Part shown: one piece after another, positions 1 to 64,000 of the stretch
Layout: each line of letters opens with the position of its first letter
How positions within the stretch are numbered: the first letter of the stretch is position 1
The notes under the pieces: model-generated
Databases searched by the model: none
What the model was told of the DNA's origin: nothing
What the model saw: the letters and a program-made list of their open reading frames with translations, nothing else
Assembly: GCF_003544935.1 (NCBI RefSeq)
Contig: NZ_CP032098.1
Coordinates: 1,860,001 to 1,924,000, forward strand
Origin: Malaciobacter molluscorum LMG 25693
GTDB taxonomy: Bacteria > Campylobacterota > Campylobacteria > Campylobacterales > Arcobacteraceae
Length of the DNA stretch: 64,000 bases
Direction of reading: 5' to 3'
Made by a program: the position numbers and the translations under genes

Positions 1-859
1 ACTTATTACACCATTTAAAAATGGAAAAGTAGATACTGAAAAATACGAGTCTTTAATAAAAAGACAGATTGAACAAGGTATTGATGTTGTTGTTCCTGTT
101 GGAACTACTGGGGAGAGTGCAACATTATCACATGAAGAGCATAGATTATGTATTGAAATAGCAGTGGCTACTTGTAAGAATACTGGTGTAAAAGTTTTAG
201 CAGGTGCAGGTTCAAATGCAACACATGAAGCAGTAGGAATTGCAAAACATGCACAAAAAGTTGGTGCGGATGGTTTGTTATCAGTAGCTCCATATTATAA
301 TAAACCAACACAAAAAGGTATTTATCAACATTACAAAACAATAGCAAGTTCAGTTGAGATTCCTTTTATGTTATATAATGTACCAGGAAGAACAGGTGTT
401 GATATTGAAGCAGATACTGCTATTAGACTTTTTGATGATGTTTCTAATATATTTGCAATAAAAGAAGCAACTGGATCTTTAGAAAGAGCAATTGAATTAA
501 GTTCTAAAAGACCAGATTTTTGTGTAATCTCTGGTGATGATGCTATTGATTATCCAATGCTTGCAAATGGAGGAAAAGGAATTATATCAGTTACAGCTAA
601 TTTACTGCCAAATTATAAAAGTAAATTAGTACATAGTGTTTTTGACAAAGAGTTTGATACTGCAAAAAAAATAAATGATGAATTATATGCTATAAATAAA
701 GCACTATTTTTAGAAAGTAATCCTGTACCAATTAAAGCAGCAATGTATATTGCAGGATTAATTGATACATTAGAGTATAGATTGCCATTAACACCTCCAT
801 CAAAGGAGACTATGAAAATTTTAGAAGAAGTTATAAAAGGGTATGAGGTAATAAAATAA
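1..859 (+). CDS. dapA: 4-hydroxy-tetrahydrodipicolinate synthase, 5'-truncated
   Basis: This cytosolic enzyme condenses pyruvate with aspartate semialdehyde in the diaminopimelate/lysine pathway. The frame is open from base 2 and has no start inside the window. Aligned from memory to the 292-residue E. coli protein, only about 7-8 N-terminal residues are missing. The GTTGES loop is encoded at 101-118. The catalytic Tyr of YNVPGRT is at visible residue 125, and the Schiff-base Lys of FAIKEATG is at 154. A GTG at 164 is internal, because conserved sequence continues upstream of it. The TAA shares its last base with the ATG of the next gene, so the two are translationally coupled. Identification is secure. 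Confidence 0.97.
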   Translation, partial: LITPFKNGKVDTEKYESLIKRQIEQGIDVVVPVGTTGESATLSHEEHRLCIEIAVATCKNTGVKVLAGAGSNATHEAVGIAKHAQKVGADGLLSVAPYYNKPTQKGIYQHYKTIASSVEIPFMLYNVPGRTGVDIEADTAIRLFDDVSNIFAIKEATGSLERAIELSSKRPDFCVISGDDAIDYPMLANGGKGIISVTANLLPNYKSKLVHSVFDKEFDTAKKINDELYAINKALFLESNPVPIKAAMYIAGLIDTLEYRLPLTPPSKETMKILEEVIKGYEVIK

Positions 860-1638
860 TGAATGAATTTATGAATGGGAAGACGTTAGTTATTTCAGGT
901 GGAACTAAAGGAATTGGAAAAGCATGTGTTTACAAATTTGCAGAAGCAGGAGTAAATATTGCATTTACATACAATTCAAATGAACAAGTTGCACAAGATA
1001 TAGTTAAAGATGTTGAGTCAAAATTTGGGGTAAAATGTAGATGTTATTCTTTAAATATTCTAGAACCAGAAAACTATAAAGAACTATTTGAAGAGATAGA
1101 TGAAGATTTTGATAGAATAGATTTCTTTATATCAAATGCAATGATTTATGGAAGAGCAGTTGTAGGTGGTTATGGAAAATTTATGAAACTTAGACCAAGA
1201 GGATTAAATAATATCTACACAGCAACAGTAAATGCTTTTGTATGTGGTGCTCAACAAGCTGCAAAAAGAATGCAAAAAGTTGGTGGAGGTTCTATTATTA
1301 GTTTAAGTAGTACTGGTAACTTAGTATATATTGAGAACTATGCAGGTCATGGTACAAATAAAGCAGCAGTTGAAGCTATGGTTAGATATGCAGCATCAGA
1401 ACTTGGAGAGATGGGAATTCGAGTAAATGCTGTAAGTGGTGGTCCAATTGATACAGATGCTTTAAAAGCATTTACAAATTATGAAGAAGTTAGAGATAGA
1501 ACAGCTGAATTATCTCCTTTAAATAGAATGGGACAACCAACTGATTTAGCAAGTGCTTGTTACTTTTTATGTACACAAGAGTCTTCATGGGTAACAGGGC
1601 ATACGCTTATCGTAGATGGTGGGACTACGTTTAAATAA
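859..1638 (+). CDS. SDR-family enoyl-ACP reductase, FabL-like
   Basis: This is a 259-residue short-chain dehydrogenase/reductase. The cofactor motif SGGTKGIGKA is at residues 13-22, followed by an SNA motif and a C-terminal VDGGTTFK end. The active-site Tyr and Lys are separated by six residues (YAGHGTNK). That spacing is typical of enoyl-ACP reductases such as FabI and FabL, not of FabG-type ketoreductases (Tyr-x3-Lys). Together with the TGxxxGIG-style N-terminus this suggests the FabL (ENR III) subgroup, the last step of each fatty-acid elongation cycle. It overlaps dapA by one base and is followed 3 bp later by pgsA, so lipid synthesis genes are grouped. Substrate is inferred from motif spacing; an unrelated SDR oxidoreductase remains possible. 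Confidence 0.8.
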   Translation: MNEFMNGKTLVISGGTKGIGKACVYKFAEAGVNIAFTYNSNEQVAQDIVKDVESKFGVKCRCYSLNILEPENYKELFEEIDEDFDRIDFFISNAMIYGRAVVGGYGKFMKLRPRGLNNIYTATVNAFVCGAQQAAKRMQKVGGGSIISLSSTGNLVYIENYAGHGTNKAAVEAMVRYAASELGEMGIRVNAVSGGPIDTDALKAFTNYEEVRDRTAELSPLNRMGQPTDLASACYFLCTQESSWVTGHTLIVDGGTTFK

Positions 1639-1641
1639 AAG

Positions 1642-2175
1642 ATGTTTAATTTACCAAATATATTAGCGCTTTTTAGAATAGCATTAGCCCCACTAATGCT
1701 ATGGTTTTTATTAGATAGAGACAACTTTATATTCTCTTCATGGCATACTTCTTGGCTTGATTATTTTGCTGGACTTATTTTTGTTATTGCTTCAGTTACT
1801 GATTTTTTTGATGGATATATAGCTAGAAATTGGAATCAAATGACAAAACTAGGTGCAATTTTAGATCCTCTTGCAGATAAGATGTTAATGCTTGCAGGTT
1901 TTTTAGGGCTTATGATGATAGATAGAGCTTCTGCATGGGCAGTATTTTTAATACTTTCACGAGAATTTTTTATCACTGGTCTTAGAGTTGTTGCTGCTGA
2001 TGAAGGAAGAAATGTTGCTGCCACTATGGCAGGAAAAATAAAAACAGTTGTTCAGATGATTGCAATAGGATTTCTTATAATGAATTGGCCTTTTGCGACA
2101 CAACTATTATGGCTTGCAGTAATACTTACACTTTACTCTGGTTATGAGTATTTAAGAGATTATTATAAAGATTAA
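1642..2175 (+). CDS. pgsA: CDP-diacylglycerol-glycerol-3-phosphate phosphatidyltransferase
   Basis: This 177-residue integral membrane enzyme makes phosphatidylglycerol phosphate from CDP-diacylglycerol. The CDP-alcohol phosphotransferase signature is complete, with Asp57-Gly58, Ala61-Arg62, Gly71, Asp75 and Asp79 in the correct spacing. Several hydrophobic segments surround it. The length is normal for PgsA. It lies 3 bp after the enoyl-reductase gene, and its TAA directly precedes rseP. CDP-alcohol family members can differ in acceptor, but the length and the single copy beside lipid genes favour PgsA. Confidence 0.93.
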   Translation: MFNLPNILALFRIALAPLMLWFLLDRDNFIFSSWHTSWLDYFAGLIFVIASVTDFFDGYIARNWNQMTKLGAILDPLADKMLMLAGFLGLMMIDRASAWAVFLILSREFFITGLRVVAADEGRNVAATMAGKIKTVVQMIAIGFLIMNWPFATQLLWLAVILTLYSGYEYLRDYYKD

Positions 2176-2187
2176 TTGGAGTTTATA

Positions 2188-3246
2188 TTGGGTACTATTA
2201 CTTTTTTAATTGTTTTATCAATTTTAGTTTTTATTCATGAATTAGGACATTTTTTAGCTGCACGTTTTTTTGGTGTAAAAGTTCATGTTTTTTCTATTGG
2301 TTTTGGAAAAAAACTTTTTTCTAAATATTATAGAGGTACAGAATGGCAATTTGCTTTAATTCCACTTGGTGGTTATGTAAAGATGAAAGGTCAAGATGAT
2401 ACAAAACCAGGACTTGTTGAAAAAGGAAATGATTCATACAATAATAAAAAACCTTGGCAAAGAATAATTATACTTTTTGCTGGACCTTTTGCAAATTTTA
2501 TTTTAGCTGCTATTTTATACTTTGCAATTGCAATATTAGGAGCTACTTCACTTTCACCAACAATAGGTAATATTATAGAAAATTCTCCTGCACAAAAAGC
2601 TGGATTAAAAACAAATGATAAAATTCTAAGAATTAATAATACTGAAATAAAAACATGGAAACAGATAGGTGAGACAATCACTCAAACAAAAGGTGCATTG
2701 AATTTTTATGTGCAAAGAGATAATAAAATTCAAACTTTTGTAATTAATCCACATATTAGTGACTCTGAAAATATGTTTAGAGAAAAAATCAAAAAAAGAA
2801 TGATAGGAATTGCTCCTGCACCTAAAATAGTTACAATAACTTACTCTCCAATAGAAGCAATATCTTTTGCATATGATAAAACAGTAGAATCTTCAAAAAT
2901 GATATTTTTAGGAGTTCAAAAACTTATTCAAGGAATTATACCAAGTAGTGAAATAGGTGGAGTAATTACGATAGGAAAAGTAATTTCAGATGCAAGTCAA
3001 TCAAGTTTTATTGCATTGTTATCTATCACTGCTCTTATTTCTGTAAATTTAGGAGTTTTAAACCTTCTTCCAATTCCAGCACTTGATGGTGGTCATATTA
3101 TGTTTAATATATATGAAATAATCACAAGAAGAAAACCAAGTGATAGAGTATTTATGTATCTAACTATTGCAGGATGGGTTATATTAGGTTCTCTAATGCT
3201 ACTTGGTATTTATAATGATATAAATAGAATATTTTTAAAAGGTTAA
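2188..3246 (+). CDS. rseP: Site-2 intramembrane metalloprotease RseP
   Basis: This membrane zinc protease cleaves anti-sigma factors and signal-peptide remnants within the membrane. The HELGH zinc motif lies in the first transmembrane helix (about residues 17-21). A PDZ-like region follows in the middle, and the third metal ligand sits in the LDGGH motif near the C-terminus. I chose TTG at 2188 because GGAG at 2178-2181 stands 6 bases upstream of it. An in-frame TTG at 2176 would add four residues but has no clear ribosome-binding site. Roughly 352 residues is shorter than E. coli RseP (450), consistent with a single PDZ domain. It is co-transcribed with pgsA and the following gene. Confidence 0.93.
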   Translation: MGTITFLIVLSILVFIHELGHFLAARFFGVKVHVFSIGFGKKLFSKYYRGTEWQFALIPLGGYVKMKGQDDTKPGLVEKGNDSYNNKKPWQRIIILFAGPFANFILAAILYFAIAILGATSLSPTIGNIIENSPAQKAGLKTNDKILRINNTEIKTWKQIGETITQTKGALNFYVQRDNKIQTFVINPHISDSENMFREKIKKRMIGIAPAPKIVTITYSPIEAISFAYDKTVESSKMIFLGVQKLIQGIIPSSEIGGVITIGKVISDASQSSFIALLSITALISVNLGVLNLLPIPALDGGHIMFNIYEIITRRKPSDRVFMYLTIAGWVILGSLMLLGIYNDINRIFLKG

Positions 3247-3250
3247 AAAG

Positions 3251-3928
3251 ATGCAAATGCAAAAAGCAATTGATAATTTAGATAGAATTATTGCAGATGT
3301 AGAAGATGCAAGACTTCAACTTTCTGGTCATCATATAGTAAAAATCATAGGTATTAGTAAATATAATACAAGTGATGATATAAACTCACTTTATAAAGCT
3401 GGTCAAAGAGCATTTGGAGAAAACAAAGTTCAAGACTTAAAACAAAAAATGTCTGATTTAGAAGAGTTACCAATTGAATGGCATTTTGTAGGAAGACTTC
3501 AAAAAAATAAAATAAATAATCTTATAGATTTAAAACCTACATTAATGCAAAGTTTAGACTCATTAGATTTAGCAGAAGAGTTAAATAAAAAACTTGAAGC
3601 TAAACAAAAAACAATGAACTGCTTACTTCAAATAAACTCTGCAAAGGAAGACAGCAAAACAGGTGTTATGCCAGAAGATGCTGTTGAAATATATAAACAA
3701 ATATCTAATACATGCCCAAATATTAAACTTAAAGGTGTTATGAGTATTGGTGCGCATGTTGAAGATGAAGATATAATAGAAGCTAGTTTTAAAACAACTA
3801 GAGCAATTTTTGATGAACTTCAACCACTTGGTGCAAAATATTGTTCTATGGGGATGAGTAGTGATTTTAAACTTGCTATAAAATGTGGTTCAAATATGAT
3901 AAGAGTAGGTTCAACTCTATTTAAATAA
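3251..3928 (+). CDS. YggS/PLPBP-family pyridoxal phosphate homeostasis protein
   Basis: This 225-residue single-domain PLP-binding protein has an alanine-racemase-like barrel. The PLP lysine is Lys37 in the IIGISK motif. GENKVQDL, EWHFVGRLQKNK and the C-terminal SMGMSSDFKLAIKCGSNMIR stretch match the YggS/ProSC/PROSC family. These proteins buffer free PLP and affect amino-acid metabolism; no catalytic reaction is established. It ends the operon that starts with dapA. A strong hairpin separates it from the convergent gene at 3953. Confidence 0.93.
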   Translation: MQMQKAIDNLDRIIADVEDARLQLSGHHIVKIIGISKYNTSDDINSLYKAGQRAFGENKVQDLKQKMSDLEELPIEWHFVGRLQKNKINNLIDLKPTLMQSLDSLDLAEELNKKLEAKQKTMNCLLQINSAKEDSKTGVMPEDAVEIYKQISNTCPNIKLKGVMSIGAHVEDEDIIEASFKTTRAIFDELQPLGAKYCSMGMSSDFKLAIKCGSNMIRVGSTLFK

Positions 3929-3954
3929 AGATACAACTTAAAAGGTTGTATCTT
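3928..3954. terminator. Bidirectional intrinsic terminator between convergent genes
   Basis: A 12-bp stem (3928-3939 with 3943-3954, one G-T wobble) closes a 3-base loop. It lies exactly between the stop codons of two convergent genes and overlaps both ends. The A-rich and T-rich flanks could serve both directions. Confidence 0.8.
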
Positions 3955-5011
3955 ACTCTATTATCTCTTCTTTATTTAATTCTACAAATTCACTTTCGTT
4001 GATTATTTCTTCACTAAAATATTCAATTTTTGTCTCTGCTATTTCTAAGTTTTTAAATTTTGCAATATGAAAAATAGCATCACCTTCTTGAACAAGAGGA
4101 ATTTCTGATTTTCCTATAATTATTCCATCAAAAGATGACTTTACTTCAAAAGATGCATTGCCCAATGGTTCATCAATATAAGCGATAATATCTTCTTTTT
4201 TTACAATATCCCCTAAGGCTTTTATAGTTCGTAGAACTCCACTCTCTCCTGCTCTAATCCATTGGCTACTTTTTGTAATAATTGGCAGTTTTTTTGATTT
4301 TCTTTTTGTGATAGGAAGCATATGAAGTTCTCTTAAAACATTTACAATACCTTTTACCCCTATTCTAATACATGTCTCATCAAATCTCAATGCTTCACCA
4401 GCTTCATAAAGTAAAATAGGAATACCTTCTTCTTGTGCAGTTTGTCTTAAAGAACCATCTCTTAATTCAGAATGTAAAACAACAGGTGCTTCAAAAGATT
4501 TTGCTAATTTATATGTAAATTCATCTTTTATATTTGTTCTTATTTGAGGTAAATTAGATTTATGAATTGAAGCTGTATGTAAATCAATTCCATAATCACA
4601 AATACTTACTACTTCTTTAAAAAATATATTTGCTACTCTACTTGCAAGTGAACCTCTATTTGAACCGGGAAAAGAACGATTTAAATCTCTTCTATCAGGC
4701 ATATATCTTGATAAGGTCATAGTTCCATATACATTAACAATAGGAACTAAAATAAGTGTACCTCTTAATCTTCTTAATATATTTAACTTTCTTAATCGTC
4801 TAATTATTTCAATACCATTAAGTTCATCTCCATGAACAGCAGCACTTACAAATACACAAGGCCCCTCTTTTTTACCTCTTATTACATGAATAGGAAGTTT
4901 AGTTGGAGTATTATATAACTTTGGTAATTCTAAGTTAACAGTTACATCTACACCTTTGGGAATTTTTTCTTTTCCCAAAGTTATAAAATCAAACTCATCC
5001 TTATGCTCCAA
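3953..5011 (-). CDS. M14-family deacylase (succinylglutamate desuccinylase / aspartoacylase family)
   Basis: This is a 352-residue zinc hydrolase. Zinc ligands are visible as His60 and Glu63 in HGDELNG and His145 in IDLHTAS. The substrate-side RDLNRSFPG motif is at about 108-116. A C-terminal beta-rich extension (about 255-330) resembles the lipoyl-like tail of this subfamily. Its start overlaps the 3' end of rimK by 11 bp, so the two are translationally coupled. This pairing recurs in proteobacteria, and a role in removing or trimming the RimK-added glutamate tail is a reasonable inference. The substrate is not shown by the sequence. Confidence 0.85.
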
Positions 5012-5933
5012 TGTTATCCTTTCTTATTTTTCTTTTTTTTGTTGGAGTTGTAGTAACTTCTACATTTCTTTCTATATAGTCCATAATTTTTCCAGCTATG
5101 TCTAATTTTGTTGAAGTTTCAATACCTTCAAGTCCAGGAGAAGAGTTTACTTCCATCACTAAAGGACCTCTTTTTGAAGGAATCATATCAACACCACAAA
5201 CTCCAAGACCCATAGCTTTTGCTGCTGCTATTGCTGTTGATTTTTCTTTTCTTGTTAATTTATGTGCTGTTGCTGTTCCACCTTGATGTAAATTTGATCT
5301 AAACTCACCTTCTGCACCTTGTCTTTTCATAGCTCCAACTACTTCGCCATCAACAACAAATGCTCTAATATCAGAACCATTTGCTTCTTCTATAAACTCT
5401 TGAACAAGTAAATTAACATCCATTCCATAAAAAGCATCAAGAACACTCTTTGCTGCTTTTTCACTCTCTACTAAAACTACTCCAACACCTTGAGTTCCTT
5501 CTAGTATTTTTAAAACTAGAGGTGTTCCTCCACTAAGAGCAATAACATCATTTGCACTTGATTCATTTGATGCAAAAATAGTCTTTGGCATATCAATTGA
5601 TTTTTTTGAAAGTATTTGTAAACTTCTTAACTTATCTCTACTTCTTTTAATAGCTAAACTTCCAGTAACAGAAAATACATCCATCATCTCAAAGTGCCTT
5701 ACCATTGCAGTTCCATAAAATGTCCTACTTGCACCAATTCGTGGAATAATTGCATCAGGTTTTGGTAACTCTTCACCTAAATAATTAATCTTTAGTTCAC
5801 CCTTCATAATCTCAATACTACACTTCAAATAATCAATAACTCGAACTTCCCAATCTCTTTGTGTTGCAGCTTCAACTAATCTTCTTGTTGAATAAAGTTC
5901 TTCATTTCTTGATAGGATGTATAATCTCATCAT
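5001..5933 (-). CDS. rimK: RimK-type ATP-grasp glutamate ligase
   Basis: This 310-residue ATP-grasp ligase is of the type that adds glutamate residues to the C-terminus of ribosomal protein S6. Visible elements are Lys142 and the glycine-rich loop GTQGVGV (146-152), [18 protein letters not shown] (about 187-204), and the metal-binding [13 protein letters not shown] segment near the C-terminus. Length matches E. coli RimK (300). The start could be either of two adjacent ATG codons. It is upstream of, and overlaps, the M14 deacylase gene. Other RimK paralogues ligate glutamate to different acceptors, so the S6 substrate is inferred. Confidence 0.9.
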
Positions 5934-6116
5934 CTTTCCTTATATAATCTAAAATGCAATTATATTCAAAAAAAATGGATTTGCAGAAAATAAATGTAGA
6001 TATTCTGAATAAAAAGAGAATTAGTTGTAAAATTTATATTTTAATAAAATATCCCTTATTTCAATTTCTAAATTAATTTCATAAAAACCTTTTTGTTTGT
6101 TCACATATGTTCGTAC

Positions 6117-6422
6117 TTAATAATCACTAATCTCTTGTGTTAAAATATAATATGTACGACCAGATTGATATATAGAAGTTACACCATTGGACAAATCAAT
6201 TCTATTTAAAAAATCAAGGTTCATTTTCATTACGGTAGTTGTACAAATTCCTGCTCTTTCCATTTTATCAAAGTAATCCAAAACATCTACATTCATTTTT
6301 TCACCTAACTTTACAATCTCTGCTGCTGCTTCTCTATTACTACACATTATTGCACCTTTATTTAAATAACTAGCATTTAAACTTGTAATTGCAAAACATA
6401 TCAAAAAAATTAATTTTTTCAT
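6117..6422 (-). CDS. Small exported protein of unknown function
   Basis: This is a 101-residue product. The N-terminal sequence MKKLIFLICFAITSLNA reads as a cleavable Sec signal peptide. The mature part of about 84 residues contains two cysteines (in MCSNREAA and AGICTT) that could form a disulfide. I recognise no domain. It stands alone, 183 bp from rimK and about 420 bp from trpC, and its coding potential is supported mainly by the signal peptide and normal local codon use. Confidence 0.65.
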   Translation of the reverse strand: MKKLIFLICFAITSLNASYLNKGAIMCSNREAAAEIVKLGEKMNVDVLDYFDKMERAGICTTTVMKMNLDFLNRIDLSNGVTSIYQSGRTYYILTQEISDY

Positions 6423-6840
6423 TTTTTTTCTTTATGCTAATTCTTTTCTATTACTCTAAAAATTGATACATTTATTTATGTTTCTATATCCTCTGCTTGA
6501 ACTTAGAGTCTCGAAAATTAGCTTCATAGTCTCCCAAAACTTGACTTAAATAAAACTTAAAATAAGTTCTATTCTTCTAATTTAACTACAGTTCCAATAG
6601 CAAACAATGAAACCATATTATTTGATGCATAAGTATGTTCTATTTTTAATGCTATAATCGCATTCCCATTTATTATATCCTTTATTATTTTGTATTATCA
6701 TCTAATACTAAGAAAATATTTTTCTACTTAATAATATAATAAATATTCTTAACACTACTCTTGAAAAGTTATACTTTTATTATTTAACAGTAATAATTAA
6801 AAATTAGATTAATACAAAAGATTTATATTAATCTTTTGTA
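6423..6840. other. 418-bp intergenic region with decayed coding remnants
   Basis: This stretch has no intact gene. It contains a C-terminal piece of a YbjQ-like gene at 6569-6694 (minus). A further open stretch of about 30 codons lies just downstream in another frame (about 6497-6577, minus); its translation includes QVLGDYEANFRDSKFKQ and I cannot assign it. The trpC terminator hairpin lies at 6810-6843. No promoter stands out. Confidence 0.6.
6569..6694 (-). pseudogene. C-terminal remnant of a YbjQ (DUF74) family gene
   Basis: On the minus strand this encodes about 41 residues ending in NMVSLFAIGTVVKLEE and a TAG stop. It includes NAIIALKIEHTY, which matches the NAVIGVxxDYE and GTAVxL pattern at the end of YbjQ heavy-metal-binding-like proteins (normally about 103 residues). 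An in-frame TAA lies immediately upstream (6695-6697), so the N-terminal 60% is missing. I read it as a decayed gene. Family assignment rests on memory of the motif. Confidence 0.6.
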
Positions 6841-6843
6841 TTA
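6810..6843 (-). terminator. trpC terminator hairpin
   Basis: A 13-bp perfect stem (AATACAAAAGAT and its complement, plus one outer pair) surrounds an 8-base loop. Its proximal arm overlaps the trpC stop codon at 6841-6843. Confidence 0.65.
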
Positions 6844-7632
6844 GTTAAGTGCGTTTTTAAACGATTGTAGTTCTTCTTTTATTGATGGTACTCTCATAAA
6901 ATGCTCTCCTATTAAAAAAGCATCTGCTCCTATTGAGCTTAGTCTTTTGATAGTTTCTGTGTTACTTACTCCACTTTCAGCAACAATAATTTTTCCATTT
7001 GGAATCATCGGAATTAATTTATCACAAAGTTCCATATCCATTTCAAATGTATCTAGATTTCTATGATTTATTCCTATTATATTTGCACCACATTTCATTG
7101 CTTTTGTTAAATCTTCTTTATCATGTATTTCAAATAATACTTCAAGTCCTAAATGAAGTGCATATTCATATAACTCTTTTAATTCTTTTGTACTTAATGC
7201 TTTTGCAATTAGCAGTATAAAATCAGCTCCATAAACTAAAGCTTCAACGATTTGATATTTATCAACTATAAAATCTTTTCTAAGAAGTGGTGTTGGTGCA
7301 TATCTTCTTATTTGAGTTAGATATTCTAAATTTCCTTTAAAATAGTGAGGTTCAGTCAATACTGAAATTGCATTTGCACCATTTGCACTATACTCTTGTG
7401 CAATAGCAATTGGGTCAAAATCTTCTTTTATGATTCCTTTGCTAGGACTTGCTTTTTTTACTTCTGCAATTATTCTAATTGGTTCTTCTTTTGTAGAAGT
7501 TAAAAACTTTTTAACATCTCTTGGTGCATATGGATTTGAAGATAGACTTCTTCCTAATAAATCCAGTGGAAGTTCTACTTTTCTTCTTTCTAAATCATAT
7601 TTTGTTTTTTCAATTATTTCATCTAAAATCAC
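6841..7632 (-). CDS. trpC: Indole-3-glycerol phosphate synthase
   Basis: This 263-residue TIM-barrel enzyme converts carboxyphenylamino-deoxyribulose phosphate to indole-3-glycerol phosphate in tryptophan synthesis. The catalytic lysine motif [10 protein letters not shown] is at 57-66. [24 protein letters not shown] and VAESGVSN follow in the expected order. The start is GTG at 7632, directly abutting the TAA of the upstream lipoprotein gene. It is a stand-alone TrpC, not fused to TrpF, which is encoded separately at 16879. The order TrmN-like, YkgJ, lipoprotein, trpC is also known in Campylobacter, which supports the lineage call. Confidence 0.96.
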
Positions 7633-8910
7633 TTATTTACACTCCTTAATTTTATTCCAGTGAAGTTTAATCTCTTTTTCATCAAGTCCTATTGCATCAA
7701 CAACTTTTTTCATTTGAATATATGCTTTTTTACACTCTTTTTTCTTGTATAATCCCCAGGCTAATGAGTCAATATAAGCTACATTATTTGGTGCTTTTTC
7801 CAATGCTTTTTTAACTAAAGCAAGACCTTTATTTACATCAACATCATAATCAATAAGTAAATATCCTAAAAAGTTTTGATATATATGATTATCTAAAATC
7901 ATCAAAGCACTTTCAAATTTTGTTATCACTTCTTTTAATACTTTTCTTTTATCTTTTGCCATTTCAAATTCAAGTATCGCAATTTGTGCTAATAAATCAA
8001 TATTTCCAGTATCTTTATATAATTTGTATAAGAGTCTTAAAGATTTTTTCTTATAATCTTTCTTTTGATATAAAGATAAAAGTTTATATTTATCTAAATC
8101 ATTTTTTTCCAAAAATGCAATTGCCTCATCTAAATCTTTTTGTTCTAAATATGAAATCAAAAATTTATAAGTTCTATTCATTGCATATTCATTATCTTCT
8201 TTTTTATACTCATAAAAAGCTTTTTTTAATACAGATATTATTCCATTAATATTTCTTTGTTCTCTATAAAATGAGAAAAGTTTTGAACACACTCCACCTT
8301 TACATCCATAAAGTCTAATATGAGTTTCCAAATACGAAATTGCTTTTTCTTTTTTATCTAAATATGAATAAAGAATATCAACTAAATTTGTAAGTGTTTC
8401 ACCACTTACGTTAGAAACATATGCACTTTCAAAATACTCTTCTGATTTTTTATACTCTTGTCTTTCAAAATATATATTTGCTAATAACTCATAGTTTTCA
8501 GAGTTATTAAACTTTTCTAAAAGCAACAAACCTTGTTTTAAAGAATCATCCAACTTATTAAGTTTAAGCAATGAAATAGTATAAAATCTAAGTATATCTT
8601 GATAAGATTTACTATCTTCATCCAAATACTTTTCACTATAAGTTTCCACATCTTTAAACTTTTTTAATTGCATACTAAAAGCTAAATATCTTTTCAAATA
8701 TCTATATCTACTACTTTGCTCAAAAAGTTTTAAATACATTTGTCTTGCATTTTCTAAATCATGATTTTTTTCAAACTCCAATGCATATAAAATATATGCA
8801 TCTTCTTGTTCAAAAGATTTTTTATTTATAGGAATATTTGAAGTTCCTACACATGAAGCAAGAAACAACGGTAATAATATTAAAATTATAAGGGTTTTAT
8901 AGCTGGGCAC
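7633..8910 (-). CDS. TPR-repeat lipoprotein
   Basis: This 425-residue protein has a lipoprotein signal: a hydrophobic N-terminus ending in the lipobox LASC, with the lipidated Cys at about residue 20. The rest is helical with many tetratricopeptide-like pairs (for example LENARQMYLKLFEQ, YKKSEEYFESAY, NNVAYIDSLAWGLYKKKE). It is probably a periplasm-facing scaffold protein. It overlaps the upstream YkgJ gene by 25 bp and directly abuts trpC. The conserved position beside trpC does not explain its function, which I cannot assign. Confidence 0.85.
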   Translation of the reverse strand: MPSYKTLIILILLPLFLASCVGTSNIPINKKSFEQEDAYILYALEFEKNHDLENARQMYLKLFEQSSRYRYLKRYLAFSMQLKKFKDVETYSEKYLDEDSKSYQDILRFYTISLLKLNKLDDSLKQGLLLLEKFNNSENYELLANIYFERQEYKKSEEYFESAYVSNVSGETLTNLVDILYSYLDKKEKAISYLETHIRLYGCKGGVCSKLFSFYREQRNINGIISVLKKAFYEYKKEDNEYAMNRTYKFLISYLEQKDLDEAIAFLEKNDLDKYKLLSLYQKKDYKKKSLRLLYKLYKDTGNIDLLAQIAILEFEMAKDKRKVLKEVITKFESALMILDNHIYQNFLGYLLIDYDVDVNKGLALVKKALEKAPNNVAYIDSLAWGLYKKKECKKAYIQMKKVVDAIGLDEKEIKLHWNKIKECK

Positions 8911-9263
8911 TCTTCGTATACCTCTTTTTCATTATTTTTAAAATATTCCCAAAAAGGGAAAGTTCTACATTGTGTAGGTCTAACTTCATAAACACTGCAC
9001 TGTCTTTTTTGTGTATCAAAAAAAATACATGCAAAGTTATCAGCACTTAATTGTCTCTCTTTTAAACTATATTTATATCCAACTTTTCTTAAATATTTAA
9101 CTCGAACTTCTTCCAACGATATATCTAAATGTTTTGCTAATTTTTCAATTTCATCTTTTGTGATCCAAATATAGCCACTCTCACCAATACAACAGTTTCC
9201 TTTACATGATGAACACTCACTTGCATCAAAACAGTAATTATATCCTTCTTGTTTTAAAATCAT
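8886..9263 (-). CDS. YkgJ-family cysteine-cluster protein
   Basis: This is a 125-residue protein with the cysteine pattern of YkgJ/UPF0153 metal-binding proteins: CSSCKGNCC near residue 18, CIFFD in the middle, and CSVYEVRPTQCRTFPFW near the end. It probably binds zinc or an Fe-S cluster. It sits between, and overlaps, the methyltransferase gene (4 bp) and the lipoprotein gene (25 bp). No enzymatic role is established for the family. Confidence 0.88.
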   Translation of the reverse strand: MILKQEGYNYCFDASECSSCKGNCCIGESGYIWITKDEIEKLAKHLDISLEEVRVKYLRKVGYKYSLKERQLSADNFACIFFDTQKRQCSVYEVRPTQCRTFPFWEYFKNNEKEVYEECPAIKPL

Positions 9264-9970
9264 ATCTCTACTTTTATACTATGTGTTGAAGATTTTTCAT
9301 AAATTTTTGTTACTTCATTTGTAAATTCATTGTCATTAAAAACAAATAAACTAGGTAATACTTTAGTTAAAGACTTTGAACTCTTTCTTGCATAAACAAG
9401 TACAAGTGTTGCATCCTTCGAACTATTTGGGTGTACAAATTGTAAACTTTCTATGTTAAATTTATATTTATTTAATAAAAGTAATATTTCATTTATCTGT
9501 TTTACATCATAACAGAAAAAAAACTTACCTTTGGGTTTTAATATTTTGTTTGTTTTACAAATAAAATCTTCTAAAGGCATAGAATCATTATATCTTGCAA
9601 TCTTCAAATTCTCATTTTCACTTTTTATTACATTTGTATGATAAAAAGGAGGATTTGATACACAAATATCAAATGTTTTATCAAATTGCATTTGTAAAAA
9701 AGAACCTCTATACATAGTCGAATCTATTTTATTACATTTACTGTTTATTTGACTTAATAATTGAAACTTCTCTTGTATTTCAGATTGATTTAACTTTAAT
9801 GAAGACAAATCTCTACAAACTAATAGACCTAAGATACCACTTCCACTTCCAATATCTAAAAGTTCACCTTTTATATTTTTAAAAGTAGATAAGTTTTTTA
9901 ATATAAAATTATATAAAAAATGTGTATCACTATTATAACAATATCCATCTTTTGGTTGATATAGAACCAA
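9260..9970 (-). CDS. TrmN6-like adenine-N6 methyltransferase
   Basis: This is a 236-residue Rossmann-fold SAM-dependent methyltransferase. Motif I is DIGSGSGILG (39-48), and the N6-adenine catalytic motif NPPFY is at 106-110. Size and motifs fit tRNA1(Val) A37 N6-methyltransferase (TrmN6/YfiC). It is the first gene of the four-gene minus-strand operon ending with trpC. Assignment to tRNA rather than rRNA or protein is by family resemblance. Confidence 0.85.
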   Translation of the reverse strand: MVLYQPKDGYCYNSDTHFLYNFILKNLSTFKNIKGELLDIGSGSGILGLLVCRDLSSLKLNQSEIQEKFQLLSQINSKCNKIDSTMYRGSFLQMQFDKTFDICVSNPPFYHTNVIKSENENLKIARYNDSMPLEDFICKTNKILKPKGKFFFCYDVKQINEILLLLNKYKFNIESLQFVHPNSSKDATLVLVYARKSSKSLTKVLPSLFVFNDNEFTNEVTKIYEKSSTHSIKVEI

Positions 9971-10182
9971 TCTTATTACCTTTTTAATTTTTTGTATTAT
10001 ATCTAATAAAACAAATAATTGATTTAAACAAAATCTTAAAGCTAAAAAAAAAGCTATTATTGTCTAAAATATTGATATTTTGGGAGTTTAGTTTTATGAT
10101 TTAAAGTATTTTTTAAGGCGGGATTTCATAAAGTTTAATTATTTTTTATAATTAAGATAAGTTATTAGAGATTTAATAAATT

Positions 10183-10249
10183 TTGACATAATACAACATG
10201 TTAATTTTACATAATTATAAATAATTATTAATATAAAAGAGGAAAGATT
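10183..10249 (+). promoter_or_regulatory. Candidate promoter and ribosome-binding site of the oor operon
   Basis: A TTGACA hexamer lies at 10183-10188 and a CATAAT hexamer at 10210-10215. Their 21-base spacing is longer than ideal, although Campylobacterota promoters often depend mainly on the -10 and a T-rich upstream region. AGAGGAAAG just before the ATG at 10250 is a strong Shine-Dalgarno sequence. Confidence 0.4.
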
Positions 10250-10567
10250 ATGGGAATAAAACAAGCCCCAAAAAATACTCCTGTTTGGGTAGATGAAACT
10301 AGATGTAAAGCATGTGATATGTGTGTATCAGTTTGCCCTGCTGGTGTATTATCGATGAGATATGATGCTTCTTCAACACTTGGCGCGATGGCTAGTGTTG
10401 TTTATGAGGATTCGTGTATTGGATGTACAGACTGTGAACTATCTTGCCCAGACTTTGCAATCTTCGTTGCAGATAAAAAAGAGTTTAAATTTGCTAAATT
10501 AACAACAGAAGCAAAAGAACGAAGTGTAGCAATAAAAAATAATAATTATAGAATACCAAAAGCTTAA
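10250..10567 (+). CDS. oorD: 2-oxoglutarate:acceptor oxidoreductase, ferredoxin-like delta subunit
   Basis: This 105-residue protein carries two 4Fe-4S clusters. The cluster ligands are Cys19, 22, 25, 29 and Cys56, 59, 62, 66, in perfect bacterial-ferredoxin spacing. It carries electrons within the OorDABC complex, which decarboxylates 2-oxoglutarate to succinyl-CoA in place of 2-oxoglutarate dehydrogenase. It is first in a four-gene operon, 9 bp before oorA. The electron acceptor (flavodoxin or quinone-linked) is not determined by this sequence. Confidence 0.95.
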   Translation: MGIKQAPKNTPVWVDETRCKACDMCVSVCPAGVLSMRYDASSTLGAMASVVYEDSCIGCTDCELSCPDFAIFVADKKEFKFAKLTTEAKERSVAIKNNNYRIPKA

Positions 10568-10576
10568 GGAAACCAA

Positions 10577-11707
10577 ATGGCAAGAGAACTAATATCAACA
10601 GGAAATGAACTAGCAGCTTTAGCAGCAGTTGAGGCAGGATGTGAATTTTTTGCAGGTTATCCTATTACTCCATCTAGTGAAATTATGCATACACTTTCTG
10701 ATTTATTACCAGCTCATGGTGGAGCTTCAATGCAAATGGAAGATGAAATTGCTGGAGTTTGTGCAGCACTTGGTGCCTCAATGAGTGGAAAAAGAGCTTT
10801 AACAGCTACTAGTGGACCTGGTATTTCATTAAAATCAGAAAATATTGGACTTGGATATATTGCAGAAGTTCCACTTGTAATAATAAATGTGATGAGAGGT
10901 GGACCATCAACTGGACTTCCAACAAGAGTTCAACAAGGTGATGTTTTACAAGCAAAATCACCAACACATGGAGATTTTAACTCTATTACATTAACTGCTT
11001 CAACTTTAGAAGAGTGTTATACGCAAACAATCAGAGCATTTAATCTAGCAGATAGATTTATGCAACCTGTATTTTTACTACTTGATGAGACAGTTGGACA
11101 TATGAGTGGAAAAGCAATAATTCCAGATTTAGAAGAAGTAAAAAAAACTATTGTTCCAAGAAGAGTTTATGAAGGTGATCCAAAAGATTATAAACCTTAT
11201 GGCGTACCAAATGATGAACCTGCAATATTAAATCCAATGTTTAAAGGGTATAGATTTCATTTTACTGGGTTACATCATGGCCCAACAGGTCATCCAACGG
11301 AAGATGCACAACTTAGTCAAAACTTAATTGATAGATTATTCAATAAAGTAAATGCACATGTAGATGAAGTAGAACATTATGAAGAGTATATGCTTGAAGA
11401 TGCAGATTATATGATAATTGCATATGGTTCTGTTGCATTATCTGCAAAAGATGCTATAAAAAGACTAAGAAAAGAAGGAATAAAAGTTGGACTATTTAGA
11501 CCGATTACAATTTGGCCAAGCCCAGCTAATAAAATAAATGAATATTGTAATAAAATAGAAAAAATTTTAGTTACAGAGTTAAATAAAGGTCAATACATAC
11601 AAGAGATTCAAAGAGTTAGTAAAAGAGATGATTTTACTACACTATTTAAAGCAAATGGAAGACCTATTGCTCCGTTAGAAATTATTGAAAAAATAAAAGG
11701 AATGTAA
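10577..11707 (+). CDS. oorA: 2-oxoglutarate:acceptor oxidoreductase, alpha subunit
   Basis: This is a 376-residue pyruvate/2-oxoacid ferredoxin oxidoreductase alpha chain. The N-terminal part has FAGYPITPSSEIMH (about 24-37) and the TSGPGISLKSE substrate-binding stretch (about 78-88). A transketolase C-terminal-like domain begins near residue 275. It works with OorB, which holds thiamine diphosphate. One base separates it from oorB. The oorDABC order is as reported for Helicobacter and Campylobacter, where the enzyme completes the oxidative TCA branch. Confidence 0.96.
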   Translation: MARELISTGNELAALAAVEAGCEFFAGYPITPSSEIMHTLSDLLPAHGGASMQMEDEIAGVCAALGASMSGKRALTATSGPGISLKSENIGLGYIAEVPLVIINVMRGGPSTGLPTRVQQGDVLQAKSPTHGDFNSITLTASTLEECYTQTIRAFNLADRFMQPVFLLLDETVGHMSGKAIIPDLEEVKKTIVPRRVYEGDPKDYKPYGVPNDEPAILNPMFKGYRFHFTGLHHGPTGHPTEDAQLSQNLIDRLFNKVNAHVDEVEHYEEYMLEDADYMIIAYGSVALSAKDAIKRLRKEGIKVGLFRPITIWPSPANKINEYCNKIEKILVTELNKGQYIQEIQRVSKRDDFTTLFKANGRPIAPLEIIEKIKGM

Positions 11708-11708
11708 T

Positions 11709-12560
11709 ATGGCTTTTAATTATGATGAATACCTAAGAGTAGATAAGATGCCAACACTTTGGTGTTGGGGTTGTGGAGATGGTGTTATCTTAAAAGCACT
11801 TATTAGAGCCATTGAAAAAGTTGGTTGGAATATGGATGATGTGTGTGTTGTTTCTGGAATTGGTTGTTCTGGAAGATTTTCATCATATATAAATTGTAAT
11901 ACAGTTCATACAACACATGGTAGAACAATTGCTTACGCAACAGGTATAAAAATGGCAAATCCTGATAAACATGTAATTTGTGTAACAGGAGATGGAGATG
12001 GACTTGCAATTGGAGGGAATCATACAATTCATGGGTGTAGAAGAAATATAGATATAAATCATATTGTTGTAAATAATTTTATTTATGGATTAACAAACTC
12101 ACAAACAAGTCCAACAACTCCACAAGGAATGTGGACAGTTACAGCAAAAAGAGGAAATATAGACCCAACTTTTAATGCTTGTGATTTAGCTATTGCAGCT
12201 GGTGCTAGTTTTGTAGCAAGAGAGAGTATGTTAGAACCTAAAAAATTAGAAAAGATTTTTGTAAAAGGCTTAGAACATAAAGGTTACTCATTTTTTGATG
12301 TATTTTCAAACTGTCATGTTAATCTTGGTAGAAAAAATAAGATGGGTACAGCAATGGAAAATCTTTCTTGGATTGATTCAATAACAATTGCAAAAACTAA
12401 ATATGATAAATTAGAAGAGGAAGATAAAAAAGGGAAATTTCCTACTGGAATTTTAAAACAAGATGATGATGCTTTAGAGTATTGTGATGCATATGCAAAA
12501 GTAAAACAAGCACACCAAAATAATACTAAAGTAGCACTTTGGGAGATAAAAAATGGCTAG
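11709..12560 (+). CDS. oorB: 2-oxoglutarate:acceptor oxidoreductase, beta (ThDP) subunit
   Basis: This is a 283-residue thiamine-diphosphate-binding subunit. WCWGCGDGVILKA (about 18-30) and GIGCSGRFSSYINCNTVHTT (about 50-69) hold conserved cysteines of the 2-oxoacid:ferredoxin oxidoreductase beta family. The ThDP/Mg motif GDGDGLAIGGNH follows at about 95-106, and NNFIYGLTNSQTSPT at about 122-136. It overlaps oorC by 8 bp, indicating coupled translation. Confidence 0.96.
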   Translation: MAFNYDEYLRVDKMPTLWCWGCGDGVILKALIRAIEKVGWNMDDVCVVSGIGCSGRFSSYINCNTVHTTHGRTIAYATGIKMANPDKHVICVTGDGDGLAIGGNHTIHGCRRNIDINHIVVNNFIYGLTNSQTSPTTPQGMWTVTAKRGNIDPTFNACDLAIAAGASFVARESMLEPKKLEKIFVKGLEHKGYSFFDVFSNCHVNLGRKNKMGTAMENLSWIDSITIAKTKYDKLEEEDKKGKFPTGILKQDDDALEYCDAYAKVKQAHQNNTKVALWEIKNG

Positions 12561-13113
12561 AACATTGATGAGATTTACAGGTGTTGGAGGACAAGGTGTT
12601 TTACTTGCTGGATCTATTTTTGCAGCTGCAAAAATTAAAGCTGGAGGATATGGTTTAAAAACAGCAACTTATACTTCACAAGTAAGAGGTGGTCCAACAG
12701 TTGTAGATATTACACTAGAAGATGAACCTATTTTATTTCCATATGCAAATGATGGAGAAATAGATTTTATGCTTTCTGTTGCTCAAATTTCATATGACCA
12801 ATTTAAACAAGGCGTAAAAGATGGTGGAATTATAGTAATTGAACCAAATTTAGTAAAACCAACTAAAGAAGATAGAGAAAAATTTAAAATTTATGAAATT
12901 CCAATTATTACAATTGCAAAAGAAGAAGTAGGAAATGTTATTACTCAATCAGTATTAGCTTTATCTATTGCAAATTATATGGCAGGAACTATTGTTGATA
13001 ATGAAATATTAAGAGAAACAATGCTTTCAAAAGTACCAACAAAAGTACATGACATTAATAACAAAGCATTTGATTTGGGAATTAAATATGCAAAAGAAGC
13101 ACTAAAAAAATAA
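12553..13113 (+). CDS. oorC: 2-oxoglutarate:acceptor oxidoreductase, gamma subunit
   Basis: This is a 186-residue gamma subunit of the 2-oxoacid:acceptor oxidoreductase family. The N-terminal FTGVGGQGVLLAGSIFA (about 8-24) and TYTSQVRGGPTVVDITL (about 39-55) motifs are characteristic. It closes the operon. A terminator hairpin begins at its stop codon. Confidence 0.95.
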   Translation: MARTLMRFTGVGGQGVLLAGSIFAAAKIKAGGYGLKTATYTSQVRGGPTVVDITLEDEPILFPYANDGEIDFMLSVAQISYDQFKQGVKDGGIIVIEPNLVKPTKEDREKFKIYEIPIITIAKEEVGNVITQSVLALSIANYMAGTIVDNEILRETMLSKVPTKVHDINNKAFDLGIKYAKEALKK

Positions 13114-13132
13114 AAACTCAATTTGAGTTTTT
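13112..13132 (+). terminator. oor operon terminator
   Basis: A 9-bp stem, AAAAACTCA pairing with TGAGTTTTT, closes a 3-base loop immediately after the oorC stop. A T-rich run follows. Confidence 0.75.
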
Positions 13133-13269
13133 ATTTTATAAAGTTTCACCAACTTTTTAAAGAAGTTATCTCTTTATTAGTATTAAAAAGACACTAAAAT
13201 TGCCTCTATATAAGTTCTAATTAGATAAAATATAGCCCTTATAAAAGTTATATCAAAGGTTTTATTAAT

Positions 13270-15534
13270 ATGAGTGAAAATAAAGATTTTTTACGTACAA
13301 TAGTTGAAAAAGACTTAAAATCAAACAAATATAAAGAGATTATTACTAGATTTCCTCCTGAGCCTAATGGCTTCCCACACATTGGACATGCAAAATCAAT
13401 TTGTATAAATTTTGGAATTGCAAAAGATTATAATGGTTATTGCAATTTAAGAATGGATGATACAAATCCAACAACAGAAGATACAAAATATGTAGAAGCA
13501 TTAAAAGATGCTGTTCAATGGCTAGGGTTTGAATGGAAAGGTGAAGTAAAACATACATCTGATTATTTTCCTAAAATATATGAATATGCTATAAAACTAA
13601 TCAAAATGGGTAAAGCCTATGTTGATAGTATTTCAGAAGAACAGATGAAAGAGTATAGGGGAACTGTAACAGAACCTGGGAAAAGAAGTCAATTTGCAAA
13701 TAGAACAATAGAAGAAAACCTTGAACTTTTTGAAAAAATGAAAAATGGTGAATTTAAAGATGGTGAGCATGTACTAAGAGCAAAAATTGATATGAGTGCA
13801 GCAAATATGAAATTAAGAGATCCACTTTTATATAGAATTAGACATGCACACCATTTTAGAACAGGTGATGAGTGGTGTATCTATCCTATGTATGATTTTG
13901 CTCATTGTTTATCTGATTATATAGAAGGTGTATCTCACTCAATTTGTACACTTGAATTTGAAAATAATAGAGATATTTATGATTGGGTATTAGATGCATT
14001 AGAACTTGAACCACCAAGACCTTACCAACATGAGTTTGCAAGATTAGGTATTAATTATACTGTTATGAGTAAAAGAAAACTTTTAGAGCTTGTAAATGGA
14101 AATTATGTAAATGGTTGGGATGACCCAAGAATGCCAACAATTGCAGGATATAAAAGAAGAGGATATACTCCTGAGTCTATATTAAATTTTTGTGAACAAA
14201 TAGGTATTGCAAAAGCAAACTCTATGGTTGATGTATCACAACTTGAATTTTGTATTAGAGATGATTTAAATAAAAAAGTTCCAAGAGTTATGTGTGTACT
14301 TGACCCTATAAAAGTAACTATTGAAAACTATGAAGGAAGAGAAGAAATTAAAGCTTCATACTATCCTCATGATGTTCCCAAAGAGGGTTCAAGAAAAATC
14401 CCTTTTTCTAATGAAGTTTATATTGAAAGAGAAGACTTTAGTGAAAACCCAGTAAAAGGTTATAATAGATTAACTTTAGAACAACCTGTAAGATTAAGAT
14501 ATGCATATATTATAACTTGTAAAGAGATAAAAAAAGATGCAAATGGAAATATTATAGAAATTATTGCAACATATAATCCAAACTCAAAAAGTGGTCATGA
14601 CACAAGTGGGATAAAAGTGAAAAGTGCTATTCACTGGGTTGATGCGAAAGAATCTAAAAAAGTTGAAGTTAGACTTTATGATAGACTTTATAAAAATGAA
14701 GCACCACAAGACATAGAAGACTTAAATCCAAATTCACTTTCAATTATAAAAGATGCACTAGTTGAACCTGCTGTTATTACACAAAAAGCAGATGAAAGAT
14801 TTCAATTTGAAAGACAAGGTTATTTTTATGCTGATCCAATTGATTATACTGATGAAAAACCAGTATTCAATAAAATTGTTAGTTTAAAAGATTCTTGGGC
14901 TAAAAAAAGTAAAAAAGAAGAAGATAAACCAAAAGAAGAAATTGTAAAAAGAGTTGAGAAAAAAGAGGTTATTCATGGTGAAGCAGAACCTTTAACACAA
15001 GAACAACAAATACTTTTTGATAGATATACAAAAGAGTTAGAACTTAATAATGAAGTTTCAAATATTTTAGCAAGAGATGAAAAACTATCTTCTTTTTATG
15101 AACAAGCATTAAAAGAGTTAAACAGCCCTATTTCGTTAGCTAATGTAATTGCAAATGATGTAGCAAAAGAGTTAAAAGAAAAAGAGATAACTGAACTTAA
15201 ATTTACACCATCACAAATTGCTAAACTTGTAAAAATGATAGATGAAGAAATAATCTCTAGTAAAATAGCAAAACAAGTATTTGAAGAGATGGTAAAAAAA
15301 GGTGAAGAACCTTCTAAAATTATAGAAGATAAAAACCTAGTTCAAATTAGCGACCCTAATGTAATTTTACCAATTATTGATGAGATAATTGAAAAAAATC
15401 CAGAAAACGTAGAAAAATATAAAGCTGGAAATCAAAAACTATTTGGATTCTTTATTGGTCAAGTTTTAAAAGCAACAGATGGAAAAGCAAATCCTAAAGT
15501 AGTAAATAATCTTGTGGCTGAAAAGTTAAAATAG
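13270..15534 (+). CDS. glnS: Glutaminyl-tRNA synthetase with C-terminal YqeY-like domain
   Basis: This is a class I aminoacyl-tRNA synthetase of 754 residues. The HIGH motif occurs in GFPHIGHAKS (about 34-43), and the second signature is VMSKRKLL (about 264-271). RFPPEPNG and RMDDTNP are diagnostic for GlnRS/GluRS, and EGVSHSICTLEFENNRD favours GlnRS. Residues up to about 555 match a standard GlnRS. A charged linker (about 555-580) leads to about 170 residues resembling GatB/YqeY tails (for example ISLANVIANDVAKEL and KLFGFFIGQVLKAT), as in Deinococcus GlnRS. It is transcribed alone. Direct Gln-tRNA formation is notable because Helicobacter and Campylobacter rely on GatCAB. Confidence 0.93.
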   Translation: MSENKDFLRTIVEKDLKSNKYKEIITRFPPEPNGFPHIGHAKSICINFGIAKDYNGYCNLRMDDTNPTTEDTKYVEALKDAVQWLGFEWKGEVKHTSDYFPKIYEYAIKLIKMGKAYVDSISEEQMKEYRGTVTEPGKRSQFANRTIEENLELFEKMKNGEFKDGEHVLRAKIDMSAANMKLRDPLLYRIRHAHHFRTGDEWCIYPMYDFAHCLSDYIEGVSHSICTLEFENNRDIYDWVLDALELEPPRPYQHEFARLGINYTVMSKRKLLELVNGNYVNGWDDPRMPTIAGYKRRGYTPESILNFCEQIGIAKANSMVDVSQLEFCIRDDLNKKVPRVMCVLDPIKVTIENYEGREEIKASYYPHDVPKEGSRKIPFSNEVYIEREDFSENPVKGYNRLTLEQPVRLRYAYIITCKEIKKDANGNIIEIIATYNPNSKSGHDTSGIKVKSAIHWVDAKESKKVEVRLYDRLYKNEAPQDIEDLNPNSLSIIKDALVEPAVITQKADERFQFERQGYFYADPIDYTDEKPVFNKIVSLKDSWAKKSKKEEDKPKEEIVKRVEKKEVIHGEAEPLTQEQQILFDRYTKELELNNEVSNILARDEKLSSFYEQALKELNSPISLANVIANDVAKELKEKEITELKFTPSQIAKLVKMIDEEIISSKIAKQVFEEMVKKGEEPSKIIEDKNLVQISDPNVILPIIDEIIEKNPENVEKYKAGNQKLFGFFIGQVLKATDGKANPKVVNNLVAEKLK

Positions 15535-15541
15535 CCACAAG
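15511..15541. terminator. Hairpin at the convergent end of glnS
   Basis: CTTGTGGCT at 15511-15519 pairs perfectly with 15533-15541 around a 13-base loop that contains the glnS stop codon. It lies between convergent genes. No T-run follows on the plus strand, so intrinsic termination is uncertain. Confidence 0.45.
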
Positions 15542-15547
15542 AAAAAA

Positions 15548-16087
15548 TCAATCAAGATAAGAAGTATATTCTTCTATCTTTTTCTCTAATCTTGAAGATA
15601 AATAAAGATTTGAATTTTTCAAACAAGAAAGAATAAACTTTGCTTCTTTTAAATAAGAGTTTTTCTTCTCATTATCCCAATGTTTTGGAGGCTCTTGTAA
15701 GTTTGTAATTCTATCTGCTAATTTAACTAATTGAATTTCATATGGTTGTTCTAAAATTCTATTTAAGCTATCTTGCATCTGCTCTTTTTTAGGTAAGTTT
15801 TTATTTTTACTTAAAGCATCAACACCCTCTGCTACTTCAAGTCCAAACTTATCAAAAATATCATCAAAAGTAAAAGATGTATCTTCTATTATATCATGTA
15901 ACAAAGCACAAGTAATAGCCAAATCTGCTTTTTCATCTGGCATGTTTGATTCTATTGTCGCATGAATAACTTCCATTGCAACAGCACATATATGAGATAA
16001 ATAAGGTAAATCTTTTGGTGTTTTTTGTTCACCATGAGCTTTTGCTGCAAAATTTAATGCTTTTAAATATTTTTCTTGTGAAAACAT
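15548..16087 (-). CDS. HD-domain hydrolase, (p)ppGpp-hydrolase-like
   Basis: This 179-residue single-domain protein shows metal ligands in SpoT/Mesh1 order: His32 in PYLSHICAVA, His64-Asp65 in LLHDIIEDT, and Asp125 in VKLADRITN. The Glu-Asp pair 68-69 that activates water in alarmone hydrolases is also present. No synthetase, TGS or ACT domain follows, so it would be a small stand-alone hydrolase. It is last in a rpe-trpF-dnaQ-HD operon, 1 bp from the exonuclease gene. Hydrolysis of (p)ppGpp or a related nucleotide is inferred from motifs. Confidence 0.82.
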   Translation of the reverse strand: MFSQEKYLKALNFAAKAHGEQKTPKDLPYLSHICAVAMEVIHATIESNMPDEKADLAITCALLHDIIEDTSFTFDDIFDKFGLEVAEGVDALSKNKNLPKKEQMQDSLNRILEQPYEIQLVKLADRITNLQEPPKHWDNEKKNSYLKEAKFILSCLKNSNLYLSSRLEKKIEEYTSYLD

Positions 16088-16088
16088 T

Positions 16089-16889
16089 TTATTTTCCTTG
16101 ATTTATAATATTATTTGATTTAGAAAAATTAATCAAATCTTCTGTTGTTTGTACATTAATTGGTAAATTATTTATACTCTCTTGCAAAAGATGAGTCGTA
16201 CTTAAAGCATCACTATATGCTCTATGTAAATTATCTATATTTATATGTAATAACTCTTTTAAAAAATCTAGTCCATATCTTTGAGCTGCTATTGTTCTTT
16301 TTGCAAGTGCAATAGTACAAAGTTTTCTATTTTCTAATTTTCCTAAATGATACTTTTTAAAAGAGTTAGATATAAAGTTATAATCAAATTTAATATCATG
16401 TGCAACAAAAACATCATCTTGCAAAAAGATTTTGAAATCACTTAAAACTTTTTCAATAATCGGTGCATCTTCCAACATTTTTGGTGTAATATGAGTAACT
16501 TCTTGAATATATCTTGGTACTTGTTTTGCATAAACTAATGAGTCAAATTTATCTATAACTTTTCCATTTTTATATTTAACTGCACCTAATTCTATAATCT
16601 GTCCTTTATTAACATCTGAACCGTTAGTTTCTATATCAACAATACAAAAAGTCTGATCTTTTAATAACGTTTTTGCTGTTTTTAAATAGATATTATCTCC
16701 ATCTAATTCAATTGGTAAACCATTTGATAAAAGTAATTCAAATTCTAATTCGGGATTATCATAAAAAGTATCTTTAAAACTATCTAATTCATTTAAGAAT
16801 TCTTCTAATGGCATTTCACTTTTTTTTAGTTTTGCTACTAATTTATCTATATTTGATAAAACGATTTTATTTTTTCTTTTATTTTTCAT
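16089..16889 (-). CDS. dnaQ: DnaQ-like 3'-5' exonuclease
   Basis: This is a 266-residue DEDDh exonuclease. Catalytic residues are Asp85 and Glu87 in IVDIETNG, Asp165 in AHDIKFDYNF, and His222 and Asp227 in HRAYSDALS. The roughly 75 residues before the fold have no match I recognise and are rich in lysine. It may be the proofreading epsilon subunit of DNA polymerase III or a related exonuclease; in Campylobacter the gene next to rpe is called dnaQ. It overlaps trpF by 11 bp. Confidence 0.87.
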   Translation of the reverse strand: MKNKRKNKIVLSNIDKLVAKLKKSEMPLEEFLNELDSFKDTFYDNPELEFELLLSNGLPIELDGDNIYLKTAKTLLKDQTFCIVDIETNGSDVNKGQIIELGAVKYKNGKVIDKFDSLVYAKQVPRYIQEVTHITPKMLEDAPIIEKVLSDFKIFLQDDVFVAHDIKFDYNFISNSFKKYHLGKLENRKLCTIALAKRTIAAQRYGLDFLKELLHINIDNLHRAYSDALSTTHLLQESINNLPINVQTTEDLINFSKSNNIINQGK

Positions 16890-17472
16890 TTGCTGCTTTT
16901 ATAAACTCTTTCATTTTCTCTTTATCTTTTTTCCCTTTTGATACTTCAACACCACTACTTACATCAACAGCAAAAAAATTATAATCTTTTAACTCTTTTA
17001 AATTAGAAGATGTTAATCCACCTGCTAAAATAAATTTAGAACAATCCATATTCTCAAACCACTCTAAAGCGACTCTTTTACCCGCACCACCAAACTCTTC
17101 AACAAAAGCATCAATTAAATAGAAATTATTTTCATCTAATTGAATTAAGTCTTCTTTTGATTTTGCTCTTACAACTTCAATATATTTAGTGTTTAAATTA
17201 TCAAAATCTGTTTTATTATCATCATCAATAATTTGTGCTAACTGCATATTTGATACTTTACATATATCATTTATATGTTTTGAAGATTCATTAACAAACA
17301 ATCCAACTGATTGTACAAAAGGAGGTAACAAATCTACTATTTTTCTTGCATCTAAAGGATCAATATATCTTAAACTTTTATCATAAAATACAAAACCTAA
17401 AGCATGAGCACCCGCATCAACTGCATCAAGTGCATCTTGTAAATTCGTTATTCCACATATTTTTACACGCAT
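16879..17472 (-). CDS. trpF: Phosphoribosylanthranilate isomerase
   Basis: This is a 197-residue TIM-barrel enzyme of tryptophan synthesis. The N-terminal VKICGITN holds the catalytic Cys. GFVFYDKSLRYI, FILAGGLTSSNL and AVDVSSGVE occur in the family order. Length is typical of TrpF. It lies between rpe (9 bp upstream) and the exonuclease, separated from trpC by 9 kb, so the tryptophan genes are dispersed here. Confidence 0.95.
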   Translation of the reverse strand: MRVKICGITNLQDALDAVDAGAHALGFVFYDKSLRYIDPLDARKIVDLLPPFVQSVGLFVNESSKHINDICKVSNMQLAQIIDDDNKTDFDNLNTKYIEVVRAKSKEDLIQLDENNFYLIDAFVEEFGGAGKRVALEWFENMDCSKFILAGGLTSSNLKELKDYNFFAVDVSSGVEVSKGKKDKEKMKEFIKAANEK

Positions 17473-17481
17473 TTTATTTCT

Positions 17482-18123
17482 TTATATTTGTAAGCTTTTT
17501 ATTGCTTTTGAATAATCTTCATTTCCAAAAACATAACTTCCTGCAACTACTACATCAACACCTGCATTTTTCAATTGCTCAATATTTTTATCATTTACCC
17601 CACCATCTACTTGAATTAAACAGTTTGGATTTCTTTTATCAATAAGTTTTTTTAATTTTGATGCTTTTTCTATCACACTTGAAATAAACTTTTGTCCACC
17701 AAAACCAGGATTTACAGACATTAGTAATACCATATCCAAATCTTCAAGTAAATATTCAATACTTTCTGGAGTTGTATGAGGATTTAATACTATTGCTGGT
17801 TTTATTCCATAAGATTTTATTTTCTGAATAAGTCTATGAGGATGTTTTTCACTTTCAATATGAAAAGAGATATACTCAGGTTTTAAAGAAGCAAAAAGTT
17901 CAACAAAAAAAGTATTATTTTCCACCATAAGATGTACATCTAATGGTTTTGTTGCTATCTTTGCAACTGAATTTACAACAACAGGACCAATTGTCATATT
18001 TGGAACAAAATGTCCATCCATCACATCAACATGAATCAAATCACAACCACCATCACAAATTGCTTTTATATCTTCATTTAATTTTCCAAAATTTGCTGAA
18101 AGTATTGAGGGTGCTACAAGCAT
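17482..18123 (-). CDS. rpe: Ribulose-phosphate 3-epimerase
   Basis: This enzyme interconverts ribulose 5-phosphate and xylulose 5-phosphate. The product is 213 residues from the ATG at 18123 (MLVAPSILSANFG). The frame extends 20 codons further upstream, but family members begin at MLVAPSIL and an AAAGG sequence sits 9 bases before this ATG. HVDVMDGHFVPNMTIGP, HLMVEN, MSVNPGFGGQKF and QVDGGVND are the standard barrel motifs. It is first in the minus-strand operon with trpF, dnaQ and the HD gene. Confidence 0.96.
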   Translation of the reverse strand: MLVAPSILSANFGKLNEDIKAICDGGCDLIHVDVMDGHFVPNMTIGPVVVNSVAKIATKPLDVHLMVENNTFFVELFASLKPEYISFHIESEKHPHRLIQKIKSYGIKPAIVLNPHTTPESIEYLLEDLDMVLLMSVNPGFGGQKFISSVIEKASKLKKLIDKRNPNCLIQVDGGVNDKNIEQLKNAGVDVVVAGSYVFGNEDYSKAIKSLQI

Positions 18124-18256
18124 AAAGTATAACCTTTGATAAATTAATTTTGGGGGATTATAGCATTTTTTCTTGAAAACCAATTTTAAAAAATAGAAAT
18201 AAGATATTTAAAGATATTTTGTGATATAAATATCTTACACAAATTTAGGAAACAAA

Positions 18257-19279
18257 ATGAAATCAATTATAATTCTTTTTATATTTATAATATCACTATA
18301 TTCTCAAGATATTGATGCAGATTTGTTAAAAAAAGCAAAAGCGTTTGAAAAAAACAATAACTACAAAGAAGCAATGCAAATATATAAACAAATCGCTTTA
18401 AAACAGTATCCAAAACAAGAAGATTTTTCCATTAAAAAAGAAGAAAAAGTCTCAAATATCGAACCTAACAAATTTGAAAAAATAAAAAAAAGATTTTATA
18501 GAAAACATATTAAAAGAACTGGAGATAAACAGACTGCTAATACTTTAGAACAGATGATTATTAGCGATTTTGGACTATATCCTTATAAGACAAACTATTT
18601 ATTACCTGTGACTTATGATACAAAACAAAGAGAAGGAAGAGATCAATATGAAACAAAATTTCAATTTAGTATAGAAAAACCTCTTTTTTATAATGTATTT
18701 GGACTAAATGAAACTATATCTTTTGGTTATACACAAACATCATATTGGCAGACTTCAGAAGATTCAGCACCATTTAGAGAGACAAATTATGAGCCTGAAG
18801 TATTTGTTACAATACCTTATGGAAATAAACAATCTTCTTTAAAAGCCTATAAAATTTCATTATTACATCAATCTAATGGACAAGATAAAGAAGATTCAAG
18901 ATCATGGAATAGAATATACTTAGAAAGTTATTTTCAATATACAAATCTATTTTTTGTTCCTAGAATCTGGTATAGAATTCCTGAAAGTAAAAATAGTGAT
19001 GATAACAAAGATATTGAAAAATATTTAGGATATGGAGATATAACATTAATCTATCCATACAAAAAACATACATTTGAATTAAAACTTAGAAATAATCTAA
19101 GATTAAATGAAGATAATAAAGGTTCTGCTGAGTTTAACTGGAGCTTCCCACTTCCAAGTTTTCTTAGTTATGCTAATACTTTTGGATATTTACAAGTTTT
19201 TACTGGATATGGAGATAGTCTAATTGATTATGATAAACATATGAATAAAATAGGAATTGGTATAGCTTTTTCTAGATAA
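18257..19279 (+). CDS. pldA: Outer-membrane phospholipase A
   Basis: This is a 340-residue OMPLA-family protein. A signal peptide (about 1-17) precedes a charged region of about 90 residues that includes one TPR-like helical pair (about 25-50). The beta-barrel begins near residue 115. The catalytic triad is visible as His204 and Ser206 in LLHQSNGQ and Asn218 in SWNRIY. This reproduces the spacing of E. coli His142, Ser144 and Asn156 exactly. The enzyme hydrolyses phospholipids in the outer leaflet and acts as a calcium-dependent dimer. The N-terminal extension is longer than in E. coli. It is transcribed alone. Confidence 0.94.
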   Translation: MKSIIILFIFIISLYSQDIDADLLKKAKAFEKNNNYKEAMQIYKQIALKQYPKQEDFSIKKEEKVSNIEPNKFEKIKKRFYRKHIKRTGDKQTANTLEQMIISDFGLYPYKTNYLLPVTYDTKQREGRDQYETKFQFSIEKPLFYNVFGLNETISFGYTQTSYWQTSEDSAPFRETNYEPEVFVTIPYGNKQSSLKAYKISLLHQSNGQDKEDSRSWNRIYLESYFQYTNLFFVPRIWYRIPESKNSDDNKDIEKYLGYGDITLIYPYKKHTFELKLRNNLRLNEDNKGSAEFNWSFPLPSFLSYANTFGYLQVFTGYGDSLIDYDKHMNKIGIGIAFSR

Positions 19280-19301
19280 TTTTCTAGAAATACTTACTTT
19301 T

Positions 19302-19763
19302 TTAACTATTTTTTTGATATTTCACTAAAGTATGATCTTCTTGTTTTAGACAATCATCAATAATATTAGAAATAATTTTCCAATCACCTCTTGCTAACCC
19401 TGCCCCTATCATAGGATATGCAATTTTTTTACCATAAAATTCTTTTTTAATTTTTGAAAAGACACTTTTAATTGCTTCATAATCTGCATTTATTTTATTT
19501 GTATTCCAATTATACTGAGTATAAGCATTTATTATATAAAAAGAACCATTTTCATTTTCAATTTTTACTTTTGTGTAAGTTCCTAATTTTGTTCTATCAC
19601 CTTTTATAGTCTTACAATCTTCTGCATAAGCTTTAGGAAACTCTTTTTTTATACTTTTTGCTATTCCTGCACCCATTGTACAAAAACAATTACATCCATG
19701 AATAATTACATCAAATTTAGCTTTTTTTGCCAAATCAATTAAATCGCCATATATTATATTCAT
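19302..19763 (-). CDS. Macro-domain protein (ADP-ribose-binding type)
   Basis: This is a 153-residue single macro domain. The ligand-binding elements are INIIYGDLIDLA at the start, the HGCNCFCTMGAGIA loop (about 23-36), NAYTQY (about 79-84), and the second phosphate loop YPMIGAGLARGDW (about 116-128). The GCN-CTMGAGIA arrangement resembles the Poa1p/ALC1-like group that acts on ADP-ribose 1''-phosphate or ADP-ribosylated products. There is no ADP-ribosyltransferase neighbour, so the substrate is open. Confidence 0.88.
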   Translation of the reverse strand: MNIIYGDLIDLAKKAKFDVIIHGCNCFCTMGAGIAKSIKKEFPKAYAEDCKTIKGDRTKLGTYTKVKIENENGSFYIINAYTQYNWNTNKINADYEAIKSVFSKIKKEFYGKKIAYPMIGAGLARGDWKIISNIIDDCLKQEDHTLVKYQKNS

Positions 19764-19871
19764 TAAATACCTTTTTATATTATACTTTTGTTCTTTTTAT
19801 ACAATAATTTGATATTATTAAAACTTAAAATAATTTACTTTTATTAAAAAAACAATAAAAAGGCTTATATT

Positions 19872-21185
19872 ATGATTTCAAATGATGAAGAATCTTTACA
19901 AGTAGATGATTATATTTTAAAAGCAGATAAATTAATAACTTTTGAAAGAAACTATGAAGAAGCAATAAAGTATTTAGAAGAAGCACTTGTAATAAATCCA
20001 ACAAATTATTTAACTTATAGTAAAATTGGTTATTGTTTTATGCAATTAGAGGATTTTAATAATGCAGTAATATTTTTTAAAAAAGCAATCTCTTTTTCAA
20101 AAAATGATTCTACAACTTACTATAATTTAGCAATATGCCTTGAAGAATTAGATTATGAAGATTATGATGAAATTGATCAATATTATGAAAAAAGTATTGT
20201 TTGTGCACTAGCTTCATTTGAAAAAAATCCATCAAATCACATATATATAAAATATATTGCGGATGCTTTTTTCAAATTAGAAAACTATAAAAAATCAATT
20301 AATTATTATGAAAGATTTTTAAAATATCAGCTGGATGAAGAGGTTTTAGAATTTTTAGGTTATTCTTATCTTTACCAAAGAGAAGATTTTAATAAAGCCA
20401 TTTTGAATTTAAAAAAAGCTATTAAATATATAGAAGAAAATGATAAAAAAATATATCTTTATAAAATAATTATTAGTATTTATTATTATGATTTAAAACA
20501 ATATAAAGAAGCGATAAAAATTTATCATAAAATTATTGAAATATCTGAAGAAAAAGATTATGTTCAATTATATTTTAATATTGCAGATATTTATAGAAAA
20601 AATTTAAAAGATTATGAAAAAGCAATAGAGTTTTATCACAAGTCGTTGGAATATGATGACAACTTTGAACCATCTTACAGTTGGCTTGCATGCACTCATA
20701 GTTATAAAAAAGAATACAAATTAGCATTAAAATATTTCTTGATTGCAAAAGATTTAAATCCAACAAGTGTAGAAGTTTATAATAACTTAGTATATATTTA
20801 TAGTGATTTAGGTGTATATGATAAAGTTGAAGAAAATTTATTAAAAGCTTTAGAAATAGACCCTTTATATGATGCAAGCTTATTAGCTATGCTTGAAGTA
20901 AATCTTGTTTTGGGAAAAGAGTTTGATAAAAAATGCGTAGATACTATTTTACAAAATTATAGTGAAGTAGAATCTATTATGGCAGAATACAATATGCTAA
21001 GAATATTAAAACAGGCTTCATTAAATAAAGATATAAAAGAAGAACTAAAAAACTGGGAAGATAAATATACTCAACTAAGACAAGGTTATAGTGTAGAAGC
21101 TTTAAAAAATTGGGCAAAAAATTCTAATTTAAAAAATAAACAAATAATTTTAGATGCATTAGATATTTTTAAAAAAGAGAATTAA
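19872..21185 (+). CDS. TPR-repeat protein
   Basis: This is a 437-residue, mostly helical protein with about nine tetratricopeptide repeats (for example YEEAIKYLEEALVINPTN, YKKSINYYERFLKYQ, YKEAIKIYHKIIEISE, LKYFLIAKDLNPTS). No signal peptide or membrane segment is visible, so it is probably cytoplasmic and acts by binding partners. The last 80 residues lose the repeat pattern. No function can be assigned. It is monocistronic between the macro-domain gene and pncB. Confidence 0.85.
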   Translation: MISNDEESLQVDDYILKADKLITFERNYEEAIKYLEEALVINPTNYLTYSKIGYCFMQLEDFNNAVIFFKKAISFSKNDSTTYYNLAICLEELDYEDYDEIDQYYEKSIVCALASFEKNPSNHIYIKYIADAFFKLENYKKSINYYERFLKYQLDEEVLEFLGYSYLYQREDFNKAILNLKKAIKYIEENDKKIYLYKIIISIYYYDLKQYKEAIKIYHKIIEISEEKDYVQLYFNIADIYRKNLKDYEKAIEFYHKSLEYDDNFEPSYSWLACTHSYKKEYKLALKYFLIAKDLNPTSVEVYNNLVYIYSDLGVYDKVEENLLKALEIDPLYDASLLAMLEVNLVLGKEFDKKCVDTILQNYSEVESIMAEYNMLRILKQASLNKDIKEELKNWEDKYTQLRQGYSVEALKNWAKNSNLKNKQIILDALDIFKKEN

Positions 21186-21220
21186 ATAATAATTTATTTA
21201 AATTTTCATTTTTGAAATTG

Positions 21221-21229
21221 TGATATAAT
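21221..21229 (+). promoter_or_regulatory. Extended -10 element upstream of pncB
   Basis: TGATATAAT fits an extended -10 (TGnTATAAT), with the TATAAT at 21224-21229. It lies about 54 bases before the pncB ATG. No good -35 is visible. Confidence 0.45.
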
Positions 21230-21282
21230 AGGCCTTCAAAAATATTTTACATATATTTTTTTTAAAATTTTGAAAGAAAAGA

Positions 21283-22734
21283 ATGAATAATACAACAAGA
21301 AACAGAACAATGTTAATTGACTTTTATGAATTTACAATGGCAAATGGCTATTTTAATTCAAAATTAAAAGATAAAACTGTCTATTTTGATATATCTTTTA
21401 GAAAAGTACCAGATGAAGGTGGTTATGCAATTTTTGCAGGACTTGGAAGTATGATCAAATATATTGAAAATTTTGAATTCACAGAAGATGATTTACAATA
21501 TTTAAAGAATCAAAATTTATTTAGTGATGATTTTATCAATTATCTAAGAAGTTTCAAATTTACTGGAGATATTTATTGTGTAAAAGAAGGTACGGTAATA
21601 TTTCCTTATGAACCAGTTCTTACAGTAAAAGCAAATATAGTTGAAGCACAACTTTTAGAAACATATCTTTTATTATGCTTTAATCATCAATCACTAATAG
21701 CAACGAAATCAAGTAGAATAAAAAGAGCTGCAAAAGGAAGAGTTGTATTAGAGATGGGAGCAAGAAGAGCACATGGAGTTAGTAGTGCAAATAATGGTTC
21801 AAGAGCAGCTTATATTGCAGGAATAGATGCAACAAGTAATACTTTAGCTGATTGTTTATATGGGATTCCTTGTAGTGGAACAATGGCACATTCATGGGTA
21901 CAAATGTTTGATAGCGAAGAAGAAGCTTTTAGAAAATATGTTAGAACATATCCTAATAATGCAACTTTACTTGTAGATACATATGATACATTAAGATCAG
22001 GTATTCCAAATGCTATAAAAGTTATAAAAGAAGAACTACTACCTAAAAATATAACAAATTTTGCTATTAGAATAGACTCTGGAGATTTAACATATTTATC
22101 TAAAGAAGCAAGAAAAATGCTTGATGAAGCAGGTTTAACAATGTGTAAAATTGTAGTTAGCAATGCATTAGATGAATATTTGATTGAAGCTTTATTAAAT
22201 CAAGGTGCACCAATTGATGTTTTTGGAGTTGGAGAAAGATTAGTAACAGCAAAAAGCAATCCTGTGTTAGGTGGAGTTTATAAACTTTGTGCAATGGAAA
22301 ATGAAGATGAAATTACACCAAAAATAAAAATAAGTGATAATCCAGTAAAGATAACAATTCCACATTTTAAAAAGTTATATAGAATTTATGACAAAAAAAC
22401 ACATAAAGCAAAAGCCGATTTAATTACAATTTTTGATGAGAAAATAGATGAATCAAAACCTTTAACAATATTTGACCCAGAATATACTTGGAAAACACAA
22501 ACATTTAAAGAATACATAATAAAAGATATAAGAGAAACAATATATAAAGATGGGAAATTAGTATATAAATTACCTTCATTAGATCAAATTAGAGAACATA
22601 CTAAAAAAGAACTTAGTTACTTATGGGACGAAGTTTTAAGATTTGATAACCCACACAAATATTATGTGGACTTATCTGAAAAATTATGGCAAACAAAACT
22701 TAATTTAATAAAAAAGATGAAAAAGTCTCTTTAA
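21283..22734 (+). CDS. pncB: Nicotinate phosphoribosyltransferase
   Basis: This is a 483-residue NAD-salvage enzyme that makes nicotinate mononucleotide. The N-terminal MLIDFYEFTMANGYF (about 10-24), EMGARRAHG (about 160-168), AHSWVQMF and FAIRIDSGDL motifs identify the NAPRTase family. The length suits the longer group found in Gram-positives and Campylobacterota. It is preceded by an extended -10 element and followed by a bidirectional hairpin. Confidence 0.95.
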   Translation: MNNTTRNRTMLIDFYEFTMANGYFNSKLKDKTVYFDISFRKVPDEGGYAIFAGLGSMIKYIENFEFTEDDLQYLKNQNLFSDDFINYLRSFKFTGDIYCVKEGTVIFPYEPVLTVKANIVEAQLLETYLLLCFNHQSLIATKSSRIKRAAKGRVVLEMGARRAHGVSSANNGSRAAYIAGIDATSNTLADCLYGIPCSGTMAHSWVQMFDSEEEAFRKYVRTYPNNATLLVDTYDTLRSGIPNAIKVIKEELLPKNITNFAIRIDSGDLTYLSKEARKMLDEAGLTMCKIVVSNALDEYLIEALLNQGAPIDVFGVGERLVTAKSNPVLGGVYKLCAMENEDEITPKIKISDNPVKITIPHFKKLYRIYDKKTHKAKADLITIFDEKIDESKPLTIFDPEYTWKTQTFKEYIIKDIRETIYKDGKLVYKLPSLDQIREHTKKELSYLWDEVLRFDNPHKYYVDLSEKLWQTKLNLIKKMKKSL

Positions 22735-22746
22735 TTAGAGCTTTTT
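22721..22746. terminator. Terminator between pncB and the convergent gene
   Basis: AAAAG plus CTCT (with one bulged T) pair with AGAG plus CTTTT around a 6-base loop. It overlaps the pncB stop and ends in a T-run on the plus strand. Confidence 0.65.
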
Positions 22747-23680
22747 ACTCTTCTCTATTTAAAATATTAGGTAATTCTTCATATTTTCCTAATTTATTTT
22801 TTATAATATCTTCCCATTTTTTATTAAAATCATACACAGCTTTTCCAATAAAATATGAAGTATAAAACTCTTTATTTCCATATAAATTAATTAATAAGTC
22901 ATTTATTTTAGATACATTCATTTTTTTAGAAGAATCAGCACTCTCTTGATTCTTTTTTATTTGTTCAAGCACTTTTTTCTTTCTATTTTCATCTTCTTTT
23001 ACAATAATTTTACGAACACCACCAATGACTACTAAATTAGGTAAAACATTTTCAAGTAAAGATGCTTTATATCTGCAATGTCCATCTAAAATAATAAAAG
23101 AATCTAAAGAAGGAATAAATTGTAATAATATTGGTGGTAAAGAATCTTCTCTTACTCTTTTTCTAAAATATTTAACTCTAGCAGAATCTTCTTCCTCTTC
23201 ATCTTTAGTATTTAAAATCATTCCATTATCTTCTCCATACCAATCTAAATATCTGCAAGTTTTAAAATCAAAAGTTTTTTCAAAATCAAATATTGTATGA
23301 GTATTTCCTAAAGATAAAAACTTTTTTTGTTTTTGATTTGGAATATAAAAATCCATATGCCAAATACCATCATTAAAGAAATTAATATTTTCAAGTTCTT
23401 TAATAAAATATTTTCCCCAACTATATAAACTCTCTTTTTTAGATAACTCTTTTCTTTTTTCAATTTCAGCACTTTTTATATAAGAGAAAAAGTTGTTATG
23501 AGATGAATTAATATACCAAATACCATCATAAAATTTACAAATGGTAGCATAAAAAATATCTTCATTTTTATATTTATACCGTAATCTATAATTATTACCT
23601 GTTTCTAATATAAAATCACTATTTGCATCTTTTACATTAATTTCAAAACTTTGCTCATATTTCTTATAATAAAGTTTCAT
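22745..23680 (-). CDS. Uncharacterised protein with a ParB/Srx-like core
   Basis: This is a 311-residue protein. Residues about 185-230 contain LPPILLQFIPSLDSFIILDGHCRYKA, which resembles the ParB/sulfiredoxin fold signature (a phrase of the type IxDGHhRxxA). The N-terminal half has no recognised domain, and an acidic stretch DEEEEDSA lies at about 160-167. The C-terminal region is lysine-rich and helical. It overlaps the upstream DUF2062 gene by 17 bp, so both are likely one transcript. It lacks the helix-turn-helix and dimer domain of chromosomal ParB, so I do not call it a partition protein. Confidence 0.6.
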   Translation of the reverse strand: MKLYYKKYEQSFEINVKDANSDFILETGNNYRLRYKYKNEDIFYATICKFYDGIWYINSSHNNFFSYIKSAEIEKRKELSKKESLYSWGKYFIKELENINFFNDGIWHMDFYIPNQKQKKFLSLGNTHTIFDFEKTFDFKTCRYLDWYGEDNGMILNTKDEEEEDSARVKYFRKRVREDSLPPILLQFIPSLDSFIILDGHCRYKASLLENVLPNLVVIGGVRKIIVKEDENRKKKVLEQIKKNQESADSSKKMNVSKINDLLINLYGNKEFYTSYFIGKAVYDFNKKWEDIIKNKLGKYEELPNILNREE

Positions 23681-24185
23681 TATTTAACTCTTTTATTCTT
23701 TTAATTCTTGTTCTTCGTACATTACTAATCCAATAAAAATTTGTAAGATACATACATATAAATGCAGATATTACACCTAAAATAATTGCACCAGTATATA
23801 AACTAAGAGCAATTTGATCTAAATTATCATACATTGATTTAAAACTAAAAATAACTGGATTTTTTGATTGAAAAATAAAATTACCAATTTCATATTCAAA
23901 ATAGAATAACGGTGGCATTGTGATTGGATTGCTTACAAAGATAAGAGCAAAACTAATAGGAAAGTTTGCATTAAAAACTATTGCTAAAAAAGTTGCTAGA
24001 AGCATTTGTAAAGGCATAGGAATACAAGCAACAAATATTCCAATAAATACACCCCATGCTACTTTTCTTCGTGAAAGGCTCCAAATTTCTCTTTTATACA
24101 ATAACTTACCAAAGATTTTTAAAAATTTTTGTTTTTGTACTTTTTCATGAGTAGGAAGTATTTTTTCTAACTTTTTTCGCAACAA
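23664..24185 (-). CDS. DUF2062 membrane protein
   Basis: This 173-residue protein has the DUF2062 pattern: RRKVAWGVFIGIFVACIPMP, then FALIFVSNPITMPPLFYFEYEIG, then a C-terminal transmembrane helix (about 133-157). The start is TTG at 24185, with AAAGG about 6 bases upstream. The family is uncharacterised and often lies near cell-envelope or glycosyltransferase genes. Here it is upstream of, and overlaps, the ParB-like gene, and it follows mocA by 72 bp. Confidence 0.82.
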   Translation of the reverse strand: MLRKKLEKILPTHEKVQKQKFLKIFGKLLYKREIWSLSRRKVAWGVFIGIFVACIPMPLQMLLATFLAIVFNANFPISFALIFVSNPITMPPLFYFEYEIGNFIFQSKNPVIFSFKSMYDNLDQIALSLYTGAIILGVISAFICMYLTNFYWISNVRRTRIKRIKELNNETLL

Positions 24186-24257
24186 AAGAAACCTTTTATT
24201 TAAATATTATATTTTATCAAAAAAAGAAATCTTTTTGATTACATAATAAATATAATT

Positions 24258-24836
24258 CTAATTTAAAAATCTATTTTTATCTTCTTTTGTATCAATATCT
24301 ATAGCATAATCTTTATTAAGATTTAAACTAATATGATTATTTACTTTTAAAATAGACTTTGCACCTTTATCCTCTTTTAATTTTAATAAGTCAGTATATA
24401 GACTTTTTGGAAAAATTGCAGGAACACAAGGTTCATTATCATATTTAGAAGCAATTAATTGTCCTTTTTTTATAAAATATCTTAAAGATTCAAAATGAGA
24501 TAGGGGAATAAAAGGTTGATCAACTAACATTATCATAGTGTGTTCAAAATCTTTAGTATTATTTATTCCAAAAGATATTGAACTTCCTATTCCCTTATCA
24601 TAGTTTTTATTATATAAAATATTAATATTATATTTTTTAATCTTATTTTCACAACGTTGTTTGTCATATCCAAGTACAACAAATACATTTTTAGAAATTT
24701 TTAATGCTTTTTGTACTGCTATTTCAATTAATGTTTTATCTTTGTATTTTAAAAGCTGTTTTGTATCATCTTTTAATCTTGAAGATTTTCCTGCTGCTAA
24801 AATTAGTATTGCAAGTTTTTTATTAAATTTTTCCAT
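24258..24836 (-). CDS. MocA-like molybdenum cofactor nucleotidyltransferase
   Basis: This 192-residue protein has the MobA/MocA nucleotidyltransferase fold. LAILILAAGKSSRLKDDTKQ is the N-terminal NTP-binding motif, and IMLVDQPFIPL carries the metal-binding Asp. Such enzymes add CMP (or GMP) to molybdopterin, and the MCD form serves xanthine-oxidase-family hydroxylases. It overlaps the xdhC-like gene by 14 bp and ends the molybdenum hydroxylase operon, which supports a cytidylyltransferase role. A degraded copy of its last ~90 bp and downstream flank occurs at 34352-34480. Confidence 0.85.
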   Translation of the reverse strand: MEKFNKKLAILILAAGKSSRLKDDTKQLLKYKDKTLIEIAVQKALKISKNVFVVLGYDKQRCENKIKKYNINILYNKNYDKGIGSSISFGINNTKDFEHTMIMLVDQPFIPLSHFESLRYFIKKGQLIASKYDNEPCVPAIFPKSLYTDLLKLKEDKGAKSILKVNNHISLNLNKDYAIDIDTKEDKNRFLN

Positions 24837-25716
24837 TTTTTTTCGATTCTATTTGGGAACATATAGATAGTGCAATAGATTGATCTGTGTTACTTCCAAT
24901 ATCTAAACCTACAGGAGCAAAGAATCTATCACTATCTTCTAAATTAAATCTTTTTTTAATATTTAACATATTTTTTTTATTTCCCATCATCCCAATATAG
25001 TTGATATTTGAATTTAATAAAGCTTCTAAATAAACATAATCAGTTTTTGGATTATGACTTAAAATAACAGAAGCATCATAACTCTTCATATCAATATTAA
25101 ATACCTCATCAATATTTTTTAAATTAATTGTATTATCAGCATTACATATAAATTTCTCATCTATATTCACATCAATTATTGTAGTATTCCAACCTAAAAG
25201 ATTTGCCATATCAATCAAAGAAAGAACATGATTTGCTGCACCAAAAATAAGTAAAGAAAAAGGTCTTTTTATTTTTTGATAAAATTGAGTATTTTCTAAT
25301 TTTATATCTGCATTATCATCTATAAACTTATAATCATTATAATCATTTATATTACGAACTAAACTTTTATTAAAATTATCAAAACATTTTTTTAAAGCTC
25401 CATAATTATCTTCATAAAAAAATGGACAAATTAAATATCTACTTGTACCATGCCCTGATAATTTATCTTTTGGAATACTTTCAAATATATCTAATTGTTT
25501 TGTTTTTAATGTTTTTAAAGACAATTCATTGATTTTTCTATGTAAAAAAGCACTTCCAAGTATTCCTATAGTTTCATTATTAGAATTATAAACACACAGA
25601 TTTCCAGCTTTTGAATAAGTAGAACCATGTGTTGAAATCACACTAGTTACTACTATATCAAAATTTTTTTCTATACTTTTTTGTATAAAATTAAAAATAT
25701 TTTTATCTGAAAACAT
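24823..25716 (-). CDS. XdhC/CoxI-family maturation factor
   Basis: This 297-residue protein belongs to the XdhC family, which binds molybdenum cofactor, helps sulfurate it and inserts it into xanthine-oxidase-type enzymes. The N-terminal VTSVISTHGSTYSKAGNLCV and the GHGTSRYLICPFF region match. A Rossmann-like C-terminal domain starts at LLIFGAANHVLSLIDMANLLGW. It lies 3 bp after the molybdenum hydroxylase large-subunit gene and overlaps mocA. Confidence 0.88.
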   Translation of the reverse strand: MFSDKNIFNFIQKSIEKNFDIVVTSVISTHGSTYSKAGNLCVYNSNNETIGILGSAFLHRKINELSLKTLKTKQLDIFESIPKDKLSGHGTSRYLICPFFYEDNYGALKKCFDNFNKSLVRNINDYNDYKFIDDNADIKLENTQFYQKIKRPFSLLIFGAANHVLSLIDMANLLGWNTTIIDVNIDEKFICNADNTINLKNIDEVFNIDMKSYDASVILSHNPKTDYVYLEALLNSNINYIGMMGNKKNMLNIKKRFNLEDSDRFFAPVGLDIGSNTDQSIALSICSQIESKKNGKI

Positions 25717-25719
25717 AAA

Positions 25720-27858
25720 TTAACCTAATTTTATAGGATAAGTTGTATATCTTTTCTTTGTTGCATCATATAAAGCATTTGCAATTGCAGGGAAAACAGG
25801 AGGAACACCAGGTTCTCCAATTCCACCAAGTTTTGCACCTGAATTTATGATTCCAACATTAATATTTGGAGTATCCCCTATTCTATTTACTTCATAATCA
25901 TAAAAATTGTTTTGTTCTGCTTTTCCATTTTTTATAGTTATTTGTGCATATTTTGTATATCCAATAGCAAAGTTTACACTACTTAAAATTTGATTTTCTA
26001 CATTTAAAGGATTAAATGCATATCCACAATCAACTGCACTCCAAACATTTTCAACTTTATAATCATTGTTTTCAACTTTTACTTTTATAACATAAGCAAC
26101 TATACTTCCAAATGATTCAGCAATTGCTACTCCATAACCAGAATCTTTTTTTCTATTATACCAATCTGATTGTTTTGCAACATATTTTAATAAATTCACA
26201 AATCTCTCATCTTTTAAGTTTTTTATTCTAAAGTCTATTGGATCCATATTTGCAGCAACTGCAGCTTGATCTATTATACAATCAACAACAGGAGCAGAAA
26301 CAGTATGTCCAACTGAACGTAACCAAAGAACAGGTACAGGATATTCAGGACAAAAAGCACGTAAATCATTATTTACTATTTTATAAGGATAATTTTCAAA
26401 ACCTTCACGTTGTGTAGCATCTATACCATCTTTAAACATAAATGGTTCAAAAATTGTTCCTTTTGCTAAAGATTGATTTACAATAGTTCCTTTAAATCCT
26501 GTAATAATACCCTCTTTATCTATTGAAAGTTTTACTTTTGCTTTAGTTAAAGGTCTGTAATTACCCATTTTTATATCGTCTTCTCTTAACCATAATGTTT
26601 GAACAGGCCATTTTTCATCTTTTGCAACATATATTGCATCTTTTACATAATCAAAATTACTAGGACCACGTCTTCCAAAACTACTTCCTAAATAGTTATT
26701 ATAATATTCTACTTTATCTTTATCAACACCTAGAATCTCACTACAAAGGTTTCTTACATTTGTTTGGAATTGGCTGCCTAAAGAGATAAAAGCTCTATTT
26801 TTATTATGATGAACAGTACAATTTAAAGGTTCCATCATAGCATGAGCTAAATAAGGAAATTCATATTTTGCTTCAACTACTTTATAAGCTTTTTCAAATG
26901 CTTTTTCTACATTTCCATCTTGTCTCATTATAGGATTATCATCTTTATTTAGTATTTTTTCATATTCATTTGAAATATCTTCACTACTCATTTTTGCAAA
27001 TTCGCCTTCATCCCAAACAACTTTTATTTGTTCTGAAGCTTTTTTTGCTTGCCACCAATGTTTGGCAATTACAGCAATTTTCTCATTTGGAATTTGTTTA
27101 ATCTTTAAAACACCATCCATTTTTCGAGCTTTTGAATCATCATAACTTTTTATTTTTGCACCAAAAACTCTTGGTTGAACTAAAGCTGCATATTTCATAT
27201 CATCAACTCTAACATCAATACCAAACTTAGCTTCTCCAGTGATTTTTTCATCTACTTCTTTTGGATGTCTTTTCATTGGTTTACCAATTAGATTATATTC
27301 ACTTTCCTTTTTTAAAGTTACATCATTTGGTACTTTCATTAACTTTATATCTTCAACTAAACTTCCATAAGATAATTTTTCTTTTGTTCTTTTATTTATT
27401 ACATAAGAATCTTTTGTTGTTACATCAAATACTCTTACTTTCCATTTTTTTGAAGCTGCTTTTTTCAACATCAATCTAACAGCAGCACCAACTTTTCTAA
27501 TACTTTCTTGGTGATTAGTAATTGAACCAGAACCACCAGTTAACATAATTCCCATACCTGGTCTATTATAAATAGGTTTTACAGGAGCTGGCAAAAATTT
27601 AATATCTTCCCATGCCGCATCAAGTTCATCTGCAATACACATAGACATAGTTGAATAAACCCCTTGTCCCATTTCTGCTTGACCAATCAAAAAAGTAATT
27701 GTATTATCTTTATCAATTTTAATAAAAGCATTTGGTTCTAAAATATTATCTTTTTCTACTTGTTTAGCCCTTGCTTTTATTGGTGCATAAAATCCAATTA
27801 CAAAAGCAGAAGTAGCTAATGATGTATTTTTTACAAACTCTCTTCTTGAAATACTCAT
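25720..27858 (-). CDS. Molybdopterin-binding aldehyde-oxidase-type subunit (IorB-like), Tat-exported
   Basis: This is a 712-residue large subunit of the xanthine oxidase family, in the isoquinoline 1-oxidoreductase beta (IorB) branch. The N-terminus SRREFVKNTSLATSAFVIGF is a twin-arginine signal, so the holoenzyme should be periplasmic. GQAEMGQGVYSTMSMCIADE and LGSSFGRRGPSNFDYVKDA bind cofactor. The catalytic Glu lies in GGIGEPGVPPVFPAIANAL near the C-terminus. It overlaps the 2Fe-2S subunit gene by one base. Aldehyde or N-heterocycle oxidation are both possible; the nearby aromatic-alcohol-type flavocytochrome favours an aldehyde. Confidence 0.9.
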   Translation of the reverse strand: MSISRREFVKNTSLATSAFVIGFYAPIKARAKQVEKDNILEPNAFIKIDKDNTITFLIGQAEMGQGVYSTMSMCIADELDAAWEDIKFLPAPVKPIYNRPGMGIMLTGGSGSITNHQESIRKVGAAVRLMLKKAASKKWKVRVFDVTTKDSYVINKRTKEKLSYGSLVEDIKLMKVPNDVTLKKESEYNLIGKPMKRHPKEVDEKITGEAKFGIDVRVDDMKYAALVQPRVFGAKIKSYDDSKARKMDGVLKIKQIPNEKIAVIAKHWWQAKKASEQIKVVWDEGEFAKMSSEDISNEYEKILNKDDNPIMRQDGNVEKAFEKAYKVVEAKYEFPYLAHAMMEPLNCTVHHNKNRAFISLGSQFQTNVRNLCSEILGVDKDKVEYYNNYLGSSFGRRGPSNFDYVKDAIYVAKDEKWPVQTLWLREDDIKMGNYRPLTKAKVKLSIDKEGIITGFKGTIVNQSLAKGTIFEPFMFKDGIDATQREGFENYPYKIVNNDLRAFCPEYPVPVLWLRSVGHTVSAPVVDCIIDQAAVAANMDPIDFRIKNLKDERFVNLLKYVAKQSDWYNRKKDSGYGVAIAESFGSIVAYVIKVKVENNDYKVENVWSAVDCGYAFNPLNVENQILSSVNFAIGYTKYAQITIKNGKAEQNNFYDYEVNRIGDTPNINVGIINSGAKLGGIGEPGVPPVFPAIANALYDATKKRYTTYPIKLG

Positions 27859-28313
27859 TATATCTCCTTTGATGCTTTAAAAATAGCAGTTTTTATTCTA
27901 TTATATGTACCACATCTACAAATGTTTCCATGCATTGATTCTACTATTTCATCTTGTGTTGGTTTTGAATTTGATTTCAAAAGACCTGCTGCATTGATTA
28001 TTTGTCCAGGCTGACAATATCCACATTGAGCAACATCTTCTTCTTTCCAAAACTTTCTAAGTGTTTTTATCTCTTTATCTTCATTATTTTGAATAGTTAT
28101 GATATTTTTTTGTGATACTTCACTTAATTGCGTTTGACAACTCCTAACTGCTTTACCATCAACTAAAACTGTACAGGCTCCACACATTCCAACACCACAT
28201 CCAAATTTTGTTCCAGTAAGATCTAGATAGTCTCTTAGTACCCATAATAATGGAGTATCAAGAGGAATACCTTCTAATTCATATTTTTTATCATCTACTT
28301 TTATATATGCCAT
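27858..28313 (-). CDS. 2Fe-2S subunit of molybdenum hydroxylase (IorA-like)
   Basis: This 151-residue protein carries two 2Fe-2S clusters. Cys39, 44, 47 and 59 form the plant-type cluster (CGVGMCGAC ... SC). Cys97, 100, 132 and 134 form the all-helical cluster (CGYC ... CRC). It passes electrons from the Mo site. It has no signal of its own and is presumably carried out with the Tat-signal large subunit. It is first in the iorA-iorB-xdhC-mocA operon. Confidence 0.94.
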   Translation of the reverse strand: MAYIKVDDKKYELEGIPLDTPLLWVLRDYLDLTGTKFGCGVGMCGACTVLVDGKAVRSCQTQLSEVSQKNIITIQNNEDKEIKTLRKFWKEEDVAQCGYCQPGQIINAAGLLKSNSKPTQDEIVESMHGNICRCGTYNRIKTAIFKASKEI

Positions 28314-28493
28314 TTTATATCCTTACTATTTAATAAAAAAGTAACTATTGTTCCATATTTACTTTATCAGATATTTTTTAATCTTAAACAATATTTAAGA
28401 TTTAAATTTTTTTATTAACATGAAATTTATTTTAACTCATTAATTTATTTATCAATAGAACATATCTGTAAAATCATTGTAGATTTATGTAAA

Positions 28494-29249
28494 TTAATCT
28501 TTTTCTACTTCTATTTTATATCCTAAACCAGAATGAGATGAGATTAAATTTTTATCAACTTTTTGTCTCAATCTAAATAAAACTCCTCTTAAAGCGCCCT
28601 CTCCAACCAACTCACCATCATATAAATAATCTTCAATTATACTATTTGAAACAATACTATTTTTATTTTCTAATAAAATTTCAAATAACTTTATTTCTTT
28701 TTTATTTAGAGAAATCTCATTATCTTCTAGAAATAATTTAAACTCTTTATGGTCAAATATATATCCAAACTTTAAAGTAGAAAATCTTTTTTTACTTGAT
28801 TCTTTATTTGAAATATTTTTTTCTAATGCAACAAAATGTTTTTGAGTATCTTCTAATTTATTTGTTAATGCTTTCTTATCTTCAAACTTTTTAAGAGCTA
28901 ACTCAACTGTTACTTTTAGTTCTGCATCTTTAAAAGGTTTTAGAATATATCCATAAGGTTCATGCTTTATTGCTCTATCAATAGTATGTTTTTTATCATT
29001 TGCTGTTAAAAAGACAAAAGGAATATTGTATTTTTTTGCAACTATTTCACTTAATTCTATTCCATCTTCATTATTTTTTAAAGTGATATCTAATAAAGCC
29101 AAATCACAACTATTTTCATCAAGCAATTTTATAACTTTTTTTATACAATTTGCTATTCCTATTACATTATAATTAAGAGATGTAAGTGCTTCTTTTATAT
29201 CCATTGCTGTTACAATTTCATCTTCAACAATTAAAATATTTCTTTTCAT
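28494..29249 (-). CDS. Response regulator with OmpR-type winged helix
   Basis: This is a 251-residue regulator. The receiver domain (1-120) has the acidic pair Glu9-Asp10, phospho-acceptor Asp54 in LALLDITLKN, and a Lys in YILKPFKDAEL. A coiled linker leads to a C-terminal winged-helix DNA-binding domain (about 165-251, with SLNKKEIKLFEILLENKNSIV and LRGVLFRLRQKVD). It overlaps the histidine kinase by one base. Its position between the molybdenum hydroxylase and flavocytochrome operons suggests it controls one or both. Confidence 0.92.
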   Translation of the reverse strand: MKRNILIVEDEIVTAMDIKEALTSLNYNVIGIANCIKKVIKLLDENSCDLALLDITLKNNEDGIELSEIVAKKYNIPFVFLTANDKKHTIDRAIKHEPYGYILKPFKDAELKVTVELALKKFEDKKALTNKLEDTQKHFVALEKNISNKESSKKRFSTLKFGYIFDHKEFKLFLEDNEISLNKKEIKLFEILLENKNSIVSNSIIEDYLYDGELVGEGALRGVLFRLRQKVDKNLISSHSGLGYKIEVEKD

Positions 29250-30532
29250 TAATCCTCATCATTGTTTACTAATTTATATGTTACTCTACAAGAAAAACCA
29301 TCTTTTGAAGAAATTTCAAGATTTCCATCTAATTGAAACTCAACAACAGATTCAATTAATTGCCATCCCAGAGAATTACTATTTTTGAGTTTTTCTATAT
29401 CACAACCAATACCATTATCTTTTACTTCAAAAATAACATCGTCATTGTTATTTTCAATTGTTATGCTAATTATTCCTTCATCTTTATTTTTAAAAGCATG
29501 TTTTATAGAATTTAATAAAAGTTCATGTATTACAAGTGCTGTTAATACTGAATAATTTATTCCTAAATTCATCTTTTTTGAAACAGATATTTCTATTTTT
29601 ATATTTTCATCTAAATTATATATATCTTTCATAGCATATGAGAGTTTTGTTAAATATTGGTCCATATTTATAAATCTCAAATCATCACCTTGATAGATAA
29701 TCTCATGAACCAATGCAATCGCATAAATTCTACTTCTTGTTTTATCAAGTTGATTAGTTATTTCACTATTTGTCTCTCTTCTTTTTTGCATAGATAATAA
29801 AGAAGATAATACTTGAAGATTATTTTTAACTCTATGATGTATCTCTTTAATTAAAATCTCTTTTTCTTCCAAAGATGATTTTATGATATTCTCTTTTCTT
29901 TTTTGTTCTGTAATATCCCTTGCAAATGCACAAACAAACTCTTCATTTTCATTTGCAGAAAAATAGTTTGCTGCGATAAAACAAGGAAAAGTTTTTCCAT
30001 CATTTGTTGTTAATTCTGATTCAAAATAGTTATATTGTCGCTCTTTTCTTATAATAGTTTTTTCTATTTCACTAAATTTTTTATCAATTATTGTTATATT
30101 ATTACCAATAAGTTCATCTTTTGTATATCCAAGCATTTTGCAAAGTCTATTATTTACATATACAATACTTCCATTAAATCTGAACCAATATATAGCATCT
30201 GCTGTATTATCCAAAACAAAATTTATAAGTTTTAAGTTTTCACTCTCTTCTTTTTGAAACTGTATTAACTTCTCCTTTGCTTCTTTTTCTATTTTGGCAA
30301 TACTTTTTAAAAAGTAGTATAAAAAAATACTTGTAATTATAAAAAAACTAATTCCTATTAGTAAAGGTAAGATTGGATTATCTTTATGTTCTGTATTTTG
30401 AATAATAAATATAGATAATTTATTTACTATTATAATTCCTAAAATACCAATAACAAGAAAAGAAAAAGAGTAGAGTTTTGCTTTTTTTTCATTTGGGATT
30501 CGAGCAATTACATTTAAAATGTCATTTAGCAT
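29249..30532 (-). CDS. PAS-domain sensor histidine kinase, HisKA_2 type
   Basis: This is a 427-residue membrane kinase. Two transmembrane helices (about 18-40 and 50-70) enclose only a short periplasmic loop, so sensing probably relies on the cytoplasmic PAS domain (about 95-210). The phospho-acceptor region EIHHRVKNNLQVLSSLLSMQ belongs to the HisKA_2 family, usually paired with HATPase_c (about 325-425, with ALVIHELLLNSIKHAF). It is coupled to the response regulator. The ligand is unknown; an aromatic or redox signal is plausible from context. Confidence 0.9.
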   Translation of the reverse strand: MLNDILNVIARIPNEKKAKLYSFSFLVIGILGIIIVNKLSIFIIQNTEHKDNPILPLLIGISFFIITSIFLYYFLKSIAKIEKEAKEKLIQFQKEESENLKLINFVLDNTADAIYWFRFNGSIVYVNNRLCKMLGYTKDELIGNNITIIDKKFSEIEKTIIRKERQYNYFESELTTNDGKTFPCFIAANYFSANENEEFVCAFARDITEQKRKENIIKSSLEEKEILIKEIHHRVKNNLQVLSSLLSMQKRRETNSEITNQLDKTRSRIYAIALVHEIIYQGDDLRFINMDQYLTKLSYAMKDIYNLDENIKIEISVSKKMNLGINYSVLTALVIHELLLNSIKHAFKNKDEGIISITIENNNDDVIFEVKDNGIGCDIEKLKNSNSLGWQLIESVVEFQLDGNLEISSKDGFSCRVTYKLVNNDED

Positions 30533-30659
30533 AAGTTCCTCAAAAAGATTAATAATATTTATGTTTTATATTATATTCTCTTTTTCTTTATGTAATTTGA
30601 GAGTTTTTTGAGAGTTTTTTCTTTTACAATTATAAAAGTTAAAAATGAAAGGAGAAAGG

Positions 30660-31259
30660 ATGGAAAAACTTTCTAGACGATCTTTTCTTAAGAGTACAAG
30701 TTTAGGAATGACTTTTCTTGCAACTCAAGCATATTCTCAAGGTTTTTCAAATCTTATTTTTGAAAACAAAAAACAAAATAATATAAAACTTGATTATGTG
30801 ATTTATGATAAAGATATTAAAAGAAGTAAGGAATTTGCTAAAAAAATGCTTATTTTAGGAACGAAAACATATGAAATTGATAAAGATGTTTCACAGTTAT
30901 GGCGTGAAGTTATAAAACCCACTTGGGGTTATGGAAAAGATGCTTCAATTGCTGGTTTAACTTCTTATGAAACTATGTTTGTTTTAGAAAAAATTGCATT
31001 TGATAATGGAATGCTAATGTATTTTAATGCCGAACACAATATTCAAAATGGAAATGTAAATAACAATTTAAATTTATCTAATAAAAAAACTGCAAAAGAT
31101 TTAAAAAGATATAGTTTAACAGATGCATTAGCTTTAAATTTTACACAATATCCATATGAAAGAATTAGTTCAAATAGCAATATTTTTGCAAACAAAGAAG
31201 AAAATAAAAATAATGAAATATTATACTCTTGGATTATTGCACCAAGAAAAGTTAGTTAA
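30660..31259 (+). CDS. Small Tat-signal protein of flavocytochrome operon
   Basis: This 199-residue protein begins MEKLSRRSFLKSTSLGMTFL, a clear twin-arginine signal. I chose ATG 30660 because GGAG lies 5 bases upstream; an ATG at 30645 is in frame but lacks spacing to a ribosome-binding site. The mature part has no domain I know. It lies 11 bp before the flavoprotein gene and two genes before the cytochrome. By analogy with gluconate-dehydrogenase-type trios, where a small Tat subunit carries a signal-less FAD subunit out, it may export or assemble the flavoprotein. An unrelated accessory gene, pchX, sits in p-cresol methylhydroxylase clusters; similarity is not tested. Confidence 0.75.
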   Translation: MEKLSRRSFLKSTSLGMTFLATQAYSQGFSNLIFENKKQNNIKLDYVIYDKDIKRSKEFAKKMLILGTKTYEIDKDVSQLWREVIKPTWGYGKDASIAGLTSYETMFVLEKIAFDNGMLMYFNAEHNIQNGNVNNNLNLSNKKTAKDLKRYSLTDALALNFTQYPYERISSNSNIFANKEENKNNEILYSWIIAPRKVS

Positions 31260-31270
31260 AGGAGATTTTG

Positions 31271-32917
31271 ATGTCTAAAAAAGAAGAAATTATACTACCA
31301 AATGGTGTAAATAAAGAAGATTTTTTAAAAGCTATTAGTGAAATAGAAAAAATTGTTGGAACAAAATGGGTTTTCAAAACAAAAGAAGATTTAGACCTTT
31401 ATAGAGATGCTTACTCTCCATATTGGGATGAACTAGAAGAGCCAATTCCTTCATTAGCAATCGCACCAAAAAAAGTTGAAGAGATTCAAGAGATTGTAAG
31501 AATTGCAAATAAATATACACTTCCTATATTCCCAATTTCAACAGGGAAAAACTTAGGTTATGGTTCATCTGCACCAAACAACAGAGGTGATGTTGTAATT
31601 GACTTAAAAAGAATGAATAAAATTATTGAAGTAAATGACAAAAGAAACTACTGTATTTTAGAACCAGGTGTTTCATACTTTGATTTATATGAATATTGTG
31701 AAAAAAATAATCTAAATGTAATAATGGATATTCCAGATCCAGGTTGGGGAAGTCCAGTTGGAAACTCACTTGACCATGGTTGGGGATATACTTATGGACA
31801 ATATAGAGATCACTTTGGTGCACATTGTGGAATGGAAGTTGTGTTAGCCAATGGTGAAGTAATGAGAACAGCTATGGGAGCACTTCCTGGTTCTAAAACT
31901 TTTGCAGAAAATAAATATGGTTATGGACCATACTTAGATGGGTTATTTTCTCAATCAAATTTTGGGATTGTAACTAAAATGGGGTTTTGGATGATGCCAA
32001 AACCAGAACACTATACATTAGCAGTTTTAACAGTTCCCAAAAGAGATGATTTAATCCCTTTAGTTGAAATAATGAACTATTTAGAAGATTCATCAATTAT
32101 TGGTTGGCCTTTATATAGAAGTCCATTAAATCCGGAGTATGGAAAACCAATGAATCCTGAGTTAAAATCATATTTAACTTCAAAAAATGGTAAACCAGAT
32201 ATTGATAAAATTCAAGATTATGCAATAAGAAATGATATTCCATACTGGCAAATAGATATTCCAGTATATGGAAATAAAGATTCAGTTGAAGCAAATATCA
32301 ATTATATAAAACAAAGATTTACAAAAGCAATTGATGGAGCTAAAGTTAAAGTTATAGAAGATTATGACTTACCATTAACTAAAAAACAAGCAAAATCTCT
32401 AAAACATAAAGTAACATTAGGTATTCCTAACCTTGAAATATTTTGGTTAAGTACAAGAGGTGAAAACTTTGGACCAAAAGATGGACACGTATGGTTCTCA
32501 CCAATTATTCCAAGAGATGGTAAAGAGTTATTAAAATGTCAAGAAATTTACATAGATACTTTCCATGAATTAGGTATGGAATCTATGATTACTCCTTTCT
32601 CTCACCCAAGAACTTGGATGTATAGAGCATTTTGTTTTATGATTGGTTTTGCAAACTCTAGAACAGATAAAGAGAAAAATGAGCAAATGAGAAAAGTTTA
32701 TACAACAATGGTAAAAGTAGCAGCAAAACATGGTTGGGGAGATTATAGAGCAGCACCTCCATTCCAAGATGCAGTTTCTGGTGTATATAACTTTAACAAC
32801 AACATATTAAAAAGATTTACACAAGAGTTAAAAGATACAATCGATCCAAATGGAATATTAGCTCCAGGTAGAGGAGGAATATGGCCTAAAAGATTAAGAG
32901 GAGATAAAAATGCTTAA
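31271..32917 (+). CDS. VAO/PCMH-type FAD-dependent dehydrogenase subunit
   Basis: This is a 548-residue flavoprotein of the vanillyl-alcohol oxidase / p-cresol methylhydroxylase family. The FAD domain includes PISTGKNLGYGSSAP (88-102) and GMEVVLANGEV (187-197). Aligned from memory to vanillyl-alcohol oxidase, the base Asp180 (YRDHF), the covalent-FAD His406 (KDGHVWFSP) and the phenol-binding Tyr492-Arg493 (GWGDYR) are all present. At the site of the PCMH flavinylated Tyr this protein has Ser394. It has no signal peptide. GGAG is 6 bases before ATG 31271. The adjacent cytochrome means it likely works as a dehydrogenase, oxidising a 4-hydroxybenzylic alcohol or alkylphenol. Confidence 0.9.
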   Translation: MSKKEEIILPNGVNKEDFLKAISEIEKIVGTKWVFKTKEDLDLYRDAYSPYWDELEEPIPSLAIAPKKVEEIQEIVRIANKYTLPIFPISTGKNLGYGSSAPNNRGDVVIDLKRMNKIIEVNDKRNYCILEPGVSYFDLYEYCEKNNLNVIMDIPDPGWGSPVGNSLDHGWGYTYGQYRDHFGAHCGMEVVLANGEVMRTAMGALPGSKTFAENKYGYGPYLDGLFSQSNFGIVTKMGFWMMPKPEHYTLAVLTVPKRDDLIPLVEIMNYLEDSSIIGWPLYRSPLNPEYGKPMNPELKSYLTSKNGKPDIDKIQDYAIRNDIPYWQIDIPVYGNKDSVEANINYIKQRFTKAIDGAKVKVIEDYDLPLTKKQAKSLKHKVTLGIPNLEIFWLSTRGENFGPKDGHVWFSPIIPRDGKELLKCQEIYIDTFHELGMESMITPFSHPRTWMYRAFCFMIGFANSRTDKEKNEQMRKVYTTMVKVAAKHGWGDYRAAPPFQDAVSGVYNFNNNILKRFTQELKDTIDPNGILAPGRGGIWPKRLRGDKNA

Positions 32918-33251
32918 AAATATGAAAACAGTATTATTTGTATCAGTTCTTGCAGCAACATCTTTACTTGCAAGCAATTCAACAGATTATACTAAAGGAA
33001 AACAAGTTTTTGATAAATGGTGTGTTCATTGTCATGGTATAGGAATGCCAGCAACAAATGCACTAAGAATTGTTTATAAAGAAACAAATATTTCTCCTGT
33101 TTTAGAGCAAAGAAAAGATTTAGATGCAGAATTTGTGAAATTTATAGTTAGACACGGAAGATATAGTATGCCATTTTTTAGAAAAACAGAAATAAATGAT
33201 GAGCAGTTAAAAAATCTAGCTTTATACCTTTCAACAAAAAATAAAAAATAA
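32910..33251 (+). CDS. c-type cytochrome subunit of flavocytochrome
   Basis: This is a 113-residue monoheme cytochrome c. A signal peptide (cleaved near LLASNS, about 22) precedes the heme motif WCVHCHG (Cys38, Cys41, His42), and the distal Met is probably in YSMPFF (about 90). Size and position match PchC, which accepts electrons from the flavoprotein PchF. It overlaps the flavoprotein gene by 8 bp, a strong sign that the two form one complex. Electrons would then enter the periplasmic cytochrome pool. Confidence 0.92.
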   Translation: MLKNMKTVLFVSVLAATSLLASNSTDYTKGKQVFDKWCVHCHGIGMPATNALRIVYKETNISPVLEQRKDLDAEFVKFIVRHGRYSMPFFRKTEINDEQLKNLALYLSTKNKK

Positions 33252-33275
33252 GAATAACTCAAAAGAGTTATTCTT
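33250..33275 (+). terminator. Terminator of flavocytochrome operon
   Basis: An 11-bp perfect stem, AAGAATAACTC with its complement, closes an AAAA loop. It begins at the cytochrome stop codon. The foreign-looking gene starts within 20 bp beyond it. Confidence 0.8.
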
Positions 33276-33292
33276 TACTCCATTATAACGAA

Positions 33293-34204
33293 TCAAATAT
33301 CAAGTGTATCAAACCGGGCCAACCACTGAGCATAATCCTCTTCAGTAAAGCCTTCATCTTCATAATGGGGTTCATAAAGAGTGGTACTGCGTACCGGAGC
33401 CAACAAAGCACCCAACTGATAATAACTTTGTGGTATTTTCACCAAGGTAGGCTGATCTGCAGCTTGAATAATGGTGTTATCTCCTCTCTGCCAAACCCGA
33501 ATACCAGAAATTGTCTCCAGTGCAGCTAATCCACCAATGCTGTCCAGATGAGTCTGATGAATAATAGTCAACCAATTCACCCCTTTAATCTGATCTTTCA
33601 GGTGTAATCCATGACCAATATAATCAGGAATATCTAATCCTGGATACTGCTTGGCCAGTTGAACTTCTAAAGATTCATATTCATGATTATCAAAGTGATT
33701 GTGAGTCGTACTAATTGCACCGTAACCATGTAATGGTTGCAATACTTCGATCCAACGCAACGCCACATCTTGAAAAGTCTCAGGAGATGTGCTGAAAAAG
33801 TTCAGTGGAAAATTGACGGTTACCCATCCCAAATCACCGTGTTGTTCTTGCCAAGAAGGTTTGCCAAGCACTAAAAAACGAATATCAGAAGCATCACGGT
33901 AATGTTGTCCGCCGTGATAAACAAATTCCCATCCCTGATCTGACAACTGAGGTAACCAGTCATGTGGTGTCTGATATGGTTTTTTCCGAAGATCTTTCCA
34001 GCTTCTTGCCTGTGGATTAGTGGTAAAATTGAGTTTGCCCTGCATCATCTGCTGGTAGTCGGTTAACATAATCAAGATAGCCTGACGCTTTTCTGGAGTG
34101 CTTCCACCACGAAAAAACAACGTCAAATTCAAGCAAACATTCATCAAGACTATCTGGTCTTTCGAATCCATTAAACGAAGTTCTTGTTCAAGAGTCGAAT
34201 CCAT
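33293..34204 (-). CDS. DUF3396 / type VI immunity-like protein, probably transferred
   Basis: This is a 303-residue protein. KGVNWLTIIHQTHLDSIGGL, YPGLDIPDYI, GDNTIIQAADQPTL and a terminal APVRS segment match the DUF3396 family, whose members are annotated as type VI secretion immunity proteins in Acinetobacter, Vibrio and relatives. It has no signal peptide. A good ribosome-binding site (GGAG, 8 bases) precedes ATG 34204. Base composition is unlike the neighbours: two 60-base rows I counted, 33481-33540 and 33601-33660, have 30 and 24 G+C, against roughly 15 in typical rows. No effector, VgrG, Hcp or PAAR gene is in the window, so it would be an orphan immunity gene. Family assignment is from memory. 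Confidence 0.7.
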   Translation of the reverse strand: MDSTLEQELRLMDSKDQIVLMNVCLNLTLFFRGGSTPEKRQAILIMLTDYQQMMQGKLNFTTNPQARSWKDLRKKPYQTPHDWLPQLSDQGWEFVYHGGQHYRDASDIRFLVLGKPSWQEQHGDLGWVTVNFPLNFFSTSPETFQDVALRWIEVLQPLHGYGAISTTHNHFDNHEYESLEVQLAKQYPGLDIPDYIGHGLHLKDQIKGVNWLTIIHQTHLDSIGGLAALETISGIRVWQRGDNTIIQAADQPTLVKIPQSYYQLGALLAPVRSTTLYEPHYEDEGFTEEDYAQWLARFDTLDI

Positions 34205-34278
34205 CTATGTTTCTCCTATTATTTTCATTCAATCATCAATTCAGTTAATGTATTAGTTGATACATAACTACATACATT

Positions 34279-34353
34279 TTATAGTGTTAGCAAAGGTATG
34301 ACAAGAATCGAAAATACATCAAAAAATCCTGCAAATGCCCAAACTGCAACAAT
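34279..34353 (-). pseudogene. C-terminal remnant of a membrane protein
   Basis: On the minus strand about 25 codons encode VAVWAFAGFFDVFSILVI followed by PLLTL and a TAA at 34279-34281. This reads like the last transmembrane helix of a transporter. No start or upstream frame survives, since the mocA-like fragment begins just upstream. I cannot name the parent family. Confidence 0.35.
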
Positions 34354-34480
34354 AAAAGAAATCTTTTTATTTATATATAAATATAATTTTAATTTAAAAA
34401 TCTATTTTATCTTCTTTTGTATAAATATTTATTATTTAATTTTTATTAAGATTTAAACTAATATAACTATTTACTTTTAA
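34352..34480 (-). pseudogene. Degraded copy of the mocA 3' end and flank
   Basis: About 128 bp here match 24222-24352, the last ~90 bp of the MocA-like gene plus its 3' flank, in the same orientation. Shared blocks include AAAGAAATCTTTTT, AATTTAAAAATCTATTTT, ATCTTCTTTTGTAT, TTATTAAGATTTAAACTAATAT and TATTTACTTTTAAA. The copy has one base deleted in a T-run and in-frame stops, so it is not coding. Its edge lies inside the last codons of the following oxidoreductase gene (its Lys-Ser-Lys-stop end lies in the repeat). Confidence 0.85.
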
Positions 34481-35471
34481 ACCACTCTTTTGCTATAAGT
34501 TCATATGAATAACTTCTCATTTTAGCATCATATATCCATGAATTTATCATAATTTCATCAGCTTTTGTTCTATTTATTAACTCTTCTAATTTTTTTATAA
34601 CAAAACTTGGTGTACCCCAGATTGACTCTCTTAATTGTTCTTTTATCATTCTTTCTTCATGAAAAGACCAAAGTTCATTCATATTTGCTACTGGTTTTTG
34701 AACTAACTGATTTTTGCCTTTATTCAAATTTAAGAATTTCTGCAATTCAGTAGTTGCTAAATATTCAGCTTCTTCTTGAGTTGTTGCTGCTATTGCATTT
34801 ATACAAATAATTAAATATGGTTTATCTAAATACTTGGAAGGTTTAAAGTTTTCACGATAAATTTTTATTGCTTCATTCATTGATAAAGGAGCAAAGTGAG
34901 AAGCAAATGCAAATCCTAAACCTTTCTTTGCAGCCAATTTTGCACTATATGTACTAGAACCTAATAAATAAATTGGTAACTGTAGTCCTGCTCCAGGAAT
35001 CGCTTTTATTTTACCCTTTAAACTATCTTTAGATAAAAAATATTCAAGTTCATCTAGAATTTGAGGAAAAGCATCTTCATTATTTGATAAATTACATCTT
35101 AATGCTTTTTTTGTTTCATAATCAGTACCAGGAGCACGCCCAATTCCCAAATCGATTCTATTTGGATATAAAGTTTCTAATGTTCCAAATTGTTCTGCTA
35201 TAACTAAAGGTGAATGATTTAATAACATTACTCCACCTGAACCTAAACGAATATTATTTGTTTTTGCACCAATATGACTAAGAATTACTGATGTTGCAGC
35301 ACTTGCTATATCAATGATATTATGGTGTTCAGAGACCCAAAATCTTTTATATCCCATTTTTTCAGCAGTTTGTGCTAATTTTATACTATTTTTAATCGCA
35401 TCACTAATTGTATATCCTTCACAAATAGGTACTAGGTCTAAAATAGATAATGGCGTTTTATTATTATGCAT
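34467..35471 (-). CDS. Luciferase-like flavin-dependent monooxygenase (LLM class)
   Basis: This is a 334-residue FMN-dependent oxidoreductase with a TIM-barrel fold. KRFWVSEHHNIIDIASAATS, IRLGSGGVMLLNHSPLVIAEQFGTL and RIDLGIGRAPGT are typical of the MsnO8/YhbW-like subgroup. Substrate is unknown. It lies 8 bp downstream of a Nudix gene and may be co-transcribed with it. Its last four codons fall inside the duplicated mocA fragment, so its native 3' end may have been replaced. Confidence 0.88.
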   Translation of the reverse strand: MHNNKTPLSILDLVPICEGYTISDAIKNSIKLAQTAEKMGYKRFWVSEHHNIIDIASAATSVILSHIGAKTNNIRLGSGGVMLLNHSPLVIAEQFGTLETLYPNRIDLGIGRAPGTDYETKKALRCNLSNNEDAFPQILDELEYFLSKDSLKGKIKAIPGAGLQLPIYLLGSSTYSAKLAAKKGLGFAFASHFAPLSMNEAIKIYRENFKPSKYLDKPYLIICINAIAATTQEEAEYLATTELQKFLNLNKGKNQLVQKPVANMNELWSFHEERMIKEQLRESIWGTPSFVIKKLEELINRTKADEIMINSWIYDAKMRSYSYELIAKEWFKSK

Positions 35472-35479
35472 TTTTACTC

Positions 35480-36067
35480 CTATTTATTAAAATCAAAATT
35501 GTTTTTATTTTCTAAAAACCAATAAAAAGAGAACATTAATCCAGGTGTTTTTGCTTTGGATTCATCATAAATAAAATCTTTAAAATCATCAACATTAATA
35601 AATAATAATTCAATTTGTTCATCATGAATTCCTCCTCCATTATGAACTTTCATTGACTCATCAATTGTTGCGAAAAATAAATTTTGTTTTCCTCCACTAA
35701 TTCCTACATTTGTATAAAAAGAAGTGATTTTTTCAATTTTTTCTAAAGGAACATCATATCCACATTCTTCATCAATTTCCTCTTTTGCAATTTGAATTAA
35801 ACTTTTGTCTTTATCTACAATACCTGCACATAATTCATAAGTAAAACCTTTTGTTTTATCATTTAAGTATACAGGTGGTCTAAATTGTTTCACTAATAAA
35901 AATGCATTTTTTTGTTCGTGGTATAATAAAATTGCAACAGAATCAAAACTTTTTACAGCTTCCCATGATTTTTCTACGCCATCTTGTTCAAAAGTAATCT
36001 TTACAGGATGTACAAATTTTGTATCTTCTAATTTTTGTATTTTAAAATTGTTAATTTTTGTGTTCAT
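35480..36067 (-). CDS. Nudix hydrolase, NUDT14/ADP-sugar pyrophosphatase-like
   Basis: This is a 195-residue Nudix protein. The Nudix box is AGIVDKDKSLIQIAKEEIDE followed by ECGY. The usual Arg before the first catalytic Glu is Glu here, while the EExGx core is intact. FTYELCAGIVD and the N-terminal beta region resemble NUDT14-type UDP-glucose or ADP-ribose pyrophosphatases. It is upstream of the LLM oxidoreductase in the same orientation. Substrate is inferred only at the level of nucleoside diphosphate sugars. Confidence 0.85.
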   Translation of the reverse strand: MNTKINNFKIQKLEDTKFVHPVKITFEQDGVEKSWEAVKSFDSVAILLYHEQKNAFLLVKQFRPPVYLNDKTKGFTYELCAGIVDKDKSLIQIAKEEIDEECGYDVPLEKIEKITSFYTNVGISGGKQNLFFATIDESMKVHNGGGIHDEQIELLFINVDDFKDFIYDESKAKTPGLMFSFYWFLENKNNFDFNK

Positions 36068-36166
36068 TCTTCTTCTTTTTTTCTAATTTAATTATATTTT
36101 TCTAAAAAACTTTTAAATTTTTTTTCACTTATGTTACAATAAAAACATATAAGAAAAGGATAAATA

Positions 36167-36757
36167 ATGACATTAAAATATGCTGGATTAAAACCAATGA
36201 TCGACCAACATGGTGTTCATTTTAAAGATGGGAAAGATGATAAATTCTCATATTTAATTTATGCTATTGATATATTAAAAGCTATAGACCATCCATACCA
36301 AAAAAAAATGAAATATTCTCATAATATCATAAATGACAATTATAAACCTCAAGAAATTATTAATATCCTTTTATCTTATCATCCTAATTTAGAAAAAACA
36401 ATGAATCAAGAAATTGTTTCATATAAAACTCACCTTGATAGTGAAGAAGAACATGTAAATAATCTAGTAAACTTAACAGATATAGAAAAAAAAACTTTTA
36501 TTAATAATCTAAAAATAATGAGAGATTATAAAATACAAAGAGCAAAAAATAAAATATTCTACTTTCATTGTATAGAAACAATAGTAGAAATTATTCTTTC
36601 AAATAAAATAAAAGAGATTGATACACCTTTTAATGAACGTTTTTGGCATATATTACAAACAATTCAAGGTGTTTTATCTAAACATAGAATTAGTAGTAAT
36701 TTAAAAATTGAAAATAAAGATGAAATAAAAGCTATGCTATTTATCAACATCTATTAA
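36167..36757 (+). CDS. Uncharacterised protein
   Basis: This is a 196-residue, mainly helical protein with no signal peptide or membrane segment. The first 50 residues (YAGLKPMIDQHGVHFKDGKD and SYLIYAIDILKAIDH) look like a compact domain, and the rest is lysine-rich with SEEEHVNNLVNLTDIEKKTF in the middle. Codon use matches the native genome. A GGA-rich ribosome-binding site precedes the ATG. It is transcribed away from the Nudix gene. I recognise no family. Confidence 0.7.
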   Translation: MTLKYAGLKPMIDQHGVHFKDGKDDKFSYLIYAIDILKAIDHPYQKKMKYSHNIINDNYKPQEIINILLSYHPNLEKTMNQEIVSYKTHLDSEEEHVNNLVNLTDIEKKTFINNLKIMRDYKIQRAKNKIFYFHCIETIVEIILSNKIKEIDTPFNERFWHILQTIQGVLSKHRISSNLKIENKDEIKAMLFINIY

Positions 36758-37036
36758 TATATTTTTTACATTTTGCAGGTTTATTACGATATCACATTAA
36801 TATACATACAACATGTACTATTATCGTCTAAATATCGACAAATAACATACATAAAAAGCATATCATAAACTTAAAATTTATTTAAGAATCATCTAAATTT
36901 CCAATGTTTTCTATAATAATATCTATAAAAACACCTTATTCACGATGTTTGTAGGCATTTTGATATACGATATATTTTGGGTATATTATTTGTTTATTTT
37001 CAGACCATTTTATATATAATGAATGCTTAATAAATA
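36758..37036. other. AT-rich spacer before cassette array
   Basis: This 279-bp stretch has no open reading frame I would support. A TATAAT hexamer at 37015-37020, with TTGTTT 19 bases upstream, could drive the adjacent cassettes. No integrase gene, and no left half of an attC site, is visible. Confidence 0.5.
37015..37020 (+). promoter_or_regulatory. Candidate -10 element driving integron-like cassettes
   Basis: A perfect TATAAT lies 16 bases before the GTTAGGC recombination core at 37037. The possible -35 (TTGTTT, 36990-36995) is weak and the spacing long. It resembles the arrangement in which an external promoter expresses inserted cassettes. Confidence 0.4.
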
Positions 37037-37058
37037 GTTAGGCATCTAGGTAACATTG

Positions 37059-37451
37059 ATGAAAAAAAATAAAAATAGAAATCCGCGATTAGATAATGAA
37101 ATTCTTGGCTATCCTGAAATTTATAGTTGGCCTAAAAAGCCAGTTTTCCCTGAAGAAATTATTGATATACTCATATATCGCGACGAGGGAACAGTAGGCG
37201 TAACAATAAAAGCAAATGGTGGTGATAGAATTGAATTCTTTTTTGACCGCGAGTTAGGACGTCTGTGTTTTGGAAAACATCATACTGATACTTCTGCCGC
37301 ATTCGTGAAAGCGGGGTCACCGTTTGAAAAAGAGCTTTACTCTTACTTTGAGAATGCTAGAAAAAGGCTAGATATCAATACATTTTCAGTTAATGAAATT
37401 CAGGTGTTTACAGAATATTTTAACAAGGCAAAAGTATACTCTGGTGTGTAA
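37059..37451 (+). CDS. Cassette-encoded hypothetical protein
   Basis: This is a 130-residue cytosolic protein starting at ATG 37059; a TTG at 37056 is also in frame. It has no signal or membrane segment. A beta-rich middle (IIDILIYRDEGTVGVTIKAN) precedes an acidic helical C-terminus. It begins 16 bases after the cassette core site and ends 2 bases before the R'' box of attC, as cassette genes do. I recognise no family. Richer G+C and codons such as CGC and GCG differ from chromosomal genes here. Confidence 0.72.
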   Translation: MKKNKNRNPRLDNEILGYPEIYSWPKKPVFPEEIIDILIYRDEGTVGVTIKANGGDRIEFFFDRELGRLCFGKHHTDTSAAFVKAGSPFEKELYSYFENARKRLDINTFSVNEIQVFTEYFNKAKVYSGV

Positions 37452-37453
37452 AT

Positions 37454-37549
37454 GCCTAACAAGTCGCTGCAATTGACAAAACACATGTCACGAATTTTGG
37501 TACCCAAAATGTAACGCCATGTATTTTGCAACTGAGCTCAGCGTTAGGC
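37454..37549 (+). repeat. attC recombination site (96 bp)
   Basis: The outer boxes are R'' GCCTAAC (37454-37460) and R' GTTAGGC (37543-37549), perfectly complementary. Inside, GCTG next to each box, ACAAAACACATG (37477-37488) against the complement of CATGTATTTTG (37519-37529), and the central ATTTTGG / CCAAAAT pair form a long imperfect hairpin with unpaired bases. This is the fold the integrase recognises on single-stranded DNA. Confidence 0.85.
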
Positions 37550-37576
37550 ACATTAAATCAATTAAAAGGATCCACA

Positions 37577-37879
37577 ATGATCATCGCGATAGTGAAAGCA
37601 AAAATCAAATCAGGTATGCATGCAAAATTAAGAGAAACGGCTGATATTCTACAATATGAATTTTCAAAAAATGAGCCTGGCTGTGAACAATATGAATCAT
37701 TCATAGATGGGGACGTATTCATAACTCTAGAGCGTTGGACTGATCAAGCTTGTCTTGATCAGCACTTAGAAGCAGAGCATGTGAAAAAGTATGTTCCTGA
37801 GCTAAGAAAGTGTGTTGAAAATGGAGAGTTTTCAGTTCAATTTATCGAAACTGACAACATCAATTTTATAACGATTTAG
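37577..37879 (+). CDS. Cassette-encoded ABM-family monooxygenase-like protein
   Basis: This is a 100-residue protein of the antibiotic biosynthesis monooxygenase (dimeric ferredoxin-like) fold. MIIAIVKAKIKSGMHAKLRE, EPGCEQYESF, FITLERWTDQACLDQHLEAE and the HVKKYVPEL end are typical of YgiN-like quinol monooxygenases. I chose ATG 37577 because AAAAGGA precedes it; the frame runs back into the attC site. Such genes are frequent in integron cassettes. It ends 10 bases before the next R'' box. Substrate is unknown. Confidence 0.85.
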   Translation: MIIAIVKAKIKSGMHAKLRETADILQYEFSKNEPGCEQYESFIDGDVFITLERWTDQACLDQHLEAEHVKKYVPELRKCVENGEFSVQFIETDNINFITI

Positions 37880-37887
37880 CGATAAAA

Positions 37888-38109
37888 TTGCCTAACAAGA
37901 AAAATTCTGCTGACAAAAAAAAGCCGCATCAATTTGATATTGCATTGGCTCTTGCATCATCTGCAGTTGATGCAACTGCATCAAAATATGATTATAAAGG
38001 GAATAGCAATGCAAAATACAAGCAATTTCTAAAAGATAATATGCAAATGATTACCACATTTGGATTTCCTGGAATTTCAGCATCCGGTATTCGTATCAAG
38101 AAGACCTAA
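37888..38109 (+). CDS. Possible hypothetical protein fused to a truncated attC
   Basis: The open frame of 73 codons starts at TTG 37888, inside the half attC (GCCTAAC), so its true start is unclear or lost. The translation contains PHQFDIALALASSAVDATAS and ITTFGFPGISASGIRI, which looks like real protein, but no family comes to mind. No good ribosome-binding site precedes the TTG. It may be the tail of a gene whose 5' end was removed by the rearrangement that truncated attC. Confidence 0.4.
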   Translation: MPNKKNSADKKKPHQFDIALALASSAVDATASKYDYKGNSNAKYKQFLKDNMQMITTFGFPGISASGIRIKKT

Positions 38110-38126
38110 AAACAGATGATAAAAAC

Positions 38127-38328
38127 ATGACTGATATAAAAAATATTATGTGATATTAGTAGTCAAATTGAATTTACACATGAGACTTATATTAGTGATT
38201 TTATTGATAAGTTCAAAATACCACAAAATCTTGTTTTAGGGTTGCTTGTTGCAGTTGTATTAGCAAAATGCAATAAAGATAAAAATCTCAAAAAGATCTA
38301 TTCTATTCTTGATCCAATGACTAAATAG
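38127..38328 (+). pseudogene. Frameshifted small gene
   Basis: From ATG 38127 the frame (MTDIKNIM) stops after eight codons. Shifting by one base at the A6 run near 38136-38141 gives a continuous product of about 66 residues with SQIEFTHETYISDFIDKF and a hydrophobic LVLGLLVAVVLAKC helix, ending at TAG 38326-38328. Either a one-base insertion killed the gene or the homopolymer was misread. I recognise no family. Confidence 0.45.
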
Positions 38329-38629
38329 TATATCTCATTGAATAGTTTATGGGGAAAAGAGGCAATATGAATATAACAAATCAGAGGAGCCGATGAATTA
38401 TTACCCTGCGGGAAATTTATTAGCTCACTTCAAACGTCCCAAAAGTGTTTAAGAAGTAAAATTTATAGATTCTTTAATACTTTTTGAACAACAAAAATTG
38501 TTTTTAAATCATACGTTTAAAGAGGCATTTTAAATTCAATATACAAAAGTTTGAGAAAACTATTTTCATTTGACAAAAAACTTTTGGTTTTTCTCACACT
38601 TAGTATTCTATCAAACTGACACAAAATTT
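38329..38629. other. 301-bp spacer with small ORF and interleaved inverted repeats
   Basis: An AGAGGAG sequence precedes a 19-codon frame at 38393-38452 (MNYYPAGNLLAHFKRPKSV), too short to call a gene. Two inverted-repeat pairs are interleaved at 38544-38596: CAAAAGTTT with AAACTTTTG, and TGAGAAAA with TTTTCTCA. They lie downstream of the histidine kinase gene on the minus strand. Nothing else is evident. Confidence 0.5.
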
Positions 38630-39817
38630 CTAACACTCCCCTTTATTAACATTTACTAATATATTTTTCAAATCCACAAAAAAAGTAGAACCAGCATTCT
38701 GCTTTGAAGTTAGTTTGATATCTAGTTCATACTCTTTTGCTACTCTTTTTACAATATCAAGCCCTATTCCAAAGCCACCTTCACTATTTTCACCTCTTTT
38801 ATATCTTTTAAAAATCTCTTTTTGTTGAGATTGAGTTATTCCAATACCAAAGTCTTTCACACTAAAAATACCATCAATTAAAGATACTATAATTTTAGAG
38901 TTATTATGACTATATTTTATAGCATTAGAAATTAAATTATTTACTATTTTTTGCATTTTATTTTTATCTGCTTTTATTTTGCAAACTTCTATTTTAGACT
39001 CAATTTCAATATTTTTTGTTAAAGAAATATCATTGAAATACTCTACACTATGACTTACCAAATCTTCCAAATTAAATTCTTCTTCAATACTATCATCCAC
39101 ATTTGCAAAAGTTGAAAAATGAATATCATTATAAAGTTGTGATATTTGTTTTGAACTACTAACAATATACTTCATCATTTTTTCAGGATCTTTTCCTTTT
39201 TTTAGCATAGCAACAGAAGTCATTAAAACAGATACTGGTGTATTTAATTCATGTGCTGTATCTTTTATAAAATTATCCATTGATTCTACTTTTTCTCTTA
39301 CTGGTTTTAAAAGTAACTTTGCTAATAAATAAGCAACAATAGCAACAAATATAGATGTTAAGATTAAAATTATCACCATTACTAATTTTAATTTATTTAT
39401 ATCTTGTACTTGACTGCATGTTTGTATAGCAATATATTCAATAGGTATATTATCTTCATTTAATTTTACAATATAATAATTATATTGGGATGTTTGATAA
39501 TCTGTTTTATGAAAAATGACTTCATGTTTATTCTTCATATTTGAATATAATAACTTTTTTTCTTTATCAAAAAGAGCATACTTTATATCTTTATTTTTCA
39601 ATTCAATTGGTTTAAATGGCTGCTTTTTCATATATGTATTTAAAATATGAGCTTTTATTTCATTTGATGCATTTTTCATCTGCATTGAACATTGTTGTGA
39701 AACAGATTTTAATTCATTTTTATAATATAAAGATAAAAATAATCCAACAAGCAAAACTATTGAACCAACATATATTGATAAAAAGCTTATTAGTGCTTTT
39801 TTTTCATTTTTATTCAA
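38630..39817 (-). CDS. Sensor histidine kinase
   Basis: This is a 395-residue membrane kinase. Transmembrane helices at about 10-30 and 145-170 enclose a periplasmic sensor of about 115 residues. The HisKA phospho-acceptor motif is KDTAHELNTPVSVL (about 188-201). The HATPase_c domain follows, with NLISNAIKYSHNNSK (N box), VKDFGIGI and GEGGFGIGL-like (SEGGFGIGLDIV) G boxes. It overlaps the response regulator gene by 8 bp. It is divergent from the molybdoenzyme operon at 40676, which it probably regulates. Confidence 0.92.
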   Translation of the reverse strand: MNKNEKKALISFLSIYVGSIVLLVGLFLSLYYKNELKSVSQQCSMQMKNASNEIKAHILNTYMKKQPFKPIELKNKDIKYALFDKEKKLLYSNMKNKHEVIFHKTDYQTSQYNYYIVKLNEDNIPIEYIAIQTCSQVQDINKLKLVMVIILILTSIFVAIVAYLLAKLLLKPVREKVESMDNFIKDTAHELNTPVSVLMTSVAMLKKGKDPEKMMKYIVSSSKQISQLYNDIHFSTFANVDDSIEEEFNLEDLVSHSVEYFNDISLTKNIEIESKIEVCKIKADKNKMQKIVNNLISNAIKYSHNNSKIIVSLIDGIFSVKDFGIGITQSQQKEIFKRYKRGENSEGGFGIGLDIVKRVAKEYELDIKLTSKQNAGSTFFVDLKNILVNVNKGEC

Positions 39818-40469
39818 ATTTATATCCTATTGCACGAATTGTTTTTATTCTATGTTTACCTATTAATTCTCTTAGATTTTTTATATAAACTCTTATAGTT
39901 GCATCTGTTGGCATCTCTTCATATGTCCAAATATTTTGTAGTAATTCTTCACTAGAAATTACTCTATTTTTATGAGAATAAAAATATTTTAAAATATCTC
40001 TTTCTTTTAATGCTAGTTTTTTTATTTTATTATCTATTTTTAACTCACATAAATTAGGATCAAAAGTTATATTATCACTTATTTTTAATTTTTCATTTTG
40101 CTCAATAAAAAAAACTTTACATAATTTCATGATTCTTTGATCTAACTCTTCTAAATCAAATGGCTTTTTTATATAATCATCAACTCCACTTTCAAAAGAC
40201 TCTTTTAAATGTTTTGTATCTTGATATGCTGTCAAAACTATAACAGGAGTATTATCTTTATAATCTTGTCTAAGAGCTCTTAAGACTTCTAATCCAGATA
40301 AAATAGGAGTATTTATATCTAAAAGTGCAAAATCAACTTTATTATCTATTAAATACTCTAATGCATCTTGTCCATTATTTTTAGTAATAACTTCATAACC
40401 TTTATCTTCTAAATGAAAACTAAGTAAATCACTTAATGCACTATCATCTTCAAGTAATAAAACTTTCAT
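39810..40469 (-). CDS. OmpR-family response regulator
   Basis: This is a 219-residue regulator. The receiver domain has Glu7-Asp8-Asp9, phospho-acceptor Asp51 in ALLDINTPILSG and Lys in DYIKKPFDLEEL. The C-terminal winged helix includes LALKERDILKYFYSHKNRVI and ATIRVYIKNLRELIG. It is co-transcribed with the kinase. Its start faces the molybdoenzyme operon across 206 bp, which holds candidate dyads. Confidence 0.93.
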   Translation of the reverse strand: MKVLLLEDDSALSDLLSFHLEDKGYEVITKNNGQDALEYLIDNKVDFALLDINTPILSGLEVLRALRQDYKDNTPVIVLTAYQDTKHLKESFESGVDDYIKKPFDLEELDQRIMKLCKVFFIEQNEKLKISDNITFDPNLCELKIDNKIKKLALKERDILKYFYSHKNRVISSEELLQNIWTYEEMPTDATIRVYIKNLRELIGKHRIKTIRAIGYKFE

Positions 40470-40584
40470 AATACTCCTTTATTTTTATTATATATTATAT
40501 TTGTTTATTAAATGTGTAATAGGTAAAGTTTATTTTACTTATTTATCCTACTTTTATATTATTTTTATTAAAATTTAAAATTAG

Positions 40585-40599
40585 ACTTGCGTTGCAAGT
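40585..40599. promoter_or_regulatory. Dyad between response regulator and molybdoenzyme operon
   Basis: ACTTGC-GTT-GCAAGT is a perfect 6-bp inverted repeat, G+C-rich for this AT-rich spacer. It lies about 76 bases before the Fe-S subunit start and is a candidate operator or a leader hairpin. A second weaker dyad, GTAAA-N6-TTTAC, is nearby at about 40524-40539. Confidence 0.4.
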
Positions 40600-40675
40600 A
40601 GTGTTTAAGAATACTTTTTTTTATTATCTTCAACACAATCTCCCTAATTTTCTTCTAAACGGAGACACCCAATCA

Positions 40676-41272
40676 ATGAAAAAAAATTACAAAATGATAA
40701 TTGATGCACAAAAATGTGTAGGTTGTCATGCATGTGAAGTAGCATGCAAACAAGAGTTCAAAGCTCCACTTGGATTTTTTAGAACTATGACTTTATATTT
40801 AGACGAAGGAACTTTCCCAAATGTTAAAAGAGAGTTTTTACCTTTAATGTGTAGACAATGTGATGATGCCTTATGCCAAAAAGCATGTACAAAAGGGGCA
40901 ATAACAAAAGAAAATGGAATAGTAAAGATTGATTCATCAAAATGTGATGGCTGTCAAGACTGTGTAAGTGCTTGTTCTATTGGTGCTGTTTATATAAATC
41001 CATATACAAATATTGCAGAAAAATGTAATTTATGTGAGCATAGATTAGAAATTGGTCTAAAAGCTGCATGTGAAGCAACATGTGTAGCAAATGCAATAAG
41101 TATAATTACAGATGAAAAAAATATTCCTTCAAATGCAACTGGATTTAAAAATCATAAACTTGATAAACCATCAACACTTCATATAGGTGCAAATGAAAAG
41201 ATGAAAAAGAAAATAAAACATGGACAAATATTTTCTGCAACAAACTACGAAATTTATACATGGGCGGAATAA
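40676..41272 (+). CDS. Four-cluster Fe-S electron-transfer subunit (PsrB/PhsB-like)
   Basis: This is a 198-residue protein of the molybdoenzyme beta-subunit type, with four cysteine groups. CVGCHACEVAC begins at residue 14. CRQCDDALCQKAC, CDGCQDCVSAC and CNLCEHRL follow, the last completed by CEATC. I start at ATG 40676 because the family begins just before the first cluster and GGAG lies 11 bases upstream; the frame extends 28 codons further. No signal peptide is present, so it would ride out with the Tat-signal catalytic subunit, 3 bp downstream. Confidence 0.9.
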   Translation: MKKNYKMIIDAQKCVGCHACEVACKQEFKAPLGFFRTMTLYLDEGTFPNVKREFLPLMCRQCDDALCQKACTKGAITKENGIVKIDSSKCDGCQDCVSACSIGAVYINPYTNIAEKCNLCEHRLEIGLKAACEATCVANAISIITDEKNIPSNATGFKNHKLDKPSTLHIGANEKMKKKIKHGQIFSATNYEIYTWAE

Positions 41273-41275
41273 AAG

Positions 41276-43807
41276 ATGAATAGAAGAGACTTTATAAGAA
41301 ATGGCGCTTTATCTCTTGCTGCATTAAAATTAGGAGAAGTAATATCACTATCTCCTACTAAATTAGAAGCAAAAGAGATTAAAACATTTCAAGATTTTAA
41401 TACTTTGGCAAAAAATATAAAAGGTATACAAAGAGTTCCTAGTGTTTGTTTAAACTGTTCTACTATTTGTGGTATGACTGTTTTAGTTAAAAATGGTGAG
41501 ATTTTAGGTGTTGAAGGAAACCCACTTGATCCAAATAGTGAAGGTAAACTTTGTGCAAAAGCTCATGGTGGAGTAAATGCAGTTGATTATCCAGAAAGAA
41601 TTGTTTATCCTCTAAAAAGAGTTGGGAAAAGAGGTGATGGATTATGGAAAAGAATCACTATGGAAGAAGCTTATGAGATGATGAGCTCAAAAATCAAAAA
41701 ATGTCTTGATGATAAAAAACCTGAGGGTATTGTTTTCCACGGAGGAAGAAATAAAATGGGTGATATCACAGGAAGATTTATGGATGCAGTTGGTTCACCA
41801 GTTATCTTAAATCACAGAGCATTATGTTCATCAAATAAAAGAGCAGCTAACTATACAACAATTGGTGATACTAGTTGGGAAACAGTTGATGCTAGAAAAT
41901 GTAAATATTTCTTAAATTTTGGTTCAAACTTTTTAGAAAACCATCAAGGTGGATTTGCTTTAATGAAAAGATTTATTGAAGCAAAACAAAATGGAGCAAA
42001 ACTAATTACCTTTGATACAAGACTTTCAAATACTGCTGGAAAAAGTGATGAATGGTATGCACCTTATCCATCAAGTGAAGGAGCAATTGCACTTGCAATG
42101 GCAAATGTAATTATGCAAAAAAATCTTTATAATGAAAAATTTATAAATGAATGGTGTAATACTAGTGTTGAAGAGTTTAAAGAACAAATCAAAACTTATA
42201 CACCAGAATTTGCACAAAAACAAAGTGGAATTGCGGCAAAAGATATTGAAAGAATGGCAATTGAGTTTGCAAAAGCAGCTCCAAATTGTGCATCATTTAC
42301 AAATAGGGGTTCTCAAGCACATTACAATGGCTTACATAATGATAGAGCAGTTGTAATTTTAAATGCTCTTGTTGGAAGTATCGGTCAAGAAGGTGGTTAT
42401 GCATATGGTGGTTCAAAAAGTAAAAAAGATTTCCCTATGCCAAAACCTGTTCCTCCTAAACCAAAATTTACAACAGATTTAGAAGACCCTCAACTTTATC
42501 CTTTTGCAAACAAATGGCAAAAGATGAGAGTTAGTGAACTTTGTTATGACAAAATCAAAACAAAAAAACATGATATTCAAGTCTATATGTCTTATACAAT
42601 CTCTTCACCTCAAACTTGGCCTGAAGGTCCTCAAACAGCAGTTGAAGTTTTAAAAGATGAAAAACTTATACCTTTTCACGTATGTTCTGATGTTGTTTAT
42701 TCAGAGATGGCACACTATGCAGATTTAATTTTACCTGATGCAACATATTTTGAAAGATATACAATAGAAGGAAGAAATGCTTATGAATTAATTCCATACT
42801 TTGTATTAAGACAGCCAGCTGTTAAACCACCATATGATTGTGAAAATTTTGCAGATACTTTAATAAAAGTTGCAAAAAGATTAGGTGAACCAGTGGCAAA
42901 ATATTTTGCTTTTGATTCTTATGAAGAATTTATCTCTTTAAGATTTTCTACCTTACCCAAAAAAGAAGGTTTAAGTGGATTTGAATATATGAAAAAATAT
43001 GGTGCTTGGGTTGAAGAAAAAGCTAAAAACTATGAGCCATACAATCATAAACTTTCACAAAAAGATCTAGATGGAAGCTTTGTTGAAAATAATATCGTTT
43101 ATAAAACTAAAAAAGATAAGAAAACTGCAATTGGTATTATAAAAGATGGACAAAAAGTAAAAGGCTTTAAAACTCCTTCAAGAAAATTTGAGATAGTTTC
43201 AAATGACATTATAAAATACTCAAAAAAACTTGGACTTGATGAGACAGGTTTTCCTCACTTTAAGATGCCAAAATCTCTTAAAGAGAAAAAAGATGATGAA
43301 CTTGTACTTACAACATTTAAATGGAATGTTCATACACAAGCAAGAACAGCTCCTCAAAAATATTTAACAGAAATTGTTCATGATAATCCAATGTGGATAA
43401 ATAGTAAAACAGCAAAAAAATATGGTGTAAAAAATGGTGATATGGTAGATATCACTACATACAGACCAAAAGAAGGTTATAAAGCCTCACAAAATGAAGT
43501 TGTTGGAACTATGAGAGTTAAAGCTTTTGTAACAGAAGGTATTCATCCAGAAGTTTTAGCAATAAGTAACTCTTTGGGTATGAATTATGGAGGAAGAGTT
43601 CCAAAAGCAAGAAATGGTTTAAAACAAAATCTAAAAGCTTACCCAGAGCATGAAGATTTAGATTTAAATGGACATATTTGGTGGGATAAAAGACTTGGTG
43701 GGAGTGGAAATGGATTTAATCCAAATAATGTAATTCCAGTAAACCCTGCACCACTTGTAGGTATGCAATCATGGAATGATACTATCTGCAAAATTCAAAA
43801 AATATAA
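41276..43807 (+). CDS. Molybdopterin oxidoreductase catalytic subunit (PsrA/PhsA/TtrA-like), Tat-exported
   Basis: This is an 843-residue bis-MGD enzyme. MNRRDFIRNGALSLAALKLG is a Tat signal. The 4Fe-4S ligands are Cys58, Cys61, Cys65 and Cys93. The molybdenum ligand is probably Cys184 in NHRALCSSNKRAANY, as in polysulfide, thiosulfate, tetrathionate and arsenate reductases. The C-terminal cofactor-binding domain (about 690-843) includes WINSKTAKKYGVKNGDMV. No NrfD/PsrC-type membrane anchor follows, so quinone contact is unexplained. The substrate is not decided by sequence; the neighbouring YeiH/LysR pair hints at a sulfur compound. Confidence 0.88.
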   Translation: MNRRDFIRNGALSLAALKLGEVISLSPTKLEAKEIKTFQDFNTLAKNIKGIQRVPSVCLNCSTICGMTVLVKNGEILGVEGNPLDPNSEGKLCAKAHGGVNAVDYPERIVYPLKRVGKRGDGLWKRITMEEAYEMMSSKIKKCLDDKKPEGIVFHGGRNKMGDITGRFMDAVGSPVILNHRALCSSNKRAANYTTIGDTSWETVDARKCKYFLNFGSNFLENHQGGFALMKRFIEAKQNGAKLITFDTRLSNTAGKSDEWYAPYPSSEGAIALAMANVIMQKNLYNEKFINEWCNTSVEEFKEQIKTYTPEFAQKQSGIAAKDIERMAIEFAKAAPNCASFTNRGSQAHYNGLHNDRAVVILNALVGSIGQEGGYAYGGSKSKKDFPMPKPVPPKPKFTTDLEDPQLYPFANKWQKMRVSELCYDKIKTKKHDIQVYMSYTISSPQTWPEGPQTAVEVLKDEKLIPFHVCSDVVYSEMAHYADLILPDATYFERYTIEGRNAYELIPYFVLRQPAVKPPYDCENFADTLIKVAKRLGEPVAKYFAFDSYEEFISLRFSTLPKKEGLSGFEYMKKYGAWVEEKAKNYEPYNHKLSQKDLDGSFVENNIVYKTKKDKKTAIGIIKDGQKVKGFKTPSRKFEIVSNDIIKYSKKLGLDETGFPHFKMPKSLKEKKDDELVLTTFKWNVHTQARTAPQKYLTEIVHDNPMWINSKTAKKYGVKNGDMVDITTYRPKEGYKASQNEVVGTMRVKAFVTEGIHPEVLAISNSLGMNYGGRVPKARNGLKQNLKAYPEHEDLDLNGHIWWDKRLGGSGNGFNPNNVIPVNPAPLVGMQSWNDTICKIQKI

Positions 43808-43828
43808 AAGTGGGTCTCCCACTTTTAT
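43804..43828. terminator. Terminator between molybdoenzyme operon and yeiH
   Basis: ATAAAAGTGGG pairs with its complement around a TCT loop, an 11-bp perfect stem with a G+C core. It overlaps the stop codon of the molybdoenzyme gene and just enters the convergent yeiH end. Confidence 0.8.
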
Positions 43829-44841
43829 GCAATAAATTTAACTAAAAAATATCCTCCTACACTTAAATAAACAAAAAGAATTGAAGCTAATAAGATAGGT
43901 TTTATTCCAACTTCAAAAAATGATTTAAAGTTTGTACTTATACCTAAAGCCATCATCGCCATTGCAAGAGCAAACGTATCAACAGAATTAATTGCACTTA
44001 TTACAGATTTATTTACTATATCAAAAGAGTTAAAACATGCAACTAAAATAAAAGATATTGCAAACCATGGAATTGTTATTTTTGTTTTCTCTTTTTTTGT
44101 TGCAGTTTTTGCAAGAAAAAACATCAAAGCAATTAAAAATGGAGCAATTAACATAACTCTAATCATCTTAACAACAACTGCATTATTTGCAACTATTGGA
44201 TTTCCTATACTATTTCCAGCACCTACAACATGCGCAACTTCATGAAGTGTTCCTCCAATATAAATAGCCATCTCTTTAGGTAAAAAATTAACCACATGAA
44301 CACTATATAAATATGGATATAAAAACATCGCTATTGTTCCAAATAAAACTACTGTTGAAACAGCAATTGAGCTTTTATATGCTTTATTCTTTAATACAGC
44401 TTCAGTTGCTAAAACTGCTGCTGCTCCACAAATTGAACTACCTGCACTTGTTAAAATTGTTATCTCTTTGTCTAATTTTAGTATCTTAACCCCGATAAAA
44501 TATCCTAAAATAAATGTAGAAAAAACAACTATAACTGCAACAATTATCGCTTGAAATCCAACATCATAAATTTCCCCAAAAGTAAGTCTAAAGCCATAAA
44601 ATACAATTGCTGTTCTTAGTAAAGTTTTTGTAGCAAATGAGAATGAATTTTCAAACTTTGCACTAACTTTTATTTTAAATACATTAGTAAAAATCATACC
44701 AATTAATATGGAAACAATAAGAAATGAAAATCCTAAATGTTGTATAATTTGTAAAGTTGAAATATATTTTGCTAATGCTGTTAAAAGTGCTAAAAAAGCC
44801 AGCCCAATATAAAAATTTTTATTTACTAAATTCTGTTTCAT
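43825..44841 (-). CDS. yeiH: YeiH-family (UPF0324) membrane protein, putative sulfate/sulfite-related exporter
   Basis: This is a 338-residue protein with about ten transmembrane helices. STVVLFGTIAMFLYPYL, GGTLHEVAHVVGAGNSIG and MMALGISTNFKSFFEVG are characteristic of the YeiH family. A divergent LysR gene (44943) starts 101 bp away, the same pairing as yeiE-yeiH in enterobacteria, where YeiE responds to sulfite stress. Function as an exporter is a database-style inference rather than proven. Confidence 0.88.
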   Translation of the reverse strand: MKQNLVNKNFYIGLAFLALLTALAKYISTLQIIQHLGFSFLIVSILIGMIFTNVFKIKVSAKFENSFSFATKTLLRTAIVFYGFRLTFGEIYDVGFQAIIVAVIVVFSTFILGYFIGVKILKLDKEITILTSAGSSICGAAAVLATEAVLKNKAYKSSIAVSTVVLFGTIAMFLYPYLYSVHVVNFLPKEMAIYIGGTLHEVAHVVGAGNSIGNPIVANNAVVVKMIRVMLIAPFLIALMFFLAKTATKKEKTKITIPWFAISFILVACFNSFDIVNKSVISAINSVDTFALAMAMMALGISTNFKSFFEVGIKPILLASILFVYLSVGGYFLVKFIA

Positions 44842-44942
44842 TATAACTTTCCTTTATATTTGTAAAATTATAATACTTTATTTTTTATTTGTAAAATTAA
44901 TTATTTTTGTTATAATCATAAATATTTTTTATAAGGAATAGT

Positions 44943-45821
44943 ATGTTTACATTAAAAGAGTTAGAGATATTTTTTAAACTAAGTGAAAATCCTCATATAT
45001 CAAATCTTGCAAAACAAATTAACTTAACACAATCAGCTATATCTATATCATTAAATAGTTTAGAAAAAAAACTAGGTGAGAAACTTTTTGATAGAATTGG
45101 CAAAAAATTAATATTAAATGAAAGAGGAAGAGTTTTTAAACAAGAGACTTTTAATGCCTATTCTCAACTTGTAAATATAAAAGATACATTTAGTTCAAAT
45201 AGTTTAAAAGGTCAATTAAATATCGCATCTAGCAAAACTTTTAATAGTATAAACCTATCTTTATATATTTATGATTTTATTTCAAAAAATGATGTAAACA
45301 TTACTAAATATTCACAGAATACTAAAGAAATTATAAATGAAGTTTTAGACTCTTTAGTTGATGTAGGATTTGTAGAAAAAGAGTTTGAAGATTCAAATAT
45401 AATAAAAGAAAAAATAGCAAATGACTCTTTAATAATAGTTACTAGCGATAAAGAACTTGCAAAAAATAGTTATTATATTGATCAATTATATAGTAAAAAA
45501 TGGATTTTAAGAGAGAAAGGCTCAGGAACAAGAGAAGTATTTTTAAGTAAATTAAAATATCTAGAAGACTTTAAAATAACAATGGAAATATCAAACTTTG
45601 AAGAGATAAAAAGTATATTATTAAAACACAAAGATACTTTAACTTGTATATCTAAACTCGCAGTAAAAAAAGAGTTAGAAGATAAAAAACTATTTGAAAT
45701 AAAACTAAAAAATTTAGAGTTTGATAGACAACTTTATATGATTTATCACAAAGACAAATATAAAAGTAGACTCTTTTTAGAGTTTACTTCTTATATAAAA
45801 AAATGTTTTGAAAAAATTTAA
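44943..45821 (+). CDS. LysR-family regulator, YeiE-like position
   Basis: This is a 292-residue regulator. An N-terminal winged helix-turn-helix (about 1-60, with HISNLAKQINLTQSAISISL and LEKKLGEKLFDRIGKKL) precedes a type 2 periplasmic-binding-protein-like effector domain (about 88-290). It is divergent from yeiH and probably controls it and itself. In Enterobacteriaceae the corresponding YeiE binds sulfite; the ligand here is inferred. Its last four bases overlap the convergent gene at 45818. Confidence 0.9.
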   Translation: MFTLKELEIFFKLSENPHISNLAKQINLTQSAISISLNSLEKKLGEKLFDRIGKKLILNERGRVFKQETFNAYSQLVNIKDTFSSNSLKGQLNIASSKTFNSINLSLYIYDFISKNDVNITKYSQNTKEIINEVLDSLVDVGFVEKEFEDSNIIKEKIANDSLIIVTSDKELAKNSYYIDQLYSKKWILREKGSGTREVFLSKLKYLEDFKITMEISNFEEIKSILLKHKDTLTCISKLAVKKELEDKKLFEIKLKNLEFDRQLYMIYHKDKYKSRLFLEFTSYIKKCFEKI

Positions 45822-46630
45822 GATTTTTTCTTTTGTTTAGCATTTACATTTATTCCAAAATAATCTAATAATTTTAATTGAATAATTATATAAATAACAC
45901 AAGTAATAAAAGAGATAACAGTTCCTAAAAATACTCCTAATATTGGATAAGTAAAATGCACTCCAACACAAAAAATAACAATACTGCTTAACCCTGATGG
46001 AGTATTTTTTAAAATTGTTCTTGCTTGATTTCCACTATGATTAAAATGAACTATTAATAAAAGAGGAAACATCATACTTGGAAATGCAGAAAATATTCCA
46101 GCAATATTTACAGGTGCGATTTTGGGAATAGAAGTTATTAATAAAAACATAACAACAGTTAATAAAGTTCTATAAAATATATCTTTAAAAGTAATTTTTG
46201 TATTTATAACCCTTGCATTATCTGGCTTTTTTGCAAAATAAATTGTTGCTAATGTTATAATAAAAATTACAATAATTGGTGTAAACATAATGTTTACAGG
46301 TAGTTTTGAAAGAATAAAAGCAGCAACTAAATAAAAAATAAATGAAATAATAATACTTACAAAAATCTCAAATCTTTTTTTATAAAAAGTGCTTATGTAA
46401 TAACCAATAATAAAAGATAATAAAGCTAATAGTCCATGCATATTATAAAGTGATGCTTTTACAGCATAATCAACACCATGCTCAATAGAAAAAAAGATTA
46501 ATACTACTAATGTTCCTAAAGGAAGTCCAGATAAAATTCCAGAAAGTTTTGCGCTAACTCTTTCTGCAATAATTGAAAGGCTAATCACAATAAATACAGC
46601 CGTAACTGCTTTAATAATTAAAAGTTCCAT
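45818..46630 (-). CDS. Uncharacterised multi-pass membrane protein
   Basis: This is a 270-residue protein with about eight transmembrane helices, apparently two related halves. ERVSAKLSGILSGLPLGTLV near the N-terminus and KIAPVNIAGIFSAFPSMMFPL after residue 165 look like an inverted or direct repeat of the same substrate-path motif, as in small transporters. The C-terminus is lysine-rich. I do not recognise a named family. Its stop overlaps the LysR stop by 4 bp on the opposite strand. Confidence 0.75.
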   Translation of the reverse strand: MELLIIKAVTAVFIVISLSIIAERVSAKLSGILSGLPLGTLVVLIFFSIEHGVDYAVKASLYNMHGLLALLSFIIGYYISTFYKKRFEIFVSIIISFIFYLVAAFILSKLPVNIMFTPIIVIFIITLATIYFAKKPDNARVINTKITFKDIFYRTLLTVVMFLLITSIPKIAPVNIAGIFSAFPSMMFPLLLIVHFNHSGNQARTILKNTPSGLSSIVIFCVGVHFTYPILGVFLGTVISFITCVIYIIIQLKLLDYFGINVNAKQKKKS

Positions 46631-46670
46631 GTTCTCTGCTTATAAGAAATAAGCAAGAATAATAACACTA

Positions 46671-46696
46671 ATTGCTTAATTATATAATTAAGCAAT
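46671..46696. terminator. 26-bp palindrome downstream of yajQ
   Basis: ATTGCTTAATTAT is followed directly by its reverse complement, giving 13-bp arms with no spacer. It lies 20 bp beyond the yajQ stop. It probably acts as a hairpin terminator, though no T-run is prominent. Confidence 0.5.
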
Positions 46697-46715
46697 TGAG
46701 TTAATAAATTTTTAT

Positions 46716-47219
46716 TTATCTAAAGTTATCAAACACAAGCGGCGCTTTTAAATCTAAAGATTTAAGATGTCTCATTACAGCTTGTAAATCATCAATATTT
46801 TTACCTGTAACTCTTATCTCTTCACCTTGATTCACAGCAGTAACTTTTAGTTTTAATTTTTTAATTTCAGATTGAATAGTTTTTGCTTCATCTTTTTCAA
46901 TTGTATCAATTATTTTATATGAAACTTTTCTATTTCCTCCACTTGCATCTTCAACTTTTAATTCTTCTAATGAATTTAAAGATATGCCTCTTTTATTCAT
47001 TTTTGATAATAAAATATCTTTCATAGCATCAATTTTACTATCTGTTGCAGTTAATACTGTTAATATTTTTGCAGTTTGATTTAATTCAATCTCTTTTTTT
47101 ATTCCTTTAAAATCATATCTATTATCAACTTCTTTTTGAGCTTGAATTACTGCATTTTTCATCTCTTGCATATCAAGCTTTGCAGAAATATCAAAGTGAT
47201 GTTCTTTTGCTTTTGCCAT
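46716..47219 (-). CDS. yajQ: YajQ-family nucleotide-binding protein
   Basis: This is a 167-residue protein with the YajQ/UPF0234 pattern: FDISAKLDMQEMKNAVIQAQ, VDNRYDFKGI, and a C-terminal GKNIDDLQAVMRHLKSLDL. The family has two ferredoxin-like domains. Some members bind cyclic di-GMP and act on transcription or translation, others bind tRNA or nucleotides. It starts 10 bp after the uraA stop and may share its transcript. Confidence 0.93.
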   Translation of the reverse strand: MAKAKEHHFDISAKLDMQEMKNAVIQAQKEVDNRYDFKGIKKEIELNQTAKILTVLTATDSKIDAMKDILLSKMNKRGISLNSLEELKVEDASGGNRKVSYKIIDTIEKDEAKTIQSEIKKLKLKVTAVNQGEEIRVTGKNIDDLQAVMRHLKSLDLKAPLVFDNFR

Positions 47220-47229
47220 AATAAATCCT

Positions 47230-48465
47230 TTAATGTCTTGGTTGAGGAAGAACTAAGTTTAAGAAAATTCCAAGAATTGCACCTAATCCTATTCCAGAAA
47301 ATTCTACTCCCCAAAATTTAAAAGCCATTCCTCCAATAGAAAATACTAAAATCATGGCAACAATTGTCATATTTCTAGAACAAGATAGATCTACATTTGC
47401 TTTTACTAATGTTGAAATACCAATTGAAGCAATAATACCAAATAGCAATAACATAATTCCTCCCATTACAGGAACTGGAATAGTTGCTAAAACACCACCT
47501 AGTTTTCCAACAAAAGCTAAAATAATTGCACTAATTGCAGTCCATGTCATAATTGCAGGATTATAAGCTTTTGTGATTGTAACAGCACCTGTTACTTCAG
47601 AATATGTTGTATTTGGTGGCCCTCCAAATAATGATGCAACAGAAGTAGCCAATCCATCACCTAAAAGAGTATTTTTTAATCCCGGATTTTTTAAATAATC
47701 TTCTTTTACAACTTTAGAAATAGTCAACATATCTCCAATATGTTCAACTGTTGGAGCAATTGCGATTGGCAAAATAAAAATAATTGCTTGCCAATTAAAC
47801 TCAGGAGCAGTAAAACTTGGAATAGCGAACCAGGCAGCATTTGAAATTGAAGAAAAATCAATAATTCCATAATATAAAGAGACTAAATATCCTATAATAA
47901 TTCCACCTAAAATAGGAATTAATTTAAAAATACCTTTTGCAAGTAATGAAATTAATACGGTAGAAGTTAAAGATATTAAAGAAATAACAATTGCAATATC
48001 ATAAGGAACTAATACTGTACCATCATTTGTTTGTCCCATTGCCATATGCACTGCAACTGGAGATAAACTAAGACCAATAGACATAATAACAGGTCCAACT
48101 ACAATTGGAGGTAATAATTTATGAATAAAATTATCACCTTTTACTCTAATAACTAAACTAATTACAACATATAAAAGTCCTGCTGCAACAAGACCAGACA
48201 TAGTAGCTGCAATTCCCCATGTTTTTACACCCATAGAAATAGGTGCAATAAAAGCAAAAGAAGAAGCAAGAAAAATTGGGGGAACATTTTTTCGATTAAT
48301 AAATTGAAAGATTAAAGTACCAATACCAGCAGTAAATAACGCAACATTAGGGTCAAGTCCAGTAAGAATAGGAACTAAAACCAATGCACCAAATGCAACA
48401 AATAGAAATTGCACACCTAATAAAGAGTCCTTGACTCTAAAATTATAATCCGTAGCTTTTCCCAT
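47230..48465 (-). CDS. uraA: Uracil permease, NCS2 family
   Basis: This is a 411-residue transporter with about 14 transmembrane segments. PTVEHIGDMLTISKVV holds the substrate-binding Glu region. GLATSVASLFGGPPNTTYSE and IPVPVMGGIMLLLFGIIASIG match UraA/RutG-type uracil:proton symporters. I chose ATG 48465 (MGKATDYNF) because AGAGG lies 4 bases upstream; the frame extends 16 codons further. It is divergent from upp across 122 bp, matching import plus salvage of uracil. Confidence 0.93.
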   Translation of the reverse strand: MGKATDYNFRVKDSLLGVQFLFVAFGALVLVPILTGLDPNVALFTAGIGTLIFQFINRKNVPPIFLASSFAFIAPISMGVKTWGIAATMSGLVAAGLLYVVISLVIRVKGDNFIHKLLPPIVVGPVIMSIGLSLSPVAVHMAMGQTNDGTVLVPYDIAIVISLISLTSTVLISLLAKGIFKLIPILGGIIIGYLVSLYYGIIDFSSISNAAWFAIPSFTAPEFNWQAIIFILPIAIAPTVEHIGDMLTISKVVKEDYLKNPGLKNTLLGDGLATSVASLFGGPPNTTYSEVTGAVTITKAYNPAIMTWTAISAIILAFVGKLGGVLATIPVPVMGGIMLLLFGIIASIGISTLVKANVDLSCSRNMTIVAMILVFSIGGMAFKFWGVEFSGIGLGAILGIFLNLVLPQPRH

Positions 48466-48587
48466 AGATCCTCTTGTGTATGTAAAATTTGACAATAATA
48501 TCAAAAATGTCATTAATAACTAGTAAATTACAATAAAGTTCTTTTTTGTTACAATTAAAGGTTTAAATAAAATTTTAGGATAATTAT

Positions 48588-49211
48588 ATGTATAAAGAAA
48601 GTACAAATGTAGTTGTAAAACATCTAGTAAATAGACTAAGAGATGTTAGAACTGCTTCAAATGAATTTAGATTAACAATAGAAGAAATTTCAAGAATGAT
48701 TGCAGCAGAAGCTCTTAGTGATTTTCCTACAATTACTACAAATATTAATACTTGGCAAGGTCCACTTGATGTTGAAATGATAGAAGTTCAGAAATTAGTA
48801 TTAGTACCTATTTTAAGAGCTGGTGAACCAATGCTTACTGGTATTTTAAAAACTTTACCATATGCAAGAAGTGGATTTTTAGCAATGAAAAGAGACGAAC
48901 AAACTGCACAAAGTAAACTTTTTTATGAAAATATACCTGATGTAGAAGACAAAACAATTTTATTATTAGATCCTATGGTTGCGACAGGAGGATCATTAAT
49001 TGATGCTATTACTTACTTAAAAAATAAAGGTGCAAAAAAAATATTATCGTTAAATGTACTTGGTGCACCAGAAGGAATAAAAGCCGTTCAAGATGCACAT
49101 CCTGATGTTAATATTTATATTGCTCAAATTGATGAAAGATTAGATGATAATAAATATATTCGACCTGGGTTAGGGGATGCTGGAGATAGAGCTTTTAATA
49201 CTCATGGATAA
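48588..49211 (+). CDS. upp: Uracil phosphoribosyltransferase
   Basis: This is a 207-residue enzyme that makes UMP from uracil and PRPP. VLVPILRAGEPMLTGIL, the PRPP loop LLDPMVATGGSLIDAI (about 125-140) and the uracil-recognising YIRPGLGDAGDRAFNTHG end are diagnostic. A TACAAT hexamer about 33 bases upstream of the ATG could be the -10. It is followed by a strong terminator. Confidence 0.96.
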   Translation: MYKESTNVVVKHLVNRLRDVRTASNEFRLTIEEISRMIAAEALSDFPTITTNINTWQGPLDVEMIEVQKLVLVPILRAGEPMLTGILKTLPYARSGFLAMKRDEQTAQSKLFYENIPDVEDKTILLLDPMVATGGSLIDAITYLKNKGAKKILSLNVLGAPEGIKAVQDAHPDVNIYIAQIDERLDDNKYIRPGLGDAGDRAFNTHG

Positions 49212-49237
49212 ATAATAAGGACTTACTCCTTATTATT
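49211..49237. terminator. Terminator between upp and the ion channel gene
   Basis: AATAATAAGGA pairs with its complement around a 5-base loop, followed by ATTTTTTATTT on the plus strand. It overlaps the stop of the convergent channel gene and probably serves both. Confidence 0.85.
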
Positions 49238-50023
49238 ATTTTTTATTTGTATTATTTCTTCTTTTAAACTTTTTACTTCAGATAATAATAAATCAAGTTT
49301 TTTACTATCTTCATGAATCTCTTCTTTCATTTCAGACTCTTGAAGTTTTTGCATTTCTCCAATAATTACAGCAACAAATAAGTTAAAAAACACAAATGCA
49401 GCAATTATAATAAAAGATACAAAATATACCCAAGCCCAAGGATATACATCCATAGCTTCGTACATTACATCTGTCCAATCCTCAAAAGTTAATATTCTAA
49501 ATAGAGTAAGCATAGAAATTAAAAAATCTTTCCACAGTCCTGAAGGTAAATCAACAAAGAAAAAACTTCCAACAATTGCATAAATATAAAATATTATAAA
49601 CATTAATATAACAATATCTATGATTGACGGAATTGCTTTAATAAGCATATCAATAATTGCTTTTAATTCAGGCCGTGCTGTAAATAATCTCAAAATCCTA
49701 AATACTCTTAATAACCTTGCAATTGCTGCAAAACCACTAGATTCTAAAGGTAATAATGTAATAATTACAATTGTAAAATCAAAAAGATTCCATCCATTTT
49801 TAAAGAAATTAAAAAATTTCTTTTCTGCTGCCATTTTAATTGCTATTTCAAAAATAAAATATATTGTTACAAAAGTATCTGCAAATTGCAAAAATAAAGA
49901 ATACTTTGTCTCAACATCACCTAATGTTTTAAATCCTAAAACACTTGCATAGGCAATAATAATAAGAGTTGTAAGATTTGAAAACCACTTAGCATATCTT
50001 ATAATTTTAATTTTTTCAATCAA
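49223..50023 (-). CDS. Bacterial voltage-gated cation channel (BacNav/BacCav family)
   Basis: This is a 266-residue single-domain six-helix channel. The S4 voltage sensor carries Arg103, Arg106, Arg109 and Arg112 at three-residue spacing (ARLLRVFRILRLF). S5 and S6 flank a pore with the filter TFEDWTD at 179-185. A C-terminal coiled coil (about 228-262, LLLSEVKSLKEEIIQIK) would hold the tetramer. NavAb from Aliarcobacter butzleri has TLESWSM; here two extra acidic residues occupy the serine and methionine positions. It lies 11 bp after the DUF423 gene's neighbour start region in the same direction. Confidence 0.93.
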   Translation of the reverse strand: MIEKIKIIRYAKWFSNLTTLIIIAYASVLGFKTLGDVETKYSLFLQFADTFVTIYFIFEIAIKMAAEKKFFNFFKNGWNLFDFTIVIITLLPLESSGFAAIARLLRVFRILRLFTARPELKAIIDMLIKAIPSIIDIVILMFIIFYIYAIVGSFFFVDLPSGLWKDFLISMLTLFRILTFEDWTDVMYEAMDVYPWAWVYFVSFIIIAAFVFFNLFVAVIIGEMQKLQESEMKEEIHEDSKKLDLLLSEVKSLKEEIIQIKNNNKE

Positions 50024-50034
50024 TCAAATTCTCC

Positions 50035-50421
50035 TTAATTTTTATAAATTGATAAAGCTATTAAAATCCATGCAATTATAAGTAAAGTTCCACCAATTGG
50101 GGTAATAGCTCCTAATATTGGCATATTTAATACTACTAATAAATATAATGAGAAACTAAAGATTATCATCCCTATAAGAATAAGCCAAGAAGCAAGAATT
50201 AGTTTTTTTGAGTTTGGTTTTAAATAAATCATAAATGATGTGGCAAAAAGTCCCAAAGTATTATAAAATTGATACTCTACACCAGTATGATAAACTTTAA
50301 GCATTGCAGGTTCAACAATAGATTTTAATCCATGAGCACCAAAAGCTCCAAGTGCAATAGCAAGTGCCATCATAAATGAAGCAATTGCCAGAAATTTTTT
50401 TACATTTTTATTTTCAATCAT
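50035..50421 (-). CDS. DUF423 membrane protein
   Basis: This is a 128-residue protein with four transmembrane helices. ALAIALGAFGAHGLKSIVEP (about 18-37) and HTGVEYQFYNTLGLFATS (about 45-62) are the DUF423/YgdD signature, and a final ITPIGGTLLIIAWILIAL helix closes it. Function is unknown. It lies 11 bp upstream of the channel gene in the same orientation and may be co-transcribed. Confidence 0.92.
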   Translation of the reverse strand: MIENKNVKKFLAIASFMMALAIALGAFGAHGLKSIVEPAMLKVYHTGVEYQFYNTLGLFATSFMIYLKPNSKKLILASWLILIGMIIFSFSLYLLVVLNMPILGAITPIGGTLLIIAWILIALSIYKN

Positions 50422-50480
50422 AGTAAACTTCCTATTTTTTTTGGAAGTTTAGCAAATTTTTATTAATAAATATTTAATAT

Positions 50481-50759
50481 CTATTTATCTTCTTTATCTT
50501 TTGAATCTTTTTTCTTAGAAAAACCAGCACCTTTTTTCTCTTTTTTCTTTAAATCCAAATCATTAATTAAAGTTCTATAATCCATTCCTTCTTGATTCAT
50601 TTTTGCAAAACAAGCTGCAACACTGGCTATTGCATTTGGAACTTCTTTTTTCTTTTTATACGCTTGAATATTTTTTTCACTTACTTTAATAAGTGCTGTA
50701 AACTTTGGAATTGTAAGTTCTGCATCAAGAAGCAGTTTTTTAAATTCAATAAAAGTCAT
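50481..50759 (-). CDS. Small helix-turn-helix-like protein with basic tail
   Basis: This is a 92-residue protein. Residues 1-70 (LTIPKFTALIKVSEKNIQAY then KKKKEVPNAIASVAACFAKM) resemble an XRE-type helix-turn-helix, in which a sensor helix reads sequence and VPNAIA marks the following helix. The C-terminal 25 residues are almost all Lys, Asp, Glu, Gly and Ser. It may bind DNA, but the match is weak. It is monocistronic, 60 bp upstream of the DUF423 gene. Confidence 0.6.
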   Translation of the reverse strand: MTFIEFKKLLLDAELTIPKFTALIKVSEKNIQAYKKKKEVPNAIASVAACFAKMNQEGMDYRTLINDLDLKKKEKKGAGFSKKKDSKDKEDK

Positions 50760-50875
50760 TATTATTCCCTATTTTGATTTGAAAACATTATACAAAGAAA
50801 AGATTAAAAATAAAGTAAAAAATAGTTTTATATATATAAAAACTATAAAATATAGATATATATGAAGATAATCAA

Positions 50876-50903
50876 ATTATATGGAGATAAATCTCCATAT
50901 AAT
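50876..50903 (-). terminator. Hairpin after the phosphoribosyltransferase gene
   Basis: ATTATATGGAGAT pairs perfectly with its complement around a 2-base AA loop. It overlaps the stop codon at 50903. Confidence 0.6.
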
Positions 50904-51349
50904 TATTTTACGTCAACTTCCCAGAAAAAATCAATCCACTCAGTTGCTTCTCTTACTGTATAATCAGGTTGTAATACAGCGCTTTTTTTATAAAAAATTG
51001 TTGCTAATTTGAAATCTACTTTAGGAAATCTTTCTTTTAAAACTCTTAAAATTTCTCTCATAGTTTCACCAGAGTCAACTATATCATCAACTACTAAAAC
51101 TCTTTTTGCATGAGATACATCAGGAATATTAAAAATATTAAATGTATCTAATTTTAATTCACCTTCATAATGAATTGAATTTAAAGAGTATAAATTTCTC
51201 ATATCCATTGCTTGTGCCATTAAATGAGATAGTGTTAAACCACCTCTTGCAACAGCTAATAAAATATCTGGATTATAATCTCTACAACTATCAACTAACT
51301 TTTGAGTATCATTTTTAAACTCATCATAACTATAATAAAATTTTTCCAA
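50903..51349 (-). CDS. Purine phosphoribosyltransferase-like protein
   Basis: This is a 148-residue type I phosphoribosyltransferase. The PRPP motif is VLVVDDIVDSGETM (about 81-94), and LLAVARGGLTLSHLMAQAM lies in the N-terminal half. Short length and the ATEWIDFFWEVD ending resemble Gpt/xanthine-guanine-type enzymes. It lies 4 bp after the purine permease gene, so base import and salvage are co-expressed. The preferred base (guanine, xanthine or hypoxanthine) is undetermined. Confidence 0.88.
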   Translation of the reverse strand: MEKFYYSYDEFKNDTQKLVDSCRDYNPDILLAVARGGLTLSHLMAQAMDMRNLYSLNSIHYEGELKLDTFNIFNIPDVSHAKRVLVVDDIVDSGETMREILRVLKERFPKVDFKLATIFYKKSAVLQPDYTVREATEWIDFFWEVDVK

Positions 51350-51353
51350 TTGC

Positions 51354-52652
51354 TTAACCTTGTAAAATAAAAACTAATAAACTTATCAATGTAATTGTCA
51401 ATATACCAATATTTAAATCACTAAATTCTCTTTTTGTTAATTTAATAATCGTAAAAATAAGAAATCCTGCGGCAATTCCATTTGTGATTGAATATGTTAA
51501 TGGCATTAAAACAACAATTAAAAATGCAGCCGCACTTGTTGCTAAATCAACCTCTTCAAAATTAATTTTACCAAGTTCAGTAAACATTAATACTCCAACT
51601 ACAACTAATACAGGATAAATTGCATTTGCTGGAATTGCTTTAAAAATTGGTAACATAAAAAGAGTAGTAATAAAAAACATTGCAGTAAATACTGCTGTTA
51701 AACCTGTTCTTCCTCCCTCTTCTACTCCACTTGCACTTTCAATAAATGCAGTTGTAGTAGATACTCCAAGTAAACTTCCTGCTGAAGTTGCAATTGCATC
51801 TGCTTCTAATGTTCTTTGTAAAGATTTATCTTCTTCTTTACCATTTTGAAACATATTTGCTCTTGCTCCAATTCCTGTTAAAGTACCTAAAGTATCAAAC
51901 ATATCAGTAATTAAAAATGTAATAATTACAGGAAGTAAAGATAAAGAAATTGCACTTAAAATGTCAAGTTTTAAAAAAATTGGAGAGATAGAAGCAGGTA
52001 CTGATAAAAATTCATGTGGAACTGGACTAATTTTAAAAATCCAGGCAATAATTGAAGTTATTGCAATAGAAAAGACAAAAGCACCTTTTAATTTATATGC
52101 ATAGAAAATAAAACATAAAAGTAAACCAACAACACCTAATAAAACATGTGAATCAGAAAAATCACCTAATGTTACTAATGTTACATCATGAGCTTTAATC
52201 ATTCCCATTTGTTTTAAGCCAATAAATGCAATAAAAGTACCAATACCTGCACTTATTGCCCTTCTTAAATTCATCGGAATTGAAGTCATAATCCAGACTC
52301 TAAAATTTGTGAAAGATAAAAGAATAAATAATAAACCAGATAAAAAAACTATACCAAGTGCAGTTTGCCATGGAATTTTCATACCAAGAACAAGTCCATA
52401 TGAAAAATATGCATTCAACCCCATACCTACACTCATTGCAATAGGAGTATTTGCCCACAGACCTGAAAATAAAGTTGCTAAAATTGTGATTAATGCTGTT
52501 GCAGTAACTACAGCATCCATTGGTAAGCCTGCATCTGCAAGAATGAAGCCATTTACAGGAACAATATACATCATTGTTAAAAATGTAGTAAACCCTGCTG
52601 TAAACTCGGTTTTAACTGTTGTACTATTCTCTTTAAGATGGAAGAGGTTCAT
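51354..52652 (-). CDS. Purine permease, AzgA/NCS2-type
   Basis: This is a 432-residue transporter with 12-14 helices. TEFTAGFTTFLTMMYIVPVN at the N-terminus, ANTPIAMSVGMGLNAYFSYG, DMFDTLGTLTGIGARANMF and GVSTTTAFIESASGVEEGGR are characteristic of the AzgA (adenine, guanine, hypoxanthine) family. It is upstream of and operonic with the phosphoribosyltransferase. Confidence 0.94.
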   Translation of the reverse strand: MNLFHLKENSTTVKTEFTAGFTTFLTMMYIVPVNGFILADAGLPMDAVVTATALITILATLFSGLWANTPIAMSVGMGLNAYFSYGLVLGMKIPWQTALGIVFLSGLLFILLSFTNFRVWIMTSIPMNLRRAISAGIGTFIAFIGLKQMGMIKAHDVTLVTLGDFSDSHVLLGVVGLLLCFIFYAYKLKGAFVFSIAITSIIAWIFKISPVPHEFLSVPASISPIFLKLDILSAISLSLLPVIITFLITDMFDTLGTLTGIGARANMFQNGKEEDKSLQRTLEADAIATSAGSLLGVSTTTAFIESASGVEEGGRTGLTAVFTAMFFITTLFMLPIFKAIPANAIYPVLVVVGVLMFTELGKINFEEVDLATSAAAFLIVVLMPLTYSITNGIAAGFLIFTIIKLTKREFSDLNIGILTITLISLLVFILQG

Positions 52653-52793
52653 ACCTAAATCCTTAAGTTTTAAAATAAAGGCGCAATTATACTACACTTT
52701 ATGTAAATACTCTATAAATAACAACTACTTTAAGCAAAGAATAAATTAAAAAATAGTAAAAGTGGCATATTAATATCAAAAAAAAGAAAGAAT

Positions 52794-53651
52794 ATGAATA
52801 TTACAAATACTTGTGTAGAGTGTATAAAAGCACAAATTTATAAAGCTACAAAACTACTAAAAATAGATGATTCTTTAGCAAATGAAATAAATGAAGAAGT
52901 AATAAGAAAATCATCAAATTTTGACTTTTCAAAAACTCCTCCGTACGTTGCAAAAGAAGTATATGAACTTCTTGCAAAAAAAATAAATATGAATGATCCA
53001 CTAGAAGATTTAAAACAAAAATCAATAAAAAATGCTATTTCATATTTGCCAATTATAAAAGAAGAGATAAAAAATGCAAAAGATAAACTTTTCACTTCAT
53101 TAAAAGCATCAGTTGCTGGAAATGTAATAGATTTTGCTATAACTAGGGAGTTTAGTTTAGAAGAAGAGATAAAAAATATTTTTCATACAGATTTTGCTAT
53201 AAATGATTATAAAAGTTTTAAACAAAAACTTGAAAATTCAAATCAACTTTTAATACTCTCTGATAATGCAGGAGAAAATGTATTTGATAAAGAATTAATA
53301 AAAACTATAAAATCTTTATATCCATATATAAAAATTATATATGCAACAAGAGGTAAGCCTATTATTAATGATATTACAACTAAAGAGGCATTACAAATAA
53401 ATATGCAAAAGTATTGTGAAGTAATAAGTAGTGGAGTTGACACTCCAGGAATTGAGAAATCTCAAGCTTCAAAAGAGTTTATAAATATATTTGATAATTC
53501 ACCATTGATTCTATCAAAAGGAATGGGAAATTTTGAATGCTTAGAAGCTTATCAAGATGATAGAATATTTTTCTTATTTAAAGTCAAATGTGATGTTGTT
53601 GCAAGTAAAATAAAAAGACAAGTAGGAGAAATTGTTTTAAAAAGAGGCTAA
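52794..53651 (+). CDS. DUF89-family damage-control phosphatase-like protein
   Basis: This is a 285-residue protein. NTCVECIKAQIYKA at the N-terminus (Cys7, Cys10) is typical of the prokaryotic DUF89 subfamily I. The metal site is probably LILSDNAGENVFDKELI (about 152-168), with VISSGVDTPG and the C-terminal LSKGMGNFECLEAY completing the family pattern. Members hydrolyse damaged phosphometabolites. The particular substrate is unknown. It is convergent with the aminotransferase gene. Confidence 0.9.
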   Translation: MNITNTCVECIKAQIYKATKLLKIDDSLANEINEEVIRKSSNFDFSKTPPYVAKEVYELLAKKINMNDPLEDLKQKSIKNAISYLPIIKEEIKNAKDKLFTSLKASVAGNVIDFAITREFSLEEEIKNIFHTDFAINDYKSFKQKLENSNQLLILSDNAGENVFDKELIKTIKSLYPYIKIIYATRGKPIINDITTKEALQINMQKYCEVISSGVDTPGIEKSQASKEFINIFDNSPLILSKGMGNFECLEAYQDDRIFFLFKVKCDVVASKIKRQVGEIVLKRG

Positions 53652-53671
53652 ACTATTTAATTAGTTTAGCC
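53646..53671. terminator. Hairpin between convergent DUF89 and aminotransferase genes
   Basis: GGCTAAACTA pairs perfectly with its complement around a 6-base loop and contains both stop codons. Neither side has a long T-run, but the position suits a shared terminator. Confidence 0.65.
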
Positions 53672-54747
53672 AATAATCTTATACCTTTTTTTGTCTTTTT
53701 AAAATCACAATTTGTAAAATTAAATCTTGCTTCATTACTTTTTTGATTATCAAAATAGAAAACTTCTGCAGGTACAAAAGCAACATTTTCTTTTAATGCT
53801 TCTTTTGCTAGATTCATACTGTCATCAATGTTATTAAATCTTCCATATATAAACATTCCACCTTTTGGTCTTTTAAACTCAAAATTTGGTAGATATTTTT
53901 CCATACAATCTGCCATAAAATTCATTCTTTTTTTATAGTTCTTTGCATTCTTTTTAATATGTTTAAATACATCATTTTCATCTAAATATGTATCAATTAA
54001 CATTTGATTAAAAGTAGAAGTATGTAAATCTAAAGACTCTTTTACAGCTAATATTTTCTCAATTAACTCTTTATTTGCTCTAATCCAACCTACTCTAAGA
54101 CCTGGAGCAACAATTTTAGAAAATGTTCCTAAATGATAAGATTTATCTTTATAAAGTCGTGAAATAGGTTTTCTGATTTTCCCATCAAAACTTAATAGAC
54201 TATATGCAGCATCCTCAATAAAATAAACATCTTTTTTATGTAAAATATTAGCAAACTCTTCTCTTTGTTTTTTTGTATATGTATTTGTAGAAGGATTTTG
54301 ATAATCACTTATACTATAAATCACATCATCTTTTTTTAATATATTTTCAAGTTGCTCAAATGTTTTAAACTCTTGAATATTTGTTTTCAAGATTTTAAAA
54401 GCTGATAAAGCTCCAATATAAGAAGGACTTTCAACCACTAAATTTTTAGCATCTAAACTTTTTAAAATAATATCAAATGCTTGTTGACTTCCTGTTGTAA
54501 TTAATATTTCATCTTTACTTGTCTCAAAATCATAATATTTAGTATAAAAATTAGCTATCTTTTCTCTTAAAGAATCAATACCTTGAGATTTACTATATTG
54601 TAATGAGTTTTTATTTTTAAATACTTTTTTTGATGCTTTTTTTAATTGTTTTGATGGAAATAGATCCTCATTTGGCAAGCCACCAGCAAAAGAGATAGTA
54701 TTTTCATCAATTGCATCAAGTATCTCTCTTATATATGAACGTTTCAT
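53653..54747 (-). CDS. PLP-dependent aminotransferase (2-aminoadipate / MocR-type class I)
   Basis: This is a 364-residue fold-type I aminotransferase. It has ISFAGGLPNEDLFPSKQLKK at the start, SGG-type LITTGSQQAFDIILKSL, the cofactor Asp region VYFIEDAAYSLLSF, and PLP Lys in GTFSKIVAPGLRVGW. The opening phrase is typical of the LysN/aromatic aminotransferase subgroup related to the catalytic domain of MocR regulators. No DNA-binding domain is fused. It is divergent from an AraC regulator, which may control it. Amino donor is unknown. Confidence 0.9.
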   Translation of the reverse strand: MKRSYIREILDAIDENTISFAGGLPNEDLFPSKQLKKASKKVFKNKNSLQYSKSQGIDSLREKIANFYTKYYDFETSKDEILITTGSQQAFDIILKSLDAKNLVVESPSYIGALSAFKILKTNIQEFKTFEQLENILKKDDVIYSISDYQNPSTNTYTKKQREEFANILHKKDVYFIEDAAYSLLSFDGKIRKPISRLYKDKSYHLGTFSKIVAPGLRVGWIRANKELIEKILAVKESLDLHTSTFNQMLIDTYLDENDVFKHIKKNAKNYKKRMNFMADCMEKYLPNFEFKRPKGGMFIYGRFNNIDDSMNLAKEALKENVAFVPAEVFYFDNQKSNEARFNFTNCDFKKTKKGIRLLAKLIK

Positions 54748-54846
54748 GTTTTCTCCCTGATTTTATTAACGGAAGTATATAACAATTATTTATCTTTGTC
54801 TTTATCTTAAATTTCATTTTTTTTGTCTTATATTGCTATTTTTAGA

Positions 54847-54852
54847 TATAAT
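54847..54852 (+). promoter_or_regulatory. -10 element implying a leaderless AraC mRNA
   Basis: A perfect TATAAT ends 7 bases before the ATG at 54860. Transcription should start at or next to that ATG, leaving no leader. No Shine-Dalgarno sequence precedes the ATG. The element lies inside the longer open frame that begins at 54833. Confidence 0.55.
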
Positions 54853-54859
54853 TCCTTTT

Positions 54860-55711
54860 ATGAAAAAATCAACAAAACAACAAAGAGCCAATATAGTTAA
54901 TAAAAGTATGTTTTATATATACAAATATATAAATACAAATATAACATTAGAAGAATTAGCTAAATTAAATAGTGTTTCAAAGTTTCACTTTCATAGAATT
55001 TTTAAAGAAGAAACAAATCAAAATATATTTGATTTTATTACTTCAATTCGTCTTCAAAAAGCTGCAAACTTACTTATTACTAACACTCACTCTACTATTA
55101 GCGAAATAGCAAATACTTGTGGGTATTCATCACACTCTTCTTTTATTAAAGCATTTAAATCAAGATTTTCTTATACTCCAAAAAATTGGAAAAACCAAGG
55201 ACATAAAGAGTATTCAAAATTTTTAATAAGTGAAGAAAAAGAGTTTAAAAATCTAAATTATAAAATTGAATTAGTTTCAAAAAGAGAATGTGCTTATATT
55301 CGACATAAAGGGTATAATAGAAATATTAGAAATAGTTGGCAAAAACTAAAAGCATTAGCATATAAATATGATATTAAAGAGTTTACACAAATTGCATTAC
55401 TTCATGATAATCCAACTATTACTCCACTTGATGAATGTAATTATGTTGCAGCAATAGAAATACCAACAAAGTTAAAACTTGATATTTCTACTTTTGAAAT
55501 ACCACAAACATTGTGTGCAGTATTTGATTTAAAAGGAAACTATGGTGATGTACTTGCTTTTTTAAGGTATGTTTATCATTTTTGGTTACCAGATTCTGGG
55601 TATGAAGCAACAACTCTTCCCTCGTTTGTTATATATAGGAAAAATCTTTTTTTTGATGGAGGAGATAACTTTGAACTTACTTTTTATTTACCAATAAATG
55701 TAATTTATTAA
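54860..55711 (+). CDS. AraC-family regulator with GyrI-like domain
   Basis: This is a 283-residue regulator. Two helix-turn-helices (about 15-105, with LEELAKLNSVSKFHFHRIFK and ISEIANTCGYSSHSSFIKAF) are N-terminal, followed by a GyrI-like effector-binding domain (about 120-283, with VSKRECAYIRHKGY). This is the Rob/SoxS-plus-GyrI layout, which often senses hydrophobic drugs. I start at ATG 54860, since a TATAAT just upstream makes the ATG-like start at 54833 unlikely. It is divergent from the aminotransferase gene. Confidence 0.9.
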   Translation: MKKSTKQQRANIVNKSMFYIYKYINTNITLEELAKLNSVSKFHFHRIFKEETNQNIFDFITSIRLQKAANLLITNTHSTISEIANTCGYSSHSSFIKAFKSRFSYTPKNWKNQGHKEYSKFLISEEKEFKNLNYKIELVSKRECAYIRHKGYNRNIRNSWQKLKALAYKYDIKEFTQIALLHDNPTITPLDECNYVAAIEIPTKLKLDISTFEIPQTLCAVFDLKGNYGDVLAFLRYVYHFWLPDSGYEATTLPSFVIYRKNLFFDGGDNFELTFYLPINVIY

Positions 55712-57510
55712 TCAAGATATTTCTCTTTTATTCTTAAAAAATCATCTAAATTATTTAAAAATAGATCTACTAAAATAGGATCAAATTGTTTTGCTCTTTC
55801 TTCTTTTATTAATTCTAGAATTTTTTCTAATTCCCATGGTTCTTTATAACATCTTTTACTTGCAAGCGCATCAAATACATCACAAAGCGCTGTAATTCTT
55901 CCAAATATATGAATATTTTGTTTCTTTAAACCATTAGGATAGCCTGTACCATCCCATCTCTCATGATGTTCATGTGCAATTGTTGCAGCTGCTTTTAAAA
56001 TATCTCTATTTGAGTTTTTTAACATATTATATCCTATTGAAGCATGCTCTTTCATCTTTTCAAATTCTTCAATAGTAAGCTTTCCTGGTTTTTGCAAAAT
56101 GCTATCAGCAATTGCAACTTTCCCAATATCATGCACAGGAGAAGCATATCTTAATAATTCGCACTCTTTTTGAGGCAATCCATATAGTTTTGCTAATAAA
56201 TAAGAGTATTGAGCAACTCTTTTTACATGACTTCCAGTCTCATTTGATCTACTTTCACAAATAGAACCCATTGTAAAGATAATCTCTTTTTGAGTATCAA
56301 TTATTTCTTCATTTAAAGTAACAATTTCTGAAATATCATGTTTTATACTAATATACTCAATTATATTATCATCAATATCAACAATTGGAATTATAGTAGT
56401 ATCCATAAAATAATTATTTTTATTTTTATCTTTGTTTTTAATTATGCCACGCCATATTTTTTTATTTTTTAAATCATTCCACATTTGTTCATAAAATAAA
56501 GATGGAAAATCTTCATGTCTTACGCATTTAAAAGTATTTCCCAATAACTCTTCTTTTTTATATCCTGATACTTGACAAAACTTATCGTTTACATAAGTAA
56601 TTACTCCTTTGGTATCAGTTCTTGTAAAAGAAGTACTCACATCTATTGCTTTTTCAAACTCTTTAATTAAATGAATTTTTTGTTTTAAACCATTTGTTGT
56701 ATTTGTTAATTCATCTTGTAATAACTCTTTATATTGTTCAATTTCTGTAATATCATGTCTTATACCTAAATATTCTACAATTTCTTTATCTTGATTTAAT
56801 ATAGGGAAAATTGTAGCATCAACTATATAACTAGATCCATCTTTTGCTCTATTTTTAATAATTCCATGCCATACTTGCTTTTTATTTTTAATAGTATTCC
56901 ACATATCTTTGAATGTTTCAGATGGCATATCTTTATGTCTTAAAATGTTATGTTGTTTACCAATGAGTTCATTTAAATTATATTTTGAGATTTTACAAAA
57001 CTGTTCATTTGCATAAGTAATTACTCCTTTCTTATCAGCTTTTGAAAGGATAGTTGAATTATCAACTGCTAATTTGTAATGTTCTAAAATTGAGTTCACA
57101 TATTGTATTTCATATTTATTTGATATTCTTTTTATACAAGAATCAAATACTTCAATAATCTCTTTCCTTTGTACAGGATACCAAATAAAATATCTTATTC
57201 TTAACTTGATAGCATTAACTAAATCTTTTTTTCTTTTAAACTTTGAGATTAATACAAATATTTGCTCAAAATCAATTTCTCTAATCTTTTTTATTAATTT
57301 TAATTCATCTTTATTTACCATAGAGAAATTTGTAATAACTATATTAAAATCCATTTTTTTATATAGTTTAAAAGCTTTTTTTGTACAGTCAGTAATAATA
57401 ATATTTGATATGTTATATCTTTTTTTTAATATTTCAATAACTTTATCTATACTTTTTTTATCATCGCACACAAAAAGTATAGATAAATTATTATTATTTT
57501 TATAATGCAT
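55708..57510 (-). CDS. Receiver-PAS-PAS-HD-GYP protein (c-di-GMP phosphodiesterase-like)
   Basis: This is a 600-residue cytosolic signalling protein. A receiver-like domain (about 8-125) has a weak acidic pocket (FVCDDKKS) and ITNF where the phospho-acceptor Asp would be expected, so phosphorylation is doubtful. Two PAS domains (about 150-265 and 290-400) contain near-identical phrases (GVITYANEQFCKIS and GVITYVNDKFCQVS). The HD-GYP domain (about 410-600) has HDIGKVAIADSILQKPGKL, HHERWDGTGYPNGL and HIFGRITALCDVFDAL. It probably hydrolyses cyclic di-GMP. It overlaps the AraC gene end by 4 bp, convergent. Confidence 0.92.
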   Translation of the reverse strand: MHYKNNNNLSILFVCDDKKSIDKVIEILKKRYNISNIIITDCTKKAFKLYKKMDFNIVITNFSMVNKDELKLIKKIREIDFEQIFVLISKFKRKKDLVNAIKLRIRYFIWYPVQRKEIIEVFDSCIKRISNKYEIQYVNSILEHYKLAVDNSTILSKADKKGVITYANEQFCKISKYNLNELIGKQHNILRHKDMPSETFKDMWNTIKNKKQVWHGIIKNRAKDGSSYIVDATIFPILNQDKEIVEYLGIRHDITEIEQYKELLQDELTNTTNGLKQKIHLIKEFEKAIDVSTSFTRTDTKGVITYVNDKFCQVSGYKKEELLGNTFKCVRHEDFPSLFYEQMWNDLKNKKIWRGIIKNKDKNKNNYFMDTTIIPIVDIDDNIIEYISIKHDISEIVTLNEEIIDTQKEIIFTMGSICESRSNETGSHVKRVAQYSYLLAKLYGLPQKECELLRYASPVHDIGKVAIADSILQKPGKLTIEEFEKMKEHASIGYNMLKNSNRDILKAAATIAHEHHERWDGTGYPNGLKKQNIHIFGRITALCDVFDALASKRCYKEPWELEKILELIKEERAKQFDPILVDLFLNNLDDFLRIKEKYLD

Positions 57511-57642
57511 GAATATAAATCCCTATCACCAAATTTTATTATTAAAAAAACTTTTATTTATTATATTAATTTAGATATAAAAAAACTTTTAAAAATATAA
57601 TCTATATTTTATAATTTTAAATATTTTTTAAGCTTTTACAAT

Positions 57643-57662
57643 ATATGATTATTTATTCATAT
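57643..57662. promoter_or_regulatory. Candidate ArsR-family operator
   Basis: ATATGA-N8-TCATAT is a perfect interrupted dyad 26 bases before the ArsR-type gene. Position and half-site spacing suit a SmtB/CadC-type operator that overlaps the promoter. Confidence 0.45.
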
Positions 57663-57687
57663 GTACATATAAACGAAGGATAAAATA

Positions 57688-58029
57688 ATGATTGTAGATT
57701 GTTGTGATCATACAAAAGAAGTAGAAAATGTAAAAAAAACACTTGTTGATGATGAAATACTTTATGATTTAGCTGACTTATTCAAAAGTTTTGCAGATAG
57801 TACAAGAATTAAAATAATCTCGATGTTAAAAGAAGAAGAGTTATGTGTGGGAGCACTTAGTGAACTTATAAATGTAAATCAATCTGCTGTTTCACATCAA
57901 TTAAGAGTATTAAAAAATGCAAAAATAGTAAAACCACGAAGAGATGGTAAAAATATATTTTATAGTTTAGATGATGAACATATAAAAAGAATATATGATA
58001 TGGGATTAGAACATATCATAAAAGGATAA
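57688..58029 (+). CDS. ArsR/SmtB-family metal-sensing repressor (CadC-like)
   Basis: This is a 113-residue winged-helix repressor. LADLFKSFADSTRIKIISML, ELCVGALSELINVNQSAVSH and VKPRRDGKNIFYSL are the family core. The N-terminal DCCDH (5-8) plus Cys in ELCVG (about 53) match the CadC-type site (alpha3N) that binds cadmium, lead or zinc. It lies 1 bp before the P-type ATPase gene, which it surely controls, and follows a dyad. Confidence 0.92.
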   Translation: MIVDCCDHTKEVENVKKTLVDDEILYDLADLFKSFADSTRIKIISMLKEEELCVGALSELINVNQSAVSHQLRVLKNAKIVKPRRDGKNIFYSLDDEHIKRIYDMGLEHIIKG

Positions 58030-58030
58030 T

Positions 58031-60184
58031 ATGATGCAAAAATATAAATTGCAAAATTTAGATTGTGCTAATTGTGCAGGAAAAATAGAAAAATCTTTAA
58101 ATGAAATGGAAGAACTTGAAAATGTAAAACTAAACTTTTCAACTTCAACATTAACTTTTGAACAAAAAGTGAAAGAAAATATTTTAGATAAAATTGAAAA
58201 AGAGATTCAGAAAATAGAAAAAGAAGTAACAATACAAAAAAATAATGATAAAAAACAAAGAACTTTTTGGCAATTATTAGATAAAAGATTACTTGCTATT
58301 ACTATTATATCTTTGATTCTTACATACTTTTCTTATAATCATATACAAAACAACTCTATTCAAATAATAGTCTATATATTAGCCTATGTTTTAGTTGGAT
58401 GGGATGTACTTTATAAAGCAGCTACAAATATAATAAGAGGAAAAGTTTTTGATGAACACTTTTTAATGGGTATTGCAACTATTGGTGCATTTGCTTTAGG
58501 AGAATATGTTGAAGGTATTTCAGTTATGATTTTTTACCAAATTGGTGAGATGTTTCAATCAGTTGCAGTAAATAATTCAAGAGATAGTATTAATGCACTA
58601 ATTGATATAAAACCAGAATTTGCAAATGTAAAAGAGAAAGAAAATATTATTCAAAAAGCTCCTGAAGAAGTAAAAATTTCTGATATTATTTTAGTAAAAA
58701 CTGGAGAAAAAGTTCCAGTTGATGGTGTTTTAATATCTGATGAAGTTAGTTTTGATACTAGTGCAATCACAGGAGAATTTAAACCCAAAAGAGTATCAAA
58801 AGAAGAAGAAGTTTTAAGTGGTTTTATAAATACTTCAAAAGCTGCATATATAAAAGTTACTTCTTCTTATAAAGATTCAACTGTTGCAAAAATTATTGAA
58901 TTAATAGAAAATGCTTCTTCAAGAAAAGCAACAGCTGAAAAATTTATCACTAAATTTGCTGCTGTTTATACTCCTATTGTAGTTATTTTAGCAGTTTTAT
59001 TAGCGTCTATTCCTCCTTTAATATTTGAAAATGCTTTATTTACAGACTGGGTGGAAAGAGCTCTAATCTTTTTAGTAATTTCTTGTCCTTGTGCTTTAGT
59101 TGTATCTATTCCATTATCATTTTTTAGTGCAATTGGTGCAGTATCTAAAAGAGGTGTACTAGTAAAAGGTGCAAACTATATAGAAAAACTTACTGAAATT
59201 GAAAATATTATATTTGATAAAACAGGAACTTTAACACATGGTGTTTTTCAAGTAACAAATATAAATGCAATAGATAATAATAAAGATGAATTATTAAAAG
59301 TTGCAGCATATGCAGAAAGCTTCTCTACTCACCCAATTGCAAAATCAATTGTAAAAGCTTATAATCAAAATATTGATTCAAAACTTATTTTAAACCATGA
59401 AGAGTTAAGTGGTCTTGGAGTAAAAGCAACAATTGAAAATAAAGAAGTTTTAATAGGTAATGAAAGATTATTAGAAAAATTTAATATCCAAATTCCAAGT
59501 ATAGAAGAAAAGTTAAATATAATATTTATTGCGATTAATAATATTTTTGCAGGATATATTGTAGTAAGTGATATTATAAAAGATGAGGCAAAAAATGTAA
59601 TTTCTGAACTAAAGCATTTAGATATAAAAAGAACATATATGCTTACTGGTGATAAAAAAGAAGTTGCATTAAAAGTTGCAAATGATTTAGGAATAGATGA
59701 AGTAAAATATGAACTACTTCCTCAAGATAAACTATCAAATTTTGAACAAATAAAAAAACAAACAAATAGAGTTACTGCATTTGTAGGTGATGGAATAAAT
59801 GATGCTCCTACTTTAGCAAATTCAGATGTAGGTTTTGCAATGGGTGGAGTTGGTAGTGACTTAGCCGTAAAATCTGCTGATGTAGTAATTTTAAATGATA
59901 ATATTAGTTGCATAACAGATGCATTAAAAATAGCTAAAAAAACAAAAAGAATTGTATATGAAAATATAATTTTTATTATGTTAATAAAAGTAGGATTTTT
60001 ATTATTAGGAGCCTTTGCACTAATAGGTATGAAAGAGGCTATTTTTGCAGATGTTGGTGTTGCTTTACTTGCAATATTTAACTCTATGAGAATTCTAAAA
60101 ACAATAAAAAACAAACCTAACGAACAAGAAGAACACAAAAGTTGTTGTTCTGGTACCTCTTGTTGCTCTACTTCTCAAAACTAA
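58031..60184 (+). CDS. Heavy-metal-exporting P1B-type ATPase (ZntA/CadA-like)
   Basis: This is a 717-residue membrane pump. An N-terminal HMA domain has LDCANCAGK (Cys12, Cys15). The translocation motif is SCPCALV in helix 6, the phosphorylation site DKTGTLTHG, the ATP-site motif STHPIAKSI, and the hinge GDGINDAPTLANSDVG. A CPC motif with an upstream CadC-type repressor points to Zn, Cd or Pb export. The C-terminus ends HKSCCSGTSCCSTSQN, an extra cysteine cluster likely to bind metal. Confidence 0.95.
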   Translation: MMQKYKLQNLDCANCAGKIEKSLNEMEELENVKLNFSTSTLTFEQKVKENILDKIEKEIQKIEKEVTIQKNNDKKQRTFWQLLDKRLLAITIISLILTYFSYNHIQNNSIQIIVYILAYVLVGWDVLYKAATNIIRGKVFDEHFLMGIATIGAFALGEYVEGISVMIFYQIGEMFQSVAVNNSRDSINALIDIKPEFANVKEKENIIQKAPEEVKISDIILVKTGEKVPVDGVLISDEVSFDTSAITGEFKPKRVSKEEEVLSGFINTSKAAYIKVTSSYKDSTVAKIIELIENASSRKATAEKFITKFAAVYTPIVVILAVLLASIPPLIFENALFTDWVERALIFLVISCPCALVVSIPLSFFSAIGAVSKRGVLVKGANYIEKLTEIENIIFDKTGTLTHGVFQVTNINAIDNNKDELLKVAAYAESFSTHPIAKSIVKAYNQNIDSKLILNHEELSGLGVKATIENKEVLIGNERLLEKFNIQIPSIEEKLNIIFIAINNIFAGYIVVSDIIKDEAKNVISELKHLDIKRTYMLTGDKKEVALKVANDLGIDEVKYELLPQDKLSNFEQIKKQTNRVTAFVGDGINDAPTLANSDVGFAMGGVGSDLAVKSADVVILNDNISCITDALKIAKKTKRIVYENIIFIMLIKVGFLLLGAFALIGMKEAIFADVGVALLAIFNSMRILKTIKNKPNEQEEHKSCCSGTSCCSTSQN

Positions 60185-60207
60185 AGAGTATTTTACTCTT
60201 TAGTTTT
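60177..60207 (+). terminator. Terminator of metal-export operon
   Basis: A 14-bp perfect stem starting AAAACTAAAGAGTA closes a TTT loop and ends in a T-run. It includes the ATPase stop codon. Confidence 0.85.
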
Positions 60208-60280
60208 TCTTTATACTTTCAATAATCAAAAAATCTATTTATAAAAAGCACTTTATTATAAATTCTAAGTTTTATGTATT

Positions 60281-61414
60281 TTACGCTAATGATTTTTGAA
60301 GTATCTCTTTTACTTTTTCAATAGTAATATCTTGATTTTCACCAAGTTTTAACATTTGATGTTTTTTTAAAGACTCTGTAATATTTTCTATTACTTTATC
60401 ATCTACTTCATAATCACTCAATTTGGTAGAAACTCCTAAATTATTATAAAGACTCTCTATTTTATCAATAACTTTATTTGCATCTGTTATTGCAAATACA
60501 TTCTTACCCATTTGCTCTAACTTATCTTTTTTATCTTCAAACATCACTCTTAATAGATGTGGTTGCACTACAGCTAAACTTCTTGCATGATCAAGTCCAT
60601 AATATGCAGTTATTTCATGACCTATAAAGTGAGTTGCCCAATCTTGAACAACACCACAACCAATAAAACCATTTAATGCTTGATTTGCCAATAACATTAA
60701 ATTATCTCGCCAATCACTATCATCTTTATTTTCCCAAGTATTCATAAGAGTTGTTAAACCTCTTAATATAGTTTCACTATATCCATCATGAACTAAAGAG
60801 TTATTTGGTATTGTCAAATATTGTTCACAAGTGTGAACAAAAGCATCAACTAAACCATTTTTTAGTTGTCTATCATCAAGTGTTGACATAACAGAAGGAT
60901 CAAGAACAGCAAATTTAGGATGAATAAAATCTGATGCAAATAATCTCTTATCATTTGTAGATTTTTTTGATACTACACTTAAAGAGTTAGATTCACTTCC
61001 TGTAGCAGGTAAAGTTAAAACAACTCCAATTGGTAAAGCTTTTTCTACTTGCTTTTTACCATCTAAAAAATCCCAAGCATCTCCATCATATAAAGCTGCT
61101 GCTGCTAAATACTTACAACCATCAATTACAGAACCTCCACCAACAGCTAAAATATAATCAATTTCTTCTTCTTTTACAATTGATAATGCTTTGTTCATTG
61201 TTTCAACAGAAGGATTTGGTTCTACTCCATAAAATTCAAAGAAATTAAAATTCTTTAATGCTTCCACAACTTGTTGGTATATTCCATTCTTTTTAATAGA
61301 ACCACCACCATATACAAATAATACATTTGATTTTTTAGGAATATATTTAGTTATTTCACTAATCTTACCTGCACCAAATTCAATCGCCGTTGGATTGTAA
61401 TATGAAAACGTCAT
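60281..61414 (-). CDS. Iron-containing alcohol dehydrogenase
   Basis: This is a 377-residue group III alcohol dehydrogenase. The NAD(P)-binding GGGSVIDGCKYLA is at about 92-104. The metal ligands lie in GLVDAFVHTCEQYL (Asp, His) and WATHFIGHEITAYYGLDHARSLA (two His). It resembles YqhD/butanol dehydrogenase in its start FSYYNPTAIEFGAGKI. It probably reduces aldehydes with NADPH. It is transcribed alone. Confidence 0.93.
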   Translation of the reverse strand: MTFSYYNPTAIEFGAGKISEITKYIPKKSNVLFVYGGGSIKKNGIYQQVVEALKNFNFFEFYGVEPNPSVETMNKALSIVKEEEIDYILAVGGGSVIDGCKYLAAAALYDGDAWDFLDGKKQVEKALPIGVVLTLPATGSESNSLSVVSKKSTNDKRLFASDFIHPKFAVLDPSVMSTLDDRQLKNGLVDAFVHTCEQYLTIPNNSLVHDGYSETILRGLTTLMNTWENKDDSDWRDNLMLLANQALNGFIGCGVVQDWATHFIGHEITAYYGLDHARSLAVVQPHLLRVMFEDKKDKLEQMGKNVFAITDANKVIDKIESLYNNLGVSTKLSDYEVDDKVIENITESLKKHQMLKLGENQDITIEKVKEILQKSLA

Positions 61415-61488
61415 AGCTATCCTTTAAATGAAATTTAAATTCATTATATTAGTAATTTGTGTATTTTTAAAGGATATATATAAAAAAT

Positions 61489-62235
61489 TTATAAATTATA
61501 TATAAATTGAGTAATAAGTATAATTGAAATTATAAAAAGTAATATTTTAATTAATTTAATATACAGTTTAGAGTCTATTTGTTTTTTTATCTTTATTCCC
61601 AAATATAAAGAAAAAGAGATTATTAAAATAGTAATCAAAGAAAAACTAACTTCTGTTTTTGTAAAGCTATCATTTATAAAAAATACAAATATTTGAACAA
61701 TTTTTCCAAGTAAAAAGCAGATATTCATCATCTGAATAAATTGTGCTTTCGAGTATTTTAATTCAATTCCATATATCATAAGCATTGGACCCATAACATT
61801 AGTTAATCCACCAACAATACCTGTAACAAAAGGATATAGAATAAATGAAGTTTTTGGATACTTACTAAAAACACTTATTGAAATATTTTTGTTATTTGTA
61901 TAAAGATAAAGTAATATTGAAATAGCTAAAAGAAGTTTAAATATATCAGAATTAGAAAATATCAATATTTGCGTACCAATAGCGCTTCCAATCATGGTAA
62001 TTACTGCAATAGGTAAAAACCTGACAACTGCTTCTTTGCTGTTACCTTCACTTAAAAAACTAACTAGATTTACTACTAAAGTTGGTAATAATGTAAGAAG
62101 TATTGCAGTTTGCATATCTGTAAAAATTGCAATTATTGGAGTTGGAATTAAAGCAAAACCAAAACCTATGCTTCCATGAACAAATGCTGCAAAAATAAGA
62201 ACAATTAATATTAATATAAAAAATTCTAAATCCAA
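61489..62235 (-). CDS. TauE/SafE (TSUP) family permease
   Basis: This is a 248-residue protein with about eight transmembrane segments. FVHGSIGFGFALIPTPIIA at the N-terminus and GIVGGLTNVMGPMLMIYGI in the second half are the duplicated family motifs. Members export sulfite, sulfonates or related anions. No sulfur-metabolism gene is adjacent, so the substrate is open. Confidence 0.9.
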   Translation of the reverse strand: MDLEFFILILIVLIFAAFVHGSIGFGFALIPTPIIAIFTDMQTAILLTLLPTLVVNLVSFLSEGNSKEAVVRFLPIAVITMIGSAIGTQILIFSNSDIFKLLLAISILLYLYTNNKNISISVFSKYPKTSFILYPFVTGIVGGLTNVMGPMLMIYGIELKYSKAQFIQMMNICFLLGKIVQIFVFFINDSFTKTEVSFSLITILIISFSLYLGIKIKKQIDSKLYIKLIKILLFIISIILITQFIYNL

Positions 62236-62299
62236 AATATACCTTATAATAAAGTATATTAATGATATATAATTGTTGCTTAAAGCCTTTTTTATTTAA

Positions 62300-62731
62300 T
62301 CATTTTTTCATCATGATATGAGGTATTCCATCTTCTAAAAACTCTTCAGAAAAAATAACAAAACCAAAGCATTCGTAAAAATTTTGTAAATATGTTTGTG
62401 CTTCAATAACAATTGTTTTATTTTTATATGTTTTTTCAATAAAAACTAATACTTCTTCAATAATTTTTTTAGCATAACCTTTTCCTCTATTACTATTAGA
62501 AACTAAAACTCTTCCAAAACTAACTTCATTTTGAGATTTTTGATAAACTCTTAAATATGCAACTATTTTAGAATTATCTTTTATTAGTAAATGGTAAGAA
62601 TCAATATCTATACCATCTATATCATTATAAATGCAATTTTGTTCAACAACAAAAACTTCTATTCTTAATCTTAAAATTTCATATAACTCAATATTTGATA
62701 ATTCATTAAACTTTTTTATTAAGATTTCCAT
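62300..62731 (-). CDS. GNAT N-acetyltransferase, ElaA-like
   Basis: This is a 143-residue acetyltransferase. The acetyl-CoA motif FGRVLVSNSNRGKGYAKKII (about 72-91) has the R-x-x-G-x-G/A loop. LRIEVFVVEQNCIYNDIDG near the N-terminus and ECFGFVIFSEEFLEDGIPHI at the end are typical of ElaA. Acceptor substrate is unknown. Confidence 0.9.
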   Translation of the reverse strand: MEILIKKFNELSNIELYEILRLRIEVFVVEQNCIYNDIDGIDIDSYHLLIKDNSKIVAYLRVYQKSQNEVSFGRVLVSNSNRGKGYAKKIIEEVLVFIEKTYKNKTIVIEAQTYLQNFYECFGFVIFSEEFLEDGIPHIMMKK

Positions 62732-62795
62732 TAAGTATCTTTCTCATTTATTATAAAATAGGTTTTAATATTTATAAGGGGATTTTTAAATAAAG

Positions 62796-62870
62796 TGGCT
62801 CCGAATACTGGATTCGAACCAGTGGCCAAGTGATTAACAGTCACCTACTCTACCGCTGAGCTAATTCGGA
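62796..62870 (-). tRNA. tRNA-Asn (GTT)
   Basis: This is a 75-base cloverleaf including an encoded CCA. The acceptor is TCCGAAT/ATTCGGA, with G as discriminator. The anticodon loop reads CTGTTAA with anticodon GTT, and the T arm contains GGTTCGAATCC. It is third of three tandem copies on the minus strand. Confidence 0.97.
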
Positions 62871-62886
62871 ATAAAATATAATAAAG

Positions 62887-62961
62887 TGGCTCCGAATACT
62901 GGATTCGAACCAGTGGCCAAGTGATTAACAGTCACCTACTCTACCGCTGAGCTAATTCGGA
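62887..62961 (-). tRNA. tRNA-Asn (GTT), second copy
   Basis: This copy is identical in sequence to the gene at 62796-62870. The 16-base spacer between them is AT-rich, and the shared upstream promoter suggests one precursor transcript. Confidence 0.97.
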
Positions 62962-62978
62962 ACTTACATTTAAAGAAA

Positions 62979-63053
62979 TGGCTCCGGATACTGGATTCGA
63001 ACCAGTGGCCAAGTGATTAACAGTCACCTACTCTACCGCTGAGCTAATCCGGA
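62979..63053 (-). tRNA. tRNA-Asn (GTT), promoter-proximal copy with variant acceptor
   Basis: This copy has the same body as the other two, but the acceptor stem is TCCGGAT/ATCCGGA. One A-U pair is replaced by G-C on both strands of the stem, so pairing is kept. CCA is encoded. Confidence 0.97.
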
Positions 63054-63081
63054 ATATATTATTTCCTTTAAATGGGGTGGA

Positions 63082-63110
63082 ATTATAGTAAAAAATAATC
63101 TTTTTGTCAA
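63082..63110 (-). promoter_or_regulatory. Consensus sigma-70 promoter of tRNA-Asn operon
   Basis: On the minus strand TTGACA (63105-63110) and TATAAT (63082-63087) are both perfect, with a 17-base spacer. The start of transcription should be near 63075, about 20 bases before the first tRNA. It is the best promoter in the window. Confidence 0.9.
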
Positions 63111-63117
63111 GTATTTT

Positions 63118-64000
63118 TTATAAAATTTTATAAAAAATCAATCCACTACTATCAACCACAGATACTACACCTGATTTTACAAGATTTTCTAATATAATTT
63201 TAGATTTATCATCGAAAATATTTTCAATATCTTCTTTTGTTAAAGGTCTTCTTCTTAACATAGATATTATCTCATTTTCATCAAAATTTTGTGTTGATTT
63301 TGGTCTATTTTTAAAGGCAATATTTACATTTATTCCTGCAAAAGTATTTGCAACTTTTTCAAGTAATTCAAAATCAACTGGTTTTACTTTATATGCAGGA
63401 GGCCTATCTATTGTACCAATATCAACTCTATGAGGATTTATCTTTTTAATTGCATCGTATAAAGCTTCTATTTCATCTTCTTTATCATTTAAAGTTTTAA
63501 CAAATAAAACTTCTAATACAAATATGTTTTTAGTATCTTTTCTAAAACTAATCATACTTTTTATAATTTTATTTATATCAATACCTTCATGATTTCTATC
63601 AAGCTTTTTGAAACACTTTTGGCTTACACAATCAAGTGATAATTTAACAGTATCAATTTTTAATAGTGCATTATAGATTTTTTCATCATAAATTGTACTT
63701 CCATTTGACAAAATAAGTGTTTTTGTATCACCTTTTATTTTATCTATTTCATCAATTAATTCATTTAAATATGGATATAAAGTTGGTTCACCATTTGCAG
63801 TTAAAGTAATTACATCAATTTTTGAGTGCTTTTCAAAACTTCTTTTTATTTCTGAAATCACTTCGTTTACACTTGGATATTCTGTCATTTTATCAACTGT
63901 TTTTGCAGCTTCTAATTCACAATATAAACAGTCAAAATTGCACTGTTTTTTACTAGGAGACAAATCAATTCCTAAAGATATTCCAAACCTTCTTGAAGGT
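63118..64000 (-). CDS. Radical SAM protein, 5'-truncated by window end
   Basis: The frame is open to base 64000 on the minus strand, where the translation reads PSRRFGISLGIDLSPSKKQ and then CNFDCLYCE. The radical SAM CxxxCxxC cluster motif (CNFDCLYC) follows the family's typical GISLGIDLSP lead. LTANGEPTLYPYLNELIDEI and VKLSLDCVS are also conserved. A TTG within the frame at 63963 is not the start. About 294 residues are visible. It resembles the uncharacterised radical SAM group related to wybutosine-like and methyltransferase activators. Its stop lies just upstream of the tRNA promoter. Confidence 0.9.
   Translation of the reverse strand, partial: PSRRFGISLGIDLSPSKKQCNFDCLYCELEAAKTVDKMTEYPSVNEVISEIKRSFEKHSKIDVITLTANGEPTLYPYLNELIDEIDKIKGDTKTLILSNGSTIYDEKIYNALLKIDTVKLSLDCVSQKCFKKLDRNHEGIDINKIIKSMISFRKDTKNIFVLEVLFVKTLNDKEDEIEALYDAIKKINPHRVDIGTIDRPPAYKVKPVDFELLEKVANTFAGINVNIAFKNRPKSTQNFDENEIISMLRRRPLTKEDIENIFDDKSKIILENLVKSGVVSVVDSSGLIFYKIL

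Follow-up and report, generated by a model that had tools for sequence, protein, structure and literature searches.

At one point in the chromosome of Malaciobacter molluscorum, two small genes are bounded by boxes of the kind that delimit integron cassettes. Are these genuine cassettes and, if so, what became of the integrase that would have placed them there? A first-pass annotation, made from the letters alone, had described the locus as integron-type cassettes with a complete attC and without an integrase. We analysed it in the stretch of 64,000 nucleotides that we call the window, in the rest of the genome, and in related genomes, which are cited by our own labels (G for genomes, L for loci; C1 precedes positions in the M. 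molluscorum genome). The description as cassettes with a complete attC and without integrase is supported, and the element is larger than a pair of cassettes: it comprises a leader, two cassettes, a probable third that is broken, a second attC and a right edge. We consider it probable that positions 36771-38640 are a decayed native chromosomal integron whose integrase has been lost.

Organization of the locus

The left flanking gene and the histidine kinase gene to the right are convergent, and the element lies between them. Its parts, with the two neighbours, are as follows.

36771-38640: probable decayed chromosomal integron, classed as a CALIN and flanked by a conserved gene on either side
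36167-36757, + strand: left flanking gene, a neighbour that is conserved at the empty site (tblastn to the G272, G301, G240 and G302 loci)
36771-36959, + strand: left-end (LE) sequence, also present in three relatives at the left edge of loci with cassettes
36960-37037, + strand: attI/Pc-like leader core, kept at three loci of the same genome and in G302, G255 and G272
37038-37543, + strand: cassette 1, its own R'' box complementary to its 5' end
37059-37451, + strand: cassette 1 gene, an open reading frame of 130 aa from ATG
37454-37549, + strand: attC 1, long class, 96 bp, with R'' GCCTAAC at 37454-37460 and R' GTTAGGC at 37543-37549
37544-37896, + strand: cassette 2, with complementary ends, its attC gone beyond the R'' box
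37577-37879, + strand: cassette 2 gene, ABM-type monooxygenase, 100 aa (PF03992, E 5.3e-12)
37890-37896, + strand: orphan R'' box GCCTAAC of cassette 2
37888-38328, + strand: probably the gene of a third cassette, broken and spread over two reading frames, judged from open frames alone
38371-38437, + strand: second attC, of the short class native to the genus, without an R' box (model R1 and alignment)
38437-38640, + strand: right-end (RE) sequence, terminating in an IS256-type terminal inverted repeat at 38617-38640
38630-39817, - strand: right flanking gene, likewise a conserved neighbour, encoding a sensor histidine kinase (named by eye)

attC sites and cassette boundaries

The four boxes on which the first-pass annotation was built were all found in place, at 37037-37043, 37454-37460, 37543-37549 and 37890-37896; the first and third read GTTAGGC, the second and fourth GCCTAAC. 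The 96-bp attC at 37454-37549 is complete, with R'' and R' boxes complementary at 7/7 positions. The bottom strand is the recombining strand of attC sites. When folded as DNA, the bottom strand of attC 1 reached -23.6 kcal/mol (z = -5.0), a stability equalled by 0/200 shuffles, and the top strand gave a z of -4.2. On the bottom strand the site folds as an attC does, into the imperfect hairpin that the first-pass annotation had noted. The pattern GCCTAAC-N60..90-GTTAGGC occurs a single time in the 2.8-Mb genome and in 3/298 genomes of the phylum, the sites of the other two genomes being unlike attC 1 in sequence. By alignment, attC 1 is 81% identical over 93 bases (E 2e-15) to a site that has cassette-like genes on both sides in a Salinivibrio plasmid, and 84% identical (E 2.5e-19) to a second site of its own genome at C1:1148946-1149038. 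Sites of this class are also found in the array beside guaB in the same genome and in arrays of G302 and G272.

The inventory of attC sites had to be amended at two points. The last R'' box is present at 37890 as had been reported, and no complete attC follows it: the sequence downstream of 37890-37896 has no attC fold (z -0.17). The first-pass annotation had listed attC 1 and omitted a second, differently built attC at 38371-38437. With model R1 this site scored 70.3 bits (E 7.3e-10), being itself 1 of the 12 sequences of that model; our home-made models gave 102.9 and 70.3 bits for the two sites in the window, and their training sets include both. The R-box scan had to be relaxed, since its strict version missed most short attC sites. 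The locus is a CALIN (at least two attC sites within about 4 kb and no intI) on the strength of two sites, one of which lacks the R' box.

The ends of both cassettes are complementary. The 5' end of cassette 1, GTTAGGCATCTA, pairs with its own 3' R'' box, GTTAGGCATTTA, and the 5' end of cassette 2, GTTAGGCACATT, pairs with GTTAGGCAATTT. Such a match between 5' end and R'' box in both cassettes is the pattern expected of circles that were excised and reinserted.

The cassette genes

As had been noted, the base composition of the cassettes is unlike that of the flanks: the G+C content of 37038-37890 is 35.6%, compared with a mean of 27.0% in the window (sd 3.6), and 1.4% of windows are as high. 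The cassette 1 gene had no relatives in Pfam, NCBIfam, plasmids, genome contigs or viral contigs. The protein of gene 2 shows 86% identity to one from Marinomonas fungiae and, over a partial copy, 93% identity to one from Oceanimonas; more distant copies are carried by a genome assembly of the Campylobacteraceae and by two congeners, in the latter at other loci. The Marinomonas similarity to cassette 2 covers 37551-37882, ending at most 8 bases from the R' and R'' boxes. We found no attC around the Marinomonas, Oceanimonas or Campylobacteraceae copies. The first-pass annotation had proposed that the same genes lying in unrelated genomes without attC boundaries would speak against cassettes. 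Gene 2 does lie in such places (Marinomonas, Oceanimonas, Campylobacterota), and no relatives of gene 1 were found. Because cassette genes derive from ordinary genes, and because the Marinomonas similarity breaks off shortly before both ends of the cassette, the attC-less relatives of gene 2 do not refute its status as a cassette; rather, an ordinary gene was probably the source of cassette 2. The gene 3 fragment matched no protein family and no plasmid.

Integrases in the genome, the family and the phylum

Neither an intI gene nor a remnant of one was found in the 64-kb window, in agreement with the earlier remark that no intI frame is present there, and no intI lies beside the array as it would in a complete integron. 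In the whole genome no intI scored above the curated family cut-off; of its three tyrosine recombinases, two are weak matches to the IntI model. Fragments of IntI are found at the two other loci that carry the leader: at guaB the last 42 IntI residues abut the leader, and at guaA there are two fragments, of 29 and 13 residues. The guaA gene also adjoins two intI genes of another genus.

The first-pass annotation had implied that such elements are rare outside Gammaproteobacteria. Our results do not bear this out. Genes for intI exceed the curated cut-off in 16/104 genomes of the family and in 34/397 of the phylum genomes sampled, and Campylobacterota are among the integron carriers listed in a review (PMC8618304). 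An intact integrase of the family matches Vibrio cholerae IntI4 (PDB 2a3v) with E 7e-79, versus E 1.4e-28 for the best Xer, and the extra segment specific to IntI is present in the family's integrases and missing from the Xer-like protein of M. molluscorum. Epsilon-Proteobacteria were already cited in an earlier integron survey (PMC2426708), and CALINs have been tabulated for Sulfurovum and Sulfurimonas (PMC10295459). The titles and abstracts retrieved on integrons, or on IntegronFinder, in Arcobacter do not name loci of this kind. A relaxase gene carried by a congener finds its relatives on plasmids of Aliarcobacter, Campylobacter and Helicobacter.

The same locus in related species

In G301, G302 and G240 the site is empty, and the left gene and the kinase gene overlap or lie at most about 30 bp apart. 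In G272 the interval between the same two genes is occupied by intI, which is read in two frames that overlap, and by an array of five attC sites from which intI diverges. In G255 the same intI and the right edge adjoin the kinase gene; the left gene was not found at that locus. The view of the cassettes as a free-standing pair is not supported, since G272 has an intI and an array between the same genes and the genome of M. molluscorum itself holds two more arrays. As in a sedentary chromosomal integron, related species have the element at the same locus: G272 between the same genes and G255 beside the kinase gene. In the window, G272 and G255 alike, the junction of the right edge with the kinase gene falls at one position and is formed by an inverted repeat, which is shortened in G255. 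This common junction indicates that a single insertion most likely took place before the three genomes split. Taken together, the genus offers a readable series of integron decay, from an empty site and an intI-bearing array to an array without integrase.

The left edge is another matter. LE sequence occupies in the window the position that intI occupies in G272, so that conversion of one form into the other requires more than a simple deletion. The integron is flanked by a direct duplication (36740-36766 and 38642-38668) that matches the 3' end of the kinase gene. It measures about 27 bp in the window and about 85 bp in G272 (L079 edges), and it exceeds the usual length of an IS256 target duplication.

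The intI genes of the two congeners lie at L079:12008-12998 and L118:6097-7095. Those of G272 and G255 are 96% identical, compared with 83-87% for their flanks, and have one frameshift in common; an already broken intI was probably exchanged recently between the two. We considered a programmed frameshift and rejected it, an insertion of about 20 bp relative to intact homologues being the simpler account. In one genome survey about a third of intI genes were pseudogenes (PMC2426708).

The leader and the sister arrays

The leader is about 80 bp long, ends in AATAAATA G|TTAGG, with small changes among copies, and contains a -10-like TATAATG; in the window the insertion point falls between 37037 and 37038. 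Within the M. molluscorum genome it stands at three loci: in the window, at C1:1145335 beside guaB and at C1:1764908 beside guaA (both gua genes identified by eye from reading frames). By eye it resembles the stretch that separates intI from the first cassette in G272. A TATAAT-like -10 is kept across the copies; the copy in the window has a poor -35, and a consensus promoter scan did not choose the TATAATG promoter. We infer that the leader may act as attI and Pc. A partial copy of the leader core, inverted, is found at 36828-36867 within the left-end sequence.

A search of the whole genome for more attC sites, as had been suggested, yielded two further arrays, at the guaB and guaA loci, and no intI over the cut-off. 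With models of both attC classes, the genome holds seven attC-like sites, and these occur solely downstream of the three copies of the leader; several small arrays in one chromosome therefore have one leader in common. The guaB array includes a gene for a CatB-type chloramphenicol acetyltransferase, above the NCBIfam cut-off, at L075:11062-11694 (C1:1149061-1149693). Another of its features is a cassette gene that is 84% identical to one in the array of G272 at the window locus, the similarity beginning at the cassette boundary. A cassette gene common to these two arrays is the trace that cassette exchange would leave. Since the phylum includes pathogens, a native cassette system is relevant to the ways in which genes might move there, the CatB-type gene of the sister array included.

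Transposon-type edges

The LE sequence of the window is 83-86% identical over about 300 bp to that of loci in G302, G255 and G272, and the RE sequence is common to loci in four relatives; both LE (36771-36959) and RE (38437-38640) recur at further loci of relatives. The right inverted repeat of the window corresponds to the one in L083 of G302, where the element is complete. There, a Mutator/IS256-family transposase gene (PF00872, E 2.5e-94) lies inside matching outer ends, with the inverted repeats GAGACTGTTCAGAATTTTGTGTCA and its partner and an 8-bp target duplication, TATCTTTA. The hallmarks of an IS256-family transposon are thus all present in L083, and the window has the right inverted repeat alone. 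Retaining just that repeat, the element in the window is not a mobile unit today. The transposon in G302 (L083:2467-10142) is about 7.7 kb long; judged by eye, it appears to carry genes for a phosphoethanolamine transferase, DgkA, a sulfatase-like protein and a two-component pair as passengers.

At the C33 locus of G272 (L122), an inverted repeat, the leader, one cassette with complementary ends, an attC and the right edge follow one another. A protein of 911 aa is encoded in this single-cassette unit (L122:6162-8897); by eye it looks like an NTPase whose N-terminus is nuclease-like, and its gene may serve in defence. One reading of the leader is that of a landing site which lacks an integrase but has a promoter, is dispersed between loci on IS256-type-ended sequences, and is filled with cassettes by an integrase encoded at another place in the cell or supplied by a neighbour; L122 looks like such a unit. 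We regard this reading as rather unlikely; if true, it would explain why one genome holds several small arrays.

Origin of the array

Under the reading that we prefer, that of a decayed native integron, an ancestor of M. molluscorum and of two or more sister species would have had an integron at this place, with intI, an attI with Pc and a cassette array. IntI would have put circular cassettes in at the attI G|TT, successively, and these would have been transcribed from Pc. In M. molluscorum intI would then have disappeared, with damage to cassette 3 and to two attC sites as well, so that the attI/Pc leader, the gene of the 130-aa protein, the ABM monooxygenase gene and one complete attC were left over. 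Loss of intI is one proposed route to CALINs (PMC8618304), and it is this loss, rather than insertion in trans, that appears to have produced the array of the window. Unless an integrase comes in from outside, the cassettes should no longer be able to move; they may still be expressed. Several observations do not sit easily with decay of a native integron: there is no detectable remnant of intI in the window, the left edge is unlike that of G272, the promoter motif of the leader copy in the window has a poor -35 and was passed over by the consensus scan, and the closest matches outside the genus, for both attC 1 and gene 2, are gammaproteobacterial, as direct import would also have it.

The first of these points would be expected had the leader already been here, or been borne by LE, and had it received its cassettes from an integrase acting elsewhere in the ancestor, so that the present array never had an intI. 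LE and leader do occur with cassettes and without an adjacent intI in relatives, at L076, L077, L078 and L122. However, intI lies in the same interval in G272 and beside the same right edge in G255, and the right edge that these loci have in common points to a single ancestral event, which argues against filling in trans. We hold such filling to be distinctly improbable, although the present left edge may have arisen in this way.

The last point raises the question of whether the two cassettes were recently imported as one DNA fragment from marine Gammaproteobacteria, with no tie to a local integron. The 81% identity of attC 1 to the Salinivibrio site, the 86-93% identity of the gene 2 protein to Marinomonas and Oceanimonas proteins and the raised G+C content are all consistent with this, but the class of attC 1 is also represented in the guaB, G302 and G272 arrays, and the leader and the second attC are of native types. 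These findings are better matched by single cassettes entering a local integron, and we judge import of a whole fragment very improbable. Finally, it is scarcely credible that attC 1 is an inverted repeat resembling an attC by chance, for although the bare box pattern turns up by chance in a few genomes, attC 1 is significantly similar to other such sites, its fold has a z of -5.0 and the ends of both cassettes are complementary.

Relation to known integrons

As a decayed integron, the locus is an ordinary kind of element, already known; less usual are its IS256-type ends and a leader that recurs from locus to locus. Like CALIN elements, it has attC-bounded cassettes, one gene direction and no nearby intI. 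It differs from them in keeping an attI/Pc-like leader, in having one complete and one truncated attC, and in that relatives carry an intI-bearing version at the same place. With sedentary chromosomal integrons of the Vibrio and Xanthomonas type it shares a fixed locus across species, a uniform short attC class and an intI divergent from the array; here, in contrast, the arrays are very small, there are several loci per genome, and intI is lost or broken across the genus. Transposon-borne integrons (Tn402/class 1 and MITE-flanked) are, from general knowledge, likewise bounded by a transposon-type end, whereas the ends in the window are IS256-type, with the right inverted repeat alone, and their mobility is putative.

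Other features of the window

The only Rfam families in the window are three tRNAs, encoded by consecutive genes with near-identical scores at 62799-63053 on the - strand. To the left of the integron, 33293-34204 encodes a type VI immunity protein that is TsiV-like (PF11876, E 2.8e-35). The gene has a G+C content of about 40%, compared with 27% for the window, and looks imported.
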